This document shows, piece after piece, positions 1-64,000 of a DNA stretch of 64,000 nucleotides. Location: positions 1 through 64,000 of the forward strand of contig JAABSP010000026.1 of the NCBI GenBank assembly GCA_011390345.1, in the 5' to 3' direction. The position numbers were made by a program, and so were the translations under genes. A model generated the notes under the pieces. It was given only the letters and a program-made list of their open reading frames with translations. It did not search any database and was not told where the DNA came from. This DNA comes from Desulfobacteraceae bacterium. Lineage in GTDB: Bacteria > Desulfobacterota > Desulfobacteria > Desulfobacterales > JAABSP01. The first letter of the stretch is position 1; the number at the start of each line of letters is the position of its first letter.

Positions 1-329
1 TCGATCGAAATGCCGAGTTCGGCTTCAAGATCGGCTTTGGCGGCCCTCAGTTCGGCCACGGCCGCGTCGAATTCTGCATTCCCGGCTGCAACTGCAGATG
101 CAACTGCAGAAGGAGATTCAGCCGGGAATGCCGGCGGCAGAAATTGTTGGTCCCGGGTTTTCGCCTTTTCCATCTCCCCGGCTCCCCGGATATAGGCCGG
201 CGGTTTATAGGCGTCCCAATCCGCTTTCAGATCCTGATATCCGGCACGGACGGTTCCAGCAGATAAGGCGCATATAATGGATATCAGCAGCCCTCTCAGC
301 ACATATGCAAATGGATGTCTCATCATCAT
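1..329 (-). CDS. Secreted protein, N-terminal part (possible efflux adaptor)
   Basis: The reading frame is open from an ATG at 329 to the left edge of the window, so only the first 109 codons are seen. Its ATG overlaps the stop codon of the TolC-like gene in an ATGA junction, so the two are translationally coupled. The product starts with a basic segment and a hydrophobic stretch ending near Val-Arg-Ala, a good signal peptide. A Pro/Ala-rich linker follows, then an alpha-helical stretch (around residues 90-105) rich in Ala, Leu, Glu and Lys that could be a coiled coil. In CusCBA-type operons a TolC gene is commonly followed by the periplasmic adaptor (HlyD/CusB family), so that is my guess. 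The visible part has no adaptor signature, and a CusF-like or unrelated periplasmic protein is possible. Confidence 0.6.
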   Translation of the reverse strand, partial: MMMRHPFAYVLRGLLISIICALSAGTVRAGYQDLKADWDAYKPPAYIRGAGEMEKAKTRDQQFLPPAFPAESPSAVASAVAAGNAEFDAAVAELRAAKADLEAELGISI

Positions 330-1750
330 TTTGCCCCATCTTCCGCTTCCGGAGACATCTCCGGCGTCTCGATATCCCTTTGTTCGGCATCGGGGTCCGA
401 ATCAGGGTCCAGGGCCCGATGGCTGATATCGGTTCCGGCCAGCGCGGTCAGCCGCGCGTGCCACTTCTCATAGTCGGCCCGTGCCCGTGCAAGGGAGAGC
501 TGGAAATTGTACCTGACCGACTGGGTTTCGATCATGTCGGAATAGTCAGACTCTCCCGCGCGGAACCAGGTCTCGGCCAGAGAGAGGGAGTGTTCGGCCT
601 GGGGCAGCAGATTCTTTTCATAAAGTTCCATGAGCCGCCGGGCATTCTCCATCCGAAACCAGATCTCCCGGATGCTGGTTCGAACCGCTGCCATCTCGGC
701 TCGCTTCTGTGCCCTCGCCTTCTCGGCCTCGGCCCTGGCCACGGCCACCCGGCCCTTGTTCTTGCCGGACCAGAGGGGAATTTCAAAGCCGAACTGCAGA
801 CCAACGGCATCTTGCCCCGCATCCGGGGGCGGGGTCATGACATCCGGATGGCCGATGGCTGCGTAAAAAATTCCCATCTTGAAATCGGGCATGTTCTCCA
901 GATGCGCCAGCTCTGTTTTCACATCGGCCTGCAGCGCGCGAATCTCCTCCATGCGGATCTCCTCCCGGCCCTCCTGTGCCGACACATAGAGATCTTCAAG
1001 GGAATAGGCCATATTGCTCCGCGGCCCCGGGGTGAAGGTTCCGATAGGCGCATCCGGCTCCCTGTCCAACAGCCCGTTGATCCGGGCGATCTCGGTGGCC
1101 TCCAGATCGGCAAGCATCAACTGATCGTACCGGAGCTGCCCGGCCTGAGACTGTGCCCTGACCATGTCCGAAAAAAGGGCTCTGTCATCGGCATGAGCGG
1201 TCTCTCCCACGGTGCGAAGGTGCTCGATCAGCTCCGCATTGGCGCGGGCAATTTTCTGCGCCTCCCGGATATAATACAGCTCCCAAAGGGATTCCTGGAG
1301 CTTCAGGGAGACCTCCCGGACAGTCTTGTCCAACATCAGCCTGGCCAGTTCAGCGCCGGCCGCAACAGCCTCTCCGGCTTTTTTGAGCTTTCCGGGAAAG
1401 GGGATGGGCTGAGACAGCGTCGCGTTGAAATCCTGGGGCCCCAGCCGGGTCCGGATCGGCTCGGGAAAGTAGGTGATCATGAACTGCGGGTCCGGATAGC
1501 CGGTTGTCACCCGGAACCCTTCCAGGGCCGCGCGCCACCCCTCCCGGGCCGCCTGGATAGAGGGATTCTGCTCATAGGCCGCCTCCATCAGAAGCCCCAG
1601 GGAAGGATTCTCTTCCAACCGGGCATTGATATCGACCTCCGGCGCCGGCAATTCTTCCCCGAATGCAGTTCCAAAGGCTCCCGCCAGAAAAAATCCGGAG
1701 ATCAACAAGCCGAAAAAGGCGCTGTTTCTGAAGCTTTTCAATATTTTCAC
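326..1750 (-). CDS. TolC/CusC-family outer membrane efflux protein
   Basis: A 474-residue protein of normal length for the outer membrane efflux (OEP) family. It starts with a GTG at 1750; the nearest upstream in-frame ATG is cut off by a stop. A signal peptide covers roughly residues 1-31. Two long repeats rich in Ala, Glu, Arg and Leu follow, as expected for the tandem OEP repeats that form the beta-barrel and alpha-barrel tunnel. The C-terminal half contains the Gly-Lys-Asn-Lys-Gly-Arg stretch followed by a long helix typical of metal-efflux (CusC/CzcC-like) members. It should act as the outer-membrane channel of a tripartite pump whose other parts lie beyond the left edge. A divergent ZraSR-like two-component system 260 bp away may regulate it. 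The substrate cannot be read from the sequence. Confidence 0.9.
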   Translation of the reverse strand: MKILKSFRNSAFFGLLISGFFLAGAFGTAFGEELPAPEVDINARLEENPSLGLLMEAAYEQNPSIQAAREGWRAALEGFRVTTGYPDPQFMITYFPEPIRTRLGPQDFNATLSQPIPFPGKLKKAGEAVAAGAELARLMLDKTVREVSLKLQESLWELYYIREAQKIARANAELIEHLRTVGETAHADDRALFSDMVRAQSQAGQLRYDQLMLADLEATEIARINGLLDREPDAPIGTFTPGPRSNMAYSLEDLYVSAQEGREEIRMEEIRALQADVKTELAHLENMPDFKMGIFYAAIGHPDVMTPPPDAGQDAVGLQFGFEIPLWSGKNKGRVAVARAEAEKARAQKRAEMAAVRTSIREIWFRMENARRLMELYEKNLLPQAEHSLSLAETWFRAGESDYSDMIETQSVRYNFQLSLARARADYEKWHARLTALAGTDISHRALDPDSDPDAEQRDIETPEMSPEAEDGAK

Positions 1751-1903
1751 CTGTTAGTATCTCATTTGGAATCGTTTTTCATCTCGTCCGTTCAAAATTC
1801 TCCAAGGGGAGTAGCAATAAACATACCAGAAGAATCAAACCTATGATTTATAAATATATTTCCCTGTTGATCTTCGAAACACCAGCAGCCAATGCGCAAT
1901 TTT

Positions 1904-1934
1904 TTCCCATTCCCCAATCCCTCGGGAAAGGGAA
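1904..1934. repeat. Inverted repeat between divergent tolC and kinase genes
   Basis: TTCCCATTCCC (1904-1914) is matched by GGGAAAGGGAA (1924-1934), an 11-bp arm pair with one mismatch around a 9-base loop. It sits in the AT-rich gap between the divergent efflux and histidine kinase genes. It could be an operator or an mRNA hairpin in the kinase leader. No protein can be assigned to it. Confidence 0.4.
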
Positions 1935-2014
1935 CTGCGAAAATAATTTGCACCTTCTTCCGGAAACCGTTATCTTTGATCTGTCTTATGAATCGACAAC
2001 AACCGCTCAAGAAT

Positions 2015-3436
2015 ATGAAACGATGGAACTTGAAAAGCTTTATGGAAAGCCATCGAATCCGCATCTCATCCGGAAAACTATATCTGCCGGCTCTGGTCAT
2101 CCTGGCGGGCGTGCTGGCGCTGCTTGTCTTCATCAGCCTTTCCACCTATCACAACCTCAACCGGGACAGGGCCCAGGCCATTGGATTTCTCCATCGGCAA
2201 GGGGAGGCGGTGCTGAATACGGTTCAATCCTGCATCAGAATCAGCGCCGGAAGGGACGGGTTCGACCCGGATATCATCGGGCAGATCCTGAAGGAGACGG
2301 CTTCCGGAGATGCAGTGGAATATATGGGGGTTCTCGACAGCCGGGGAAGGTTTTTGATTCATACGGATGAAGATCGTATCGATACGCTTTGGAAGCCGGA
2401 AAAAAGGGGGGATGCAATGGATCGCTTCTCTCTTATGGAAAGGACGCACCAAAGCACGGCTCTCTATGAGATGGCTCGGCCTTTGTCGGTATTTCGGGAT
2501 GGACAGGATGGACTGAATGGACAGGATGGACGGGCGGAGATGCTGATTGTGCTGGGGCTCCGAATGGCGCCTTTTGAGGCGGCCCGCAGGGACGATTTCC
2601 ACCATGCCATGATCATGGTGGCCATTGTGGGGCTGCTGGGGGCCGGCAACCTCTTTTTCATCTTTGTGATTATTAGGTATTATGTGGTCCAGCGGCGGCT
2701 CAAACAGAGCGAGGAGAAGGCCCGGCGAGCGGAGCGTCTGGCGGCTGTGGGTGTGCTTGCAGCCGGGGTGGCCCATGAAGTGCGCAACCCCTTGAGTTCC
2801 ATCCGGGGGTTTGCAAAGTTCCTGCACCACCGGCTCCAGGATCGACCCGGGGAGCAGGAGTATGCCGGTATCATGGTGCGGGAGATCGACCGGATCAACC
2901 GGGTGGTGACGGATCTGTTGACCTTCTCCCGAGTCCGTCGGTTTCAGCCGGTTCCGGCAGATGTGCAAAACCTGGTGGATCATGTGCAACAGCTTCTGGC
3001 CGCAGATGCACAGAATAAATCGGTGTCTGTGGAAGTATCAGTTGCACCCGAGACCAGCCCGGCCCTGCTCGATGAAGACGGGATGACCCATGCCCTGCTC
3101 AATCTGATGCTCAATGCTCTCCAGTCAACAGATCCGGGGGGGAATATCCGCGTGGAAGCGGCTCTGACGCCGGACGGAAAAACCCTCTCCATCTCGGTGA
3201 CGGACGACGGCCCCGGTATCTCTTTGGAAAATCGGGAGAAGATCTTCGATCCCTTCTTTACGGATCGGCCCGGCGGCACAGGGCTGGGGCTTGCCATCGT
3301 TCACAAGATCATCGAGGATCATCGCGGAGAGATCAAGGTCCAAAGCCCTCCGGAAGGACAGGACAGGGGATGTCGGTTTATCCTTCTGATCCCGCATGCC
3401 GCGCCCGATGCAGCAGCAGCAACGGAAACATCGTAA
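2015..3436 (+). CDS. Sensor histidine kinase, ZraS/AtoS-like
   Basis: A membrane sensor kinase of about 473 residues. A first membrane helix lies near residues 22-45, then a periplasmic sensor of about 170 residues, then a second helix (Ile-Phe-Val-Ile-Ile region). The HisKA core has the H-box HEVRNPLSSIRGF, the N-box NLMLNALQS, the G1 motif DDGPGIS, an F-box DPFFT and the G2 motif GTGLGLAIVHKI. It autophosphorylates the H-box histidine and should pass phosphate to the NtrC-type regulator that starts 29 bp downstream. ATGs at 1988, 2015 and 2042 are all in frame and none has a strong ribosome-binding site, so the start is uncertain. A 36-bp tandem repeat lies in frame in the periplasmic sensor (see 2499-2534). 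The divergent efflux gene suggests metal or envelope-stress sensing, which is inference. Confidence 0.88.
   Translation: MKRWNLKSFMESHRIRISSGKLYLPALVILAGVLALLVFISLSTYHNLNRDRAQAIGFLHRQGEAVLNTVQSCIRISAGRDGFDPDIIGQILKETASGDAVEYMGVLDSRGRFLIHTDEDRIDTLWKPEKRGDAMDRFSLMERTHQSTALYEMARPLSVFRDGQDGLNGQDGRAEMLIVLGLRMAPFEAARRDDFHHAMIMVAIVGLLGAGNLFFIFVIIRYYVVQRRLKQSEEKARRAERLAAVGVLAAGVAHEVRNPLSSIRGFAKFLHHRLQDRPGEQEYAGIMVREIDRINRVVTDLLTFSRVRRFQPVPADVQNLVDHVQQLLAADAQNKSVSVEVSVAPETSPALLDEDGMTHALLNLMLNALQSTDPGGNIRVEAALTPDGKTLSISVTDDGPGISLENREKIFDPFFTDRPGGTGLGLAIVHKIIEDHRGEIKVQSPPEGQDRGCRFILLIPHAAPDAAAATETS
2499..2534 (+). repeat. Four 9-bp tandem repeats inside the kinase gene
   Basis: Four back-to-back 9-mers read ATGGACAGG, ATGGACTGA, ATGGACAGG and ATGGACGGG. 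The 9-bp period keeps the frame and encodes an Asp-Gly-Gln / Asp-Gly-Leu / Asn-Gly-Gln / Asp-Gly-Arg tract in the periplasmic sensor. The unit matches the non-coding repeats at 35034-35070 and, reversed, at 4823-4860. Confidence 0.85.
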
Positions 3437-3464
3437 AGGAGTTTTTCAGCGTAAAGGAGTTTTT
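3432..3464 (+). repeat. Duplicated ribosome-binding site at kinase/regulator junction
   Basis: CGTAAAGGAGTTTTT occurs at 3432-3446 and again at 3450-3464, separated by CAG (period 18). The first copy contains the kinase stop codon (TAA 3434-3436). The second copy puts AAAGGAG five bases before the ATG of the response regulator at 3465. This second site decides the start of the regulator. Confidence 0.8.
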
Positions 3465-4820
3465 ATGCCCGCAGAGATCCTTGTGGTGGATGACGAGCCG
3501 GCCCACCGCCGAATGCTGGAGGTGGTATTGACTGCCAGGAACCACTCGGTCTCCCACGCGGCCGACGGTATCGAGGCGGTCCGCGCAGTGGAGGAGAAAT
3601 TTTACGACCTCATCCTCATGGACATCCGGATGAGCCGCATGGGCGGCATCGAGGCCATGCAGAAGATCCTGCGCCTCTCCCCCGGAATTCCCATCATCAT
3701 CATGACGGCCTACGCCTCGGTGGAGACAGCGGTAAAAGCGCTGAAAACCGGCGCTTACGACTACATCACCAAGCCCATCGACACGGACGAGCTGGTTCTG
3801 ACCGTGGAAAAGGCCATGGACCATCGTCGCCTGGAACGGGAGAACCGGGATCTGAAAGAGCGGATCTCGGACCAGTACCGGTTCGACAAGATCATCGGAA
3901 AGAGCAGCTCCATGAAGGATCTCTTCGATCTGCTGGCCCAGGTCGCGCCCACCGAGGCAACGGTACTCGTCACCGGCGAAAGCGGCACCGGAAAAGAGCT
4001 GATAGCAAACGCGATCCACAGCAACAGCCCAAGAAAGGATGCGCCCTTCATCAAGGTCAACTGCGCGGCACTGCCGGAAAACCTTCTGGAGAGCGAACTC
4101 TTCGGCCATGAAAAAGGGGCTTTTACCGGCGCGACTGCCCGCCGTGAAGGAAGATTTCAGCGGGCTCATACCGGAACGATCTTTCTGGATGAGATCGCGG
4201 AGATGAGCCCGCAACTGCAGGCAAAGCTCCTGCGGGTTCTCCAGGAGGGGGAGATGGAGCCTGTGGGCAGCTCAAAGACCCTGTCGGTGGATACGCGTGT
4301 GATTGCCGCGACCAACCGGGTTCCGACCGATGAGATCCGAGATGGCCGTTTTCGTGAGGATCTCTATTACCGTCTCAATGTCTTCAACATCGAAATCCCC
4401 CGGCTCCGGGACCGGCGGGAGGATATCCCGCTTCTGGCCGATTTCTTTTTAAAAAAATATGCAGAGAAGAACGGGCGGCTGATCAAGGCGTTCACTCCGA
4501 GAGCCATCGACCTGATCATGCGCTACGACTGGCCCGGAAACGTCCGGGAACTGGAAAATACCGTGGAGCGGGCGGTGATCCTCACCCGGAACGAACGGAT
4601 CACGCCAGACGATCTGCCGGCCTCGTTTTGTGAAAAAGATGCTGAATGCGCACCTGAAATGGATCTGGCTCCGGGGCGATCCCTGAAGGAGATGGAGCAG
4701 GAGATGATCTTGAAAACCCTGGAGGAGACCGGCGGCAACCGCACAAAAGCAGCCGATATACTGGGAATCAGCCGGAGAACCCTGCAGTTGAAGTTGAAAG
4801 AGTACGGCGTAAATCCTTAA
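3465..4820 (+). CDS. Sigma-54-dependent response regulator, NtrC/ZraR family
   Basis: A 451-residue enhancer-binding protein. The receiver domain (about 1-120) has the acidic pair in VVDDEP, the phospho-acceptor Asp in LILMDIRM, and a conserved Lys in YITKPID. The AAA+ domain (about 145-375) shows Walker A GESGTGKE, the sigma-54 contact loop GAFTGA, Walker B-like IFLDEIAEM and the arginine-rich sensor region. The C-terminus carries a Fis-type helix-turn-helix (NRTKAADILGISRRTLQ). The regulator is the partner of the upstream kinase. The start at 3465 is preferred over an upstream in-frame ATG because of AAAGGAG at correct spacing and because the receiver domain begins directly after it. Targets are not visible; the divergent efflux operon is a candidate, though I found no clear -24/-12 element in front of it. 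Confidence 0.95.
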   Translation: MPAEILVVDDEPAHRRMLEVVLTARNHSVSHAADGIEAVRAVEEKFYDLILMDIRMSRMGGIEAMQKILRLSPGIPIIIMTAYASVETAVKALKTGAYDYITKPIDTDELVLTVEKAMDHRRLERENRDLKERISDQYRFDKIIGKSSSMKDLFDLLAQVAPTEATVLVTGESGTGKELIANAIHSNSPRKDAPFIKVNCAALPENLLESELFGHEKGAFTGATARREGRFQRAHTGTIFLDEIAEMSPQLQAKLLRVLQEGEMEPVGSSKTLSVDTRVIAATNRVPTDEIRDGRFREDLYYRLNVFNIEIPRLRDRREDIPLLADFFLKKYAEKNGRLIKAFTPRAIDLIMRYDWPGNVRELENTVERAVILTRNERITPDDLPASFCEKDAECAPEMDLAPGRSLKEMEQEMILKTLEETGGNRTKAADILGISRRTLQLKLKEYGVNP

Positions 4821-4822
4821 TC

Positions 4823-4860
4823 GTCCATACGGTCCATCTTGTGTCCATACCGTCCATCAG
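4823..4860 (-). repeat. Degenerate GGAC-core tandem repeat
   Basis: On the plus strand four units start with GTCCAT: GTCCATACG, GTCCATCTTGT, GTCCATACC, GTCCATCAG. Reversed, they are ATGGAC units like those at 2499-2534 and 35034-35070. The array begins two bases after the regulator stop codon and fills part of the 123-bp gap before the TetR gene. Confidence 0.75.
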
Positions 4861-4943
4861 GCCCGAGGAATCTGATGCGGTCATGGAACTCTTCGTTTCG
4901 CGCTGTAAGATTTTCAAAAATATGATATCTAAGGAGAAACTTT

Positions 4944-5600
4944 TTGTTCCGCCCCCACAGCAAAACCTTTCAAAACCTCACCCGGGTCAAAAAGAACCGC
5001 ATCCGCCAGGCCGCGGTCACAGAGTTTGGAGAGAAGGGATATACGGCCGCGAGCATCAACACCATGGTACAGCGGCTCGGCATAGCCAAGGGCTCGATTT
5101 TCCAGTATTTCGGAGACAAGAAGGGGCTCTTCCTCTTTGTCTTCGATTCTGCCATGACAACGGTCAAGAATTACCTGAAAAAAGTCCGGGAGAAGACAAA
5201 GGAGAAACCGCTCTTCGATCGGCTGGAGGCGACCCTTCTGGCCGGGGTCTTCTTTTTGAAGAAGCACCCCCTGATCTACCGGCTCTATCTCAAGATCCTC
5301 TTTGAATACGATATCCCGCACCGGGAGGAGCTGCTACTCACAATCCGGAGATACAGCTTCGAATACCTCCGCTCCCTGCTGGAGGATGCCCAGGAAAGGG
5401 GGGAGCTGCGGGAGGGGGTAGATTTGGACCGGGTCTGCTTTGTGCTGGATGCCATTATGGACCGATTTCTCCAGGCACAGGCCATTCCCCATCTCGATGC
5501 GGGGCTGGGGCTCTACCAGTGCAGCGAAGGAACCGCGCGGCAGTGGGTGGCCCAGCTCATGCAGATGCTTCGGCTGGGGATCGGAGGCGATCTGAAATGA
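4944..5600 (+). CDS. TetR-family transcriptional regulator
   Basis: A 218-residue regulator. The N-terminal helix-turn-helix (about residues 15-62) has the family pattern: AAVTEFGEKGYTAASINTM, then GIAKGSIFQYFGDKKGLF. The C-terminal all-helical ligand domain is variable and gives no clue to the effector. The start is a TTG at 4944 with AAGGAG seven bases upstream (4931-4936); there is no ATG in a better position. The stop overlaps the ATG of mqnB (ATGA), so it is co-translated with the menaquinone genes. That makes it a candidate local regulator of mqnBD, or a lipid-responsive repressor that happens to share the transcript. No palindromic operator was clear in its own upstream region. Confidence 0.9.
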   Translation: MFRPHSKTFQNLTRVKKNRIRQAAVTEFGEKGYTAASINTMVQRLGIAKGSIFQYFGDKKGLFLFVFDSAMTTVKNYLKKVREKTKEKPLFDRLEATLLAGVFFLKKHPLIYRLYLKILFEYDIPHREELLLTIRRYSFEYLRSLLEDAQERGELREGVDLDRVCFVLDAIMDRFLQAQAIPHLDAGLGLYQCSEGTARQWVAQLMQMLRLGIGGDLK

Positions 5601-6355
5601 CCGCAACAGGATATCTGCTGATCGCAGCCGCGGTGGCCCCCGAGGTTGAGAAGATCATTTCAGAGATGGCTGTCCTGAAAAGGGAAAAGATTGGGGGGCG
5701 GCAGGTAGTTCGGGGAAGACTGGGAGGAGCGGCCATCCGGTTGCTGATTACGGGGCCCGGCCCTGTAAACGCTGCCCAGGCACTGACGGCCGCCATTGAA
5801 AACGAAAAGCCGCAGATGATCATTCAGACCGGATGCGCGGGTGCATTCAAGGCCGCGGGAATGGAGATGGGCGATATCGGGATCGCCACAATGGAGATCG
5901 ATGCCCATCTGGGAATCGATCTCGGAGATGAATTCCTTGCCCCCCTGCCCTTTCCGGTTTTGTGCCAAAATAGCGCAGAGATTCCAAACCAGTACCCCCT
6001 TCCGGAAAGGCCGGTGCAAATTACGCTGAAGATTCTCCTTCCGATCTTCCAAAAGGAGGGAATCCAGGTCAAGGCCGACCCCTTTATCACGGTCTCCGCA
6101 ATAACCGGAACCGATGCACGGGCTGATGCGCTCTATGCACAGTATGCCCCTCTGATGGAGTCGATGGAGGGCGCGGCCGGCGCGCATGTGGCCATTCATT
6201 ATGATATCCCTTTTCTGGAAATCCGGGCCGCAAGCAACTTTGTCGGAAAAAGAGACCGGAGCCGTTGGGATCTGCCCACGGCATTTTCCAGGGCGGCCCG
6301 CGGCGTCATGGTCTGTGCCGCACAGTATGAAAAACTCATTTCACCGGAACCATAA
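5597..6355 (+). CDS. mqnB: Futalosine hydrolase
   Basis: A 252-residue nucleoside phosphorylase-fold protein. MqnB removes hypoxanthine from futalosine to give dehypoxanthine futalosine in the cytoplasm, a step of the alternative menaquinone route. Family signs are the N-terminal Ala-Ala-Ala-Val-Ala-Pro-Glu segment, the GPGPVNAA loop, the QTGCAGAF motif and the catalytic-type ESMEGAAGAHVA block. The immediate downstream neighbour is mqnD, which fixes the assignment against other nucleosidases such as MTA/SAH nucleosidase. The start at 5597 overlaps the tetR stop by 4 bp; a longer frame upstream lies inside tetR and has no signal. The first pathway enzyme, MqnA, and the radical SAM enzymes MqnC and MqnE are not in the window. 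Confidence 0.9.
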   Translation: MTATGYLLIAAAVAPEVEKIISEMAVLKREKIGGRQVVRGRLGGAAIRLLITGPGPVNAAQALTAAIENEKPQMIIQTGCAGAFKAAGMEMGDIGIATMEIDAHLGIDLGDEFLAPLPFPVLCQNSAEIPNQYPLPERPVQITLKILLPIFQKEGIQVKADPFITVSAITGTDARADALYAQYAPLMESMEGAAGAHVAIHYDIPFLEIRAASNFVGKRDRSRWDLPTAFSRAARGVMVCAAQYEKLISPEP

Positions 6356-6371
6356 AACCGGAGCCATAAAA
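6344..6371 (+). repeat. 14-bp tandem duplication at mqnB/mqnD junction
   Basis: CCGGAACCATAAAA (6344-6357) and CCGGAGCCATAAAA (6358-6371) are adjacent and differ at one base. The first copy contains the mqnB stop codon; the second ends two bases before the mqnD ATG. No good ribosome-binding site is seen here, so mqnD may depend on translation from mqnB. Confidence 0.7.
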
Positions 6372-6372
6372 A

Positions 6373-7215
6373 ATGACGCAGATGTTAAAACTCGGCTATT
6401 CCCCCTGCCCAAATGATACTTTCATCTTTCATGCCCTGGCCCACGGCCTGATCCCGCTGCCGGAGGAGATCGGGCTGGAGATCCGGCTGGCCGATGTGGA
6501 GACCCTGAATCAGGCCGCAAAAGCGGGAAGATTCGAGATCACCAAGCTCTCCTTTGCCGCGCTGGGCCATCTGCGGGACAAGTATGGGCTGCTGAGAAGC
6601 GGGGCTGCACTGGGAAGAGGATGCGGGCCCCTGATCGTGGCAAAGCCGGGTTTCGATCCAGAGCGGCTGCAGGAGATCGAGATCGCAGTTCCGGGCCATT
6701 GGACCACCGCAAATCTGCTGCTCCATCTCTATCTTTCCGGAAATGTGCGGCCAGCTCCCCTGGTCTTCGACCGGATCATGCCCGCGGTTTCTGCCGGGGA
6801 ATACGAGGCCGGAGTGATCATCCACGAGGGGCGGTTCACCTTCCGGGAACATGGGCTGGTCTCTCTTGCGGATCTGGGAGAGTGGTGGGAGAAAAGGACC
6901 GGGCTGCCCATCCCATTGGGGGGAATCGCCGTGCGGCGGGATCTGGGGCCCGATACGGCAAAGGCCGTGGAGAGGGCCATCGGAAAGAGCGTCCGATATG
7001 CCTTTGATCATGAGGAAGCGGCCCGGGAGTATATTCGGGCTCATGCCCAGGAGATGTCGGAATCGGTCATCGGCCGGCATATCGAACTCTATGTGAACGA
7101 GTTCACTCTTGATCTCGGAAAAGAGGGGCAGAGGGCAGTGGATGCGCTCTTTTCAATGGGCGCGGCAAAGGGGATCATTCCAAAAAGCCATGCACCGCTC
7201 TTTGCCGGCGGATAA
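6373..7215 (+). CDS. mqnD: 1,4-dihydroxy-6-naphthoate synthase
   Basis: A 280-residue protein of the MqnA/MqnD periplasmic-binding-protein fold. MqnD converts cyclic dehypoxanthine futalosine to 1,4-dihydroxy-6-naphthoate, the ring precursor of menaquinone. The N-terminus GYSPCPNDTFIFHAL is the family hallmark, followed by a LADVETLNQ segment, the SFAALG block and GPLIVAK. The C-terminal half has the HEGRFTF motif. Length and motifs fit MqnD better than the related chorismate dehydratase MqnA. It follows mqnB after 17 bp. A UbiA-type prenyltransferase and MenG near 46-47 kb could supply the later steps. Confidence 0.93.
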   Translation: MTQMLKLGYSPCPNDTFIFHALAHGLIPLPEEIGLEIRLADVETLNQAAKAGRFEITKLSFAALGHLRDKYGLLRSGAALGRGCGPLIVAKPGFDPERLQEIEIAVPGHWTTANLLLHLYLSGNVRPAPLVFDRIMPAVSAGEYEAGVIIHEGRFTFREHGLVSLADLGEWWEKRTGLPIPLGGIAVRRDLGPDTAKAVERAIGKSVRYAFDHEEAAREYIRAHAQEMSESVIGRHIELYVNEFTLDLGKEGQRAVDALFSMGAAKGIIPKSHAPLFAGG

Positions 7216-7227
7216 TGGGTTATCGGA

Positions 7228-7455
7228 TCATAGAAACGGCTTTGCGATCAGCTCCATAAAGACATAGGCCAGAAAGGTGAAGACGGAGATAATGATCCCA
7301 TAGATATAATAGGTGTGCCACTTGTAGCGGTTCTTGTGCTTTTCATGATAGAAGATCCGGTTGGCGCACTTTTCGCACCAGTCGGCCTCCATGGAAATGG
7401 TCTGAGTTCGTCCGCAGTCGCAGGTGATCTCTTTGGGGGGAAAGGCTGTGGTCAT
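7228..7455 (-). CDS. Small zinc-ribbon membrane protein
   Basis: A 75-residue protein not tied to any named family. The N-terminal half has four cysteines in a CDC...WCEKC arrangement (residues 12-31), enough for a zinc-binding ribbon. A single hydrophobic helix (about residues 50-71) follows, so the ribbon probably sits on the cytoplasmic face. It converges on mqnD with a 12-bp gap. Its upstream region on this strand holds a 12-bp-period repeat (7519-7570). Intact cysteine spacing together with a transmembrane helix makes a chance open frame unlikely, but no function can be given. Confidence 0.7.
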   Translation of the reverse strand: MTTAFPPKEITCDCGRTQTISMEADWCEKCANRIFYHEKHKNRYKWHTYYIYGIIISVFTFLAYVFMELIAKPFL

Positions 7456-7518
7456 CTATGCACTCCTTGTTGCCCTTCAGCGGGCATCTGTTTTCAACCA
7501 TCTTCTATAATATCTATC

Positions 7519-7570
7519 GTATATCCGGTTATATATCCGCTCATATATCCGACTGTTATATATCCGGCCG
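7519..7570. repeat. 12-13-bp degenerate tandem repeat (ATATCCG units)
   Basis: The motif TATATCCG (first copy GTATATCCG) recurs four times with 12-15 bp spacing in the 120-bp gap between the J-domain gene and the zinc-ribbon gene, both on the minus strand. On that strand the units read CGGATATAT. It is AT-rich compared with its surroundings and lies where the small gene's promoter should be. Confidence 0.7.
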
Positions 7571-7575
7571 GAATC

Positions 7576-8199
7576 TCAGCGGGAGATCAGTTCCTTGTAA
7601 GCCTTCTGAATCTGCTGAAATCTCTTCTGGGCAAGTTCTTTGTAGGCATCCCCCTTGCCGGTCACATTGGCGGGCCCATAGCGCTTCTTCATCCGCCGGT
7701 ACGCGGCCTCGATCTCCTGCCTGCCGGCATTCGGAGAGATGCCCAGAAGGGTGTGGGGGTCGAGGTTTTCGGTCTCATCAACCGGCTTTGACGGATCAAC
7801 CGCGTCGCTGGCCTCTTTTTTATTGTAGGCTTTGAAAAATTCTGCGGTCTCTTTGATGAAAAGATAGTAGGTGGAAAAACCAAAGAGCAGCACGATCAAT
7901 GCGGCCGATATCCCATGAACCAGGAGATCGCCGGAAAAGAGGGCCAGGGCCACCGGAGAGATCTGCAGGATGATCATGACCTGTGCCAGCATACAGAGCA
8001 CCCGGCCCACCTTGTTGATGCGGATCACCATATAGGAGACCGCAATGCCGATAAGAAACCGGGGAGATACATTCCCGGGCATCAGAATGGCATACATCGC
8101 GATGTAAAACCAGATCCAGGCCAGCAGCGTATATCCGACGGCCAGTTGAACCGATTTGGGAAAGGTTTTGAATTCTTCAAAGCTCGGGGCGATCTTCAT
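7576..8199 (-). CDS. Membrane protein with degenerate J domain
   Basis: A 207-residue protein. The first 130 residues contain about four hydrophobic helices. A charged linker leads to a C-terminal J-like domain (about 145-207) with the helix I pattern DPHTLLGISPNAG, helix II EIEAAYRRMKKRY and helix III RFQQIQKAYKELIS. The HPD tripeptide that activates Hsp70 ATPase should follow helix II but is replaced by YGPANV, so classical DnaK stimulation is unlikely. The start at 8199 has AGGAG six bases upstream; a longer frame to 8277 runs through the GGATCA repeat and is less likely. The role is unknown; membrane-tethered scaffolding is a guess. Confidence 0.8.
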   Translation of the reverse strand: MKIAPSFEEFKTFPKSVQLAVGYTLLAWIWFYIAMYAILMPGNVSPRFLIGIAVSYMVIRINKVGRVLCMLAQVMIILQISPVALALFSGDLLVHGISAALIVLLFGFSTYYLFIKETAEFFKAYNKKEASDAVDPSKPVDETENLDPHTLLGISPNAGRQEIEAAYRRMKKRYGPANVTGKGDAYKELAQKRFQQIQKAYKELISR

Positions 8200-8213
8200 G
8201 TTTCTCCTGACTC

Positions 8214-8258
8214 CTTGATCCTGATCCAGATTCTGATCCTCATGCTTGATCCTTGACC
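8214..8258 (-). repeat. GGATCA direct repeats upstream of the J-domain gene
   Basis: TGATCC (GGATCA on the minus strand) occurs at 8216, 8222, 8234 and 8247, with a variant TTGACC at 8253. The array ends about 15 bp upstream of the J-domain start codon, in its leader. A shorter run with similar words lies at 50532-50564 before nosL's stop. Confidence 0.55.
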
Positions 8259-8364
8259 GGTACAAGCCCGTGGGCATTTAAGGGCTCCTGCATACGGAAG
8301 GACAGAGATATCATAAAACCGGCCAAGTGCAAAGCAGGTTTTTCATTTTCAAGGGAACAGGGGG

Positions 8365-9432
8365 TCAGAGCCAGTCATTGCGCTTGAAATAGATGAGCAT
8401 GCCTACGGTGATGCCGATCATGACGCCCCAGACTGTGAAATAGCCCCAGCGCCATTGAAGTTCGGGCATGTATTCGAAGTTCATGCCGTAGACCCCGGCA
8501 ATGAAGGTCAGAGGGATGAAGATGGTGGCGATCACCGTCAGCACCTTCATCACCTCGTTCATCCGGTTGCTGGCGGTGGAGAGGTAGAGGTCGAGCATTC
8601 CCGAGAGGATGTCTCTGAAGGAGTCGATGGTGTTCATCACTTGGGCCGCATGGTCGTTGACATCATCCAAAAAGATGCGGGTGCTCTCCTGAACCAAAGG
8701 CGGCCCCTCCCGCTTCATGGCCTGAAGGATTCCCCGGAAGGGCCAGACCTGACGCCAGAGAAAGATCATCTCACGTTTGAGATCATGGATGGCCTCGGGA
8801 GTTCCTGCGTCGGGTCGGACCAGAATCTCCTCCTCTAAAATCTCCATCCTCTCCTCGATCGCCTCCAGGGTGACAAAATAGTGATCCACCACCGCATCGA
8901 TCAGGGCATAGGCCAGATAATCGGCCCCCGCGCCCCGGATACGGCCCTTCCGCTTCCGGAGGCGCTCCCGGACCGCCTCGAAGACATCGGCCGGTGTCTC
9001 CTGAAACGAAAGGAGCACATTCTCCTTTAGCAGCAGGCTGATCTGCTCCGCGCGGATCTTTTCATGCTCCGGGTTTGAATAGAACATCTTGAGAACAATA
9101 TATAGATAGGTTTCGTAATCATCGAGCTTGGGCTGCTGGTTCGTGTGGACTATGTCCTCCAGGGTCAGGGGATGGATCGAGAAGATCTCCCCGATCCTTT
9201 CGATCAGATCGGTTTTGTGGATACCGTCGATGTTGATCCAGGTGACGCCCGGCGCGTGCAGCAGCCCGGCCAGATCGGAGACACTTTGGATCTCGACCTC
9301 CTCAAAGCGGTCAGGAGCATAGTTGAAGACTTGAATCCGCACAGGCTCGGTGCGGGGCGGGCCCGTATGGATCAGGGTTCCCGGTGGAAGGCCGGGCTTT
9401 TTTGCGGCTGTGGGCCGGGTAAAGCGGGTCAT
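8365..9432 (-). CDS. corA: CorA-family magnesium/cobalt transporter
   Basis: A 355-residue divalent cation channel of the inner membrane. The long N-terminal cytoplasmic domain includes the conserved block TLEDIVHTNQQPKLDDYETYLYIVLKM. The C-terminus has two membrane helices joined by the signature YGMNF. The last residues are basic and aromatic (YFKRNDWL), as usual for the family. The ATG overlaps the stop codon of the upstream pentapeptide/cNMP protein in an ATGA junction, so ion uptake may be made together with that sensor. Mg2+ versus Co2+ or Zn2+ preference cannot be told. No riboswitch is visible because the gene is internal to the transcript. Confidence 0.95.
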   Translation of the reverse strand: MTRFTRPTAAKKPGLPPGTLIHTGPPRTEPVRIQVFNYAPDRFEEVEIQSVSDLAGLLHAPGVTWINIDGIHKTDLIERIGEIFSIHPLTLEDIVHTNQQPKLDDYETYLYIVLKMFYSNPEHEKIRAEQISLLLKENVLLSFQETPADVFEAVRERLRKRKGRIRGAGADYLAYALIDAVVDHYFVTLEAIEERMEILEEEILVRPDAGTPEAIHDLKREMIFLWRQVWPFRGILQAMKREGPPLVQESTRIFLDDVNDHAAQVMNTIDSFRDILSGMLDLYLSTASNRMNEVMKVLTVIATIFIPLTFIAGVYGMNFEYMPELQWRWGYFTVWGVMIGITVGMLIYFKRNDWL

Positions 9433-11222
9433 TCGGATGTCTCCTCCTCATCGATCTGTTTGAGACCCTCCATGAGCAGCCACATGAAATCCCCCAACTC
9501 CTCCGCGTCTGCGGCTTCGGGAGGAAGCTCGGGGATGAATTTGAAGCGGCCCTCGATCTCCCGGAGCATCGCATAGAAGGCTTGGGTTCCGTTCTTCCCA
9601 TCATAGCGCGCGCCGATCAGCTCGCCGTCCCGGAAAACCGCGGTGCCGTCGCCCTTGGGGAGCTTGAGCCCCAGCACCCCGCTCTTCTGGTTGATATTGA
9701 GGGTCTGGAAGAGTTCGGCCGGGGGCATGTCGGAGATCTTTCCGACCATTCCCGAGGAGAGTTCCTCGGAGCGGACATCATGGATCTCGTTGAGCCGCTC
9801 GATGATCAGCCGGTTGAAATAGGTCTGCAGGGAGGGTAATCGGTTTAAAATCTTCCGGAAATCGCTCCCTTTCAAAAAGAGTACCCGGCTAGGCTCTGCC
9901 ATTCGGATGGTCGCGCCCGCGGGCCTTCCGCTCAAGAGGCTCATCTCGCCGAAGACCTCCCCTTTTCCCATGAAAGCGATGCTCATCTCCCGGTCTCCCA
10001 TGACCTCCACCCTGCCCGAGAGGATGATGTAGAGGTTCTTTCCCGGCTCTCCCTTATTTATGATGACATCATTTGCCTCATACTTTTTGAGCCCCATCAG
10101 GGAGACCAGATGCTCCAGATCCGATGGAGAGAGGCTGCGGAACAAAGAGAAGTTCCCCACCTGGCGGGCGATGCCTCTCAGCTCTTTACCCGGCTTTTGG
10201 ACTGCCCCGTTCTCCACCGGTTCCTCGGAACGCTGATAGGCCACCCTGACCGATCCGGTGCAGCCCCGGCAACTGAAGGTGTATCCATCCTTTCGTTTCT
10301 CCCCGTAGCGAAGCAGAGCGTTGAGGATGTCCTCTCCGAGAATGGCGCAGGCGCTCTTTTCCGGGGGAAAGGTGAGGATATGGCCTGCAAGGGTGATCCG
10401 TTCCGCGAGGTTATAGAGGGGGCATCTTTTGTTGGCGATGAGGGTATAGGTGGCATCGGGCAGCCGTTTTTCCCCTCCTTTTTTCAGCAGCAGGGTCCGG
10501 GCCGTGGGAAAGCGCTGCCGCAGCAAAACAGTGCCGATATCTCTGATCTTCTCTCCATTTGCAGGATCGATCCGTGCTATCAGCTCCTCGGGCAGTCCGG
10601 TTCCGGCTAAAAAGGCTCTGGGGATCTCCCCTTTGGTCCGAAAGAGAGTATCGACGCCGATCATGGGGGGCGCATCGAACCGGGCCTTATCGAGATTCTT
10701 GATGCGGCCCAGATCCAGGTTCCCGAAGATGGTTCCCGCGATCACGGCCTCGTCAAAATCGGTGTTGCCCAGAACCGCAGCCGTGAAGTCGGTATGGAAG
10801 AGCTTTGCCCGGATCATCCGGGCGTCGCTCAGCTCGGCCCTGATGAGCCTGGCATGGCTCAGATCTACGCCGTTCATGATCCCGCCCCAGCAGTTGGCAT
10901 CCATCAGCAAAATATGGGAGAGGTCGGCCCCGGTCAGATCGGCCTCGGTCAGATCCGCATTTGTGGCGTCGGCCCAGCGGAGATCGGCATTGCTAAGATT
11001 GGCAAAACAGAGATTTGCCCGCTGCAGCGAAGCTCGCAAGAGCCTGGAATTGTTGATATTGGCCTCCCAGAGATTGGTATCGCTCAGATCCGCGTTGCTC
11101 AGGTCCCCATGGCTCAGATTGATATTGGAGAGATCCGGCTTCTCATCCGGATTCTCTTTCCGCCATAGATTCCATGCATCGACCCCTTTTTTGATCAGAT
11201 CGATATGTTTCTGATTGCCCAT
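9429..11222 (-). CDS. Pentapeptide-repeat / cNMP-binding / DUF4388 protein
   Basis: A modular cytoplasmic protein of about 597 residues. Residues about 25-165 are pentapeptide repeats of the A(D/N)LxxA kind, which form a right-handed quadrilateral helix. A middle block holds CPLYN...SAC...SCRGC cysteines and resembles the small TIGR04076-type domain; that is only a resemblance. Around 360-480 is a cyclic-nucleotide-binding fold, with the phosphate-binding-cassette-like FGEMSLLSGRPAGATIR. The C-terminal 100 residues (GKISDMPPAELFQTL...SGVLGLKL...GELIGARYD) fit DUF4388/PATAN. There is no DNA-binding or kinase domain. It is translationally coupled to corA. The start is uncertain: ATGs at 11222 and 11258 are in frame, and neither has a well-spaced ribosome-binding site. 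Confidence 0.85.
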   Translation of the reverse strand: MGNQKHIDLIKKGVDAWNLWRKENPDEKPDLSNINLSHGDLSNADLSDTNLWEANINNSRLLRASLQRANLCFANLSNADLRWADATNADLTEADLTGADLSHILLMDANCWGGIMNGVDLSHARLIRAELSDARMIRAKLFHTDFTAAVLGNTDFDEAVIAGTIFGNLDLGRIKNLDKARFDAPPMIGVDTLFRTKGEIPRAFLAGTGLPEELIARIDPANGEKIRDIGTVLLRQRFPTARTLLLKKGGEKRLPDATYTLIANKRCPLYNLAERITLAGHILTFPPEKSACAILGEDILNALLRYGEKRKDGYTFSCRGCTGSVRVAYQRSEEPVENGAVQKPGKELRGIARQVGNFSLFRSLSPSDLEHLVSLMGLKKYEANDVIINKGEPGKNLYIILSGRVEVMGDREMSIAFMGKGEVFGEMSLLSGRPAGATIRMAEPSRVLFLKGSDFRKILNRLPSLQTYFNRLIIERLNEIHDVRSEELSSGMVGKISDMPPAELFQTLNINQKSGVLGLKLPKGDGTAVFRDGELIGARYDGKNGTQAFYAMLREIEGRFKFIPELPPEAADAEELGDFMWLLMEGLKQIDEEETSE

Positions 11223-11351
11223 AGAATTCAGACGCGCCCTCTTGCAAGTGTTTAACATCCTCGAATGCCTGTAAAACAGGCTACCATAAGAAGAAACATT
11301 TGTCGAACAAAAGCAATGGGCCGATCCCTGCTCATTCCCTGAAGCCCCCCA

Positions 11352-11380
11352 TTGAAAGGCGGGTGCGTTTGGGTTATATT
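11352..11380 (+). promoter_or_regulatory. Sigma-70-type promoter for the PAS-GGDEF gene
   Basis: TTGAAA (11352-11357) and TATATT (11375-11380) are separated by 17 bp and lie about 40 bp before the ATG at 11422. GGAGAG is placed between them and the start. The spacing is ideal; the elements match the consensus at five of six positions each. Confidence 0.55.
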
Positions 11381-11421
11381 CAGAGGGAAAAATAACCGTT
11401 TATGAACGGAGAGATATTTCA

Positions 11422-12894
11422 ATGAAAAAGATCGAAAAAAGGCCCGATGCCAAAAAGGGCTCAGGGTCGGAGGGAGAGCTTGCGGATTGCCAGAAGAGCC
11501 TTGCGGAACTGGAGAAGACCGAAAGTCTCTACCGCCGGATTGTGGAGAATGCCAGCGAGGGGATTCTCGTGGCCCGGGAGGGCCGGATTCTTTTCTGCAA
11601 CCCCAAAGTACGGCAGATGCTGGGAATATACGGCAGCGATCTCTCCTTTGCAGAGATCATCCATCCCGATGACCGGGAGATGGTGCTCTGCCGCCATCAT
11701 ATGCGAATGGCGGGGAATTCGGAAATGATCCCCTCCCTCTATCCCTTTCGCGTGGTCAAGGGAGGCGAGATCCTCTGGGTGGAGATCAACTCGGTGATGA
11801 TCCAGTGGGAGGGAATGCCCGCCACCCTCAATTTTGTCACAGACATCACCGAACGGAAACGGGCAGAAGAGGAGCTGGCCTCCTATCGGGGACAACTGGA
11901 GGAGCTGGTGTCGGAAAGGACCGCCCAGTTGACCCGGGCCAATGGGCTACTGCAGAACGAGATCCAGGAGCGGTGGCGCGCGGAGGCGGCCCTGCGCCGC
12001 AGCGAAGAGAAGTATAAAAACATCCTCAAGAGCATCGAAGAGGGGTATTTCGAGGTGGATCTGGGGGGCCACATGATCTTTTTCAATGATGCCATGTGCG
12101 AGATCTCCGGCTGCAACCCCAAAGAGCTGATGGGAATGCACAACCGGGAGTACACCTCTCCAGAGACGGCCAGGCGCATGTACGAGGTCTTCAATCGGGT
12201 CTATCAGACCGGAAGATCGGTAAAGATCATGGATTTCGAGATCATCCGCAAGGACGGCACGCCGCGGATTCTGGAGATGTCGATCGCGCTGATTCGAGAC
12301 GAGGGGGAGAAGCCAGAGGGATTTCGGGGGATCGTCCGGGATGTGACAGAACGGAACCAGGCCCAGGCCAGGCTGGCCTATCTGGCCTATCACGACTCTC
12401 TTACGGGGCTGCTCAACCGGAAGGCCTTTCTGGAGCGGCTGGAGGAGTCGATCACCTATGCGGGCCGGTACGGGATGAAGCGGGCCGTCCTCTTTATCGA
12501 TCTGGACCGGTTCAAACAGGTCAATGATACCTACGGCCATGAGATCGGGGATAAGCTGCTGGAGGAGGTGGCCCGGCGTCTGAAGGGTGCGATCCGGTCC
12601 ACAGATATCATCTGCCGTCTCGGCGGAGACGAGTTTACGGTGATCCTGAACAATCCGGACAACCCCAGACCAAAGATCGCGGCCGACAAGATCCGGACCG
12701 TTCTCTCCGAACCCTATGTGATCGACAACGTCACCATCGACTATATCTCCACCAGCATCGGCATCAGCATCTTTCCCGATGACGGGGAGGAGGTGAGGAC
12801 CCTGATCCGGAATGCCGATATCGCGATGTACAGCGCAAAGGACGCAAGAGACTGCTGTATCTGCTATGACGAAGGAATGGTTCGATTCTATTGA
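11422..12894 (+). CDS. PAS-PAS-GGDEF diguanylate cyclase
   Basis: A 490-residue soluble signalling protein. PAS domain 1 covers about residues 38-145 and ends in the usual DITERKRAEEE linker. A coiled-coil of about 50 residues follows. PAS domain 2 (about 195-310) ends in VRDVTERNQAQ. The GGDEF domain (about 320-485) has the start motif DSLTGLLNRKAF, the metal-binding FIDLDRFKQVND, an intact LGGDEF active site, and the inhibitory-site motif RSTD exactly five residues before GGDEF. It should make c-di-GMP from GTP with product feedback. There are no membrane helices, so the signal is likely cytoplasmic. A haem or flavin ligand for the PAS domains cannot be predicted. Confidence 0.95.
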   Translation: MKKIEKRPDAKKGSGSEGELADCQKSLAELEKTESLYRRIVENASEGILVAREGRILFCNPKVRQMLGIYGSDLSFAEIIHPDDREMVLCRHHMRMAGNSEMIPSLYPFRVVKGGEILWVEINSVMIQWEGMPATLNFVTDITERKRAEEELASYRGQLEELVSERTAQLTRANGLLQNEIQERWRAEAALRRSEEKYKNILKSIEEGYFEVDLGGHMIFFNDAMCEISGCNPKELMGMHNREYTSPETARRMYEVFNRVYQTGRSVKIMDFEIIRKDGTPRILEMSIALIRDEGEKPEGFRGIVRDVTERNQAQARLAYLAYHDSLTGLLNRKAFLERLEESITYAGRYGMKRAVLFIDLDRFKQVNDTYGHEIGDKLLEEVARRLKGAIRSTDIICRLGGDEFTVILNNPDNPRPKIAADKIRTVLSEPYVIDNVTIDYISTSIGISIFPDDGEEVRTLIRNADIAMYSAKDARDCCICYDEGMVRFY

Positions 12895-12998
12895 AAATGT
12901 CCCGATAATATCACCATCCCCGGAGTCGGCTTCGACAATGACAATTTTATCAAAAAGAGGGCCGGGACCACGACCCGATCCTCGGGGAGATTTCGAAA

Positions 12999-13502
12999 AT
13001 GCTTTCAAAATTGATCCTGAAGATATTGGCCATTAAGATAGGGGTACTGTTCATTTTCGGCGGATGGGTCGTTTTGATCCCCGGCGCATTTGGGGATACG
13101 ATCCATCTCAAGAGCGGCCGGACCGTCCGGGTGGAAAGGGCATGGGAGGAGAACGGGCAGATCCGGTGTGAGATGTATGGGGCCACCATCGGCTATAACA
13201 AAGCCGATGTCCTCCGGATCGAAAAGGACGATTGGCGACCCGAACCGGAAGAAGAGGCTGAGGCGCCGGCCGTCAAAAAGATCGCGCCCGATCTTTTCCA
13301 GACCGACATCCGAAAGGTGATCGATATGCTCCGGGAGCCCAGCGGCAAAAATTTCGCGATCGATCCCGATGTGACCGGCTCCGTCACCCTCACCATCGAA
13401 GAGCCGGTTCCCTGGACCGAGGTACTCGATCTGGTTCTCAAGATGAACGGATTGGAAAAGGAGTTTTTCGGACCCGACACTATTCGTATCTATCGGCGAT
13501 AG
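12999..13502 (+). CDS. Exported orphan STN (secretin short N-terminal) domain protein
   Basis: A 167-residue protein with a signal peptide (residues about 1-32). Residues 33-80 form a small beta-rich segment (LKSGRTVRVERAW...YNKADVLRIE). An acidic linker leads to a C-terminal STN/secretin_TonB fold (about 95-167): LFQTDIRKVIDMLREPSG, then FAIDPDVTGSVTL and VPWTEVLDLVLKMNGL. In PilQ and TonB-dependent receptors this domain docks periplasmic partners, but no pore-forming secretin follows here. The gene stands alone between the cyclase gene and amtB. It may plug into a secretin encoded elsewhere, for example for type IV pili. GGGGAGA about 8 bp before the ATG supports the start. Confidence 0.8.
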   Translation: MLSKLILKILAIKIGVLFIFGGWVVLIPGAFGDTIHLKSGRTVRVERAWEENGQIRCEMYGATIGYNKADVLRIEKDDWRPEPEEEAEAPAVKKIAPDLFQTDIRKVIDMLREPSGKNFAIDPDVTGSVTLTIEEPVPWTEVLDLVLKMNGLEKEFFGPDTIRIYRR

Positions 13503-13650
13503 ATAATACAATTTTGTATCATATTTTTGGATGAGATGACAATATCGAAACAAAAGATTCCATCCATACGAAAATGTATCTGCATGTCTGTTCTGTTTTA
13601 TTCCTTTTACATCAGTCACTTATCAAACTCACCTCCTCAGTTCCCCCTTT

Positions 13651-13666
13651 TGGCATGGCCTTTGCT
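13651..13666 (+). promoter_or_regulatory. Sigma-54 (-24/-12) promoter of amtB
   Basis: TGGCATGGCCTTTGCT matches the sigma-54 consensus (TGGCAYG-N4-TTGCW) at every conserved base. The -24 GG (13652-13653) and the -12 GC (13664-13665) are exactly 10 bp apart. It lies about 80 bp before the amtB ATG. Nitrogen control by an NtrC-type activator is the usual arrangement for amtB. Confidence 0.9.
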
Positions 13667-13744
13667 TTTTATGCTGTCCAGAAGAGAAGAAAAGGCTTTT
13701 TTTAGATCTGTAATTTTAATCTTCAATCATAAAGGAGGGTAATC

Positions 13745-15148
13745 ATGCGGTGGATCTTTTGGACAGCAATTCTGATGATGACGGGAGTGGCGGATGTTCT
13801 GGCGGAACCGCCCACAGCCGAATCGAACCTGACAGCCATCGAGCTGGTGCAGACCCATGCCAACTTTCTCTGGACCCTGATCGCGGCCGCGCTCGTCTTC
13901 TTCATGCAGGCCGGCTTTTCGATGGTGGAGGCCGGTTTTACCCGGTCCAAAAATGCCATCAACATCATGATGAAGAACCTGATGGATTTTTCAATGGGCT
14001 CCATAGCGTTCTGGGCCATCGGCTTCGGTCTGATGTTCGGCGCATCCGGCACCGGATGGTTCGGCACCAGCGGATTCTTTTTGAGCGATTTCAGCCCGGA
14101 CGGCGACCCCTGGGTGCTTGCCTTCTGGATGTTTCAGGTGGTCTTTGCTGCAACTGCCGCTACCATTGTATCGGGCGCGATGGCCGAGCGGACCAAGTTC
14201 GTGGGGTATCTGCTCTACAGCGCGGTTGTCAGCGGCCTCATCTATCCCATCTTCGGGAGTTGGGCCTGGGGCGGGCTTTTCAAAGGAAGCGGCTGGCTGG
14301 AAGGGCTCGGCTTCATCGACTTTGCCGGCTCTACCGTGGTCCACTCCGTGGGCGGCTGGGCAGCACTGGCCGGCGCGATCGTCTTAGGCCCCCGCCTCGG
14401 GAAATACGGCAGGGACGGCGCCATCCGGCCGATTCTGGGCCACAACATGCCACTGGCAGCCCTCGGCGTCTTCATCCTCTGGCTCGGATGGTTCGGCTTC
14501 AACCCCGGCTCCACCACCACGGCCGATAAATCGATTGCCATGATCTTCGTCAACACCAATCTCGCGGCCGCGGCCGGCGCAATTCTTGCCATGGCCACCT
14601 CCTGGATCAAATTCGGCAAACCTGAAGTGGGTATGAGTCTGAACGGCGCGCTCGCGGGCCTGGTCGCCATCACCGCTGGATGTGCAAACGTCTCCCCCAA
14701 CAGTGCCATCATAATCGGGGCATTCGCGGGCGTCATCGTGGTTATGGCTGTCCTCTTCTTCGACCGGATCAAAATCGACGATCCCGTCGGCGCAATTTCG
14801 GTGCATGGCGTCTGCGGCGCCTGGGGAACCCTTGCGGCCGGGATCTTCAACATGGGCGGCACTTCCCTTGAAATCATCGGGGTACAGGCCCTGGGGATCG
14901 CGGCATGCTTTGTCTGGACATTCACCACCGCATTTATCATGTTCAAGGGCATTGCAGCCACCGTCGGACTCCGGGTCTCCCCCGAGGAGGAGTTGGAGGG
15001 GCTCGACTTCTCCGAACACGGAGGCAAAGCCTATCCCGATTTCGAGATCCTCTCCCACGGCGGGATCGGCTTCTCCGGGGGCACGGGATCATCGGCTACG
15101 GAAAAGAGCGGCGTATCGAGCCTAGTTCCCAGCGAGGAGATCAGCTGA
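13745..15148 (+). CDS. amtB: Ammonium transporter
   Basis: A 467-residue Amt/Rh-family channel of the inner membrane. A cleavable signal peptide (MRWIFWTAILMMTGVADVLA) precedes about eleven membrane helices. Diagnostic stretches are QAGFSMVEAGFTRSKN, the SGAMAERTKF segment, the conserved Asp in GFIDFAGSTVVHSVGGWAA with its pore histidine, and the second pore histidine in ISVHGVCGAWGTLA. The cytoplasmic C-terminal tail, which controls gating in related proteins, is long (about 60 residues) and Gly/Ser-rich at its end. AGGAGGGT precedes the ATG. The gene has its own sigma-54 promoter and terminator, so it is monocistronic. The usual glnK (PII) partner is absent next door, which is unusual for amtB. 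Confidence 0.97.
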   Translation: MRWIFWTAILMMTGVADVLAEPPTAESNLTAIELVQTHANFLWTLIAAALVFFMQAGFSMVEAGFTRSKNAINIMMKNLMDFSMGSIAFWAIGFGLMFGASGTGWFGTSGFFLSDFSPDGDPWVLAFWMFQVVFAATAATIVSGAMAERTKFVGYLLYSAVVSGLIYPIFGSWAWGGLFKGSGWLEGLGFIDFAGSTVVHSVGGWAALAGAIVLGPRLGKYGRDGAIRPILGHNMPLAALGVFILWLGWFGFNPGSTTTADKSIAMIFVNTNLAAAAGAILAMATSWIKFGKPEVGMSLNGALAGLVAITAGCANVSPNSAIIIGAFAGVIVVMAVLFFDRIKIDDPVGAISVHGVCGAWGTLAAGIFNMGGTSLEIIGVQALGIAACFVWTFTTAFIMFKGIAATVGLRVSPEEELEGLDFSEHGGKAYPDFEILSHGGIGFSGGTGSSATEKSGVSSLVPSEEIS

Positions 15149-15204
15149 TCCCCATTTTGTAAGTGTCTCCTCCTGTGCGGCCGTTTAATGGCTGCGCGGG
15201 AACC

Positions 15205-15259
15205 GGGAACCGCCTCCCTGATTTGGCCGATATCAGCGGAAGCGGTTCCCATTTTTTTT
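15205..15259 (+). terminator. Rho-independent terminator of amtB
   Basis: GGGAACCGC (15205-15213) pairs with GCGGTTCCC (15242-15250). An inner CTGAT/ATCAG pairing extends the structure, and eight T residues follow at 15252-15259. Confidence 0.9.
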
Positions 15260-15302
15260 GGCTTTGCAAAATCTCGCGATTTCATTTACCATGTCTCCTG
15301 CT

Positions 15303-15366
15303 GATTTTCGAAAATGGCAGAAAATCGCTTTACCATTTGACAGAAAGAGCGTTTTTAAGCTATGTG
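15303..15366 (+). promoter_or_regulatory. Possible promoter and hairpin before the HD-GYP gene
   Basis: TTGACA at 15337-15342 is a perfect -35 element. A weak -10 (TATGTG, 15361-15366) follows after 18 bp. Just upstream, GATTTTC and GAAAATC (15303-15326) can form a 7-bp hairpin. CTTTACCATTT here also echoes ATTTACCATGT at 15285-15295. Only the -35 is convincing. Confidence 0.4.
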
Positions 15367-15413
15367 AATATTGAAAAATTATGAATTCGAGTACCTCATA
15401 AAGGTGCAAAGAG

Positions 15414-16646
15414 ATGGAAGAAGGTTTTCAATACGCACAAGGTAAAATCGTGTCGATCCTCAAAACCATTGAGGAGCTGAACCACCTCAAAGATGTGGAC
15501 ACCATCCTTGACAAGATCCTGTACGAGGCCCGGATGCTGGCAAGGGCCGACGCTGGCTCCATCTTTCTCGTCGAAGAAGAGAAGATGCTCCGGTTCAGCT
15601 ATGTCCAGAACGATACACTGTTCAAGGAGGATGAGACCAATATCGCGCTCTACACCAGCCGTCAGGAGCCCATCAGCGCACACTCGATCGTCGGATATGC
15701 GGCCCTCACCGGAGAGACCCTGATCATCGACGATGCCTATCATCTCTCCAATACCAAACCCTACAGCTTCAATCCTGCCTACGATCAGAAGTCGGGCTAT
15801 AAAACGGTCTCCATGTTCACCATTCCTCTGGGCGCATTTCCGGACCGGCTGGTGGGGGTGATGCAGCTCATAAATGCCCGGGATGAAAACGGCAGAATCG
15901 CCGACTTTTCCGAGGAGGCCGAGGTCTACATGCCCCTCTTTGCCAACCATGCCTCAATGGCCATCGAACGGGGCTTCATGAACCGGGAGCTGATTCTGCG
16001 GATGATGAAGATGGCCGAACTCCGGGACCCCCATGAGACGGGCGCGCATGTCCAGCGGGTCGGCGCCTACTGCGCGGAGATCTACCAGCGGTGGGCCCTG
16101 AACCGCGGGGTGGATCGGAAGAAGATCAAACAGACCCGGGACCTGCTCCGCCTCGCGTCCATGCTCCATGATGTGGGCAAGGTCGGGATCTCCGATACGA
16201 TTTTGAAAAAGCCGGCCCGGCTGACCAAAGAGGAGCATGATATCATCAAGTGGCACACGATCTTCGGAGCCCGGCTCTTTCACAACAAGACCTCTCCTCT
16301 GGATGAGATGAGTTTTGAGATTGCGCTCAATCATCATGAAAAATGGGCCGGCGGCGGATATCCCGGAAAGATCAATGATCCCTACGACCCTGCAGCAAAG
16401 CTCTCGATGGATTTTTCCAAACAGGGAAACGAGATACCGGTAACGGCTCGGGTCACGGCCCTCGCGGATGTCTTTGACGCACTCTCCTCCAAACGCTCCT
16501 ACAAAGATCCTTGGACAGATGACAAGATATTTGACGTGATCGAGTCGGAGTCGGGGAAGCATTTCGACCCGGAGCTTGTAGAGGCCTTCTTCCAGATCTT
16601 CGATATCATCAATGCCATCCGGGAGAAGTACCGGGAAGAGGCGTAA
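15414..16646 (+). CDS. GAF / HD-GYP cyclic-di-GMP phosphodiesterase
   Basis: A 410-residue soluble protein. The GAF domain (about 20-185) has ADAGSIFLVEE and the HSIVGYAALTGE segment typical of this sensor fold. The HD-GYP domain (about 195-405) has the metal ligands in MLHDVGKVGISD, then HHEKWAGGGYPGK, where the GYP motif is intact, and ADVFDALSSKRSYKDPW. HD-GYP enzymes hydrolyse c-di-GMP to pGpG or GMP using a di- or trinuclear iron/metal site. It pairs functionally with the diguanylate cyclase 4 kb upstream. The GAF ligand is unknown. No membrane helix is seen. Confidence 0.95.
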   Translation: MEEGFQYAQGKIVSILKTIEELNHLKDVDTILDKILYEARMLARADAGSIFLVEEEKMLRFSYVQNDTLFKEDETNIALYTSRQEPISAHSIVGYAALTGETLIIDDAYHLSNTKPYSFNPAYDQKSGYKTVSMFTIPLGAFPDRLVGVMQLINARDENGRIADFSEEAEVYMPLFANHASMAIERGFMNRELILRMMKMAELRDPHETGAHVQRVGAYCAEIYQRWALNRGVDRKKIKQTRDLLRLASMLHDVGKVGISDTILKKPARLTKEEHDIIKWHTIFGARLFHNKTSPLDEMSFEIALNHHEKWAGGGYPGKINDPYDPAAKLSMDFSKQGNEIPVTARVTALADVFDALSSKRSYKDPWTDDKIFDVIESESGKHFDPELVEAFFQIFDIINAIREKYREEA

Positions 16647-16749
16647 CCTCTTTTCCTTTTTCCTGGGGTCCTTCGATTCTTTCGTGACAAAAATCATCTT
16701 TTCTGATATGGATTCGGCTTTTTGACCATCCATTCTGCGAGGTATTGCC

Positions 16750-17973
16750 ATGATCCGAATCAATGATCATTATCTGAAACTGCGATCATCCTATCTGTTT
16801 GCAGACATTGCCAAAAGGGTTTCGGCCTTTACCGAATCCCATCCGGACAAAAAGATCATCAAACTCGGGATCGGCGATGTGACCCGGCCACTGCCGCCGG
16901 CCTGCATCGAAGCCTTTCATCGTGCGGTGGACGAGATGGGGCAGGAGAGCACGTTCCGGGGATACGGCCCGGAACAGGGGTATTCATTCCTGCGGGAGAA
17001 GATCGCGGCCGAGGATTTTGTCAGCCGGGGCGCGGAGATCTCCCCGGACGAGATCTTCATCAGCGACGGGGCAAAATGCGACACCGGCAACATCCAGGAG
17101 ATCTTTGCAACCGACATCCGGGTGGCGGTTCCGGACCCGGTATATCCGGTCTATGTTGACACCAATGTCATGGCCGGCCGCACCGGAAGGTTCGAAGATG
17201 GCCGATACCAGGGGCTGGTCTATCTCAAAAGCGTAAAGGAGAACGGGTTCATTCCCGACTTTCCAAAGGAGCCGGTCGATCTCATATATCTCTGCTTTCC
17301 CAACAACCCCACAGGCGCGACCATCTCCAAGGCCGATCTTTCAAAGTGGGTCGATTATGCAAAGGAGAACCGGGCGATCCTTCTTTTTGATGCGGCCTAT
17401 GAATCCTTTATTCGGGATGATTCCCTTCCGAGATCGATCTACGAGATCCCCGGGGCTGAATCGGTGGCCATCGAATTCAGAAGTTTCTCAAAGACCGCAG
17501 GATTTACCGGCATCCGCTGCGCCTACACCGTCGTGCCCAAGGCATGTATGGCCTATGACGCAAACGGGGAGAAACGGTCTGTCCATGCCCTCTGGAACCG
17601 GCGCCATGCTACCAAATTCAACGGAGTCTCCTATCCGGTGCAGCGCGCGGCCGAGGCGGCCTACAGCCCCGAAGGAAAGAAGCAGATCCGGGAGCTGACC
17701 GACGGCTATCTGAAGAACGCGGCCCTGATCCGGCAGGAGATGGCGGCTTTGGGCTTCGACTGTGTCGGCGGGGAGAACTCCCCCTATATCTGGATCGACG
17801 GCAAAAGAGATGCCTGGGAGTTCTTCGATTTGCTGCTCGATGAGGCCGGGGTGGTCTGCACCCCCGGAACCGGGTTTGGAAAGTGCGGCGAGGGGTACAT
17901 CCGTCTCAGCGCGTTCAACAGTTACGAAAATGTCAGCCAAGCCATAGGCCGCATCAAAGCGGCGCTGGCCTGA
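16750..17973 (+). CDS. dapL: LL-diaminopimelate aminotransferase
   Basis: A 407-residue class I/II PLP aminotransferase. DapL makes LL-diaminopimelate directly from tetrahydrodipicolinate and glutamate, bypassing the succinylase/acetylase steps of lysine and peptidoglycan synthesis. The opening [17 protein letters not shown] and [12 protein letters not shown] are DapL hallmarks. The substrate motif [10 protein letters not shown], the PNNPTGA loop and the PLP lysine in [11 protein letters not shown] are intact. GAGGT lies before the ATG. It begins an operon with lysA and a small gene. Use of DapL is common in Desulfobacterota, plants, cyanobacteria and spirochaetes. Confidence 0.97.
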
Positions 17974-17991
17974 AATAAGGAGCCACAAGAG

Positions 17992-19269
17992 ATGCCCATG
18001 TCCCAGGGGTTTGAAAGCAGATTATACCCGATCCTGAATGAGGTTGCCGACCATTTCGGCACCCCCTTTCACATCTATGACGAAACCGGGGTCCGGGAGA
18101 CCGGAGAGGGGCTCATCTCGGCCTTTTCCGGTGTGAAAGAATTCAAAGAATTCTATGCGGTCAAGGCTCTGCCCAATCCTGCGGTGCTCTCCATCATGCA
18201 GGATATGGGCTTCGGCTTTGACTGCAGCTCCATCGCGGAACTGGTTCTCTGCCGGAAGATCGGCGCGGCCGGGGATGCGCTGATGTTCACCTCCAACAAC
18301 ACCAGTTTCGAGGAGTTTCAGGCCGCGGCCGCAGAGGGCGGCAGCATCTTGAACCTCGATGATATCTCGCTTATTCCCAAGGTTCCCGAGATGCCGGAAC
18401 TGATCTGCTTCCGGTACAATCCGGGCCCCCGGCGCACAGGAAACGAGATAATCGGAGACCCGGTGGCCTCCAAATACGGGGTGAGCCACGACCAGATCAT
18501 CGATGCCTACCGGACTGCAAAGGCGCGGGGGGCAAAGCGGTTTGGGCTGCATACGATGCTTGCGTCCAACGAGCGCAACTGCGAATATATGGTGCAGACG
18601 GCCGAGATGCTGCTGGAACTGGCCGAGGAGATCGCAGATGCACTGGGGATCACCTTCGAGTTCATCAACATCGGCGGGGGGCTCGGGATTCCCTACAATC
18701 CCGATGATGAGCAGCTCGATCTTCCGGTCATGGGAGGGAAGATCGCAGAAGCCTTTGCAGCCTTTGAAGCCCGAAACGGCTATATGCCGGCCCTCTACCT
18801 GGAGAGCGGCCGCTACATGACCGGCCCCCACGGGGTTCTGGTGGCCAGGGCCATCAACCGCAAGGAGATATACCGGACATATGTGGGGGTGGATGCCTGC
18901 ATGTCCGCGCTCATGCGGCCCGGGATGTATGGGGCATATCACCAGATCACGGTTCCGTCGAAATTGGATTCGAGGGAAACCGAAACCGTGGATCTGGTCG
19001 GCTCCTTGTGTGAGAACAACGACAAATTTGCCATCCAGAGAGCGCTTCCGCCGATTTCCGATGGGGATCTGGTGCTGATCCACGATACCGGGGCCCATGG
19101 CCATTCCATGGGGTTCAACTACAACGGCAAACTCCGGCCAAAGGAGCTGCTGCTCAAAACGGATGGAACCGTGGAGCTGATCAGGCGGGAGGAGACCCTG
19201 GAGGATCACTTCGCGACACTGGAATTTCCGCGGGACAGCATCGAGCCGGCCGCAGAGGGGAAGCCATGA
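17992..19269 (+). CDS. lysA: Diaminopimelate decarboxylase-family enzyme
   Basis: A 425-residue fold-III PLP enzyme of the ornithine/DAP decarboxylase group. The PLP lysine sits in EFYAVKALPNP near residue 60. The phosphate loop is NIGGGLGIPY, and the conserved LESGRYMTGPHG and VGVDACMSALMRP blocks are present. The conserved cysteine of the active site lies in GSLCENNDKF. It would turn meso-diaminopimelate into lysine; the adjoining dapL supports this over carboxynorspermidine or arginine decarboxylase. AAGGAG stands nine bases before the ATG at 17992. The stop overlaps the next ATG by 4 bp. No DAP epimerase gene is seen in the window. Confidence 0.9.
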   Translation: MPMSQGFESRLYPILNEVADHFGTPFHIYDETGVRETGEGLISAFSGVKEFKEFYAVKALPNPAVLSIMQDMGFGFDCSSIAELVLCRKIGAAGDALMFTSNNTSFEEFQAAAAEGGSILNLDDISLIPKVPEMPELICFRYNPGPRRTGNEIIGDPVASKYGVSHDQIIDAYRTAKARGAKRFGLHTMLASNERNCEYMVQTAEMLLELAEEIADALGITFEFINIGGGLGIPYNPDDEQLDLPVMGGKIAEAFAAFEARNGYMPALYLESGRYMTGPHGVLVARAINRKEIYRTYVGVDACMSALMRPGMYGAYHQITVPSKLDSRETETVDLVGSLCENNDKFAIQRALPPISDGDLVLIHDTGAHGHSMGFNYNGKLRPKELLLKTDGTVELIRREETLEDHFATLEFPRDSIEPAAEGKP

Positions 19270-19643
19270 CCGGTGTCGGAGATCTCGTGCTCATCCACTA
19301 CGAGGAGAAACCCGTCTCATTTGCCCGGATCGAGAATATTTCTCCGGATGTGAAGAAGGACTGGTACCATGTGGAACTGCTCCTTCTCCAGATTCCGCTG
19401 CAGACCGTCACCTGGATTCTGCGGGATGCCTATATCAATGGCGTAGAGTACACTATGGGCGGAAATCGGATGCGGCTGGAAAAGGTGGCTCCGCCCAAAC
19501 CGGCCGAAGGGTCGGAAGCCGAAGAAGGCCATCTCTTTGAAAAGAAGAGCGGACAGGCCGGGGGGGAAGACGCGGAAAAGGATGCAACCGGTCCAAAAAA
19601 GCCGGGAAAGGTGATCTCGATTTTCCAGCAGAAGAAGGAATAG
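19266..19643 (+). CDS. Conserved small protein in the lysine operon
   Basis: A 125-residue protein of unknown function, translationally coupled to lysA (ATGA overlap). The first 75 residues look like a compact beta-rich domain (GDLVLIHYEEKPVSFARIEN, then WYHVELLLLQIPLQ and the TWILRDAYINGVEYTM segment). The last 50 residues are charged and low-complexity, rich in Glu, Lys, Gly and Pro, and end in a short FQQKKE. No signal peptide or membrane helix. The position between lysA and dusB says little. It could be a small nucleic-acid- or protein-binding adaptor. Confidence 0.75.
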   Translation: MTGVGDLVLIHYEEKPVSFARIENISPDVKKDWYHVELLLLQIPLQTVTWILRDAYINGVEYTMGGNRMRLEKVAPPKPAEGSEAEEGHLFEKKSGQAGGEDAEKDATGPKKPGKVISIFQQKKE

Positions 19644-19775
19644 ATGCGGATCGGTTCGCCTGCCGAAAGGACTAACGACCAAAAGGACGCAAAGGACATA
19701 AACGACATAGAAGGACTTAGAGGACTTAAATGACCAAGGCGGAAGAAATAACAGATGCGGATCGGTTCACTGGCC
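19644..19775 (+). repeat. GGAC repeat array flanked by two copies of the dusB start
   Basis: AGATGCGGATCGGTTC occurs at 19642-19657 and at 19753-19768, where it is the true dusB start. Weaker similarity extends the copies to about 38 bp each, offset by 111 bp. Between them lies a degenerate array of GGAC/CGAC/TGAC cores about 9 bp apart (19668-19735). The first copy opens a 29-codon frame (19644-19733) starting with the same Met-Arg-Ile-Gly-Ser as DusB and ending in TGA. It directly follows the stop codon of the previous gene and has AAGGAAT before its ATG. It could be translated as a leader peptide or be a dead duplicate. Confidence 0.75.
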
Positions 19776-20729
19776 TTTACCGATAATACGGTGCTTGCAC
19801 CTCTGGCCGGAATTACCAATCTTCCCTTCCGGCTTATCGTTAAGGAGAACGGCTGCGGTCTGGTCTGCTCCGAGATGATCAGCGCAAATGGGCTCATCTA
19901 CGGCTCCCGGAGAACCTTCATCATGCTCGATACGGCTGAGGCCGAAAAGCCGCTGTCGGTGCAGCTTTTCGGGGTCGATCCCGCCATTATGGCCCAAGCG
20001 GCCCGGGCTGTTGAATCGGCCGGGGCCGATATTTTGGACATCAACTTCGGCTGCTCGGTCAGAAAAGTGGTGAAGACCGGCGCGGGGGTCGCTCTGATGA
20101 AAAATCCCGAGGGAACTGAGAAGCTCTTGAAGGCCCTGAGGGACGCGGTGAAGATCCCGCTGACCATCAAGATCCGCAGCGGCTGGGATCCGTCGGGTGA
20201 CCAGGCGGTCGCCATCGGCCGAATCGCGCAGGATTGCGGCGTTGATGCGGTCGCGGTTCATCCGAGAACCGCATCCCAGGGGTTTCGGGGGAGTGCTGAC
20301 TGGTCAGTGATCGGCCGGGTGAAGCGGGCATTGTCGATTCCGGTGATCGGCAACGGCGACATCACGGCCTCCGAAGATGCCCTTCGGATGATCGAAGAGA
20401 CCGGGTGCGATGGGGTGATGGTGGGAAGGGCTGCCATCGGCAACCCCTGGATACTGGCACAGATCCGAGCGCTGCTTGAGGGAAGACCGGTTCCACAGAT
20501 CACAAATGAGGATCGTTTCGATGTGATTCTCCGGTATCTTGAGGCATCGGTGCGCTACATCGGAGAGATCCACGCCTGCCGGATGATGCGCAGCCGCCTC
20601 GGATGGTTCGTCAAAGGGATGCCGGGCAGCAGCCGGTTCCGCGATTCCATCACCCGGATCGGCTCCGAGGCCGAGGCCAAAGAGAAGATCTTCGACTATC
20701 GGGAGACCGTGCGCTCCGCAGCATCATAG
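19755..20729 (+). CDS. dusB: tRNA-dihydrouridine synthase
   Basis: A 324-residue FMN-dependent TIM-barrel enzyme that reduces uridines in tRNA D-loops using NADPH. The family features are LAPLAGITNLPFR, the catalytic cysteine in NFGCSVRKVVKTGAG, the KIRSGWD and AVHPRTASQGF blocks, and the phosphate-binding IGNGDI and VMVGRAAIGNPWI segments. It matches the DusB subgroup in the N-terminal motif. The start codon region is duplicated 111 bp upstream (see the repeat entry). The 3' end overlaps the convergent queF gene by 34 bp. Both products act in tRNA modification. Confidence 0.95.
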   Translation: MRIGSLAFTDNTVLAPLAGITNLPFRLIVKENGCGLVCSEMISANGLIYGSRRTFIMLDTAEAEKPLSVQLFGVDPAIMAQAARAVESAGADILDINFGCSVRKVVKTGAGVALMKNPEGTEKLLKALRDAVKIPLTIKIRSGWDPSGDQAVAIGRIAQDCGVDAVAVHPRTASQGFRGSADWSVIGRVKRALSIPVIGNGDITASEDALRMIEETGCDGVMVGRAAIGNPWILAQIRALLEGRPVPQITNEDRFDVILRYLEASVRYIGEIHACRMMRSRLGWFVKGMPGSSRFRDSITRIGSEAEAKEKIFDYRETVRSAAS

Positions 20730-21118
20730 ACCGCAGAGGCCCGGGTTGTGATGCCGCCTCGAGCCGTGAACTCGGCGATAACCTCCATCCGCTTCGGCGC
20801 CAGTACCGCCACCAGATCATCCAATATCCGGTTGACCAGATGCTCGTAGAAGATCCCCACGTTCCGGTACTGGAGAAGATAGTATTTGAGGGATTTCATC
20901 TCTATGATCGTATCCTTCGGCGTATAATGGATGGTGATGGAACCGAAGTCGGGCAGGCCCGTCATGGGACAGACCGAGGTGAATTCCGGCTGCTGGATGG
21001 TGATGTCGATCTCCCGCCGACCCTGATAGCCATAGGGAATGGGGTCGAGCAGATCGGCCGAAACGGTTTCGGGCCTCTCGATGGAATTGGGGGATTGATA
21101 GGTCTTGTTTTCGATCAT
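20696..21118 (-). CDS. queF: NADPH-dependent 7-cyano-7-deazaguanine reductase
   Basis: A 140-residue enzyme of the short (YkvM-type, unimodular) QueF class. It reduces the nitrile of preQ0 to preQ1 on the way to queuosine in tRNA. The catalytic cysteine is in TSVCPMTGLPDFG, and the NADPH-binding block is EMKSLKYYLLQYRN. The start at 21118 is preferred because GAAAGG lies six to seven bases upstream; a longer frame to 21157 would cross the divergent mla promoter. The stop lies inside the 3' end of dusB on the other strand. No preQ1 riboswitch was recognisable in the short leader. Confidence 0.93.
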   Translation of the reverse strand: MIENKTYQSPNSIERPETVSADLLDPIPYGYQGRREIDITIQQPEFTSVCPMTGLPDFGSITIHYTPKDTIIEMKSLKYYLLQYRNVGIFYEHLVNRILDDLVAVLAPKRMEVIAEFTARGGITTRASAVYDAAERTVSR

Positions 21119-21150
21119 GAAAAGCCTTTCTTTGATAATCCTCGTTTTTC

Positions 21151-21179
21151 TTGACACCTAAAAGACTCTCCACTATTAT
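21151..21179 (+). promoter_or_regulatory. Sigma-70 promoter of the mla operon
   Basis: TTGACA (21151-21156) and TATTAT (21174-21179) are 17 bp apart. An overlapping TATAAT lies at 21177-21182. The promoter drives the plus-strand operon and is divergent from queF. Confidence 0.75.
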
Positions 21180-21260
21180 AATAATTTAGCCGGGAAAACA
21201 ATCCTCAACCGTTTTTTGGGATTCGGAAAAACCGCAAAAAAAGAGGTCCAAGATACGCCA

Positions 21261-22064
21261 ATGAAGGCCGCCGAACTCGCCATAAGCCCATTTGCCGCCA
21301 CCGGAAAATTCTCCCTTTTTCTTATAGGAGAGATCGGAAGGATCGCTATCTTCTTCTTTCACGGGCTTTTCACCATCTTCACCTATCCCTTTCGGATCAG
21401 CAACCTGATGGATCAGATCTATTTCATCGGATTGAAATCGATCTTCGTCATCGCCCTGACCGGTGCTTTCACCGGCATGGTTCTGGGGCTGCAGGGGTAT
21501 TACACCCTGGTCAAGTTCGGCTCCGAAGGGATGCTGGGGCCGGCCGTGGGGCTGACCCTGATCCGGGAGCTGGGGCCCGTGCTGGCTGCGATCATGATCA
21601 CCGCAAGGGCCGGATCGGCCATGGCCGCGGAACTCGGCATCATGCGGATCTCCGAGCAGATCGACGCGCTGGCCACCATGAACATCAATCCGATCAAGTA
21701 TCTCTTCTCCCCGCGTCTTGCGGCATCCCTGATCAGCTTTCCGCTCCTGACCTCCATCTTCGACGTTGTCGGGATCTTCGGCGGATTCCTCACCGGATCG
21801 ATACTGCTCGGGATCAACTCCGGGATCTACTTCTCCCACATGGAGGCGGCCATTGTCATGGATGACATCACCGGCGGATATGTGAAATCGATCGTCTTCG
21901 GAGCGCTGGTGGCCACCATCTGCTGTTTTCAGGGATACTACACCCATACCCGGAAAGAGGGTTTCGGGGCCAAAGGCGTGGGCAAGGCAACCACTTCGGC
22001 TGTGGTCTTCTCGTCTGTCCTGATCCTGATCTCCGACTATATCATCACCTCCTTTCTACTGTAG
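21261..22064 (+). CDS. mlaE: MlaE-type ABC transporter permease
   Basis: A permease of 267 residues with about five to six membrane helices. It is the core membrane subunit of the Mla complex that moves phospholipids between inner and outer membrane to keep lipid asymmetry. Family blocks are LTGAFTGMVLGLQGYY, IRELGPVLAAIMITARAGSA with the conserved Glu-Leu-Gly-x-Met segment (MAAELGIMRISEQIDAL), and the SPRLAASLI region. I chose the ATG at 21261, which has AGAGG upstream at a long spacing. A TTG at 21216 would add 15 residues and cannot be excluded. The order mlaE-F-D-C-A differs from E. coli mlaFEDCB plus distant mlaA. Confidence 0.93.
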   Translation: MKAAELAISPFAATGKFSLFLIGEIGRIAIFFFHGLFTIFTYPFRISNLMDQIYFIGLKSIFVIALTGAFTGMVLGLQGYYTLVKFGSEGMLGPAVGLTLIRELGPVLAAIMITARAGSAMAAELGIMRISEQIDALATMNINPIKYLFSPRLAASLISFPLLTSIFDVVGIFGGFLTGSILLGINSGIYFSHMEAAIVMDDITGGYVKSIVFGALVATICCFQGYYTHTRKEGFGAKGVGKATTSAVVFSSVLILISDYIITSFLL

Positions 22065-22070
22065 GCGACA

Positions 22071-23285
22071 ATGAGCCAGAACCTGATCGAACTCCAGGAT
22101 ATCGTTAAATCTTTCGAGGACAATAGTGTTCTGAACGGGATAAATCTTTCCATTAAAAAGGGAGAGACCACCTCGATCATCGGCAAGAGCGGCGGCGGCA
22201 AAAGCGTTCTGCTCAAGCATATCATCGGGCTGCTGCAGCACGATTCCGGAAATATCCTCTTCGAAGGCAGGCCCCTTTCAAAGATGAAAAAGGCCGAAAG
22301 AGGGGAACTCAAAGACCGGTTCAGCTATATGTTCCAGGGCTCGGCCCTCTTCGACTCCATGACGGTCTTTGAAAACATCGCGCTTCCCCTGAAGGAGAAG
22401 CGGTCCAAAATGAAAAAGAGCCGGATCAGGGAAAAGGTGAGGGATCAACTGGAGCAGCTCGACCTCGGGAGCATCGGGAAACAGTACCCCTCCCAGCTCT
22501 CCGGGGGTATGAAAAAAAGGGTGGCGCTGGCCCGGGCACTGGTGACGGACCCGGAGATCGTCCTCTTTGACGAGCCGACCACAGGCCTCGATCCGATCCG
22601 GAAGAACGCGGTCCACAGCATGATCTCCGACTATCAGAAGAAGTACGGCTTCACGGCCGTGGTGGTCAGCCACGAGATCCCGGACATCTTCTATATCTCC
22701 CACCGGATCGCGATGCTCTACGAGGGAAGGATCATTTTTCAGGGGACTCCGGAGGAGATATATGCCGCGGACAATCGGGATGTTCAGGCCTTTATCCGTG
22801 GAATGGAGAGCCGCCATGATGAGCTGACGGGGCTTCCCCCCCGCTCCCAGGGGCAGCGGCGGTATCAGGAGGAGGTGGCCCGGCTCCGGCAGGAGGATGC
22901 CTTCTGTGTGGTGATGCTGGCCATCGAAAGCCCGGATCAGACAGACCGGGAGATCAAATACTGGGCTGATCAGAACGCGATGCAAAACTTTGCGGCCCGG
23001 ATGAAGAAGCACCTGCGGGTGACGGATATCTGTTCCAGATATGGGCTCAACAAGATCATGCTGATGCTGCCCAACACCAACTTCGAACAGGCCCACAACA
23101 TCTGTGAAAAGCTTGCAGAGGATATGCGGTGCAGCAATGACGGGGAGAATCCATTTGCATCGAATTCCCCCTGTTTTACGGTCACGGCCGGGATCTCCGA
23201 GGCCAATGCCGAGCGATCCCTGGAGCAGGTGATAATGGATGCGGAGAACAGCCGCGATACATTTTACGAATTTCAGATGCGCTAA
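22071..23285 (+). CDS. mlaF: MlaF ATPase fused to a degenerate GGDEF domain
   Basis: A 404-residue protein; MlaF ATPases are normally 250-270. Residues 1-245 are a complete ABC ATPase: Walker A GKSGGGKS (38-45), Q-loop Gln89, signature LSGGM (143-147), Walker B VLFDEPT (164-170) and switch His201. Residues 248-404 align with a GGDEF domain. They open with DELTGLPPRSQ, have FCVVMLAIE at the usual beta-strand, an amphipathic helix, RVTD-ICSRY-GLNKI where RxxD-x5-GGDEF belongs, LMLPNT, and FTVTAGIS. The catalytic GGDEF is GLNKI and the metal-binding aspartates are gone, so it cannot be a cyclase. The RxxD motif (316-319) of the c-di-GMP inhibitory site is kept. This suggests a c-di-GMP receptor fused to the lipid transporter. 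The domain match is by eye. Confidence 0.9.
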   Translation: MSQNLIELQDIVKSFEDNSVLNGINLSIKKGETTSIIGKSGGGKSVLLKHIIGLLQHDSGNILFEGRPLSKMKKAERGELKDRFSYMFQGSALFDSMTVFENIALPLKEKRSKMKKSRIREKVRDQLEQLDLGSIGKQYPSQLSGGMKKRVALARALVTDPEIVLFDEPTTGLDPIRKNAVHSMISDYQKKYGFTAVVVSHEIPDIFYISHRIAMLYEGRIIFQGTPEEIYAADNRDVQAFIRGMESRHDELTGLPPRSQGQRRYQEEVARLRQEDAFCVVMLAIESPDQTDREIKYWADQNAMQNFAARMKKHLRVTDICSRYGLNKIMLMLPNTNFEQAHNICEKLAEDMRCSNDGENPFASNSPCFTVTAGISEANAERSLEQVIMDAENSRDTFYEFQMR

Positions 23286-23312
23286 TTTTGAGATATTGGA
23301 ATGGGAGGAAGG

Positions 23313-23762
23313 ATGAAAAAGGCATCCGTTGAAATCGGTGTGGGAATCTTCGTTCTGATCGGGCTGGCCTGCCTGGGGTATCTCACCATCAAGCTGGGCC
23401 GGATGGAACTGATCGGCGAGGGCTATTATGAAGTATCGGCCCGCTTCACCTCGGTGGCGGGGCTGACAAAAGGGGCACAGGTGGATATTGCCGGGGTCCA
23501 GGTGGGAAAGGTTTCTCAAATCACCCTTGATCCGGATATCAAGGTGGCCAAAATCTTCATGAAGATCAAAGAGGAAATCAGCCTGGCCGAGGATGTCATC
23601 GCGTCCGTCAAAACATCGGGTCTGATCGGCGACAAGTATATCAGCCTCGCCCCGGGAGGCTCGGAGGAGACCATTCAACCCGGCGGAACCATTATCGAAA
23701 CCGAGTCCGCAGTCGATATCGAATCCCTGGTCAGCAAGTACGTCTTTGGCGGGGTGGAATAG
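23313..23762 (+). CDS. mlaD: MlaD/MCE-domain lipid-binding protein
   Basis: A 149-residue protein with one N-terminal membrane anchor (about 5-24) and a single periplasmic MCE domain. The MCE core is visible as RFTSVAGLTKGAQVDIAGVQVG, then VIASVKTSGLIGDKYISLAPGG and a final PGGTIIETESAVDIESL. Six MlaD subunits normally form a hydrophobic ring on top of MlaE that receives phospholipid from MlaC. The ATG at 23313 follows GGAGGAAGG; an ATG at 23301 lacks a ribosome-binding site. Confidence 0.93.
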   Translation: MKKASVEIGVGIFVLIGLACLGYLTIKLGRMELIGEGYYEVSARFTSVAGLTKGAQVDIAGVQVGKVSQITLDPDIKVAKIFMKIKEEISLAEDVIASVKTSGLIGDKYISLAPGGSEETIQPGGTIIETESAVDIESLVSKYVFGGVE

Positions 23763-23799
23763 ATTTTTCGATGCAGGTGAATCAGGAAAAGGAGACCAT

Positions 23800-24462
23800 A
23801 TGATGAGAAGTAAATTTTTTATAATCATTCTGATGATACTGGGGCTTGCCCTTCCGTCGTCAGCTCAGGACAACAGCTTGGAAAACGCGGAAAGACCCGA
23901 CACCAAAGCCGAACCGATGAAGGCCGTTCAGGTCTCCATCGACAAGGTGATCGAAATCCTCAAAGATCCCCGATACAAAGAAGAGGAGAAGCTTGACGAG
24001 CAGCGGGATGAGCTGATGGGTGTCATCAAGGATATCTTCGATTTCGAAAAGATCAGCCAGCTCTCCCTGGGACGCTTCCGAAAGAAGTTGAACGATGAGC
24101 AGATGACAAGATTTATCGATCACTTCACCGAGCTTCTGGTGGATACCTATCTGAAACAGGTCCAAAAGGAGTTCCAGAACGAAGAGGTGGAGTATGCGGA
24201 GCAGACTTACCACCCCAGCGACAATGAGAGGGCACAGGTAAAGACGCTGGTGGTCAGAAAGGATACGAAGATCCCGGTCGATTACAGCCTCTACATCAAG
24301 GATGGCCGCTGGCGGGTCTATGACATCCGGGTGGAGGGGGTGAGTCTGATCAAGAACTACAGAACCCAGTTCGAAAAGATCCTGCTGAACCAGTCTCCGG
24401 ATGTGTTGATCGAAAAGCTGGAGAAGAAGAACATCGATACGGACATGGAAGCCAGGAAATAG
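23800..24462 (+). CDS. mlaC: MlaC periplasmic phospholipid carrier
   Basis: A 220-residue exported protein with a signal peptide ending around Ser-Ser-Ala (residues 18-22). MlaC ferries phospholipids between MlaA in the outer membrane and MlaFEDB in the inner membrane. The family appears in the FDFEKISQLSLGRF block, the FIDHFTELLVDTYLKQV helix, the VKTLVVRKDTKIPVDYSLY strand region and WRVYDIRVEGVSLIKNYR. AAAAGGAG sits before a double ATG (23800 and 23803). The C-terminal tail is highly charged. Confidence 0.93.
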   Translation: MMRSKFFIIILMILGLALPSSAQDNSLENAERPDTKAEPMKAVQVSIDKVIEILKDPRYKEEEKLDEQRDELMGVIKDIFDFEKISQLSLGRFRKKLNDEQMTRFIDHFTELLVDTYLKQVQKEFQNEEVEYAEQTYHPSDNERAQVKTLVVRKDTKIPVDYSLYIKDGRWRVYDIRVEGVSLIKNYRTQFEKILLNQSPDVLIEKLEKKNIDTDMEARK

Positions 24463-24472
24463 GTTGCATCCG

Positions 24473-25291
24473 ATGCAGACATCAGAGGATCGAAACAACA
24501 GATGGATTCTTCTGCTGCCGATTTTTCTGCTGGCGGGAAGCCTCATTCTGGGGCTTCCCGCAGCGGGTCTTTCACAGGAGAAGGGTGCAGGGAACGTCGC
24601 GGAATCGGAAGAGGGCGGTGATGAAGGATTCGAAGACTTTCTCGAAGACGATTTCGGAGGCGAGGCGTCGGCCGGGGAGAGAGTGGACGTTTCGGACCCG
24701 CTCTACTACTGGAACTATGCCATGTACCAGGTCAACGACAAGCTCTATTTCTGGGCTCTGAAGCCGGTGGCCAAAGGATATAAAAAAGTGGTCCCCGACA
24801 TTGTCAGAACCGGGTTTAAAAATTTCTTCCACAATTTGACAACCCCGGTGCGTGCCGCGAACTGTCTGCTGCAGGGAAAGGGCGAACGGCTCGGCAATGA
24901 GGTTGCTCGTTTCATGTACAATACCACGGTGGGAGTGCTGGGGTTCGGCAATCCGGCCAAAAACGACCCCCGCCTGCAGATCGAGGATGACGAGGATCTG
25001 GGGCAGACCCTTGCGGTCTACGGAATCGGGGACGGCGTTTATATCGTCTGGCCCGTATTCGGCCCCTCCACCCTCCGGGACAGCGTGGGGATGCTGGGGG
25101 ACCGCTCCCTCAATCCCCTCTCCTACGTCGATCCCGGAGAGCTGTCGGCCGGCATCAGTGCATTCCGCCAGATCAACGGGACATCCTTCCGGATCGGGGA
25201 CTACGAGGCCCTGAAGGATGCGGCCATCGTTCCCTACGAGGCCATCCGGGATGCCTATCTACAGAACCGGAAGAAAAGGATCGCAGAATAG
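24473..25291 (+). CDS. mlaA: MlaA/VacJ-family outer membrane lipid protein
   Basis: A 272-residue VacJ-family protein that completes the operon. MlaA sits in the outer membrane and removes mislocalised phospholipids from its outer leaflet. Motifs are DPLYYWNYAMYQVNDKLYFWALKP, the FFHNLTTPVRAANCLLQGK segment, RFMYNTTVGVLGFGNPA and the ...LPVFGPSTLRD-like VWPVFGPSTLRDS. Unlike E. coli MlaA there is no lipobox cysteine after the N-terminal hydrophobic segment; the region reads Leu-Pro-Ala-Ala-Gly-Leu-Ser-Gln. It is therefore predicted to be cleaved by signal peptidase I or to remain anchored. A very acidic stretch follows (residues 45-70). ATG 24473 is used; a TTG at 24464 is an alternative. Confidence 0.92.
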   Translation: MQTSEDRNNRWILLLPIFLLAGSLILGLPAAGLSQEKGAGNVAESEEGGDEGFEDFLEDDFGGEASAGERVDVSDPLYYWNYAMYQVNDKLYFWALKPVAKGYKKVVPDIVRTGFKNFFHNLTTPVRAANCLLQGKGERLGNEVARFMYNTTVGVLGFGNPAKNDPRLQIEDDEDLGQTLAVYGIGDGVYIVWPVFGPSTLRDSVGMLGDRSLNPLSYVDPGELSAGISAFRQINGTSFRIGDYEALKDAAIVPYEAIRDAYLQNRKKRIAE

Positions 25292-25390
25292 ATGAGCGGT
25301 TTTTCCTTCTGTGCCCGGTCTTGAAACAGAACCGAAGACCTTTCGGTTGTGTATATATTATGTTGAATCGGTAGTAAAATGGAGGAAAAT

Positions 25391-27571
25391 ATGAAAACTT
25401 CAAAAACCTTGATCATCATTGTCAGCATCCTTTTTCTATCGGCCGCTACGGCATCGGCAAAACTCTATTTTCCTCTGGTTGTCAGTGGGGGGGATTGGGA
25501 TACGGAACTCTGTATCATCAATGTCGGCGGAGAAGATCTTTCCGGAACCTTTAAAGCCTATAATAGTCGAGGAGTTGCATTAACTGCAGAGCAATCGATC
25601 ACGCTGCCCTCCTTTGGCCGGAAGGAGGTTAAAGTAAGCCAAAGCTTTCCTGAACCAAGTTCTATCGGATATCTGATCTTTGAAATTGAGAAAGGAGAGG
25701 CATCCGGATACGCCAAGATTTATACCGATGCAGGATATCGGATAGCGTTTCCCGCGGTGTCGGAGATCAATAAAAGAGATATTTATATCCCCCTTGTGAT
25801 TTCTGACGCAAATTGGCTGAATGGCTTCTGCGTACTCAATTCCACCCAAAATGCCAAAGATATCAGCGTAAGATTCAATACCGGAGATGTGAAAACTTTA
25901 ACGATTGCTGCAAAGGAACAAAGGATATTCACCATCGAAGATCTCTTTGAAAATGAACCTCCTTCCGGTATCGTATCCGGAGTTATCGAAAATGCCGCGG
26001 GACTCATCGCACTTGAGATTTTCTTCACCAAAGCCAGCAGCGGTTTACACTACCTGACTGGAATACCATTGAATGACAAAGTCAAGACACGAATGTATTA
26101 TCCGCATATCGCTTCTGACGCGCAGTGGCTGTCTGGAGTTGTGCTTTATAATCCGCTTGATTCCAAAACAGAATTCAAGGTAATTCCTTACTCCGCGGCT
26201 GGTGCTGCGCTCTCCTCTCCCCTGACATTTTCCTTGAGTCCGAAGAGCCAGTACATTGGAATGGCTGACCAGCTTTCTCTTCCTGAAGATACTGCATGGT
26301 TCGGTATCGAGTCCGACAATGGCATTACAGGATTTGAATTTTTCGGCACCAGAGACGGCAATCAACTGGCTAGTTATTCTGGCATCAATAGCGGACACAG
26401 GGAAGGTGTGGTTGCAAAAATTGAAAAGAATGGATGGAACGATGTTGTGTTCGTCAATGTAGAAGATGCTGCAGCAAATGTTCTGCTGACCCTGTATGAC
26501 GACAATGGATACATGGTAGGCACAGCAACCATTAAACTTGGCCCACATGAGAAAAATGCTTTTTTCTTTGAAGGGAATATCACCGATGCAACCTATGTCG
26601 CCTATGCTTCAGATCGAGAATTGGCCGTATTGCAATTTAATGGCTCTTCAGATGGATCGATGCTGGATGCGCTGCCGGGGCTCGGGATCACCGAGGGGCT
26701 GGAGGAGAACGTCACAGAGGCAATGGATATGGTCTTTGAAGCATCTTCTTTTCTGACGGAGGCTCCGGAGGAGTTGTCGACGATTCTGACATCCGGGATG
26801 TCGGGAGGGGGCGGCACCTGTCCCGCCGTAACCGCGCCGGAGATCGACAGCATTGAAAATCTTCCCTCAAGCATGAATTTCACAGTTGATTATGGAGCCG
26901 GATGTGATGTGCAGAGCGGGAACTCAGTGGCCGGCAGCGCTGTATTGGATATTCAAAATCTCGATCTGAATTCAGGCAACGCCCAGTTCACTTTGACTTT
27001 TGACAATATGAGCATGGATGGAACTGCAGTGGCCGATGGCATGATCTCCGGCAGCCTCGACAGTGATATCTCTGAAGATGGAACCCTGAACTCTCTCGAT
27101 CTGATCCTTTCCTTTGATGACCTCCTGCTGAGGGGAGATACGATCGACGGAGATATCACCATTTCGGCCGGCAATGTGGTTCTGGACCTGGAAAATCCAT
27201 CGGCTGAGATGACTCTCACCTTCAATGGTTTCAGTGCAGGCAAGTATACCGTGGACAGCGGAACCATCACATATGGCCAGAGCGGCGTCGGTCAGTATCA
27301 GGTGGTTGCGGATCTGGAGACGAACGAAGGGCCTGTGGATGCCACATTCCTCTTTGCCGAGAGCGGGGAAGAGGTGCTGACGGTCAATACGGTCGGAGAG
27401 GGAACCATTGCGGGATATAATGTCCAACTGACGGACGTCACGCTGGATCCCCAAGTCTGTCCATCCTATCCGAGCAGCGGAACCGCGACGATCAACGGTG
27501 TGGGAAAGACCGGAACGATCACCTTCACCGGCGCGTGTGACGGAAACTATTCTTACGCGGAAACGAACTGA
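25391..27571 (+). CDS. Secreted protein with four beta-sandwich-like repeats
   Basis: A 726-residue exported protein with a signal peptide (about 1-23, ending Ala-Ser-Ala). The first 450 residues hold four related modules of about 110 residues. Each begins with a YxPLVxSxxxW(L/D)xxxxxxN pattern: LYFPLVVSGGDWDTELCIIN, then IYIPLVISDANWLNGFCVLN, MYYPHIASDAQWLSGVVLYN and a weaker GWNDVVFVN. A short Thr/Gly/Cys linker leads to a Thr-, Ser- and Asp-rich C-terminal region of about 220 residues with alternating polar/hydrophobic strands and a Cys pair near the end. No enzyme motif is visible. GGAGGAAAAT places the start at 25391. It may be a surface or adhesive protein. It is followed closely by a secreted protease. 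Confidence 0.8.
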   Translation: MKTSKTLIIIVSILFLSAATASAKLYFPLVVSGGDWDTELCIINVGGEDLSGTFKAYNSRGVALTAEQSITLPSFGRKEVKVSQSFPEPSSIGYLIFEIEKGEASGYAKIYTDAGYRIAFPAVSEINKRDIYIPLVISDANWLNGFCVLNSTQNAKDISVRFNTGDVKTLTIAAKEQRIFTIEDLFENEPPSGIVSGVIENAAGLIALEIFFTKASSGLHYLTGIPLNDKVKTRMYYPHIASDAQWLSGVVLYNPLDSKTEFKVIPYSAAGAALSSPLTFSLSPKSQYIGMADQLSLPEDTAWFGIESDNGITGFEFFGTRDGNQLASYSGINSGHREGVVAKIEKNGWNDVVFVNVEDAAANVLLTLYDDNGYMVGTATIKLGPHEKNAFFFEGNITDATYVAYASDRELAVLQFNGSSDGSMLDALPGLGITEGLEENVTEAMDMVFEASSFLTEAPEELSTILTSGMSGGGGTCPAVTAPEIDSIENLPSSMNFTVDYGAGCDVQSGNSVAGSAVLDIQNLDLNSGNAQFTLTFDNMSMDGTAVADGMISGSLDSDISEDGTLNSLDLILSFDDLLLRGDTIDGDITISAGNVVLDLENPSAEMTLTFNGFSAGKYTVDSGTITYGQSGVGQYQVVADLETNEGPVDATFLFAESGEEVLTVNTVGEGTIAGYNVQLTDVTLDPQVCPSYPSSGTATINGVGKTGTITFTGACDGNYSYAETN

Positions 27572-27678
27572 CATTCATTGACATTTTGAATCCATCGGCG
27601 CCGGAGAAGGAGGGATTTCTCCGGCGCTTTCATCTCGATCGGGTCCGGTTTTCCGGCATAGGATCGAAAATAGAGACG

Positions 27679-29136
27679 ATGAATCATAGATCTATCCTCC
27701 CATTTTTTCTCCTGATAGCAATGCTTCTCCCCTCATTGGCAATGGCCGGAAGGGCTGGACTTAGGGAGCCCAGAGAAGCCTTCTCCCCCTTGGCGCCCAT
27801 GAACCGGGACAACCGCGCCCTCAGAAGTGCTTCCCCTTCGGCAGATCCGGACGCAAATGTCCATCTCACGGCTGGCGGCAACTTCCGCATTCTCTGGGGA
27901 GATGAATATCCTCGGGGCGATTCGGACTGGAAGGATACCGATGGAGACGGTCTTCCCGAATGGATCGAGATCATCGCGGAAGCCTTTGAGACCGCGCTTT
28001 CCTTGCAGCAAAAGAATGGCTTCTCCCTCCCCTACGGCATGGACCGCTATTCTCTGGATGTCTATGTGGGAAATACCGGCATGAGCCTCTATGACTGGGA
28101 CGAGGAGCGGTGGAAGGCGGTTGAGATCCAGTCCAACTACTACGCCTACACCGAGATCGACAAGACCCATGAGACCGCCTACTTTGTCTTCAACAGCGAT
28201 CTCTCCTCCCTTGCCGCGGATGAAAAGGCACTGATCAAGGCCACCGCAGCCCATGAACTCTTCCATGCGGTGCAGCGGAACGATTTTCCCTGGGACGACG
28301 AGACCTGGGTGGACAATCGACGGTGGGGGGAGGAGGCCTGGTGGTTCGAGGCGACCGCGACCTGGATAGAGGAGGTCTGTCAGCCCCAGGTGAACGACTA
28401 TGTCTATTATGTGCAGGATCTCCTCTCCCGGCCCCATGAGCCCCTGACCTGGACCAACGGATATCGGGAGTACGGCCTTGCCATTCTGGCAGGACATCTC
28501 TGGCAGAACCACGGGGGGCCTCAGCTCTGGCGGCGGATTTTCGAGACGGCCCTGGATCTCGGGGTGGAGGGGGCCATTCAAAACGCACTCGCGGAAACGG
28601 GCCAGCCCTCCTTTGAAAACATCATGGCCGGGTTCTGGACACTGGCCGCACATCCGGACGACCTCTGGGAGGACGGCCACCTCTTCTATGGGGAGAATAC
28701 CCCCCGTCTTGCGGCATCGGTTTCCGCGCTGCCCGAATCGCTCCTCTCCGGAACCGCGGGGATCACCAATCCGGGACGCTACGGCGCGATCCTCTACCGG
28801 GTCACGGATACCCCCTCTGCCATCAGCGTCCGGTTGATCGAAAATGTGACGGCCGCGAAATGGCGTGCCGGCTTCTCCCAGGACGGAGATACTCTCTGGC
28901 GGGCCGAGCCGCTCGCGGAAAACCTTCCCGCGTCCTTTGCCCCGGCCGGAGAGGGTTTCATCTACATTGCGGTGGTAAACACCTCTGATGGGGCCGGTGA
29001 GAAGAGGTTGGATGCGGAGGCTATGAGAAGCGCATTGGCTCTGGATACTTCCGCTGAGACCGGCAATCGCAGCAGCAGCAGTGGCGGAGGCGGCGGAAGC
29101 GGCTGCTTCATCAAAAGCCTTCTCCCGCTCCACTGA
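27679..29136 (+). CDS. Secreted zinc metalloprotease, MXAN_6640-like
   Basis: An exported protein of about 485 residues. The signal peptide is about residues 1-24 (ending Ala-Met-Ala). A DTDGDGLPEWIE calcium-type loop and a strand region with YYAYTEIDKTHETAYFVFN precede the zinc site HELFH (in AAHELFHAVQ). Downstream, WWFEATATWIEE supplies a likely third ligand. This order resembles the MXAN_6640 family of putative metalloproteases in delta-proteobacteria. The C-terminus is unusual: a Ser/Gly tract (SSSSGGGGGSG) followed by CFIKSLLPLH. It recalls Gly-rich Cys-Phe-Ile sorting tails but is truncated. The start at 27679 is chosen because the signal peptide begins there. Substrate unknown. Confidence 0.82.
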   Translation: MNHRSILPFFLLIAMLLPSLAMAGRAGLREPREAFSPLAPMNRDNRALRSASPSADPDANVHLTAGGNFRILWGDEYPRGDSDWKDTDGDGLPEWIEIIAEAFETALSLQQKNGFSLPYGMDRYSLDVYVGNTGMSLYDWDEERWKAVEIQSNYYAYTEIDKTHETAYFVFNSDLSSLAADEKALIKATAAHELFHAVQRNDFPWDDETWVDNRRWGEEAWWFEATATWIEEVCQPQVNDYVYYVQDLLSRPHEPLTWTNGYREYGLAILAGHLWQNHGGPQLWRRIFETALDLGVEGAIQNALAETGQPSFENIMAGFWTLAAHPDDLWEDGHLFYGENTPRLAASVSALPESLLSGTAGITNPGRYGAILYRVTDTPSAISVRLIENVTAAKWRAGFSQDGDTLWRAEPLAENLPASFAPAGEGFIYIAVVNTSDGAGEKRLDAEAMRSALALDTSAETGNRSSSSGGGGGSGCFIKSLLPLH

Positions 29137-29232
29137 ATTACCATTCATTCCGAAGCTATCCCTTCACAACCCCCTTTTTCCGGCCTGATACCATTTTAAT
29201 ATAAAGATTATCCACTTTTTTTCGATTTTTCC

Positions 29233-29260
29233 TTGACACCGATTCCCCCTCTCTGATAAT
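29233..29260 (+). promoter_or_regulatory. Sigma-70 promoter of the beta-oxidation genes
   Basis: TTGACA (29233-29238) and GATAAT (29255-29260) are 16 bp apart. The -10 element runs directly into the palindrome at 29259-29278, so a bound repressor would block the polymerase. Confidence 0.75.
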
Positions 29261-29278
29261 GAATGAATATTCATTCAT
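29259..29278. promoter_or_regulatory. FadR(TetR)-type operator, perfect 20-bp palindrome
   Basis: The core TGAATGAATATTCATTCA (29260-29277) is a perfect palindrome, extended by one pair on each side. It agrees with the consensus I recall for the TetR-type FadR of Bacillus (TGAATGAMTANTCATTCA). Such repressors release DNA when they bind long-chain acyl-CoA. It overlaps the promoter of the fadJ-like/thiolase genes. The repressor gene is not next door. Confidence 0.8.
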
Positions 29279-29310
29279 ATGGTAAACCCTTTTATGAGCA
29301 GGAGGCAAGA

Positions 29311-31719
29311 ATGGTCAGAAAAATCAAAAAAGCGGCAGTGATCGGATCCGGCGTAATGGGCGGCGGCATCGCGGCCCTGCTGGCAAGCGCGGGCGTCAGG
29401 ACAGTGCTGCTCGATATCGTTCCCTTTGATCTGAAAGACGAAGAGAAGAAGGACCCCGCGGCCCGGAACCGGATCGTGAAGGCGGGCTATGATGCGATGC
29501 TCAAGTCCAACCCCTCTCTTCTTATGCAGAAGAAGGATGCGGACCGGATCTCCATCGGCAACCTCGAAGACGACTTCGACACCTTAAAAGATTGCGACTG
29601 GATCGTGGAAGTGGTGGTGGAGAACCTGAAAATCAAGCAAGATCTTTTGAAGCGGATCGAGCCGGTCCGGCACGAGAACGCGGTCGTCTCCACAAATACC
29701 TCCGGGATTCCGCTGAAGGCGATGTCCGAGGGATTGAGCGACGGCTTCCGGCAGCACTTTCTGGGAACCCACTTCTTCAACCCGGTCCGCTACATGAAGC
29801 TTTTAGAGATCATCCCGGGCCAGGAGACCCTTCCCGAGGTGCTGGAATTCATGGCCGACTTTGGCGAGCGGATTCTGGGCAAGGGGATTGTCTGGGCCAA
29901 GGACACCCCCAACTTCGTGGGCAACCGGATCGGTATTCAGGGGATCGTCAAGGCCATGCAGGTGATGCTGGAGGAGGGGCTGACCATCCCCGAGGTGGAT
30001 GCGCTCTTCGGCCCGCCGCTGGGCCGGCCCAAGACCGCGATGTTCAAGACCTCGGATCTGGTGGGTCTGGACACCATGTACCATGTTGCCAAGAACACCT
30101 ATGACATGGTTCCGGACGATGAGCAGCGGGAGAGCTTCGTGGTCCCCGAGTTCGTAAAGAGCATGATCGACAAGAAGCTGCTGGGGAAAAAGGCCGGGGC
30201 CGGCTTCTACAAGACCGACCTGACCCCTGAGTGGAAAAAGATCCGGAAGGTAATCAACCCCGAGACCTTGGAATATGAGGAGTACGGCAAGGCCGAATTT
30301 CCCAGCCTGGCCGCGGCCAAAAAGGCCAAATCCCTGCCCGAAAAGATGCAGGCCATCATCTACGGAGAGGACAAGGGCGCGGTCTTTTCCTGGAAGGTGA
30401 CGGCCTCCTGGCTCATCTATTCCGCGAACCGGATTCCCGAGATATCCGATACTATAGTTGAGATCGACAACGCGATGAAGTGGGGCTACAACTTCGAGAT
30501 GGGGCCCTTTGAGAGCTGGGATGCCATCGGCGTGAAAAAATCGGTCGAGAAGATGGAAAAGGATGGCTTCGATGTTCCCGGTAAGGTCAAGAAGATGCTG
30601 GCCAATGGAAACGAGACCTTCTACAAGACCGAAAACGGACGGGAACTTTTCTACGATTTCGAGTCCGAATCCTACAAAGAGAAGCAGGTGAGCGACAAGA
30701 TAGTCTCCCTCCCCGCACTCAAGGCCGCAGGCAAGACCGTCAAGTCCTGCAAATCGGCCTCCCTCATCGACCTGGGCGACGGTGTACTCTGCTGCGAGTT
30801 CCACACCAAGATGAACGCGATCAACAAGGAGATCGTCGACTTCATGGGCGAGTCCGTGGAGTATGTGGAGAAGAATGCGATCGGCCTCGTGATCGGCAAC
30901 CAGGCCGGCGGCATGCCGGGGGCATTCTCGGCCGGCGGGGATCTCTTCTACATGGGATCTCTTGCCAAAGAAGGAAAGTTCGCGGAGATCGATGCGTTTC
31001 TGAAGCAGGCTCAAGAAGGGATGCAGCGGGCCCGTTATGCACACTTTCCCGTGGTCGCGGCCCCCTTTGGTCTGACTTTGGGCGGCGGATGCGAGGTCTG
31101 CCTCGGCACGGCCGACAAGATCGTGGCCCATGCGGATCTCTTCATGGGATTGGTGGAGATCGGCGTGGGGCTTCTGCCCGCAGGCGGCGGATGCTTAAAC
31201 CTCTGGAAGAAATTCATCAGCACCCTGCCCGAGGCGGTCAAGGGCTCGGATCTGGCCAAATTCTTCACCCCGGCCTTCATGAACATCGCGATGGCCAAGG
31301 TCTCCACCTCGGCAGCAGACGCGAGGGCCAACGGCTTTTTGGGCCCCAACGACCGGATCATCTTCAACCGGGATTATCTCATCGGAGAGGCCAAGAAAGA
31401 GGTCCTGAAGATGGCCGATGAGGGGTATGCTCCGCCGGTGAAGCGGAAGATCAAGGTCCTGGGCGAGGCGGCTCAGGGGATGATCAACGCGGAAATCTTC
31501 AACATGCTGTCGGGCCGGCTGATCACCGAATACGACGCGTTTCTGGCCAAACGAATCGCCTACGTCCTGTCGGGCGGTGATGCCCGCACCGACGGCTATG
31601 TGGATGAGGAGACCATCCTTGCCCTGGAGCGGGAGGCCTTCATCGATTTCTGGAAGCAGGAGAAGACCCAGGCCCGGGTGGAGCAGATGCTCACCACCGG
31701 AAAGCCCCTTCGCAACTAG
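29311..31719 (+). CDS. 3-hydroxyacyl-CoA dehydrogenase / enoyl-CoA hydratase
   Basis: An 802-residue bifunctional beta-oxidation protein in the inverted domain order (dehydrogenase first, hydratase last), unlike E. coli FadB. The NAD-binding start is AAVIGSGVMGGGIAALLASAG (shortened here to its GSGVMGGGIA core); the catalytic His lies in GTHFFNPVRYMKLLEIIPG. A second dehydrogenase-like part spans about 310-480. The crotonase domain (about 490-720) has SAGGDLFYMG for the oxyanion hole, GGGCEV with one catalytic Glu and VEIGVGLLPAGGG with the other. AGGAGG precedes ATG 29311. It should convert enoyl-CoA to 3-ketoacyl-CoA, working with the thiolase 74 bp downstream. Confidence 0.95.
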   Translation: MVRKIKKAAVIGSGVMGGGIAALLASAGVRTVLLDIVPFDLKDEEKKDPAARNRIVKAGYDAMLKSNPSLLMQKKDADRISIGNLEDDFDTLKDCDWIVEVVVENLKIKQDLLKRIEPVRHENAVVSTNTSGIPLKAMSEGLSDGFRQHFLGTHFFNPVRYMKLLEIIPGQETLPEVLEFMADFGERILGKGIVWAKDTPNFVGNRIGIQGIVKAMQVMLEEGLTIPEVDALFGPPLGRPKTAMFKTSDLVGLDTMYHVAKNTYDMVPDDEQRESFVVPEFVKSMIDKKLLGKKAGAGFYKTDLTPEWKKIRKVINPETLEYEEYGKAEFPSLAAAKKAKSLPEKMQAIIYGEDKGAVFSWKVTASWLIYSANRIPEISDTIVEIDNAMKWGYNFEMGPFESWDAIGVKKSVEKMEKDGFDVPGKVKKMLANGNETFYKTENGRELFYDFESESYKEKQVSDKIVSLPALKAAGKTVKSCKSASLIDLGDGVLCCEFHTKMNAINKEIVDFMGESVEYVEKNAIGLVIGNQAGGMPGAFSAGGDLFYMGSLAKEGKFAEIDAFLKQAQEGMQRARYAHFPVVAAPFGLTLGGGCEVCLGTADKIVAHADLFMGLVEIGVGLLPAGGGCLNLWKKFISTLPEAVKGSDLAKFFTPAFMNIAMAKVSTSAADARANGFLGPNDRIIFNRDYLIGEAKKEVLKMADEGYAPPVKRKIKVLGEAAQGMINAEIFNMLSGRLITEYDAFLAKRIAYVLSGGDARTDGYVDEETILALEREAFIDFWKQEKTQARVEQMLTTGKPLRN

Positions 31720-31793
31720 GTCGAAAGCCCTTTTTAGAGGCCTTTTTTCGATCCATCTATCCGAAAACGGATACCAAGGAGGATAAAAATACC

Positions 31794-32972
31794 ATGCAAG
31801 ACGCATATATCGTCACATCACTCAGAACCCCCGGCTGCCGCAGGTCAAAGGGTGCGTTCAAAGACACTCGGCCCGAGGATCTGCTCTCCCACATCCTGAA
31901 CGCGGCCGTGGAGCGGACCCCCAATCTCGAGAAGAAGGATGTCAGCGACATCATGATCGGCTGCTCCTTTCCCGAGGCCGAACAGGGGCTCAACATCGGC
32001 CGGATCGTCTCCCAGATCGCGGGCTTTCCCGAGGCCGTGCCGGGCGCAACCGTCAACCGGTTCTGCTCTTCTGGAATCGAGGCCATCTCGATCAGCGCCA
32101 TGCGGATCATGGCCGGCTGGTCCGACATCGCGATCGGCGGCGGCGTGGAGTCGATGACCTACGTCCCCATGGGCGGCAACCTGCCCCGCCCTCATCCCGA
32201 ATACACGAAACTGAACGCGGATCTCTACACCTCGATGGGGATCACCGCGGAGAACGTGGCCCAGCGATACAAGATCTCCCGCGAGGATCAGGACGAGTTT
32301 GCCTACAACTCCCAGATGAAGGCCGCAAAGGCCATGAAGGAGAAGCTCTATACCGAGATCGTCCCCACCCCCGCGGTCAAGTTCATTCAGAACCCGGACG
32401 GGACATTCAAAAAAGAGACCTTCCTCCAGGACTTTGACGACGGGATCAGGCCCACCACAACGGTGGAGGGGCTCAACAAGCTCAACCCGGTCTTTGCCGC
32501 AGGGGGCTCCGTGACCGCGGGCAACTCCTCCCAGACCACAGACGGCGCGGCCGCGGCAGTTCTGATGAGCGGGGATATGGTCAAGAAGCTTGGGATCAAG
32601 CCCATTGCAAAGATCAAGGCATACGCGGTGGTCGGATGCAGGGCTGACGAGATGGGTGTCGGGCCGAGATATGCCATCCCCAAGGCCCTGGAGATGGCCG
32701 GACTGAGCATCAACGACATCGGCCTCTTCGAGATCAACGAAGCCTTTGCGTCCCAGGCCCTCTACTGCATCCGGGAATTGGGCATCGACATGGAGAAGGT
32801 CAACATCCACGGCGGCGCGATCGCGCTGGGCCATCCCCTGGGATGCACCGGCGCGAAGCTCTGTGCCACGCTGCTGGCCAACATGCAGGCTAAAGGCGTC
32901 AAGTATGGCGTCGAGTCCATGTGCATCGGCGGTGGTATGGGAGCTGCTGCGGTCTTCGAGATGGTGGAATAG
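31794..32972 (+). CDS. fadA: Acetyl-CoA C-acyltransferase (thiolase)
   Basis: A 392-residue thiolase of standard length. The nucleophilic cysteine lies in [10 protein letters not shown] near residue 88. The later catalytic elements are NEAFASQ, the histidine in [15 protein letters not shown] and the second cysteine in [10 protein letters not shown]. It cleaves 3-ketoacyl-CoA to acetyl-CoA plus a shortened acyl-CoA. It forms an operon with the upstream bifunctional protein under the FadR-type operator. A biosynthetic acetoacetyl-CoA thiolase is the alternative, but the neighbour favours fatty acid breakdown. A ribosome-binding site AAGGAGG is present. Confidence 0.93.
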
Positions 32973-32973
32973 C

Positions 32974-33009
32974 TTTTTAAACGCTGATAGATTTTTAACG
33001 GCTGATGGA
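32974..33009 (+). repeat. 18-bp tandem duplication after the thiolase stop
   Basis: TTTTTAAACGCTGATAGA (32974-32991) and TTTTTAACGGCTGATGGA (32992-33009) are adjacent and match at 15 of 18 positions. The array begins directly after the thiolase stop codon. Confidence 0.6.
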
Positions 33010-33060
33010 AAAACCGGATGAGGGTACATCCCTTTTCCGGTCAGAGCCGGTCAGAGATTG

Positions 33061-33093
33061 AAGAGGTCGTTTCTGCAAAAGGAGCGGCCTCTT
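33061..33093 (+). terminator. Hairpin downstream of the thiolase gene
   Basis: AAGAGGTCG (33061-33069) pairs with CGGCCTCTT (33085-33093) with one G-T pair. There is no long T run after it, so it is only a possible terminator or processing hairpin. A second, smaller hairpin (GGATG/CATCC) lies at about 33015-33031. Confidence 0.4.
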
Positions 33094-33182
33094 TGCATTC
33101 TCACCATTGGCATTAAAAAAGGCGGCGACTCGGTTTTGGCCATTTCCATACCTTATAGATGCGGGATATTTTTTCTGCACCC

Positions 33183-33220
33183 AAAAAAAAGGGGCTAACC
33201 GAGAACTCGGCTAACCCCTT
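33183..33220 (-). terminator. Terminator of the tRNA-His/tRNA-Arg transcript
   Basis: On the minus strand AAGGGGTTAGCCGAG pairs with CTCGGTTAGCCCCTT in a nearly continuous 15-bp stem with two G-U pairs. It is followed by eight T residues. It ends the tRNA unit just before the convergent fad genes. Confidence 0.9.
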
Positions 33221-33228
33221 GATATTCT

Positions 33229-33309
<81 letters not shown>

Positions 33310-33317
33310 TGTATTTA

Positions 33318-33394
33318 TGGGGTGAGTGATGGGACTTGAACCCACGGCCACCAGGGCCACAACCTGGTGCTCTACCAACTGAGCTACACCCACC
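33318..33394 (-). tRNA. tRNA-His (anticodon GTG)
   Basis: A full cloverleaf on the minus strand with acceptor arms GTGGGTG and CACTCAC. The extra G-1 opposite C73, diagnostic for tRNA-His, is present. The anticodon loop TTGTGGC gives GTG, and the T loop is TTCAAGT. CCA is encoded. It lies 12 bp upstream of tRNA-Arg in the same transcript. Confidence 0.95.
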
Positions 33395-33408
33395 ATAGAC
33401 AAGCTTTT

Positions 33409-33437
33409 TATATATCAAAAAGAATAAGGGATGGCAA
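33409..33437 (-). promoter_or_regulatory. Promoter of the tRNA operon
   Basis: On the minus strand TTGCCA (33437-33432) and TATATA (33414-33409) are 17 bp apart. The -10 ends 14 bp before tRNA-His begins. Confidence 0.7.
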
Positions 33438-33624
33438 GAAAAAAATGGAATATCATAAAATAAAATCCTCCTGACCGGTTTTACAGAATTTGACCCTTGT
33501 GAGAAAAATTTCCGGATCAAAAAATACAAGCTTCACCCCATTTTCTTTTCGTCGAAAATCTATTATCCTGTAAAGGATTTGGGGAATCCGGAAACAGACA
33601 ACTGAGGAAAAGGAGAGAAAAAGA

Positions 33625-34485
33625 ATGGAAAAAGATGCCCTGATTGCAATGCTCAACAATGATCTGGCCGATGAACATGCTGCCATCATCCGTTATCTGG
33701 TGCATGGGTGGATGGAGGGGGAGGATACGCCGCTGGGGTCGAGTCTTATTTCGATCTCCCGGGAGGAGATGTGGCACATGCACTGGCTCGGGATGATCAT
33801 CGGAAGGCTGGGGGGCGAGATCGTCCTGACGCCGAATCCCTATCCCCATGATCCGAGCAGCCGGGAGACGCTGCTGCACTCCTACATCGCGTATGAGGAG
33901 AAGCTGATTCCGCACTATAAAGAGGAGGCGGAGAAGGTGGATGATCCGCAAATCCGGCGAGTGCTGCAGCGGGAGGGGTGGGAGTCTGCGGTTCATGCAA
34001 AGAAGTTTGCCCGGAAGCTGAAGAAATTGAAGGGTGAGGAGAAGAAGGGGCTGCCACAGGGGGACGGGGAGCTTCCAAAAAGTCTGATCGATACCCTGCA
34101 GAACGAGGTGGTGGATAAATATACGGAGATGCTCCGCCATATGGCGGCTTCATGGCGGTTTCAGAGCCAGGAGGGAACCATCGGCTGGGAGATGATGGAT
34201 CAGGCTATGGCCAAGATGAAACAGTTGGCGCACTTTGCAGAAGATGTGGCTGAAGATGGGGGGACGCCGAAGTTCGAATCGGGGAAGATCGACCCGGCAC
34301 AGGATCTGAAGTCGGCCATTGAAAAGGCGATCTCCGATGTGCATACCGCGAGAATGCGCCATCTGAAGCTGAAAAATGACGGGGAGTTCCGGAAGCATGA
34401 GGGGCTGATGATCAACCTGGACCTGACGGTTCAGCAGGAGGAATATCACGAGGAGGAGCTTCGATCCTTCAAGGATCGGGGCTGA
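33625..34485 (+). CDS. Double ferritin-like domain protein
   Basis: A 286-residue, all-helical protein. The N-terminal half resembles a ferritin-like four-helix bundle with metal-ligand-type positions in ADEHAAIIRYLVHGW, then SREEMWHMHWLG and a helix with HSYIAYEEKLIPHY. The second half (about 155-286) repeats the pattern more loosely: NEVVDKYTEMLRHM, WEMMDQAMAKMKQLAHFAEDVA and a closing QQEEYHEEEL. Tandem ferritin-like folds are known in the broader family, and a role in iron or oxidative stress handling is likely. GGAGAGAAAAAG precedes the ATG. The universal stress protein follows after 73 bp. Confidence 0.78.
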   Translation: MEKDALIAMLNNDLADEHAAIIRYLVHGWMEGEDTPLGSSLISISREEMWHMHWLGMIIGRLGGEIVLTPNPYPHDPSSRETLLHSYIAYEEKLIPHYKEEAEKVDDPQIRRVLQREGWESAVHAKKFARKLKKLKGEEKKGLPQGDGELPKSLIDTLQNEVVDKYTEMLRHMAASWRFQSQEGTIGWEMMDQAMAKMKQLAHFAEDVAEDGGTPKFESGKIDPAQDLKSAIEKAISDVHTARMRHLKLKNDGEFRKHEGLMINLDLTVQQEEYHEEELRSFKDRG

Positions 34486-34558
34486 ATCAGGTCTGAAGAG
34501 GAACTGCTTTGAACGGCATCAGGCCTTTGTCTATCCCGCTACCCATAAGGAGGACCAT

Positions 34559-35023
34559 ATGAATGTAAAAAAACTGCTCTGGCCCACCGATTTTTCCAAT
34601 AATGCGGCTCACGCGCTGCCGTATGTGACTTCATTGATGGAGAAGTACGATACCGAAGTCCATGTGATCTATGTGATGCAGGAGATTGCCGAACACGGCC
34701 CCTGGTACGGGGAGTTCAACCGGAAACACCTGGAGGAGGTGAAGGAGTGGGAGCATAAAAAGGCCGAGGAGCATCTGGAGAAGATCTGCAAGAATCATCT
34801 GGAGGGATGTCCGCTTTATATCAAGCATATCTCTTCGGGGGATCCGGCTGAGGAGATCCTGAAGGTGGCCCATAAGGAGAAGGTGGATATGATCGTCATG
34901 GCCACCAGGGGGCAGCGGGGGCGTTTCGGGTTCGGCAGCGTCGCGGATCGGGTGGTGAAGAACACAGATATTCCGGTTGTGACGATTCCGGTTCCGGTGG
35001 AAGAGGAAGAGGAGACGGCCTGA
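34559..35023 (+). CDS. Universal stress protein (UspA family)
   Basis: A 154-residue single-domain Usp. The strand 1 motif is KKLLWPTDFSNNA. The nucleotide-binding loop near the end is ATRGQRGRFGFGSVADRVV, similar to the ATP-binding GxxG...GS pattern but with two residues fewer between the glycines. It closes with NTDIPVVTIPV. Such proteins help survival in stasis and stress. AAGGAGG precedes the ATG at ideal spacing. The ferritin-like protein just upstream suggests a shared stress regulon. Confidence 0.92.
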   Translation: MNVKKLLWPTDFSNNAAHALPYVTSLMEKYDTEVHVIYVMQEIAEHGPWYGEFNRKHLEEVKEWEHKKAEEHLEKICKNHLEGCPLYIKHISSGDPAEEILKVAHKEKVDMIVMATRGQRGRFGFGSVADRVVKNTDIPVVTIPVPVEEEEETA

Positions 35024-35033
35024 TCGGGTTTTT

Positions 35034-35070
35034 ATGGACCGGATGGACTTGGATGGACCCGATGGACCGG
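35034..35070 (+). repeat. ATGGAC tandem repeat between convergent genes
   Basis: Four units read ATGGACCGG, ATGGACTTGG, ATGGACCCG and ATGGACCGG. They fill most of the 49-bp gap between the usp gene and the convergent hydrolase gene. The unit is the same as the one inside the histidine kinase at 2499-2534. Confidence 0.8.
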
Positions 35071-35072
35071 GG

Positions 35073-35855
35073 TTAAATTGAGGAAAGGGCTCCGGCCAGA
35101 TGACTTTCAAGCCATTGGACGGCCCTTTCCATGAATCGCTTCTGGTGCGCGGGGTCGCTCAGGGGGTGGTCCCCGCCCGGAAAAAGGAGCAGCTCTCTAG
35201 GTTCACGGGCCAGAGAATATATCTCTTCTGCATCGGACGCGGGGATTACCAGGTCATCTTCTCCGTGCAGGATCAGAATCTTTGAGATGCCTGATACTTT
35301 TTCCCCCAGATCAAAGGTTAGATTCCGCTGGTAAAAGGCGGAATCCAAGGGAAAAGGGGAAGGGGAATTTTCGATGGCCCGCATGGCCTGTCCGCTGCTC
35401 TCGATGCGGATTGGTGCGGCCAGTGTCACTGTCGCGGCGGCATTCAGGGATCGGGCACGATTGAGACAGACGGCCCCGCCCATGCTGCTGCCGAAAAGCC
35501 CCAGAGGAACATCCTTTTTTATGACCTCCCGGAGAAGAAAATCGGCCGCGGCATCCAGATCCCGGCTCCGACTCTCCAGATCGGTTACTTGAGAAAAATT
35601 TCCCTGGCTTTCTCCGCATCCTCGGTGATCGAACCGGAGATAGGCAATCCCCCTTTGACCAGTCTCTTTTGCCAGCGCTATCTGCTTCAGAGAATTCTTG
35701 TCGCTGAACAGGCCGTGGCAGCCAATCACTCCGGCACGGATTTTTCCTTCCGGAAGATGAAGCACACCGGACAGCAGAAGCCCATCCGATGAAAACCGGA
35801 CGGGCTTGCCTTCTTCATTGTCGAATTCTGGATTGTTGAATTCTTCCTTCTTCAT
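35073..35855 (-). CDS. Alpha/beta hydrolase (serine aminopeptidase-like)
   Basis: A 260-residue cytoplasmic hydrolase. The nucleophile elbow is GLFGSSMGGAV, the acid is in HGEDDLVIP and the catalytic His in GGDHPLSDP. The oxyanion segment is GVIGCHGLFSDK. The family includes esterases, lipases and acyl-transfer enzymes, so the substrate is open. It lies convergent to usp and upstream of nothing obvious on its strand; the alcohol dehydrogenase gene ends 30 bp before its start, so the two may share a transcript. Confidence 0.85.
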   Translation of the reverse strand: MKKEEFNNPEFDNEEGKPVRFSSDGLLLSGVLHLPEGKIRAGVIGCHGLFSDKNSLKQIALAKETGQRGIAYLRFDHRGCGESQGNFSQVTDLESRSRDLDAAADFLLREVIKKDVPLGLFGSSMGGAVCLNRARSLNAAATVTLAAPIRIESSGQAMRAIENSPSPFPLDSAFYQRNLTFDLGEKVSGISKILILHGEDDLVIPASDAEEIYSLAREPRELLLFPGGDHPLSDPAHQKRFMERAVQWLESHLAGALSSI

Positions 35856-35885
35856 TTTTTAATTCTCATCATCTTTCATTTCCTG

Positions 35886-37718
35886 CTATTCCATCACCAT
35901 ATGTCCCAGCCCCTTCTCCCGGAGATACTGCGGATACCGGTCAAATGCCGGCCGCAGAACCGGCAGCATCCGAAGGAGCTTTGGCAGGTTTCCTTTGGCC
36001 TTCACCTGCCGGCGGGGGAGCGCGGTCAACAGGTTGGCCTTCCCGTGCCAGAACCGGTGAGCGTAGTCCGCGCTCATGGTCAGGGTCACTTCCGGGGTTC
36101 CGGTGAATGCGCCCCGGTGGATCTGGACCTCGTCTTCCCGGGCATCGATAGTGATCACTCCATTCGGGTCCGTAAGAACAAATTGGACGCAAAGATCGGT
36201 TCTGAAGAGGGCCCGTTCAACATCAGTCTCCTGCTTGAGCCGCTCGAAGAAATCTCCCAGCACATCATAGACCATCTCCTCGTCATCAAAGACGTTCTCC
36301 ATCTCCTTCGGCGTACCACCAGCCCGCCTCGGACGCAGGTCATCCGGATCCACCGGCAGAGGCGTGGCATCCCTGTCATAGAGGGTTTTCAGCATCCGGA
36401 TGACATCCTCCCGGTCCGGGGAGACCGGGTTGTAGAGCATGGCGCCGTCTTCCATTGCGGCAGCCGCTACATCTTCGATTTTTTCGAATTTGTCGTCGAT
36501 GCCGGCCCCCTTTAGGTTCAGGGGCATCTCTGTCAGATAAGCAAGCTGCTGGTTGAGCACCCGGATACGCTCGGCCCCGAACTTCGCGGCCTGCTTTCGG
36601 GTCCAGGTGTCGATGAAATTAAGGTTTCCCACGGCCTTTGCCGCGCGGTTGCGTGCGGTATGGGCCCGCTGCTTCAGCCACTGGACCGGGCCCTTTTCCG
36701 GCAGGGGCCAGCCGAATCCGGCCGACTTTATCAGGCTCCGGCTCATGCTGATCCACTGCGGATAATCGAGCCCCAGGGCCAGCGCGATGTCCGCATACCG
36801 ATCGGTGCAGGCGTCGAAGTTGTACTCCATCACCTCGGGCAGCAGCAGCGCATTCGCGATGCCGTGGGGAATTTTATAGATCTCCTCCAGGGCGTGGGCC
36901 ATCGCGTGGGCCATGCCGACCATTGAATGGGAGAATGCAGCTCCGGCCAGAAAGCTGCCGACCAGCATTCCGCCCCGGGCCTCCAGGTCATCAGGATGGG
37001 CGCACGCGGCAAGGATGTTTTCCGCAATCAGCCGGACCGCGTGGAGGGCCAGCGCGTCGGACGGCGGGGACCATTCCCGGTCCACATAGGCTTCGATGGC
37101 ATGGGTCAGCGCGTCCATGCCCGAGGCGGCCGTCTCGATCTTCGACATGTGGGTCGTCATCTTCGGGTCTAAAATCGCAAGCTTGGGCAGAAAATGGGTT
37201 TCGGTAAAGGGAAGCTTCTGGCTCTTTTCCGTATCCGTAATCATGGCCAGGCGGGTCACTTCAGCGCCCGTGCCCGCGGTGGTGGGGATCACCAGAAAGG
37301 GGAGAAGGCTTTCCTCGGGGTCGAGGAGATATGCTCCCATATGATCCCGAAGCTCGCCCCCCTTCACGATGAGGATGTTGGCGGCCTTGGCTGTGTCGAT
37401 GACGTTTCCGCCGCCGGCCGCGATGATCATGTCGCAGTCGTTCTCTTTGGCCGATTCAGCACAGGCTGTAACAGTCTCTGTGGTCGGGGCGGCCGGGATG
37501 TTGTCGAAGGTGCAGACGATACGGATCTCCGTTGCCGAGAAATGGCTCCTCACCGTTTCGGAAACTCCGGCACTGGTCAGCTCCGCATCGGTTACCAGCA
37601 TCGCTTTCCGGGAGCCGAAGGGCTTCAGGGCCTGCCCCAGGGCTTGAGGGTTCTCCAGAAGGCCGATGCCGTAGATAACTCTTGTGGGCAGTGAAAATTC
37701 AAAGTACTCGGGCAGCAT
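35886..37718 (-). CDS. Iron-containing alcohol dehydrogenase with C-terminal SCP2 domain
   Basis: A 610-residue fusion. Residues 1 to about 490 are a group III (iron-dependent) alcohol dehydrogenase. The NAD loop is IIAAGGGNVIDTAKA, and the metal ligands lie in GMDALTHAIEAYV and HSMVGMAHAMAHALEEIYKIPHG. A roughly 80-residue insertion compared with plain members is visible near 330-410. Residues about 510-610 look like an SCP2/sterol-carrier fold (VITIDAREDEVQIHRG, then VTLTMSADYAHRFWHGKANLL). Such domains bind acyl or sterol lipids. A lipid-linked alcohol or aldehyde substrate is a reasonable inference. Ribosome-binding site: AAGGAGC before the ATG. Confidence 0.88.
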   Translation of the reverse strand: MLPEYFEFSLPTRVIYGIGLLENPQALGQALKPFGSRKAMLVTDAELTSAGVSETVRSHFSATEIRIVCTFDNIPAAPTTETVTACAESAKENDCDMIIAAGGGNVIDTAKAANILIVKGGELRDHMGAYLLDPEESLLPFLVIPTTAGTGAEVTRLAMITDTEKSQKLPFTETHFLPKLAILDPKMTTHMSKIETAASGMDALTHAIEAYVDREWSPPSDALALHAVRLIAENILAACAHPDDLEARGGMLVGSFLAGAAFSHSMVGMAHAMAHALEEIYKIPHGIANALLLPEVMEYNFDACTDRYADIALALGLDYPQWISMSRSLIKSAGFGWPLPEKGPVQWLKQRAHTARNRAAKAVGNLNFIDTWTRKQAAKFGAERIRVLNQQLAYLTEMPLNLKGAGIDDKFEKIEDVAAAAMEDGAMLYNPVSPDREDVIRMLKTLYDRDATPLPVDPDDLRPRRAGGTPKEMENVFDDEEMVYDVLGDFFERLKQETDVERALFRTDLCVQFVLTDPNGVITIDAREDEVQIHRGAFTGTPEVTLTMSADYAHRFWHGKANLLTALPRRQVKAKGNLPKLLRMLPVLRPAFDRYPQYLREKGLGHMVME

Positions 37719-37844
37719 GAAACGCTCCTTATTTAAAGATTGGCTCTTTGAAATTTAAAGACAGACTCTCCGATCTTTAGCTCCTGTTATGGTAAATCTC
37801 CTCTCATCATAGCGGCCCTGCAGGGGTTTTTCAAAGAAAAAAGA

Positions 37845-37874
37845 TTGGCCAAATTCCTGATGGATCTGTATAAT
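37845..37874 (+). promoter_or_regulatory. Probable promoter of the apgM-cupin-HIT unit
   Basis: TTGGCC (37845-37850) and a perfect TATAAT (37869-37874) are 18 bp apart. They lie 73 bp before the apgM start. In the same gap two copies of TTTAAAGA (37732-37740 and 37756-37764 region) lie near the start of the divergent dehydrogenase gene. Confidence 0.5.
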
Positions 37875-37946
37875 TGCGGAAAGTAACGGGTGAAATGGAA
37901 GGAAAATACTAAGAACCGGCTTTATTACAATTTAAGGGGGAGTGAG

Positions 37947-39152
37947 ATGGATTTCGATATTCTGAAAAATCTTGTAAAGCCTTCGGACACCAAAATTCTG
38001 CTGCTGGTGATGGACGGCCTGGGAGGGCTGCCCACGGATGCCCAGGACTTCACCGAGCTGGAGTATGCAAAGACGCCCAACCTGGATAAACTGGCAAAGG
38101 AGGGCATCTGCGGGCTCCATGATCCGGTGGCTCCGGGCATCACCCCCGGCAGCGGGCCGGCCCATCTGTCCATCTTCGGCTATGATCCGCTCCGGTACCA
38201 GGTGGGCCGGGGGGTGCTTTCGGCGCTGGGGATCAACTTCGATCTTAAAGACGGCGATGTGGCATCCCGGGGCAATTTCTGCACCGTTGACAGCGAGGGC
38301 AAGGTCACGGACCGGAGGGCGGGCCGGATTCCCACGGAGAAGTGTGCCGAACTCTGTGACAAGTTGAAGGATATCAAACTTTCCGATGCCGAGTTCTTTA
38401 TTCAGCCGGTCAAGGAGTACCGGTTTCTGACGGTCTTCCGGGGGGAGGGGCTCTTTGGTGAGCTGGCCGATACGGACCCACAGAAGACCGGACGCCTGCC
38501 GCTGCCGCCCCGGGCTCTGAAGCCGGATGCGGAAAAGACGGCAAAGGTGGTGGCCGAGTTCATCGAAAAGGCAAAGGAGAAGCTCAAAGGGGAGTCTCCG
38601 GCCAATATGGTGCTGATGCGGGGCTTTTCCCGCCGTCCCGACTGGCCCCTGTTTCCGGAGGTCTTCGGGCTGAAGGCCGCGGCAGTGGCCGCATATCCCA
38701 TGTACAAAGGGGTGGCAAAGCTCGTGGGGATGGAGGTGCTTGGGACCGGGGAGAGCCTGGATGATGAGATCGCGACATTGAAGAAGCACTGGAACGACTA
38801 TGATTTCTTCTACTTCCATGTCAAGAAGATCGACTCTGCCGGCGAGGACGGCAACTATGACCTGAAGGTGAAGCTGATCGAGGAGCTGGATGAGAAGCTG
38901 CCGGAGATTTTAAAGCTCAACCCGGATGTGGTGGTGGTTACCGGGGATCATTCCACGCCCGCTTATATCAGCAACCATGGCTGGCATCCGGTGCCGACAC
39001 TGGTCTGGTCCAAATACTGCCGGCGGGACCGGGTGGCCGAATTCGGGGAGCGGGCCTGCATGAACGGAGGGCTGGGGCCCATGTTTCCAGCCACGAACAT
39101 CATGCCCATCGCACTGGCCAATGGGCTGCGGATCGATAAATTCGGCGCATAG
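37947..39152 (+). CDS. apgM: 2,3-bisphosphoglycerate-independent phosphoglycerate mutase (archaeal type)
   Basis: A 401-residue alkaline-phosphatase-superfamily enzyme of the ApgM class. It interconverts 3- and 2-phosphoglycerate using two metal ions. The N-terminal metal site is VMDGLGGLPT. The phosphorylated serine lies in TPGSGPAHLSIFGYDP. The C-terminal metal ligands are in KIDSAGEDGNYDLK, VVVTGDHSTPA and SNHGWHPVP. AAGGGGGAG precedes ATG 37947, favoured over an earlier in-frame codon. ApgM is found in archaea and in many anaerobic bacteria. A cupin and a HIT protein follow closely. Confidence 0.95.
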   Translation: MDFDILKNLVKPSDTKILLLVMDGLGGLPTDAQDFTELEYAKTPNLDKLAKEGICGLHDPVAPGITPGSGPAHLSIFGYDPLRYQVGRGVLSALGINFDLKDGDVASRGNFCTVDSEGKVTDRRAGRIPTEKCAELCDKLKDIKLSDAEFFIQPVKEYRFLTVFRGEGLFGELADTDPQKTGRLPLPPRALKPDAEKTAKVVAEFIEKAKEKLKGESPANMVLMRGFSRRPDWPLFPEVFGLKAAAVAAYPMYKGVAKLVGMEVLGTGESLDDEIATLKKHWNDYDFFYFHVKKIDSAGEDGNYDLKVKLIEELDEKLPEILKLNPDVVVVTGDHSTPAYISNHGWHPVPTLVWSKYCRRDRVAEFGERACMNGGLGPMFPATNIMPIALANGLRIDKFGA

Positions 39153-39164
39153 GGGGCAAAAGCC

Positions 39165-39440
39165 ATGAAGATCGAAGTGAAGAAGCCCGACAGCGAATTG
39201 CTGGAAAGCCGGGGGGTGAAGAGCTGGCCCATCTGGGAGAAGGATGCCTCCAAGTTCGACTGGTACTATGACGCGGGAGAGGAGTGCTACCTGCTGGAGG
39301 GAAAGGTGGTCGTAGAGACCGAAGCCGGAGAGCGGGTCGAGTTCGGCAAGGGGGATTTCGTCACCTTTCCCAAGGATCTCTCCTGCGTCTGGGAGATCGT
39401 GGAGCCGGTGAAAAAGCACTACAACCTGATAGAGGAGTAA
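39165..39440 (+). CDS. Small cupin-domain protein
   Basis: A 91-residue single cupin of the DUF861 / cupin_3 type. Typical elements are KSWPIWEKDASKFDW, the double glycine-containing strand GEECYLLEGKVVV and the GERVEFGKGDFVTFPKDLSCVWE segment. The metal-binding residues of classical cupins are only partly present, so ligand binding instead of catalysis is plausible. It starts 12 bp after apgM and has GCC ATG AAG with a weak ribosome-binding site. Confidence 0.88.
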   Translation: MKIEVKKPDSELLESRGVKSWPIWEKDASKFDWYYDAGEECYLLEGKVVVETEAGERVEFGKGDFVTFPKDLSCVWEIVEPVKKHYNLIEE

Positions 39441-39457
39441 ATAAGGAGGGAGAAAAC

Positions 39458-39874
39458 ATGGAGGGCTGCATCTTCTGCAAGATCATCAAGGGGGAGATTC
39501 CGAGTACCAGAATCTATGAGGATGAAAAGGTTTACGCGTTTGCCGACATCAATCCGATTTTAGAGGGGCATACCCTGATCATCCCCAAACGCCATTCGGA
39601 AAACCTCTGGGAGATTCCCGAGGCCGATCTGAGTGCGATCCATGCGGCATCCAAAAAGGTGGCCGGGGCCATGAAAAAGGGGCTGGGGGCCGACGGGGTG
39701 GCCTGTGTTCAGCTCAACGGGAAGAGCGTCAACCAGGTGGTGATGCACTACCATTTTCATCTGATTCCCCACCAGCCGGGCGGTCCCGATCTGCCCATGA
39801 CTGCCTGGAAACTCATGCCTGGGGATATGGATAAAATCAAGGCGAATGCCGAGAAGATCAGCCGAGCCCTGTAA
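39458..39874 (+). CDS. HIT-family nucleotide-binding hydrolase
   Basis: A 138-residue HINT-like protein. The N-terminal CIFCKIIKGEIPSTRIYED is the family hallmark with a CxxC metal pair. The catalytic histidine triad is HYHFHLIPH near residue 108. HINT proteins cleave purine phosphoramidates such as AMP-lysine. AAGGAGGG precedes the ATG at 39458. It is the third gene of the apgM unit. Confidence 0.95.
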   Translation: MEGCIFCKIIKGEIPSTRIYEDEKVYAFADINPILEGHTLIIPKRHSENLWEIPEADLSAIHAASKKVAGAMKKGLGADGVACVQLNGKSVNQVVMHYHFHLIPHQPGGPDLPMTAWKLMPGDMDKIKANAEKISRAL

Positions 39875-39879
39875 TTCTT

Positions 39880-39910
<31 letters not shown>

Positions 39911-40022
39911 CATGGGCCATGTATCGGTTTCGTTGAATGCCGGGGCCGCTTTCCTTTCCCTTTTCACTGCCAACGTCGGCTTCCACTTGATTCCATGAGC
40001 CCGATGCGATACCATAGAATTC

Positions 40023-40040
40023 GGATATCCTATGATATCC
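40023..40040. promoter_or_regulatory. Inverted repeat upstream of the CoA-transferase gene
   Basis: GGATATC (40023-40029) and GATATCC (40034-40040) form a perfect 7-bp dyad with a 4-base spacer, 48 bp before the CoA-transferase ATG. A repressor or activator site is plausible. Nothing else is clear in the 213-bp gap apart from the hexamer repeat. Confidence 0.45.
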
Positions 40041-40087
40041 ATTACAAAAACATGAATACGAAACCATCCACATAAGGAATCCCGACA

Positions 40088-41962
40088 ATGGTGGCAAGAA
40101 GCTATTGGGCCGACAATTATGTAGAGAAGCAGCGCACCGTGGAGGAGGCCATGCGCCTGATCCGCCCCGGAAAGCGCCTCTTTATTGGTTCCTCCTGCGG
40201 AGAGCCGCAGTATCTGGTAAAGGCCCTCTCCGAGACCTCTCTTTTCCATACGGATCTGGAGATCGTCCGCCTGCTGGCGCTGGAGAGCGCACCCCTCACC
40301 CTGATGGCCAACAAGAGCCAGTCCAAGACCTTGAACATCCGCTCCTTCTATGCGGGATCGGCCGCGGCCAAACGGCTGGCCGAGAACAAGCGGTTCATCA
40401 CGCCTCTGAACCTGTCGGCCATCCCCCGGCTCTTCAAAAGCCGGATGCTTCCCATTCATGTGGCCCTGATCCAGGTGACGCCGCCGGATGATTTCGGCTG
40501 GATGAGTCTGGGGGTATCGGTGGATATTACGCTTGCGGCCGCGCTATCCGCGGATCTGCTCATCGCGCAGGTCAACCCGAAGATGCCCCGGGTGCTGGGC
40601 CAGAGCTTCATCCATGTCAATGATGTGCATGTGATTGTGGAGCACGAGGAGGATATCATCTCGGTCGATAAACTTCCCGAGCTGGAGAGCGCCAACCAGA
40701 TCGGACGATTGATCGCCCGATTTGTGGATGACGGCTCCACCATCCAGATCAGCCTCGGGACAACCTCACAGGCCACACTGTTGGCCCTTTCGGAGAAGAA
40801 CGATCTGGGAGTGCATGCCCAGTACCTGACCGATGACATGATGCATCTTGTGGCCCGGGGGGTGATCACCAACTGGAAGAAGGGTTTCAACGAAGGAAAG
40901 CTGGTGGCCTCGGCCGCGATCGGCTCCGACTTGCTCTACGAATACCTCCACGACAACCCCTCGATCGACTTCCACCCGTCCGATTACGTCAATGATCCGG
41001 GGATCATCGCGCGCCACAACAAGATGGTCTCCATGAATGTCGCGATGGCCATGGACTTGACGGGTCAGGTGGCCGCGGACGCGCTCCCTCACAACCACTT
41101 TTCCGGGGTGACGGGCATGCTCGACTTTGTCCGGGGGTCGGCACAATCTCCGGGGGGAAAGTCGATTCTGATGCTCACCTCCACCACCGCAGACGGCAAG
41201 CAGAGCCGGATCGTGCCCATGCTCAATGACACGGCCGTGGTGGTGACCCGCAGCGATGTCCACCATGTGGTGACCGAATACGGCGCGGTCAATCTCTTCG
41301 GCAAGAGCCTTCAGGAGCGGGCAATGGCCATGATCAGCATCGCACACCCCGATTTCCGGGAGGAGCTGTTCAATACGGCCAAGGAGATGGGGCTTCTGGG
41401 GGTCGAGCGGACTCTCAAGGAGTCGATCCACGGGATCTATCCCGCGCGGCTGGAGGAGATTCAGGTCATCGACGACGAGGAGGTGACGATCCGGCCAATC
41501 AAGCCCGTGGACGAGCGGCGGATTCAGGAGCACTTCTACAACCTGGACAAGGATGATGTGGTGCGCCGGTTTTTCCATGAAAAGACGAGTTTTCTGCGGG
41601 ATGATCTTGAAGATATTCTCCAGATCGATTATCAAAAGGATCTAACCATCGTTGCCATCGTGGGCGAGTTCGGCTTCGGCAAGGTGGTCGGGGTGGGGCA
41701 GTATCTGCTTGACCCGGCAAGAAACATGGCTGAGGTGGCCTTCTCCGTGAGCCGGGAATTTCAGGGGAAGAAGATCGGCAAGATTCTGATGAAGAAGCTG
41801 GCCGAAGCGGCCCGGGAGAACGGGATTGCCGGTTTGATGGCCTACACTTCACCCCAGAACCAGGGGATGATCCGCCTCTTCAAGACCCTGCCCTACAAGG
41901 TGAGAACCTCCTTTGACGAGGATATGGTGGTGCTTTCGTGCCGGTTTGACGAGCCGGCCTGA
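40088..41962 (+). CDS. Acetyl-CoA hydrolase/CoA-transferase fused to a GNAT domain
   Basis: A 624-residue fusion. Residues about 10-440 belong to the acetyl-CoA hydrolase/4-hydroxybutyrate CoA-transferase family, with RLFIGSSCGEPQYLV, IHVALIQVTPPDDFGWMSLG and the C-terminal FSGVTGMLDFVRGSAQSPGG and DVHHVVTEYGAVNLFG blocks. Residues about 455-615 are a GNAT acetyltransferase-like domain: VTIRPIKPVDERRIQEHFYNL opens it, and EVAFSVSREFQGKKIGKILMKKL is the acyl-CoA-binding motif A. The two parts may couple CoA ester handling to protein acetylation; the GNAT target is unknown. Likely role in acyl-CoA or butyrate metabolism. Confidence 0.9.
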   Translation: MVARSYWADNYVEKQRTVEEAMRLIRPGKRLFIGSSCGEPQYLVKALSETSLFHTDLEIVRLLALESAPLTLMANKSQSKTLNIRSFYAGSAAAKRLAENKRFITPLNLSAIPRLFKSRMLPIHVALIQVTPPDDFGWMSLGVSVDITLAAALSADLLIAQVNPKMPRVLGQSFIHVNDVHVIVEHEEDIISVDKLPELESANQIGRLIARFVDDGSTIQISLGTTSQATLLALSEKNDLGVHAQYLTDDMMHLVARGVITNWKKGFNEGKLVASAAIGSDLLYEYLHDNPSIDFHPSDYVNDPGIIARHNKMVSMNVAMAMDLTGQVAADALPHNHFSGVTGMLDFVRGSAQSPGGKSILMLTSTTADGKQSRIVPMLNDTAVVVTRSDVHHVVTEYGAVNLFGKSLQERAMAMISIAHPDFREELFNTAKEMGLLGVERTLKESIHGIYPARLEEIQVIDDEEVTIRPIKPVDERRIQEHFYNLDKDDVVRRFFHEKTSFLRDDLEDILQIDYQKDLTIVAIVGEFGFGKVVGVGQYLLDPARNMAEVAFSVSREFQGKKIGKILMKKLAEAARENGIAGLMAYTSPQNQGMIRLFKTLPYKVRTSFDEDMVVLSCRFDEPA

Positions 41963-41981
41963 TGGAACCGGCCTGATAGAA
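41954..41981 (+). repeat. 14-bp tandem duplication across the CoA-transferase stop
   Basis: CCGGCCTGATGGAA (41954-41967) and CCGGCCTGATAGAA (41968-41981) are adjacent and differ at one base. The stop codon (41960-41962) lies inside the first copy. Confidence 0.7.
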
Positions 41982-42010
41982 TAGGATTGATAAGCGCAGG
42001 GGGATATTGT

Positions 42011-42478
42011 ATGGACCGTCGGGAAATCGAAAACGTGCTGGAAGAATCAGAGTTCTTCCAGGGAATGGCGCGGGAGCATATCGAAAAGGTAGCCCAACTC
42101 TGCAAATGGGAGTCCTACGAGACCGGGGAGACGGTCTTTGCCCAGGGGGATCTGGGAAACCGCCTCTTCATCATCCACCAGGGGCATATCTCCCTGGAGC
42201 GGGCTCTGGACATGGGGCTCCGAAAGGGCCGGGTGGTGATCGAGATCCTGGGCCGGGGCCGGGTACTCGGTTGCTGGTCCACCCTGCTGGGGGAACCCCA
42301 TAAACTCATGTCCAGCGCCACCTGCCAGAAGCCGACGACCCTGGTGAGCATGAAAGGGTCCGAGCTTCGAAATCTTATGGTGAATACCTCGGATCTGGGT
42401 CTGAAGGTGATGGAGCGCTTCTGCTTTCTGCTTCGGGACCGGATTCAGGCCGCATACGGCGCACTGGAAAAAATCTGA
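42011..42478 (+). CDS. Stand-alone cyclic-nucleotide-binding domain protein
   Basis: A 155-residue protein made almost entirely of one Crp-type cNMP-binding beta-roll with flanking helices. The pattern VFAQGDLGNRLFIIHQGHISLE, then EILGRGRVLGCWSTLLGEPHKLMSSATC, fits the fold. The conserved arginine of the cAMP cassette is not evident, so it may bind another ligand. No helix-turn-helix follows, so it is not a Crp/Fnr regulator. It lies 37 bp before the NuoE-like gene and may be part of that operon. ATG 42011 has AGGGGG upstream. Confidence 0.88.
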   Translation: MDRREIENVLEESEFFQGMAREHIEKVAQLCKWESYETGETVFAQGDLGNRLFIIHQGHISLERALDMGLRKGRVVIEILGRGRVLGCWSTLLGEPHKLMSSATCQKPTTLVSMKGSELRNLMVNTSDLGLKVMERFCFLLRDRIQAAYGALEKI

Positions 42479-42515
42479 ATAGAGAACGCGGCAAAGATGA
42501 AAAAATACAGATACT

Positions 42516-43052
42516 ATGGATGAGACGATACAGGCCCAAGAAGCGGCCATCCTCGAGGATATCGGGGAGCAGTTGAAGGATTATGACCAGAATCGGGGAA
42601 GTCTGATCCCCATTCTGCAGATGATTCAGCAACGGCATCAGTACCTTCCGCCGGACTCGATCCGAAAGGTGGCCGAGCATATGGAGATCCCCTCATCCGA
42701 GGTCTACGGGGTGGCCACTTTCTACAACCAGTTCCGGTTCCATCCGCCCGGAAAGAACCCGATCAAGGTCTGCCTGGGAACGGCCTGCCATGTGCGCGCG
42801 GCCGATGTGATCCTGGAGAACTTCGAGCGAAAGCTGGGGATAAAGGAGGGGCAGACTTCCGACGATCGGGAGTTCAGCCTGGAGCGGGTTGCCTGTGTGG
42901 GATGCTGTGCATTGGCCCCGGTGGCCGTCGTTGGGGAGACGATCCACGGCCATATGGCCCCCAGCAAGGTGGAGGGGCTTCTGATGCGCATCCAGATCCA
43001 TAAGGAGATGGCGGAACGGGAGAAGGAGAAGGAGAAAAATGAGCAGTCCTGA
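42516..43052 (+). CDS. NuoE/HndA-like [2Fe-2S] subunit
   Basis: A 178-residue thioredoxin-like ferredoxin subunit. The cluster ligands are CLGTAC and, about 40 residues later, CVGCC. The helical N-terminus (ILQMIQQRHQYLPPDSIRKVAEHM) and the EVYGVATFYNQFRFHPPGK block are family hallmarks. It passes electrons from the flavoprotein subunit encoded by the next gene, which overlaps by 14 bp. The C-terminus is a run of Glu/Lys, absent from most homologues. No hydrogenase or formate dehydrogenase catalytic gene adjoins. Confidence 0.93.
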   Translation: MDETIQAQEAAILEDIGEQLKDYDQNRGSLIPILQMIQQRHQYLPPDSIRKVAEHMEIPSSEVYGVATFYNQFRFHPPGKNPIKVCLGTACHVRAADVILENFERKLGIKEGQTSDDREFSLERVACVGCCALAPVAVVGETIHGHMAPSKVEGLLMRIQIHKEMAEREKEKEKNEQS

Positions 43053-44994
43053 AACGATCCGGCAGCGGTTTGCGGAGATTGCGGAAAAGGCCGGGACGGA
43101 GAAGGCTGCAGCCGCAGGAAGAACCGTTCCCAAAATCCACATCGGCATGGCCACCTGCGGGATCGCGTCCGGCGCGCTGGAGACCAAAGCCGCGTTCGAG
43201 GAGGCGGTCGCGGCACAGGGGCTCGAGGCCGAGATCCACCCGGTGGGCTGCATCGGCCACTGCTACGCGGAGCCCTGGGTCATCATCGACTATCCTGAAT
43301 CGGGCTTTCCCCCCATCTTCTACCACGAGGTGACGCCGGGCAAGGCCAAGATGCTCACCAAGCTCTTTCTGGCCGAAGGAGATCCCCGGTTCGAGCATGT
43401 TTACGGGGCCACCGTTGAAAACGAGATGATCCCCTCCGTCACTGAGTTTCCCCGGTTCAACAAGGAGAAGCGGTTGGTGATGGAAAAATGCGGAAAGATA
43501 GACCCGGAGCGGATCGAGGAGTATATCGCGGAGGGGGGATATGGGGGATTTGCACAGGCCCTGGAAGGTTCTCCGGATGCGGTGATCGATACCATTGAAG
43601 ATGCGCGGCTCCGGGGCCGGGGCGGTGCGGGATTTCCCACGGGCCGGAAATGGCGCCTGGCGAGGGAGGCACAAGGAGAGGAGAAGGTCGTCATCTGCAA
43701 CGCGGACGAGGGGGACCCGGGGGCATATATGGACCGGACTCTTCTGGAGAGCAATCCCCATCAGGCCCTGGAGGGGCTGGCCATCTGCGCATATGCGGTG
43801 GGCGCGCAAAAGGCCGTCTTCTATGTGAGGGCCGAATATCCTCTGGCCGTGAAGATCATCACCCAGGCCATCGAGCAGGCAAAAGAGGCGGGTCTTCTGG
43901 GGGAGAAGATTCTGGGAAGCGATTTTTCCCTGGAAGTGGAGGTCTTTCAGGGCTCAGGCGCGTTTGTCTGCGGAGAGGAGACTGCGCTGATCCGTTCTAT
44001 GGAGGGCCATCGGGGGATGCCGATTCACCGTCCCCCCTATCCGTCGGAAAAGGGGCTTGGAGGAAAGCCGACGGTCATCAACAACGTCAAGACTCTGGCC
44101 ACGGTTCCGCCCATCATCGAAAAGGGCGCGGACTGGTTCAAGAGTATCGGCACGGAGAACAGCCCCGGCACCGCGATCTTCTCGGTGGTGGGGGACGTGA
44201 ACCACCCGGGTCTGGTGGAGATCCCCACGGGCGTGACCCTGCGGAGCCTGATCTTCGAGGTCTGCGGCGGGATTGCAAAGAAGAAGAAGTTCAAGGCGGT
44301 TCAGATCGGCGGGCCCTCGGGCGGATGTTTGCCCGAGGAATTTCTCGATACCCCGATCGACTTCGATTCCCTGATCCAAGCCGGGGCCATGATGGGCTCG
44401 GGCGGCATGGTGGTGATGGACGAGGATACCTGCGTGGCCGATGTCTCCCGCTTCTTTCTCGATTTCACCCAGAAGGAGTCCTGCGGCAAATGCACCTTCT
44501 GCCGGATCGGGACTCATCATCTTCTGGAGATTTTAGAGCGGATCACCGAAGGAGAGGGGAAGGAGGGGGACGCGGAGCAGTTGGAGCTGTTGAGCCGAGA
44601 GATCGTAAAGGGCTCCCTCTGCGGACTGGGAAGAACCGCACCCAATCCGGTGCTGACTTCCCTGCAGTATTTCAAGGAGGATTATGATGCCCATATCCAT
44701 GAGAAGCGCTGCCCCGGGATGATGTGCAGGCCCCTGATCGCGTTTTACATCGACTTGGAGAAATGCGCCCGGGGGTGTGACGCCTGTGTGGGGGTCTGCC
44801 CTGTGGATGCGGTCTTCACCACCCGGACCCGGAAAAAGGGGATCGACCAGGAACTCTGCGTCAAGTGCGGGGAGTGCGTGGTGGCCTGCCCCCCGGAGTA
44901 TGATGCGGTGAAGAAGGTCTCTCCGCCTCATCTTGCGCCTGTGATCGAAAGGCCCCCGGAAACCCGAACCGAGTCCAAAAAGGAATCATCGTAA
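43039..44994 (+). CDS. NuoF/HndC-like NAD(P)H-binding flavoprotein with extra ferredoxin domains
   Basis: A 651-residue subunit longer than NuoF. The N-terminus (about 30-125) is a thioredoxin-like [2Fe-2S] domain (MATCGIASGA, then VGCIGHCYAEP). The NADH/FMN core has RGRGGAGFPTGRKW, NADEGDPGAYMDR, and FVCGEETALIRSMEG. The SLBB-like part ends in GSGGMVVMDEDTC. The N3-type cluster is ESCGKCTFCRIGTHHLL. The C-terminus adds two [4Fe-4S] clusters (CARGCDACVGVC and CVKCGECVVAC). This architecture occurs in NADP- or NAD-dependent hydrogenases (HndC/HydB) and in electron-bifurcating complexes. The partner enzyme is not visible. Confidence 0.94.
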   Translation: MSSPETIRQRFAEIAEKAGTEKAAAAGRTVPKIHIGMATCGIASGALETKAAFEEAVAAQGLEAEIHPVGCIGHCYAEPWVIIDYPESGFPPIFYHEVTPGKAKMLTKLFLAEGDPRFEHVYGATVENEMIPSVTEFPRFNKEKRLVMEKCGKIDPERIEEYIAEGGYGGFAQALEGSPDAVIDTIEDARLRGRGGAGFPTGRKWRLAREAQGEEKVVICNADEGDPGAYMDRTLLESNPHQALEGLAICAYAVGAQKAVFYVRAEYPLAVKIITQAIEQAKEAGLLGEKILGSDFSLEVEVFQGSGAFVCGEETALIRSMEGHRGMPIHRPPYPSEKGLGGKPTVINNVKTLATVPPIIEKGADWFKSIGTENSPGTAIFSVVGDVNHPGLVEIPTGVTLRSLIFEVCGGIAKKKKFKAVQIGGPSGGCLPEEFLDTPIDFDSLIQAGAMMGSGGMVVMDEDTCVADVSRFFLDFTQKESCGKCTFCRIGTHHLLEILERITEGEGKEGDAEQLELLSREIVKGSLCGLGRTAPNPVLTSLQYFKEDYDAHIHEKRCPGMMCRPLIAFYIDLEKCARGCDACVGVCPVDAVFTTRTRKKGIDQELCVKCGECVVACPPEYDAVKKVSPPHLAPVIERPPETRTESKKESS

Positions 44995-44997
44995 ATC

Positions 44998-45636
44998 ATG
45001 GCTATCATCACTGTGGACGGCCTATCCATCGAGACCGAACCGGGCAGAAATCTCCTTTCGGTCTGCCTGGAAAACGATATCTATATTCCCCATCTCTGTT
45101 TTATGGAATGGCTGGACCCGCCCCATGCCTCCTGCCGGCTCTGCTATGTCGAAGTTGAAGGAAAGGCGGGGCCTGTGCCTTCATGTACGGTTTCGGTGGC
45201 TTCGGGGATGGCAGTGAAGACCGATACCGTGGAGGTTCGAAGCCTTCAGCGGACCGCTTTGAAGTTCTTTCTTTCGGCGCATAAGGTGGAGTGCAAGGTC
45301 TGCCCCGCAAACCGGCAGTGTCCTCTGCAGGAGATGGCCAAATTCCTGAAGGTTCCTTTGAAATCCAAGGATTTGAACCCGCGGCTCAAAGAGAAGGATC
45401 TGGAGGCGCTGCAGCCCTGCTTTGAGTATTACCCGAACCGGTGTGTGCTCTGCGGGAAGTGTCTGCATACCTGTGAACGGGTAAAGGGGCAGTCTCTGTT
45501 GACCTTTGCCGGGCGGGGGATTGATATGACTGTCAGTTTTTACGGGGGATTGCCCAATGAAGAGATCTCCTGTGAAGAGTGCGCGGAGTGTGCGGCGGTC
45601 TGTCCGGTTAAGGCGATTCTTCTCGTGACCGGGTAA
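44998..45636 (+). CDS. NuoG/HoxU-like iron-sulfur subunit
   Basis: A 212-residue protein like the N-terminal part of NuoG and the diaphorase subunit HoxU. The plant-type [2Fe-2S] loop is CFMEW...CRLCYVEVEG...C. The NuoG-type His-Cys cluster is HKVECKVCPANRQC. Two [4Fe-4S] sites follow (CVLCGKCLHTC and CEECAECAAVC). No molybdopterin domain or H-cluster follows, so the protein ends where NuoG and HydA continue. It should pass electrons between the NuoF-like protein and an unidentified catalytic partner. It starts 3 bp after the flavoprotein stop. Confidence 0.92.
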   Translation: MAIITVDGLSIETEPGRNLLSVCLENDIYIPHLCFMEWLDPPHASCRLCYVEVEGKAGPVPSCTVSVASGMAVKTDTVEVRSLQRTALKFFLSAHKVECKVCPANRQCPLQEMAKFLKVPLKSKDLNPRLKEKDLEALQPCFEYYPNRCVLCGKCLHTCERVKGQSLLTFAGRGIDMTVSFYGGLPNEEISCEECAECAAVCPVKAILLVTG

Positions 45637-45791
45637 AAGGACAAAGGACCAAAAGGACGCAAAGGACATAAAGGACCAAGGGACAAAAGGACGAAAGTGG
45701 ATTTGGGAAATGAAGATCCCGGCAAAGGTCTTGGAGTTTCAGGCTCCACTCTGTCCACTCCGTCCACTCCGTCCACTTTTTCGTCCTTTTT
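45635..45791 (+). repeat. Two adjoining GGAC-core repeat arrays
   Basis: Right after the stop codon, AAAGGAC units recur about every 8-10 bp (45635-45701). After a unique spacer, GTCCACTCC-type units recur every 9 bp on the other strand (45744-45791), with the last unit GTCCTTTTT. Both arrays share the GGAC core but differ in the flanking bases. They fill most of the 204-bp gap before the prenyltransferase gene. A small dyad CCGG/CCGG follows at about 45800-45813. Confidence 0.8.
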
Positions 45792-45840
45792 AGAAAAGCC
45801 GGCCCGATCCGGCATTAACGACTAGCAGAACAGGATCGAT

Positions 45841-46791
45841 TTGAGTACTATTCGCATTCAAACAGGCGCGCCCACATATCGGGGGCTTTCTCGGCTGAAG
45901 CTTTACGGGGCCCTTTCCAGGACTCCCCACGGACTCATCGACATGACGACGCCGGCACTGGGCGCGCTGCTCTGGCTGGGGGAATTTCCGCCGCTTCGGG
46001 TGATTCTTCTGGGGATTTTTACGGTCTTTGCCGGATATACCGCGGTATATGCTTTAAACGACGTGGTCGATTACCAGACTGACCGGGAGAAGGCTCGGCA
46101 GGGGGCTTTTGAACGGCCCCAGAGCGATCTCGATGCGGTATTGATCCGGCACCCGATGGCCCAAGGGTATCTGAGCTTTGCAGAGGGGCTGATCTGGGCT
46201 GTGGGGTGGGCCGGGGCCGCGTTTATCGGCGCGTATCTGCTCAACCCGGTCTCCATGCTCATCTTTGTGGCCGCGGCAGCTTTGGAGGTTTTCTACTGCC
46301 TGATGCTGCAGGTGAGCTACCTGAGAACTCTGGTCAGCGGGGTGGTCAAGACCGCAGGGACAATGGCCGCGGTCTATGCCGTGGATCCGGACCCGTCGAT
46401 CTTCTATCTTGCCATCCTCTTCCTCTGGCTCTTTGCCTGGGAAATCGGGGGGCAGAATGTTCCCAATGACTGGGCCGATCTGGAGGAGGATCAGCGGTTC
46501 GGGGCCAGAACCATTCCAGTGCGGTTCGGCGCGGATGGGGCCGTAAAGATCATTCTGGGATGCCTGATTGCATCTTTGGCGTTGAGCATTCCGCTGGTGG
46601 CTCTCTCGCCGGGAAATTTCGGTGCGCTCTATGTGACCATCGCGGTGGGCGTCGGCCTCTGCCTGCTCATCTTTCCGGGGCTTCAGCTCTTCAACCGCCC
46701 CTCTCCGGAGCGGGCGATGGCGCTCTTCAACCGGGCCAGCTACTATCCGCTCTCCATCTTCATCGTGGTGGTCATCGCCTTGAGTATTTAA
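45841..46791 (+). CDS. UbiA-family prenyltransferase
   Basis: A 316-residue membrane protein with about eight to nine helices. The two Asp-rich diphosphate-binding motifs are NDVVDYQTD (first) and NDWADLEED (second). It should attach a polyprenyl chain to an aromatic ring. In a futalosine-route organism the likely substrate is the dihydroxynaphthoate made through MqnD, so the MqnP role is probable; the convergent menG supports this. 4-hydroxybenzoate prenylation is the alternative. It begins with TTG at 45841 with a weak AGGA ahead; an ATG start would lose the N-terminus. Confidence 0.9.
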   Translation: MSTIRIQTGAPTYRGLSRLKLYGALSRTPHGLIDMTTPALGALLWLGEFPPLRVILLGIFTVFAGYTAVYALNDVVDYQTDREKARQGAFERPQSDLDAVLIRHPMAQGYLSFAEGLIWAVGWAGAAFIGAYLLNPVSMLIFVAAAALEVFYCLMLQVSYLRTLVSGVVKTAGTMAAVYAVDPDPSIFYLAILFLWLFAWEIGGQNVPNDWADLEEDQRFGARTIPVRFGADGAVKIILGCLIASLALSIPLVALSPGNFGALYVTIAVGVGLCLLIFPGLQLFNRPSPERAMALFNRASYYPLSIFIVVVIALSI

Positions 46792-46798
46792 AAAAAGC

Positions 46799-47563
46799 CT
46801 ACTTCTTCTTCCCCACATGGGCCACCGCGATGCCGTTGGTGAGCCTTCGGTAGGTCATCTTCTCGAAGCCGATCCCCTCGAGGATGGCCGAGAGTTCATC
46901 CGGCATGGGAAAGAGCCGGATCGACTCGGGCAGATAGGTATAGGCCTGCCGGGAGCCCACCAGCACCTGTCCGGCCCACGGCATGATGGTGAAGGAGTAG
47001 AAGTCATAGAGCCACCGGAAGACCGGCGATGTCGGAATGGAGAACTCCAGGCACATAAGGGTTCCGCCGGGCTTTAGCACCCGGTGCATCTCGGAAAATC
47101 CCTGCTCCATGTCCGTGACGTTTCGGATGCCGAAGCCGACCATGGCCGCGTCAAAGGAATTGTCCGGCAGGGGGATCGCCTCCGCGTTTCCCTGGAGATA
47201 GTCGATCTGCTGCCGGTATTTCCGGTTGGAGCCCTTGCGCCGGCCCGCGAGCATCATCTCCCGGTTGATGTCGAATAGCACCACCTCCCCCTTCTCCCGC
47301 ATCGCCTTCAAGGCCATAACGGAGAGGTCTCCGGTCCCGCCGCAGACATCCAGCACCCGGTCCCCGGGCTTCAACGCCATCATCCGGATAGCGGTCCGCT
47401 TCCACAGATAATGGATGCCGAAGCTCAGCACCGTGTTCATGATGTCGTAATATCCGGCAATGGTATTGAAATGGCGCAGCACCCACTGCACCTTCTCATC
47501 CCTGGGAACTTTCCGGTATCCGAAATCGGCTGTATCCTGACCCTTCAGAACTGTCTGTTCCAT
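46799..47563 (-). CDS. menG: Demethylmenaquinone methyltransferase
   Basis: A 254-residue SAM methyltransferase of the UbiE/MenG family. The SAM loop is VLDVCGGTGDLS. The substrate-side blocks are FDAAMVGFGIRNVTD and VLKPGGTLMCLEFSIP. It carries out the final methylation of demethylmenaquinone. It converges on the prenyltransferase gene with a 7-bp gap. AAGGAG lies before the ATG. With no evidence of ubiquinone genes, MenG is preferred over UbiE. Confidence 0.93.
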   Translation of the reverse strand: MEQTVLKGQDTADFGYRKVPRDEKVQWVLRHFNTIAGYYDIMNTVLSFGIHYLWKRTAIRMMALKPGDRVLDVCGGTGDLSVMALKAMREKGEVVLFDINREMMLAGRRKGSNRKYRQQIDYLQGNAEAIPLPDNSFDAAMVGFGIRNVTDMEQGFSEMHRVLKPGGTLMCLEFSIPTSPVFRWLYDFYSFTIMPWAGQVLVGSRQAYTYLPESIRLFPMPDELSAILEGIGFEKMTYRRLTNGIAVAHVGKKK

Positions 47564-47692
47564 TGGCTCTCCTTAAAGGTTTGATTCCTGCTCTGTCTTC
47601 TTTCCCTGTCCTCTTTTCCCATCCTCTTTCAAGGTGAAAAGGTAAAGCAATATTTTTACCACAGCCCGCGCCAAAGATCCACAAAGAGTTTC

Positions 47693-48721
47693 CTATCCGC
47701 CGATCCAGACCCCATGTCGAAGCCGCCAGAGAAGCGCGGGAAAGGATGCCCCGATGATAAAAAGGATCGAAAGGAGAACGGCCCATGCCGAAGCTCTGCG
47801 GCTCATGATCCGGGCCGGTTCACGGATGGCGGGATATCGTTGACCAACAATGATCGACAGCAGCGCAGCAGGCCCTGCGGCCATCCCCCCCAGCAGCGCA
47901 CCGAACAGGAAAAACCCGACCCGCCAATGCTCCGGCAGAAAGAGACACCAGGGGCAGGAATGGGAAAGCACCTGATAATGGTAGGCTGAAAGGACTTGGA
48001 CGAGGGCTCCTGCGGCCGCAAAGGGCCAGATCAGGCTGAAAATGGCCAGAAGCGCCGCCGATTTACGCCCGGGCCGGAGAAATGACCAGACACCAGCAGC
48101 AATCAAAAGGATTCCCGTCACCATAAATCCCCCCATCCAGAAGGCATCAGGAATATTTTCCCAAAATGGAAGAGAATTCCCGTTTCCGAACCGGTCATAA
48201 AGAGCTGCACAGCAGTCAACCGGCCTTTCCAGATCCAGAAGCGAAACCGCCTTGAAGGTGTCGAAGATTCCAAGAACCGCTCCGGGCAGCGCGATGAGCA
48301 GCCCCCGGGCAGAGGTTTCCGTTAAAGGCCCCCGGCGAGATGTCCGGTTGAGCCGATCCAAAAGATGCCACAGAAAAAGCAGCAGCAATGTAATGAACCG
48401 CAGGGCAAATGCCCGGAATCCGGCCCCCTGCATGGCCTGAAAGACCCCGGTTCCGCACATCGCGCCCGGGATAAGTTCCGGCAGAATCCGGGTGACGGCA
48501 ATCACCAGCAGCAGCGTGGAAAAGGCAAAGAGGCCGGCCCCCCACCGGGCTTCGGCCCCGCCCCGTTCGGATCGGGCCTCCAGAGCGATCTGTCGCCGAT
48601 CCCGACCATCAGAATTCCAATGAAGAAGGATATCCCCTGCGATCCATCCGGCCGAAAGGATCAGGCCGAGCCCGAACAGGTCCGCCATGCCGATGGCCAT
48701 CAGGATCGGATGCGCGATCAT
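47693..48721 (-). CDS. Polytopic membrane protein with a CPWC motif
   Basis: A 342-residue protein with about eight predicted helices and no named family that I recognise. A Cys-Pro-Trp-Cys motif (in LSHSCPWCLFLPEH, about residue 255) lies between helices, which recalls the redox-active CxxC of membrane thiol oxidoreductases. Further cysteines are in MCGTGVF and VDCCAALYD. It is the last gene of the nosL-permease-ATPase unit; its ATG overlaps the ATPase stop. A role in thiol redox or copper handling for this module is inference. Confidence 0.75.
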   Translation of the reverse strand: MIAHPILMAIGMADLFGLGLILSAGWIAGDILLHWNSDGRDRRQIALEARSERGGAEARWGAGLFAFSTLLLVIAVTRILPELIPGAMCGTGVFQAMQGAGFRAFALRFITLLLLFLWHLLDRLNRTSRRGPLTETSARGLLIALPGAVLGIFDTFKAVSLLDLERPVDCCAALYDRFGNGNSLPFWENIPDAFWMGGFMVTGILLIAAGVWSFLRPGRKSAALLAIFSLIWPFAAAGALVQVLSAYHYQVLSHSCPWCLFLPEHWRVGFFLFGALLGGMAAGPAALLSIIVGQRYPAIREPARIMSRRASAWAVLLSILFIIGASFPALLWRLRHGVWIGG

Positions 48722-49413
48722 CCCTGAGATTCCGGACCGCGATCATGCAGCAGGCGGCCGTCGATAAACCGATAATAGCGATCCGCTATCCCGGCAATCC
48801 GGGGATCATGTGCCGCAATCACCACCACCCGCGCCCGATCTCGGGCTTCTGCAAAGACATCCATCACGATCTTCATCCCCTCCGGGTCTTGGTGCGCGGT
48901 CGGCTCATCCGCCAGCAGGATGGCCGGGTCCGCGGCCAATGCTCTGGCCACCGCAACCCGCTGCCGCTCTCCGCCGGAGAGAAAATGGACCGGCATCTGC
49001 GAGAGATGTCCAGCGGAAAGCCGCTCCAGCGCTTCGTTTGCACGGTTCCGGATTCGCCGATACGGCCACTTTTTCGGCAGAAGCGGAATCATCACATTCT
49101 TTTCAGCAGTCAGCTCCGCAAAAAGCTGGAAGTGCTGGAATACGATTCCGACACCTTTGCGCCAAAGATCCCGATGCGGCGTGAGCCATCTGGAGACGGC
49201 CTCCTCCCCATCCAGAACCTCCCCCCGGGTTGGTCGGATCAGCCCCGCCAGGATATAGAGCAGGCTGCTCTTTCCCGACCCCGCAGGCCCTGTGATAAGT
49301 GTGATATTCCCGGCTGGAAAATCGGCATTGACATCTGTGAAGATGGTCCGCTCCTGGCCGCTGCTTCCCCGGCGCACCAGTTCCAGATCCCGGCAGAAAA
49401 TCCCCCCGCTCAC
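48718..49413 (-). CDS. ABC transporter ATPase, LolD/MacB-like
   Basis: A 231-residue ATPase. The Walker A is ITGPAGSGKSSLLY, the signature LSGGERQRVAVARAL, Walker B AILLADEPTAHQD, and the switch histidine lies in VVVIAAHDPRI. The start is a GTG at 49413 whose last two bases overlap the permease stop (GTGA); a longer frame to 49476 lies inside the permease gene. The partner is the FtsX-type permease just upstream. Such pairs mostly act mechanically on periplasmic substrates and do not import solutes. Confidence 0.9.
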   Translation of the reverse strand: MSGGIFCRDLELVRRGSSGQERTIFTDVNADFPAGNITLITGPAGSGKSSLLYILAGLIRPTRGEVLDGEEAVSRWLTPHRDLWRKGVGIVFQHFQLFAELTAEKNVMIPLLPKKWPYRRIRNRANEALERLSAGHLSQMPVHFLSGGERQRVAVARALAADPAILLADEPTAHQDPEGMKIVMDVFAEARDRARVVVIAAHDPRIAGIADRYYRFIDGRLLHDRGPESQG

Positions 49414-50516
49414 CCTGCCCCGCCCCCTTCGATAAATGCCCCCGGCTCCGCGGCCGAGGCCCGCACCGCACTCCATAGGGAAGCTCCGATATAGGGCAGG
49501 AGAATGAATGTGCCGGCAGCGGCAAAAGCGCTTCCGGCAACCTGAGCATCAAAAGGGAGCGCGGAAAGAGCGCCGTGCCATCCGAAAAAGAGCCCCAGAG
49601 GCGCGCCGAGACTTCGAAAGGGGGCGGGGCCATAAAAAACGGCCGCAATCCCCGCCGCTCCCAGAAGGATCGCGGGAACGATCACCAGGAGCATCCGCAG
49701 AAAAGAGAGGCGGAGAATATCCCTTGCGGTCCACCCCAGCGCCTTGAGCAGCCCCGTCTCCCGAACATTTGCAGCCTGCTGCTGCAGAACCGCCATCACC
49801 ATCAGGATCATTCCTATCAGGGCAGGAATGAGGCTGAAGAGCGCAGCCGATCCCATCATGGAGGCTCTTCTTTTGAACAGAGAGAGGATCTCCTGGTGGG
49901 TCAGCATCTGCACGGGCCAGGGAAAGGCATCGGAAAGCTCCCTGCAGACGGCCTCGACCTCTTGTGGATAGTAGACATCAATCCCGAGATCGGTGGCGGT
50001 TCCCAGCGGAAGATTCAAGAGTTGCCCGGCCCTCACCCAGGAGAGGCTGACGGTCTCATGGGTGAGCGGCGCAGTCTCCGGCGTCAGGGGAAACCGCTCG
50101 GAAAAATCCCGAAAATCGGCACTCTGGAAATCGGAATTCGATGGAAGATCGGAGGAGAAGGCGTCCGGAAGGGAAGAGGCATGATTATCGGAAAGACCTT
50201 TGTCGCCGATCACCACCAAGGGGTTTTTTGGGCCGTCGATCACCCCCCAGCGCCGGGCCCGAACCCGGATCACGCCCACAATGGATTCAGCGGCTTTGAT
50301 CCCCGGTTCTATGGGAATCGGCTGCCACCCCACGGGATCGGCCCGCCGGATAACAATGGAAGGGGCATCGGAGAGCAGCGCTTCTGCTCCGGCCGACAAA
50401 GCCCCGGTGAAGAGCAGGGGAGCTGCGGCTGCGATCATCAGCCCGGCCAGGGCAAAGATCATCAGCAGATGGCGGACCGGCCGCCGCAGAATATCCCGGA
50501 GAGCCCAATAAAACAT
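49410..50516 (-). CDS. FtsX/MacB-like ABC permease
   Basis: A 368-residue permease. An N-terminal helix (about 17-40) precedes a periplasmic domain of roughly 180 residues, then three C-terminal helices. The conserved FtsX block is QQQAANVRETGLLKALGWTARDILRL. The fold fits MacB/LolC-type permeases. In its periplasmic domain there is no special metal motif. It starts about 34 bp after nosL and is followed by its ATPase. Together with NosL it could move copper or a lipoprotein-type substrate. Confidence 0.85.
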   Translation of the reverse strand: MFYWALRDILRRPVRHLLMIFALAGLMIAAAAPLLFTGALSAGAEALLSDAPSIVIRRADPVGWQPIPIEPGIKAAESIVGVIRVRARRWGVIDGPKNPLVVIGDKGLSDNHASSLPDAFSSDLPSNSDFQSADFRDFSERFPLTPETAPLTHETVSLSWVRAGQLLNLPLGTATDLGIDVYYPQEVEAVCRELSDAFPWPVQMLTHQEILSLFKRRASMMGSAALFSLIPALIGMILMVMAVLQQQAANVRETGLLKALGWTARDILRLSFLRMLLVIVPAILLGAAGIAAVFYGPAPFRSLGAPLGLFFGWHGALSALPFDAQVAGSAFAAAGTFILLPYIGASLWSAVRASAAEPGAFIEGGGAG

Positions 50517-50550
50517 TTGAAATCATTGCCCCTTGATCACCGACCCCGGA

Positions 50551-51117
50551 TCATTTTTCCTTGACCGCCTTTTTGCCGGTGATCGCCTGCCACTTTTCAT
50601 CATCCATCTCCGAAAGGCGGAAGGTGGCTTTTGCACCGTGGCGCTCCCGGAAGGTTTCAAGTTCCGCTTCGTCTTTTAAGGGAACCAGCGCAGGCCCCAT
50701 GGGCCCAATCACATCAGAGCCCGCAACCCATATCGCCTCCCGCGCGTCCATCTCCTTTCCCGTAAAATATGCCTTCACCACCGGCTTCTGTAGTTGATCT
50801 TTCTCCGCGCCCAAAAAGACCTCCGGATGCAGCCAGGAGCGGATCATGCACCCGGTTCCGCAGAAATAGAAGGTTCGGCCATCCTTGAGCTGAATAGCGC
50901 TTGCAAACTTGGGGTGTTTGATCACATTCATCGCGCAGACCGGGCAGCGGTCTCCGTCGCTCACCTGCATCCGCCCAGCTTCATCCAGCCCCATCTTTCC
51001 CGGTTGAGGCCCGGACCCGGCAGCCGTAATCCCCCCGCCGAAAATAAAGAAGAATGCCGAAATCACAACAGTACAAAGTGAAGAGCACAGGATCTGCCGG
51101 AATCTGCTTTTTTTCAT
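50551..51117 (-). CDS. NosL-family copper-binding protein
   Basis: A 188-residue exported protein. The metal-binding motif CPVCAMNV is the NosL hallmark (CxxCxM). The FYFCGTGCMIRSW and WVAGSDVIGPMGPALVPL blocks also match the family, and the latter keeps the conserved Met-Gly-Pro. The N-terminus is a hydrophobic signal of about 33 residues without a proper lipobox. NosL binds Cu(I) for nitrous oxide reductase, but no nosZ is in the window, so a different copper client is possible. GGAGG precedes the ATG. It is the first gene of the unit. Confidence 0.85.
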   Translation of the reverse strand: MKKSRFRQILCSSLCTVVISAFFFIFGGGITAAGSGPQPGKMGLDEAGRMQVSDGDRCPVCAMNVIKHPKFASAIQLKDGRTFYFCGTGCMIRSWLHPEVFLGAEKDQLQKPVVKAYFTGKEMDAREAIWVAGSDVIGPMGPALVPLKDEAELETFRERHGAKATFRLSEMDDEKWQAITGKKAVKEK

Positions 51118-51145
51118 TGAAATTTCCTCCTCCCCCTGAAATGAT

Positions 51146-51258
51146 GGGCTGCAACGGTTTCCGAAATGCCAACTCTACCGAATCCCGGCCTGACTGTGGT
51201 GCTCAAGGATGATTCCGGGCTGCAACGGTTTACGAAATACCAACTCTACCGAATCCCG
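51146..51258 (+). repeat. 42-bp direct repeat before the UreH2-type gene
   Basis: Copy 1 at 51146-51187 and copy 2 at 51217-51258 begin GGGCTGCAACGGTTT and end ACCGAATCCCG. They match at 40 of 42 positions and are 71 bp apart. Copy 2 ends directly before the ATG at 51259. They lie between nosL and the facing copper gene and could act as paired operators. Confidence 0.85.
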
Positions 51259-51987
51259 ATGGAAATGGCAATGTTTTTGAGATTCTTTTCAATAGAGACG
51301 GCGGACCTGATCCCCATGTTCCTTCTTGGGCTTTTCGGCACGGGCCACTGCATCGGCATGTGCGGCCCCTTGGTTCTGGCCTTCCCAGGAAGCCGGAAAG
51401 GGCTTCTCCCCCATCTCCTCTTCCACGGCGGAAGGATCTTCACCTATACTGCCGCGGGTGCGCTGCTGGGCGGCATCGGCGCGGGGATCACCTTCGCGGC
51501 CGGAAAGGCCGGGACCGATCCCATGACATGGATGGTTCGGATTCAGGTAGGATTTTCGCTCTTGGCTGCCACATTTCTGATCTTTTTCGGGCTCTTCCGG
51601 ATCGGCGTCTTCAAAGAGCCGGACTGGATGTCCGGGGCCGAGCCCGGAAAAATCCCCGGTTTCGGCTCTCTTCTGCGGAGAGCGCTGGCCAGTGAAAAGC
51701 CCTGGGCCATGCTTCTCCTCGGGATGATGCTGGGGCTTCTTCCCTGCGGCCTCTCCTTTGCGGCATTTGCCAGAGCCCTGCCCGCAGGAAGTCCTTTTGC
51801 CGGGGCTTTACTTGTCTTTGCCTTCGGCATCGGAACCCTGCCGGGACTGCTGATTCTGGGAACCGGGGCATCGACTTTGGCCCGCCGCTACAGGGCCGCT
51901 GCCGACCTGCTGGCCGGGATTCTCATGATCGGTATGGGACTTTCACTTGGGCTGGATTCGGCTGGCGTGATGTTGTCGGTTTTATAG
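51259..51987 (+). CDS. Sulfite exporter TauE/UreH2-type membrane protein
   Basis: A protein of about 242 residues with six to seven helices. The motif LGLFGTGHCIGMCGPLVLA near the N-terminus (HCxxMCGP) and the GLLPCGLSFAAFARAL block are typical of the UreH2/TauE branch found beside copper and cbb3-oxidase maturation genes. It likely carries copper or another metal, not sulfite. It diverges from nosL. The start is uncertain: an ATG at 51166 would read through both copies of the direct repeat and add 31 residues, while ATG 51259 begins the hydrophobic core. Confidence 0.8.
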   Translation: MEMAMFLRFFSIETADLIPMFLLGLFGTGHCIGMCGPLVLAFPGSRKGLLPHLLFHGGRIFTYTAAGALLGGIGAGITFAAGKAGTDPMTWMVRIQVGFSLLAATFLIFFGLFRIGVFKEPDWMSGAEPGKIPGFGSLLRRALASEKPWAMLLLGMMLGLLPCGLSFAAFARALPAGSPFAGALLVFAFGIGTLPGLLILGTGASTLARRYRAAADLLAGILMIGMGLSLGLDSAGVMLSVL

Positions 51988-52039
51988 TACCCTATAATTG
52001 AAGCTGACGGAAGCAGCAACCCCATGACCCAAAGGCGCC

Positions 52040-53032
52040 TCATACCCGCTCCTTTTCTCCTGCGGCAGACCACTTCTCCAGAAAATAGACCAGAGAGAAC
52101 CCCAACAGGGCCAGAAGAACAGCCCAGAAGAGAAAGGAGGGCCTGCCGACCAGTTCGAAGTAGTTGGTGGGAAGAACATTTTCAGAGATCAAGGGCCGGA
52201 TCATTCCCTCACCGTCGGTATAGGTTTCCACGGCCCTCTTCCAGGGCCAGATCTTGTTCAGCGACCCGACCATGATACCGGTGAGCATCGCGATGGTGAT
52301 GTCGTGGAAGCGTTTGAGCATCCAGTGGAGCAGGTGAGAAAAGGAAAGGATGCCCACGGCCGCGCCGGTTCCGAAAATCAGGATGGTGGAGATGTGGAAG
52401 TCCCTCACGGCTGTCAGGACATACTCGTACTTGGAGAGCAGCACCAGGATGAAGCTTCCCGATATCCCGGGAAGAATCATGGCGCAGATCGCGATCATCC
52501 CGGAGATGAAGACAAAAAGTGCCGTCTCCGGGGTCTGGGCCGGGGTCGCCACGGTGATCCAGTAGCCCAGAAATCCGCCGAGTATTCCGGCAAAGACCAC
52601 ATCCGACTCCCAGCGGGTCACCTTCTTCCCCACCATGAGCGCAGAAGCTATGATCAGACCGAAGAAGAAGGACCAGAGCATCTCCGGATAGGTCTCCAGC
52701 CAGTGGAGGATGATCCGGGAGAGGAGCAGGATGGCCGTGCCGATGCCGGCCAGCAGAACCGCCAGAAAATTGCCGTTGACATGGTTCCAGAAGCCTTTGA
52801 AATCGGCCCCTGCCAAGAGCTTTACCGCATCTCTGTCAAAGGAGCGGATGGCATCGACCAGGGTCTCGTAGATACCTGAAATAAAGGCGATGGTTCCCCC
52901 GGAAACCCCGGGGACCGCATCGGCCGATCCCATTGCAACGCCTTTCAGATAGAGCAGCACCCGATCCTTTGTTCGGTTTTTGGTTCCATTGTTCATCCCA
53001 TTGTTCATTCCAGTCTCTTTCCTGTCGCTCAT
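52040..53032 (-). CDS. popT: DUF368-family undecaprenyl-phosphate translocase
   Basis: A 330-residue membrane protein with about eight to nine helices. The tandem ADAVPGVSGGTIAFISGIYE and MILPGISGSFILVLLSKYEYV motifs define DUF368. Members (PopT) return undecaprenyl phosphate to the inner leaflet for cell wall reuse. The N-terminal 20 residues include an Asn-Asn-Gly tandem made by a 12-bp repeat (52985-53008), which seems a local expansion. It follows pcm after 18 bp. Ribosome-binding site GGAG at 5 bp. Confidence 0.88.
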   Translation of the reverse strand: MSDRKETGMNNGMNNGTKNRTKDRVLLYLKGVAMGSADAVPGVSGGTIAFISGIYETLVDAIRSFDRDAVKLLAGADFKGFWNHVNGNFLAVLLAGIGTAILLLSRIILHWLETYPEMLWSFFFGLIIASALMVGKKVTRWESDVVFAGILGGFLGYWITVATPAQTPETALFVFISGMIAICAMILPGISGSFILVLLSKYEYVLTAVRDFHISTILIFGTGAAVGILSFSHLLHWMLKRFHDITIAMLTGIMVGSLNKIWPWKRAVETYTDGEGMIRPLISENVLPTNYFELVGRPSFLFWAVLLALLGFSLVYFLEKWSAAGEKERV

Positions 53033-53050
53033 CCCTTCTCCATTTCCGTT

Positions 53051-53707
53051 TCAGACGTCCTTCCAGCCGTGGTCTCCTACCAGCTTCACGAACCGGCAGC
53101 CGCCGAGTTCCGTCTGATGTATGCCGTGCTGATCCCGATACAGATTTGTCAGTTCCTGTGAATATGCGTCTCCCACCGGAATGATCATCCGGCCCCCGTC
53201 TCCGAGCTGCTCCACCAGCGGGGCCGGAATCTGCGGAGAGCCGGCAGTCACGATGATCGCGTCGAACGGCCCCTCCTCCCGCCATCCGCAGGTGCCGTCC
53301 GAAAACCGGGTGACGATGTTGTGATACCCCAGCTCGTCAAAGAGCTTCCGGGTCCGGATGTAGAGGCTGTGGATCCGCTCCACCGTATAGACCCGATACG
53401 CGATCTGTGCCAGGATCGCAGCCTGATATCCGGAGCCGGTGCCGATCTCTAAAACCCGGTCATCTGCGGTCAACTGCAATGCCTGGGTCATCTCTGCCAC
53501 GATATAAGGCTGGGAGATGGTCTGGCCCTGGCCGATCGGCAGCGGGAAATCACCGTAGGCCTGATCCCGGAGGGCCTCGTCCACGAACAGATGCCGGGGT
53601 ACGGCTCGCAGCGCGTCTAACACCCGGGGGTCATCGATGCCCCGGGCTGCGATCTGTTTTCGGACCATCTCCTCCCGGAGACGCTGATACCGATTTTCTT
53701 CATTCAT
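53051..53707 (-). CDS. pcm: Protein-L-isoaspartate O-methyltransferase
   Basis: A 218-residue SAM methyltransferase of the PCMT family, which starts repair of isoaspartyl residues in aged proteins. The hallmark VPRHLFVDEALRDQAYGDFPLPIGQGQTISQP (positions about 41-72; key residues Pro-Arg-His, Tyr, Gln-Thr-Ile-Ser) is intact. The SAM site is VLEIGTGSGYQAA, with the VERI acidic pair and a DAIIVTAGSPQIP loop. ATG 53707 is preferred; a TTG at 53725 would add six residues. Confidence 0.95.
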   Translation of the reverse strand: MNEENRYQRLREEMVRKQIAARGIDDPRVLDALRAVPRHLFVDEALRDQAYGDFPLPIGQGQTISQPYIVAEMTQALQLTADDRVLEIGTGSGYQAAILAQIAYRVYTVERIHSLYIRTRKLFDELGYHNIVTRFSDGTCGWREEGPFDAIIVTAGSPQIPAPLVEQLGDGGRMIIPVGDAYSQELTNLYRDQHGIHQTELGGCRFVKLVGDHGWKDV

Positions 53708-53847
53708 GCTCAATATTCCTACCAAATCAGGAGACTTAGATCAATAAATCTTTACATTGTATCGAAAAATCACTTGCTTTTTCAACAAAATATTTCGATA
53801 AATGGATATTTTTCGATTTTTTCTTTGAACCGAATCTGCCGGACTCT

Positions 53848-54858
53848 ATGAACAGCGCACAGCATCTGATCATCGTCAGTTCCCTTTCGGTAGCCATCAT
53901 CCTGCTTGGGAGTCTGGGATATATGTTCATCGAGGGGTGGACATTCCTCGATGGATTGTATATGACCATTATCACCCTCACCACGGTGGGCTACTCCGAG
54001 GTGAGAACCCTGAGCAGCCTGGGCAGGATCTATACCATCTGCCTGCTCTTCTTCGGCTTCGGGTTCTTTTTCTATGCTGCGGGCGCTGTGGTGCAGTTCA
54101 TGGTGGAGGGGCAGATCCGGACAATTCTCGGGAGGAGACGGTTGAACAGGAAGATCGATCGATTGCGGGACCATTACGTCGTCTGCGGATACGGCCGCAT
54201 CGGCCGGGTGATCTGCAAAAAGCTCATCAGAAAACCGATCCCCCTGGTGGTGATCGAGCACAACACCGATCTGGTGCCGAGGATGGAAAAGGACGGGGTG
54301 CTCTATCTCACCGGAGAGGCCGCAGATGATGCGATTCTGCTCAAGGCCGGGATTCGGAAGGCAAAGGGGCTGGTGGCAGCGCTGGCAACGGATGCTGACA
54401 ATGTCTTTCTGGTGCTCACCGCACGCCAGCTCAACCCGGACCTGGTCATCATCGCAAGGGCCGGGGATGAAAAGGCGCACTCCAAGCTGCAGGCCGCAGG
54501 GGCCAACCGGGTGGAATCCCCCTATGATATGGGCGCGGCCAGCATGGCCCAGCGGATTCTCCGGCCCACGGTGACCAACTTTCTGGATCTCGCCCTCTCG
54601 GACAGGCCCAAGGATATCCAGATGGAGGAGATCCCGGTGAGCGCCAACTCCCACCTGGTCGGGGTGATGCTCAAGGATTCGGGTATCCGGCAGAACTACA
54701 ACCTGATCCTCATCGCGATCAAGAAGCCGGACGGGAGCATGCTCTTCAATCCCTCCTTTGAGGCGGTTATCAATATAGGAGATACGGTCATCGCGGTGGG
54801 AGAGGATGTCAACCTGCAGCAGTTGGAGAAGATCCTCAACCCCGCGGTAGCGGAATAA
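53848..54858 (+). CDS. Potassium channel with RCK (TrkA-N/TrkA-C) domains
   Basis: A 336-residue protein of the two-helix K+ channel type. Helix 1 is about 7-30, the pore loop holds the selectivity filter TVGYSE (about 47-52), and helix 2 follows. RCK_N (about 108-225) has the Rossmann loop HYVVCGYGRIGRVI. RCK_C (about 250-330) ends the chain. It probably opens on Ca2+ or a nucleotide binding to the RCK ring, as in MthK. It starts at an ATG about 140 bp from the divergent pcm gene. Confidence 0.93.
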   Translation: MNSAQHLIIVSSLSVAIILLGSLGYMFIEGWTFLDGLYMTIITLTTVGYSEVRTLSSLGRIYTICLLFFGFGFFFYAAGAVVQFMVEGQIRTILGRRRLNRKIDRLRDHYVVCGYGRIGRVICKKLIRKPIPLVVIEHNTDLVPRMEKDGVLYLTGEAADDAILLKAGIRKAKGLVAALATDADNVFLVLTARQLNPDLVIIARAGDEKAHSKLQAAGANRVESPYDMGAASMAQRILRPTVTNFLDLALSDRPKDIQMEEIPVSANSHLVGVMLKDSGIRQNYNLILIAIKKPDGSMLFNPSFEAVINIGDTVIAVGEDVNLQQLEKILNPAVAE

Positions 54859-54887
54859 TTCTCCTTCTGCTCTTTCCCCCTTACGGC

Positions 54888-55475
54888 TCAGATCTTGTAG
54901 ATGATCCGCTGGTCCGTGATGATGATATCCACATACTTGTCATGGGACTCCATCGGAACCTGGGAGAGAATCTGCTCTTCAAAGGCCAGGGCCACCTTTC
55001 TCGTGGTGATGGGCAGTTTGGGGATGAGCCGGTCATAATTGCCGGTTCCTGGCCCCAGCCGACCTCCCTTCTCATCCAGCGCAATTCCCGGAATGACGGC
55101 AATATCCACGCACTCGACGGGAACGGTCTTGCACCGCTGGGGATCGGGTCCTGAAATCCCGTTGCTGCCGACCTTCATGTCCTTTCCGAGATCATCGACC
55201 TTCATCAGGCGAAGCTTCAATTTTTCATTGCCGAAATGGGGAAGGATGATGATCTTTCTGTCCTTTGCGCTCCGCTTTAAAATCGAGCCGGTATCCACCT
55301 CACCCGGCGCGCTCACATAGAGCAGGGGGATCTTGGCCTCGATGAAATTGGCAAAATCGAAGAGCCGCTCCTCAATCGCCCTGGTCTTTGCCGAGATCTC
55401 CTCAGGAGAAAAGGAAGCGATCCGGTCCGCCATCTCCTCCCGGACCTGAGCCTTGGCCTGTCGAATTTCATCCAT
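54888..55475 (-). CDS. 5-formyltetrahydrofolate cyclo-ligase
   Basis: A 195-residue enzyme that converts 5-formyl-THF to 5,10-methenyl-THF with ATP. The nucleotide region is the IPLLYVSAPGEVDT segment, and the substrate loop is ALDEKGGRLGPGTGNYDR, related to the family GxRLGxGxGYYDR with Asn for the first Tyr. The N-terminus carries the usual KAQVREEM helix. GGAG lies before the ATG. It converges on the K+ channel gene. Confidence 0.9.
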   Translation of the reverse strand: MDEIRQAKAQVREEMADRIASFSPEEISAKTRAIEERLFDFANFIEAKIPLLYVSAPGEVDTGSILKRSAKDRKIIILPHFGNEKLKLRLMKVDDLGKDMKVGSNGISGPDPQRCKTVPVECVDIAVIPGIALDEKGGRLGPGTGNYDRLIPKLPITTRKVALAFEEQILSQVPMESHDKYVDIIITDQRIIYKI

Positions 55476-55688
55476 AGATCGATCTCCGGTTCAGTTTATC
55501 AATCACTCTCCATATATCCATACACAATTTTGGGGATTAAAGTCAACTTATAATAATTATTGACGAAACCGAAGCCATCATGTTACATGTCCTTTCATGG
55601 GATGGATATGATGCCAAATCCTTTGATCCGGAATCTTCGGATCGACGCTATTTAATATCATGCAATTGTTGAGACAATAGGAACCGGT

Positions 55689-56966
55689 ATGCTGGAAATC
55701 AAGTTTGTCAGGCAGAATCTGGAGAGGGTCCAGGCGGCGCTGGCCGCGCGGGGCGATGCCGCGGACATGAAGGTTTTTGAAGACGCAGATGAGCAGCGGA
55801 GAACGATCCTTGCCCAGATCGAGGAACTGCGCCACAAGCGGAATGTCGTTTCCGAACAGATCGCGCAGATGAAGCGGGACCGCGAGGATGCCGAATCTCT
55901 CGTTCTGGAGATGCGGGAGGTCTCTGCAACGGTCAAAGAGCTGGAGAAGAAGCTTTCCGGGCATGAGGCCGTGATCGACGAGATCGTCATGGGGATTCCC
56001 AATATCCCCCATGAATCGGTTCCCGCAGGAAAGGACGAGACCGAAAACACGCTCTATCGGAAATGGGGGGAGCCGCCCGAGTTCGGCTTCTTTCCCAAGC
56101 CCCACTGGGAGATCGGAGAGGCGCTTAAAATTCTCGATTTCGAGACCGCATCCAAGATCACCGGCGCTCGATTTCCCCTGTATATGGGGGCAGGAGCCCG
56201 GCTGGAGCGGGCTCTGATCAACTTCATGCTCGACATCCAGACCGGCGAGCACGGATATACAGAGATCCTGCCCCCCTTCATGGTCAACCGCACCTCCATG
56301 ACCGGCACGGGGCAACTCCCGAAATTTGCGGCCGATCTCTTCAAGATCGAAGGGTGGGACTACTTCCTGATCCCAACGGCCGAAGTCCCGGTGACGAACA
56401 TCCACCAGAACCAGATCCTGGACGAGTCCGAATTTCCCATCTGTTACACCGCGTTCACCCCATGCTTCCGCTCCGAGGCAGGCTCCTACGGCAAGGACAC
56501 CCGGGGGCTCATCCGGCAGCACCAGTTCAACAAGGTGGAGCTTGTCAAATTCTCTCTGCCCGAGACCTCCTATGACGAGCTGGAATCCCTGCTGGAGAAT
56601 GCGGAGACGATTTTAAAGCGGCTGGAGCTTCCCCATCGGGTGGTGACGCTCTGCACCGGAGATATCGGCTTCTCCGCAGCCAAGACCTACGACATCGAGG
56701 TCTGGATTCCCTCCCAGGGGGTCTACCGGGAGATCTCCTCCTGCAGCAATTTCGAGGATTTCCAGGCCCGCAGAGCCAACATCCGGTTCAAGCGGAAGGG
56801 AAAGAAGGGAACCGAGCTGGTCCATACCCTGAACGGCTCCGGTCTCGCGGTGGGGCGGACTGTGGCCGCGATCCTGGAAAACTGCCAGACCGGGGATGGC
56901 TCCGTGATCATTCCCGAAGCGCTAAGGCCATATATGGGGGGTCTGGAGAGGATTACCGGATCATGA
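55689..56966 (+). CDS. serS: Seryl-tRNA synthetase
   Basis: A 425-residue class II synthetase of normal length. The N-terminal coiled coil (about 30-100) that clamps the tRNA-Ser long arm is followed by the class II catalytic core. Motif 2 is [24 protein letters not shown] (conserved Arg and Gly-Arg region) and motif 3 is [16 protein letters not shown]. It joins serine to tRNA-Ser and tRNA-Sec. The stop overlaps thrC by 4 bp, an unusual pairing. AGGAACCGGT precedes the ATG. No T-box or other leader structure was recognised. Confidence 0.97.
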
Positions 56967-58471
56967 GAATCGAAAATTTTCCCGATGAGATCCGGCCCCA
57001 TCTGATGCCTGCGGTCGCAGGAGAGCTGGTCTACCGGTGTCTCGGATGCGACAAGACCTTCGGCATCGAACAGCTTTTATATACCTGCCCCGAATGCCGG
57101 GAGGTGCTGCTGCTGGAAGACCTGAAGTTCGATCGGCTGAAAAAGACTCCCGGCCCCATGTGGCATAAGATTTTCGACTACCGGCGGATGCTCAACGAGC
57201 CTTCGGTGCGGGGAATCTACCGGTATCATGAATTTATCGGGCCGGTTATCCCTCTCGATTCAGTGGTCTGGCTCGGGGAGGGGCACACCCCTGCGGTCGA
57301 AGGAAGCGGCCCCATGCAGGACCGGGTCGGAATCCGCTTCTTCTTCAAAAATGACGGCCAGAACCCGAGCGCCTCCTTCAAAGATCGGGGCATGGCCAGC
57401 GCATTGAGCTATATCCAGTTCCTGGTGCAGACCGGCAAAGTCGAAGATGTGCTGGCCATCTGCGCATCCACCGGGGATACATCGGCCGCGGCCGCGCTCT
57501 ATGCCGCATATCTGAAGCCCCATATCAAGTCCGCGGTACTCCTGCCCCACGGAAAGGTGACGCCCCAGCAGCTCTCCCAGCCATTGGGAAGCGGTGCTGC
57601 AGTATTTGAGATCCCCGGGGTCTTTGACGACTGCATGAAGGTGGTCGAGGCCCTGGCCGAGACCTACAATGTCGCGCTGCTCAACTCCAAAAACGCCTGG
57701 AGGATTCTGGGGCAGGAGTCCTACTCCTATGAGGTCGCGCAGGATTTCGAATATGAGATGGCCGACAAGGTGATCGTGGTTCCCATCGGAAACGCCGGGA
57801 ACATCACGGCCATCATGAGCGGATTTTTAAAGTTCCACGATGTCGGCATCATCGACGCGCTGCCCAAGATCATCGGGGTCCAGTCCCACCATGCCAATCC
57901 GGTCTATCGCTACTATCAGGAGAAGGACCCGGCAAAGCGGAAGTTCTCCCCGGTGACGGTACGGCCCAGCGTGGCCCAGGCCGCGATGATCGGCAACCCG
58001 GTCTCCATGCCCCGGGTGATCCGGCTGGCGCAGAAATATGATCAGGCTGCAGGAGAAGAGCGGGTCTTCTTCGCCGAAGTCACGGAGCAGCAGATCATGG
58101 ACTGGGAGCTGCTGGCCAACCGCCACGGCCACATCGCCTGCACCCACGGCGGAGAGTCCCTGGCCGGGCTGATCAACGCTAAAAAAGAGGGGATTGTAAA
58201 GGATCACGAGATCGCAATCCTCGATTCCACGGCCCACGCGCTCAAGTTTGCCGGATTCCAGGAGATGTATTTTGAAAACCGGTTCCCGCCCGAGTTCGAA
58301 GTGGTTCCGGACCCGGCCATCATCAATGCACCGGAGCTGGTACGGCCGGCCGATCTTGAAAAGGTTCCCGCGCCGGGGCAGCCCCTGATGGGAGAAGATT
58401 TCCAGCGGTTTGTCGATAGAACCGCCCAGGAGATCGCAGGAAAGCTCGATCTCAAGCGGCTCTCTGATTGA
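56963..58471 (+). CDS. thrC: Threonine synthase
   Basis: A 502-residue PLP enzyme that makes threonine from O-phosphohomoserine. An N-terminal zinc ribbon (CLGCD...CPECRE, about 26-50) is typical of the class that has an extra domain. The PLP lysine lies in [15 protein letters not shown]. The glycine-rich phosphate loop is [11 protein letters not shown]. The [14 protein letters not shown] block completes the active site. It is translationally coupled to serS. A cysteate synthase role is possible but less likely. Confidence 0.94.
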
Positions 58472-58491
58472 GGAAAGCCCTTCCTCCGGCT

Positions 58492-58569
58492 GTCCATCGG
58501 TCCTTACTTGTGTCCTTTTTGTCCTTTACGTCCTTTGGGTCGTTTTCTTCAATGAGGGAACGACCCAAA
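58492..58569. repeat. GGAC-core repeat with an 11-bp hairpin
   Basis: Six GTCC or GTCG units lie at 58492-58547 (GTCCATCG, GTCCTTACTTGT, GTCCTTTTT, GTCCTTTAC, GTCCTTTGG, GTCGTTTTC). The last units form the left arm of a perfect 11-bp inverted repeat: TTTGGGTCGTT (58534-58544) and AACGACCCAAA (58559-58569). It lies between convergent thrC and mscS and may end both transcripts. Confidence 0.8.
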
Positions 58570-58588
58570 TAGTGAACAAAAGCTCATT

Positions 58589-59767
58589 TTATCTCTCCAT
58601 CCCCACCGGCTCCACAAACTCCGTCTCCCCGGTCGGCCGCCCCTCTTCCGGAACCCTCTCCTGCGCAATAACCTGCTTCTCCCGGTTCCCATCTTCGTGC
58701 TTCAAATAGATCGTCCGCGTCGGATAAGCAAACTCAATTCCCTTAGCCTCGAACTGCTCTTTGATTTTAAAGTTGATCGTCTGCTGGATATCCATATATT
58801 TATTGTAATCGCTGCCGATGATATAATAGACCGACTCGAAGACCAGGCTCGAATCCCCGAACGCGAAGAAATGGGACCGGTCGAAGATGGTATCTTTGAT
58901 CTCCTTGATGATCTCGGTGATGATCTCCGGAATCTCCTTCACATGTGCCAGAGAGGTCTGATACGTCGTCTCGATCTTGAAGATGACCCGCCGGCGCATC
59001 ATCCGCTTGTAGTTCCGGATTCTGGCATTGGTCAGATCCGTATTGGAAAAGACGAGCTGCTCTCCTCCCAGACTCCGGACCCGGGTGGTCTTGATGCCGA
59101 TATGCTCGATCTCCCCCAGATATTCCCCGATGATGATAAAGTCTCCGATCTCGAACGGCGTATCAAAGACGATCACGAAATAGTTGAAGAGATCCCCCAG
59201 AATGTTCTGTGACGCCAGCGCGATCGCGATACCGCCGATCCCGAGACCCGCGATCACACTGGAGACCTTGAACCCCAGATTGTCCAGCAGAAAGATGAGC
59301 CCGATGCCCCAGATGAGCACTTTGGCAATGGGGGCCAGCGCCTTGATCCGCCCTCCGTTGACAAAGTAGGAGTGCTTGGCTATCCACTGCTCCTTGATCA
59401 GATAATCGATCATTTCCCCCATAAACCGGACCACAAAAAATGTGACCAGCACCACCCCCACCACATGGAAAAACTTGGTCAACGTAGGGTTCATGGCCAA
59501 TCCCCGGGTGCTCAGATAGAGAAGGCCGAAATAGAGGACCGGAAAGACCGTATGGCGGATCGTCTTCTCCAGGAACTCGGCAAGAGTGTTGGGGGCTTCA
59601 TCGCTCCACCGCTTCAGCCGGCGCAGCAGAAGGGTTTTGATGATCCGCAGCAGCAGAAAACCGACCACCAGGATGGTGACGGCAACAATATAGTTCCAGA
59701 GAAAGGGATATTTGCTCAAATAAGGCTTTGCCAGCCCAATCCAGCGATCAAACGTCTCCTTCATCAT
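58589..59767 (-). CDS. MscS-family mechanosensitive channel
   Basis: A 392-residue channel. About four N-terminal membrane helices precede the pore helix GLGIGGIAIALASQNILGDLFNYFVI, with the alternating Gly/Ala pattern of MscS. The beta domain follows (FDTPFEIGDFIII...LGGEQLVFSNTDLTNARIRNY). The C-terminus carries a short charged tail. It opens when membrane tension rises. Its start overlaps the end of ftsH by 20 bp, with GGAGGAG inside the ftsH 3' end. Confidence 0.93.
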   Translation of the reverse strand: MMKETFDRWIGLAKPYLSKYPFLWNYIVAVTILVVGFLLLRIIKTLLLRRLKRWSDEAPNTLAEFLEKTIRHTVFPVLYFGLLYLSTRGLAMNPTLTKFFHVVGVVLVTFFVVRFMGEMIDYLIKEQWIAKHSYFVNGGRIKALAPIAKVLIWGIGLIFLLDNLGFKVSSVIAGLGIGGIAIALASQNILGDLFNYFVIVFDTPFEIGDFIIIGEYLGEIEHIGIKTTRVRSLGGEQLVFSNTDLTNARIRNYKRMMRRRVIFKIETTYQTSLAHVKEIPEIITEIIKEIKDTIFDRSHFFAFGDSSLVFESVYYIIGSDYNKYMDIQQTINFKIKEQFEAKGIEFAYPTRTIYLKHEDGNREKQVIAQERVPEEGRPTGETEFVEPVGMER

Positions 59768-61652
59768 TCTCCTCCAGCAGCTTGTCGATATCCTCGTTGG
59801 TCAGGGTTTCATTTTCCAGCAGAGCCTCCGCCACCCGGTCCAGCAGATTCCGGTGCTCGGTCAGGGTTTTCTGTGCCCTTTCTTGGGCCTCGGTGATGAT
59901 CCGCCGCACCTCTTCATCGATGATCTGTGCGGTATTCTCGCTGAAGTCCCTGGGCTCGGCAGCCATCTCCCTGCCGAGAAAGGGGTGCTGCTCCCCATGA
60001 CGGAAGAACACAGGGCCTAAAACATCGCTCATGCCCCACTGGCAGACCATCCTTCGCACCAGTTGGGTCGTCTTCTTCAGATCGTCTCCCGCGCCCGTGG
60101 TCACATCCTCGAACTTTATCTTTTCCGCGGCCCTGCCCCCCAGAAGGATCGCAGCCCTGTCGAGCAGATAGCTCTTCTTGAGGTTGTACTGGTTCTCTTC
60201 GGGGATCTGCTCGGTCGCACCAAGGGCGCGGCCCCGGGGAATGATCGTCACCTTCTTGAGCGTGTCCGAGCCCGGCAGCAGTTTGGCCATGAGCGCATGC
60301 CCCGATTCATGGTAGGCGATCACTTCCTTGTCCTCATCTTTGATGATATCCTCCCGTTCCAGCCCCATCAGGATCTTGTCCCGGCTCTGGTCGAAGTCTT
60401 CGGCCTCCACGATCTCCTTTCCCTTGCGGGCCGCCAAAAGCGCGGCCTCGTTGACGAGGTTTTTCAGTTCCGCGCCCGAAAAGCCCACGGTTCGGTTTCC
60501 GATCACGGCAAGATCCACATCATCTCCAATCTTCACCTCCCGGGTATGCACCTTCAGGATCTGCTCCCTCGCCTTTTTCTGAGGCAGATTGAGCATCACC
60601 CGCCGGTCGAACCGTCCCGGACGGATCAGGGCGTTGTCGAGCACATCGGGCCGGTTGGTGGCCGCCATCACCACCACCGATTCGTTGGGCGCAAAGCCGT
60701 CCATCTCGTTTAAAATCTGGTTCAGGGTCTGCTCCCGTTCGTCATGGCCCCCGCCCACGCCCGTGCCCCGGACCCGGCCGATGGAGTCGATCTCGTCGAT
60801 AAAAATGATGGAGGGGGCCTCCTTTTTGGCCTTGCTGAACATGTCCCGGACCCGGGACGCGCCGACGCCCACGAACATCTCGATGAAATCGGATCCGCTG
60901 ATGTTGTAGAAGGGAACATTGGCCTCTCCGGCCACGGCTCTGGAAAGAAGGGTTTTGCCGGTTCCCGGAGGCCCCACCAGCAGCACGCCTTTTGGAAGCT
61001 CGGCCCCGATTTCCAGATATGCGGTCGGATCTTTTAAAAACCCCACGATCTCCTCCAGCTCCTTTTTAGCGTTGGAGAGACCCGCCACATCCTCGAAGGT
61101 GACATCGCTTTCGGAGCGTTGGAAGAGCTTGGCCTTGGATTTACCGAATCCGAAGATTCCTCCGCCGCCGCCGCCCATCCGCTGCTGCATCTTTCGGCTG
61201 GAATAGACGAAAAATCCGATGATCAGTACCCAGGGCAGAAGGGTGACAAAGAGCGTCATCAGCCATGACCGCTCTTCGGGATCGGCCCGGATGGCGACGC
61301 CGTTCTCCTCCAACAGGTCGATCAGCTTTGCATCCTGAATGGCCGGCATGGCCGTAACAAATCGGGTCGGCTGGGGCTGAGACCTCTGATTTTCTTGGCC
61401 AGCTTCCTGCTGCCGATCTTTCTCCTCTTCTTTGTAGAGGCCCTGGATCTTCTGGCCCGTAAAGACAACTTCGGCAACCGCTCCGGACTTCACCTGCTCT
61501 TTGAATTGGGTGTAGGAGAGTTCATCGATCTGGGGCCCCCGGAAACTTCCCTGAAACAGATAGATGATCCCCAGCCACAGAAGCAGAAAAAGCAGCATGC
61601 GCGATCCGTATGAGAATTTCAGTTGAGCGGGTTTTTGCGGTTTGGTTTTCAT
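59748..61652 (-). CDS. ftsH: ATP-dependent zinc metalloprotease FtsH
   Basis: A 634-residue membrane AAA+ protease that degrades membrane and regulatory proteins. Two N-terminal helices (about 22-38 and 135-155) flank a periplasmic part. The AAA module has Walker A GPPGTGKT, Walker B IIFIDEID and the SRH region [20 protein letters not shown]. The zinc site is HESGH in [13 protein letters not shown] 61652 is preceded by AAAGGA; a longer frame has no support. The Gly-rich patch [14 protein letters not shown] is common in bacterial FtsH. It is co-transcribed with mscS. Confidence 0.97.
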
Positions 61653-61793
61653 TGGCCATCCTTTGGGTTGGTTATGATGAATTCTTTTTGCCATCTTATC
61701 ATATTGAAAAAAAACTCGATATTCCGAAATTGGATAAAGGCTCCATTTGCCCGGGAATGAGAAGGTAGAAAAAGAGCTTTCAGGCTGAGCCAC

Positions 61794-61831
61794 TGGGGTA
61801 TTTTTGTCTCGGATATCAGGTCCATACCCCA
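61794..61831. promoter_or_regulatory. 8-bp inverted repeat between ftsH and pdhA
   Basis: TGGGGTAT (61794-61801) and ATACCCCA (61824-61831) face each other across 22 bp. A TATAAT lies at 61856-61861, upstream of pdhA. The 279-bp gap also holds AT-rich sequence. It could be an operator or a leader hairpin; nothing fixes which gene it serves. Confidence 0.4.
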
Positions 61832-61931
61832 TAGGTTTTCAGCTTTTTCTAATTCTATAATCGATTACTGCATACGATCAGTTTTGCGAATGATATTACC
61901 AACTCTTTTCCCGATGTAAGGATGTGATCCC

Positions 61932-63164
61932 ATGCCCAGAGAAAAGATCGACCTCGAACAGGATATCGAATATCTCTCCATCTTGAATGAGAAGGGAGAG
62001 ATCGACGAGGACCTCGAGCCCGATATGAAGGATGATCTGCTGCTCGATCTTCACCGGGCCATGCTCTTTGGCCGGCGGTTTGATGAGCGGATGCTCAACC
62101 TCCAGCGCGGGGGCAAGATGGGAACCTTTGCCCCCATCAAGGGGCAGGAGGCCGCGCAGCTTGGCGCTGTGGCCTGTCTGGAAGATAAGGACTGGCTGGT
62201 TCCTTCGTTTCGGGAGACTGCGGCCGAGATCTGGCGGGGGAAGAGGCCGAAGAACATTCTTCTGGCCTATGCCGGCTTCAGCGAGGGGGGAGTAATTCCC
62301 AAAGGGATCAACAATCTGCCGGCCGCCATTCCTGTAGGGACACAGACCCTCCACGCGGCCGGGATCGGCTACGGGATCAAATTCAAGGGGAAAAAGCAGG
62401 TGGTGATGACTTTTTTCGGAGACGGCGCGACCTCCGAAGGAGATTTTCATGAGGCGCTCAACTTTGCCGGAGTCTTCAACACGCCGACGATCTTCGTCTG
62501 CCAGAACAACCATTGGGCCATATCCATCAATCGCTCCCGCCAGAGCAAATCAAAGACCCTGGCGCAGAAGGCCATCGCCTACGGGATTCCGGGGATTCAG
62601 GTGGACGGCAACGATGTGCTTGCGGTCTATGCAGCAGCAAAGGAGGCTGTCGAGCGGGCGCGGAACGGGGAGGGGCCCACCTTTATCGAGTGCGTCACCT
62701 ACCGGATGTCGGTGCATACCACGGCAGACGATCCGAAGCGGTATCGTTCCGATGAGGAGGTGGAGAAGTGGGAGAAGAGAGATCCCATCAGCCGGTTCCA
62801 GAAGTATTTGAAGAGAAAGGATCTGCTTTCCGATGAGGAGATCAAGGAGATCGAATCGGAAATCAAGGACGAGATCAAGAAGATCGTGAAAGGTTGGGAG
62901 AAGAAGAAAAAGGAGCTGGAGGGCCGGGTGGAGATGTTCGAGGGGACATTTGCGGAGCTGCCGGCCTACCTTGTGGAGCAGAAGGAGGAGTTTGAGAGCG
63001 AGCTTCCGGAGAAGCCCGAGAAACCGGAAGACGCAAAGAAGCAAGAGGCCGCCGAAGAAGACGAGGAGGAGGCCGCCGAAGAAGCCGGGGAAGAAGGTGA
63101 TGATGAGGATGAGAAGGCCGAAGCGGAAGAAGAGCCGGAAGCGGACGAGGAATCCGAGGAATAA
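61932..63164 (+). CDS. pdhA: Pyruvate dehydrogenase E1 component, alpha subunit, with acidic tail
   Basis: A 410-residue ThDP-dependent E1 alpha. The ThDP motif is FFGDGATSEGDFHEALNFAGVFNTPTIFVCQNN (key residues GDG near 162 and NN near 192). The TTADDPKRYRSDEEVEKWEKRDPI block, with the phosphorylation-loop-like region, is typical of the family. Substrate could be pyruvate or a branched-chain 2-oxo acid. About 55 C-terminal residues (356-410) are almost only Glu, Asp, Ala, Lys and Pro, which most E1 alphas lack. E1 beta follows after 15 bp. Confidence 0.92.
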   Translation: MPREKIDLEQDIEYLSILNEKGEIDEDLEPDMKDDLLLDLHRAMLFGRRFDERMLNLQRGGKMGTFAPIKGQEAAQLGAVACLEDKDWLVPSFRETAAEIWRGKRPKNILLAYAGFSEGGVIPKGINNLPAAIPVGTQTLHAAGIGYGIKFKGKKQVVMTFFGDGATSEGDFHEALNFAGVFNTPTIFVCQNNHWAISINRSRQSKSKTLAQKAIAYGIPGIQVDGNDVLAVYAAAKEAVERARNGEGPTFIECVTYRMSVHTTADDPKRYRSDEEVEKWEKRDPISRFQKYLKRKDLLSDEEIKEIESEIKDEIKKIVKGWEKKKKELEGRVEMFEGTFAELPAYLVEQKEEFESELPEKPEKPEDAKKQEAAEEDEEEAAEEAGEEGDDEDEKAEAEEEPEADEESEE

Positions 63165-63179
63165 GGACGAGGGGGCGAT

Positions 63180-64000
63180 ATGGCAAAGCTGACAATGGTT
63201 CAGGCGATCAACCTGGCGCTGCACCAGGAGATGGAAAAGGATGAGGATGTGGTGGTGCTCGGCGAGGATGTGGGCATTGACGGCGGCGTCTTCCGGGTGA
63301 CCGACGGCCTTATCGACAAATTCGGGGAAGAGCGGGTGATGGATACCCCCCTTGCGGAATCCGGGATCACCGGGTTTTCCATCGGTATGGCCATCTACGG
63401 GCTGAAGCCGGTCTGTGAGATGCAGTTCTCCGGGTTCGGGTATATGGCCATGCACCAATTGGAGGCGCACGCTGCGAGAATGCGCGCGCGATCCGGGGGC
63501 CGGTTTCATGTGCCGATGGTGATCCGGATGCCCTACGGCGGCGGTGTGAAGGCACTGGAGCACCATTCCGAGAGCCGGGAGGCTTATTGGGCCCATACGC
63601 CGGGGTTGAAGATGGTTATTCCCTCGACGCCGAGAAATGCCCGGGCACTGCTGGTGAGCGCGATTCGTGATCCTGACCCGGTGGTCTTCTACGAGCCCAA
63701 GTCGAGCTACCGGGCCTTCCGGGAGGAGGTTCCCGAAGGAGAGGAGACGATTCCCATCGGCCAGTCCGAGATCGTGAGGGAGGGGGAGGATCTGACGCTG
63801 ATCTCCTACGGCGCGATGATGCGGCCAACATTGGAGGCGGCGGAGATCCTGGAAGAGGAGGATGGGGTGCAGTGCGAGGTGATCGACCTGATGACCATCT
63901 CTCCGATTGACGACAGCAAGTTCACCGAATCGGCAAAGAAGACGGGCCGGGTGGTGCTGGTGCATGAGGCTCCCCGGAGCTTTGGGCCTGGGGCCGAGAT
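63180..64000 (+). CDS. pdhB: Pyruvate dehydrogenase E1 component, beta subunit (partial)
   Basis: The gene starts with ATG 63180 and runs off the right edge; 273 codons are visible. Hallmarks are the N-terminal VVLGEDVGIDGGVFRVTDGL, the DTPLAESGITGFSIGMA block, EMQFSGFGYMA and RMPYGGGVKALEHHSES, which holds the substrate-binding histidines. The transketolase C-terminal part begins near residue 195. With E1 alpha it forms the alpha2-beta2 tetramer that decarboxylates the 2-oxo acid. E2 is expected downstream, outside the window. Confidence 0.95.
   Translation, partial: MAKLTMVQAINLALHQEMEKDEDVVVLGEDVGIDGGVFRVTDGLIDKFGEERVMDTPLAESGITGFSIGMAIYGLKPVCEMQFSGFGYMAMHQLEAHAARMRARSGGRFHVPMVIRMPYGGGVKALEHHSESREAYWAHTPGLKMVIPSTPRNARALLVSAIRDPDPVVFYEPKSSYRAFREEVPEGEETIPIGQSEIVREGEDLTLISYGAMMRPTLEAAEILEEEDGVQCEVIDLMTISPIDDSKFTESAKKTGRVVLVHEAPRSFGPGAE

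Follow-up and report, generated by a model that had tools for sequence, protein, structure and literature searches.

A degenerate GGDEF domain fused to the Mla ATPase MlaF in Desulfobacterota

Introduction

The window analysed here, a stretch of 64,000 nucleotides from a Desulfobacteraceae bacterium, carries an mla operon whose ATPase gene continues into a domain resembling a diguanylate cyclase. This raises the question of what a signalling-type domain does on the ATPase of the Mla system, and whether c-di-GMP is its signal, as the initial annotation proposed. How MlaB is regulated was left unresolved by the authors of the MlaFB study (PMC7367683). A conserved signalling-type domain built into the Mla ATPase across a whole bacterial group offers a directly testable handle on Mla regulation. 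The architecture is real and widespread; no account of it turned up in the open-access papers searched, nor did anything relevant to MlaF with GGDEF or to Mla with c-di-GMP.

Results

The interval 22071-23285 on the forward strand was translated as one uninterrupted open reading frame of 404 amino acids plus stop. It has two parts:

22071-22796, + strand: ABC ATPase portion of MlaF, approximately residues 1-242 (ABC_tran; PDB matches to solved MlaF)
22806-23282, + strand: degenerate GGDEF domain, residues 246-404 (Pfam, PDB profile, predicted fold)

In the first part, ABC_tran matched residues 21-171 (E = 1.4e-35, over the curated Pfam cut-off), and the translation contained a Walker A (GKSGGGKS), a signature (LSGGM) and a Walker B (VLFDEP) motif. 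The Met of LSGGM, which the protein has, is conserved among Mla-type ATPases (PMC7367683), and solved MlaF structures ranked among the best PDB matches. The MlaF profile PRK11831 gave 185 bits, under its cut-off of 441 for the E. coli equivalog. The protein is thus an MlaF-type ATPase, for which we do not claim E. coli equivalog status.

The neighbouring genes were adjacent and on the same strand, in the order mlaE-F-D-C-A:

21216-22064, + strand: mlaE, which opens the operon and encodes the permease (Pfam MlaE PF02405, E = 2.1e-78, residues 65-279)
23301-23762, + strand: mlaD, an MCE protein (PF02470, E = 2.5e-22)
23746-24462, + strand: mlaC (PF05494, E = 1.2e-44), with a true start probably at about 23800
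24464-25291, + strand: mlaA lipoprotein (PF04333, E = 5e-65)

The Pfam scan detected no mlaB in the operon, and in the mlaE product it detected no other family and no N-terminal STAS domain. STAS_2, the family of the MlaB partner, had no match on the contig of the window and matched only on other contigs of the genome; no STAS_2 gene adjoined mlaF in this genome or in the 24 others checked.

Several further observations were made on the surroundings. MlaF-like ATPases in several other genomes adjoined open frames of about 400 amino acids with a STAS match (G055:C41:174093-175868, G031:C51:23306-25092 and G018:C82:19617-21396). These are possibly STAS-permease fusions, so that the regulatory domain of comparable systems may sit on the permease. 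Within the window, a 730-amino-acid protein without a match in the Pfam scan lay downstream of mlaA (25379-27571), and a GAF-HD protein (15414-16646) had the GYP motif HHEKWAGGGYP, in which Ala replaces the Asp that is usual in HD-GYP proteins.

The second part of the protein was recognised as a GGDEF domain by several approaches. Pfam GGDEF (PF00990) matched residues 248-393 with E = 1.3e-10 and 41.7 bits, against a curated cut-off of 23.8, and the domain alone was also matched by NCBIfam TIGR00254 over its cut-off, scoring best with SiaD. A profile built from 21 homologous C-terminal domains retrieved solved diguanylate cyclases from the PDB (best 3ign, E = 2.2e-20). An AlphaFold2 model of the domain, built from a 63-sequence alignment, reached a mean pLDDT of 85 and a pTM of 0.81, and its top Foldseek matches (TM about 0.7) were GGDEF domains, including those of PleD, WspR, SadC and SiaD. 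By sequence and predicted structure, the GGDEF fold is confirmed. The linker comprised a few residues, with the last ABC helix modelled at 236-244 and the GGDEF domain opening with DELTGL at 250; the full-length model (pTM 0.56) left the mutual placement of the two domains unfixed. The initial annotation had described an MlaF fused to a GGDEF fold over residues 248-404, and this description held: ABC_tran, LSGGM and the mla neighbours identified MlaF, the Pfam families MlaE, MlaD, MlaC and MlaA identified the operon, and two Pfam domains stood over their cut-offs in one open frame. The fusion is not a chance event: distinct homologous fusions number at least 123.

The distribution of the fusion was surveyed at two levels. 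At C-terminal profile scores of more than 110 bits, a level clearly higher than that of ordinary cyclases, about 75 of the 194 genomes from the order contained the fused protein. An even draw of 297 genomes of the phylum gave full-length matches in about 35, from some 16 families, a lower bound since six candidates were scored per genome. Contig matches were nearly all titled as metagenome-assembled genomes of Desulfobacteraceae, Desulfobacterales or Deltaproteobacteria. Of the 123 distinct fusions collected, 90 had an Asp at the position of D319 and 33 did not, the latter mostly reading GxGGFS at this stretch. Both subfamilies were housed in mlaE-F-D operons, mostly with mlaC and mlaA as well. 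Three genomes (G005, G032 and G056) held both kinds, the second as an extra copy, and G190 also had two fused copies. Several genomes (L197-L201 and others) carried a second mlaEFD operon whose MlaF bore a different degenerate GGDEF domain, of the GxGGFS type and lacking an I-site.

In a tree built from the ABC part only, the second subfamily formed one supported group, standing apart and including one unfused member (L117), while unfused MlaF proteins were nested among fused ones. This nesting indicates loss of the domain, most clearly for the unfused L023 beside the fused L196. The strong grouping of an unfused MlaF with a fused one (L023/L107 against L196) is likely a recent loss. Since loss of the metal Asp and the change to Gln at the base-recognition position, described below, are common to both subfamilies, we infer that the pattern suggests one old fusion event behind both.

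The residues of the cyclase active site were largely gone. The positions of the metal Asp, the guanine-reading Asp and the metal Glu were assigned by their equivalence to PleD.

23043-23057, + strand: GLNKI (residues 325-329) in place of GGDEF; the consensus of the D319 subfamily is G-[LM]-[ND]-K-I

The window protein has A284 at the metal Asp position and lacks the final AK..GRN helix. None of the 123 distinct fusions had GG[DE]EF, and most had T, S or A for the metal Asp. The guanine-reading Asp was replaced by Gln (Q301 in the window protein) in 78 of 90 members of the D319 subfamily and 22 of 33 of the second. The metal Glu of the GGDEF motif (position 328) was K or R in 79 of 90 D319-subfamily members and was retained as E328 in the second subfamily. 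An active diguanylate cyclase was rejected on these grounds, with the GG[DE]EF motif, the metal Asp and the phosphate-binding tail all lost, and the proposed loss of catalytic residues and metal Asp was borne out by GLNKI, A284 and the shortened tail.

A pocket so remodelled, with T or S for the metal Asp, Q301 and K/R328, might instead bind another nucleotide without catalysis and report to MlaF. Conservation of Q301 in both subfamilies and of K/R328 in 79 of the 90 would fit this, and Ser for Asp at the same base-reading position alters the specificity of Hypr GGDEF proteins (PMC6456294). However, the phosphate-binding tail is lost, N292 is present in only 43 of 90 (D in the window protein) and E328 is kept in the second subfamily, and we consider this reading improbable.

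The inhibitory site, in contrast to the active site, was recognisable in the window protein:

23016-23027, + strand: I-site-like motif R316-V-T-D319; D319 is invariant in the subfamily that it defines, where 57 of 90 members have R316

Five residues (ICSRY) separate RVTD (316-319) from GLNKI, the exact RxxD-x5-GGDEF spacing. In the intact cyclase at 11422 the corresponding stretch is RSTDIICRLGGDEF, with RSTD at the place matching RVTD, so that the alignment of the two motifs first proposed for this protein is correct in the translations. In the alignment, K347 of the window protein presumably corresponds to the secondary I-site Arg, R390 of PleD; this position is K in 54 and R in 20 of the 90 D319-subfamily members. 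RxxD was present in all 16 of the C-terminal domains nearest to that of the window protein, and R, D and R/K347 occurred together in 46 of 90.

Conservation across the family was a different matter. The presence of D319 in 90 of 90 is partly by construction, as the subfamily was chosen by this residue. Position 316 was R in 57 and Y in 14, the rest being S, E, G, N, D, T or A; it ranked only 62nd of 159 columns by conservation, and the tree requires at least 12 changes between R and non-R. Among 38 intact cyclases of the window genome and its relatives (39 before L238, a non-GGDEF sequence reading AVGLAMT..., was left out), 36 retained the R and 37 the D. The Arg was therefore kept less often in fusions than in cyclases (57/90 vs 36/38, Fisher p = 1.6e-4, kinship ignored), and because of this its presence in fusions may be an inheritance from a cyclase ancestor. 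The second subfamily (33 sequences) had no I-site. The claim of a conserved I-site thus stood for the window protein and its 16 nearest C-terminal-domain relatives and failed for the family; conservation of RxxD among orthologous fusions had been set beforehand as the test. We rejected the I-site as a family-wide function, given R316 in 57 of 90, at least 12 changes and a second subfamily without the motif.

These data bear on the proposal that the domain is a c-di-GMP receptor working through an intact I-site, with the c-di-GMP level switching MlaF activity much as in PopA and SgmT. RVTD at the exact I-site place, K347 at the presumed secondary site, the 16 nearest domains and the at least nine intact cyclases encoded in the window genome speak for it, and SgmT offers a precedent, as its degenerate A-site and RHPD motif go with c-di-GMP binding that an R-to-A change abolishes (PMC3509222). 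On the other hand, R316 is lost in 33 of 90 members, more often than in intact cyclases, and the second subfamily sits in the same type of operon without an I-site. Control by c-di-GMP is thus not supported by the sequences as a function of the whole fusion family. With RxxD in 16 of 16 nearest domains, lineage-specific c-di-GMP binding in the sub-clade of the window protein is possible, and we regard the receptor as a minority reading with perhaps a one-in-four claim.

The most distinctive conserved residues lay elsewhere:

23031-23033, + strand: Cys321; 86 of 90 D319-subfamily members, 2 of 38 intact cyclases
23103-23105, + strand: Cys345, two residues before K347; 76 of 90 D319-subfamily members, 1 of 38 intact cyclases

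Both Cys occurred together in 74 of 90, including 28 of the 33 members without R316. D319 apart, constraint within the subfamily was strongest at F278, C321, G374, R323 and A341, and it was likewise high at Q301 and C345. In sequence, C321 lies within two residues of D319 and C345 within two of K347. As read from the alignment, the strongest family signature is D319 with near-invariant C321 and C345 and the change of Asp to Gln at the base-recognition position. The Cys pair could make the domain a sensor in the cytoplasm of an anaerobe, acting through thiol redox chemistry or metal binding, and its near-absence from cyclases and its persistence in members without R316 agree with this. However, the pair is absent from the second subfamily, and core packing could explain both residues, which makes a sensor about as improbable as the binding of another nucleotide.

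A functionless, decayed cyclase domain carried along with MlaF would account for the median identity to the window protein of 34% in the C-terminal domain vs 67% in the ABC part, and whole-domain loss has likely been repeated, according to the ABC-only tree. Yet dN/dS of the domain was 0.05-0.18 in seven well-diverged pairs, near the value of the ABC part; four pairs that differed at few synonymous sites gave 0.27-0.47, and one further pair was saturated. Beside D319, invariant in its subfamily, F278, C321, R323 and G374 were near-invariant, and the frames were open throughout the fusions recovered. Judged by these ratios the domain is under purifying selection where this is measurable and is not debris, and decay is very unlikely.

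Discussion

We consider it somewhat probable that the dead GGDEF domain is a module, located in the cytoplasm, that regulates or dimerises the MlaF pair. E. coli MlaF depends for dimerisation on its C-terminal tail, which an artificial dimeriser can largely replace, and it requires MlaB to remain associated with MlaE (PMC7367683). Because mlaB and apparently the tail are absent here and a GGDEF fold stands at the same end of the protein, this reading is the most economical. Simple replacement of MlaB, or of the tail of E. coli MlaF, is not a sufficient explanation of the domain, since unfused MlaF operons also lack a STAS gene: in the same order, unfused MlaF had no mlaB in the operon either, was about 245-260 amino acids long and, by this length, appears to lack an E. 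coli-type tail, and four unfused genomes had no STAS_2 match anywhere. As these unfused proteins, likewise without mlaB, are nested among fused ones, the domain is dispensable in relatives, which points to modulation rather than an essential role.

GGDEF domains can self-associate. Under the module reading, the pseudo-GGDEF domain would bring two MlaF ATPases together or hold them apart, and the signal would probably be sensed at the conserved patch of D319, C321 and C345, with R316 added in some lineages; c-di-GMP would be one candidate signal. That a second messenger, c-di-GMP in the sub-clade of the window protein, binds the domain and switches MlaF pairing is a tentative extension which we think has a low probability. 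If true, outer-membrane lipid asymmetry would be under direct second-messenger control in many Desulfobacterota. The family-specific site of D319, C321, C345 and Q301 shows where to look, and the history of R316 advises caution, as the RxxD of a catalytically dead GGDEF domain can reflect nothing more than descent.

We know of no ABC ATPase whose C-terminal regulatory domain has a GGDEF fold. The window protein resembles MlaF of the E. coli MlaFEDB complex (PRK11831; PDB 6xbd and others) over the ABC domain (residues 3-245, with LSGGM), and its operon shares the partners MlaE, MlaD and MlaC, plus MlaA, with the E. coli system. E. coli MlaF ends in an extension of about 25 residues and is partnered by the STAS protein MlaB (PMC7367683), whereas the window protein has a GGDEF-fold domain of about 159 amino acids and no mlaB in its operon. 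The c-di-GMP receptors SgmT of Myxococcus and PopA of Caulobacter combine a dead A-site with RxxD as the window protein does, and SgmT also lacks the phosphate-binding residues; SgmT is a kinase, however, and PopA a response-regulator protein, while the window protein is an ABC ATPase. The I-site is kept across SgmT homologues (PMC3509222), whereas its Arg is not kept across the MlaF fusions. Ammonium transporter-GGDEF proteins (PDB 8qj3) likewise join a transporter to a GGDEF domain, but the transporter is of another class and not an ABC ATPase. MetN and other ABC ATPases carry a C-terminal regulatory domain (PMC7367683), the arrangement that we propose for MlaF of the window.
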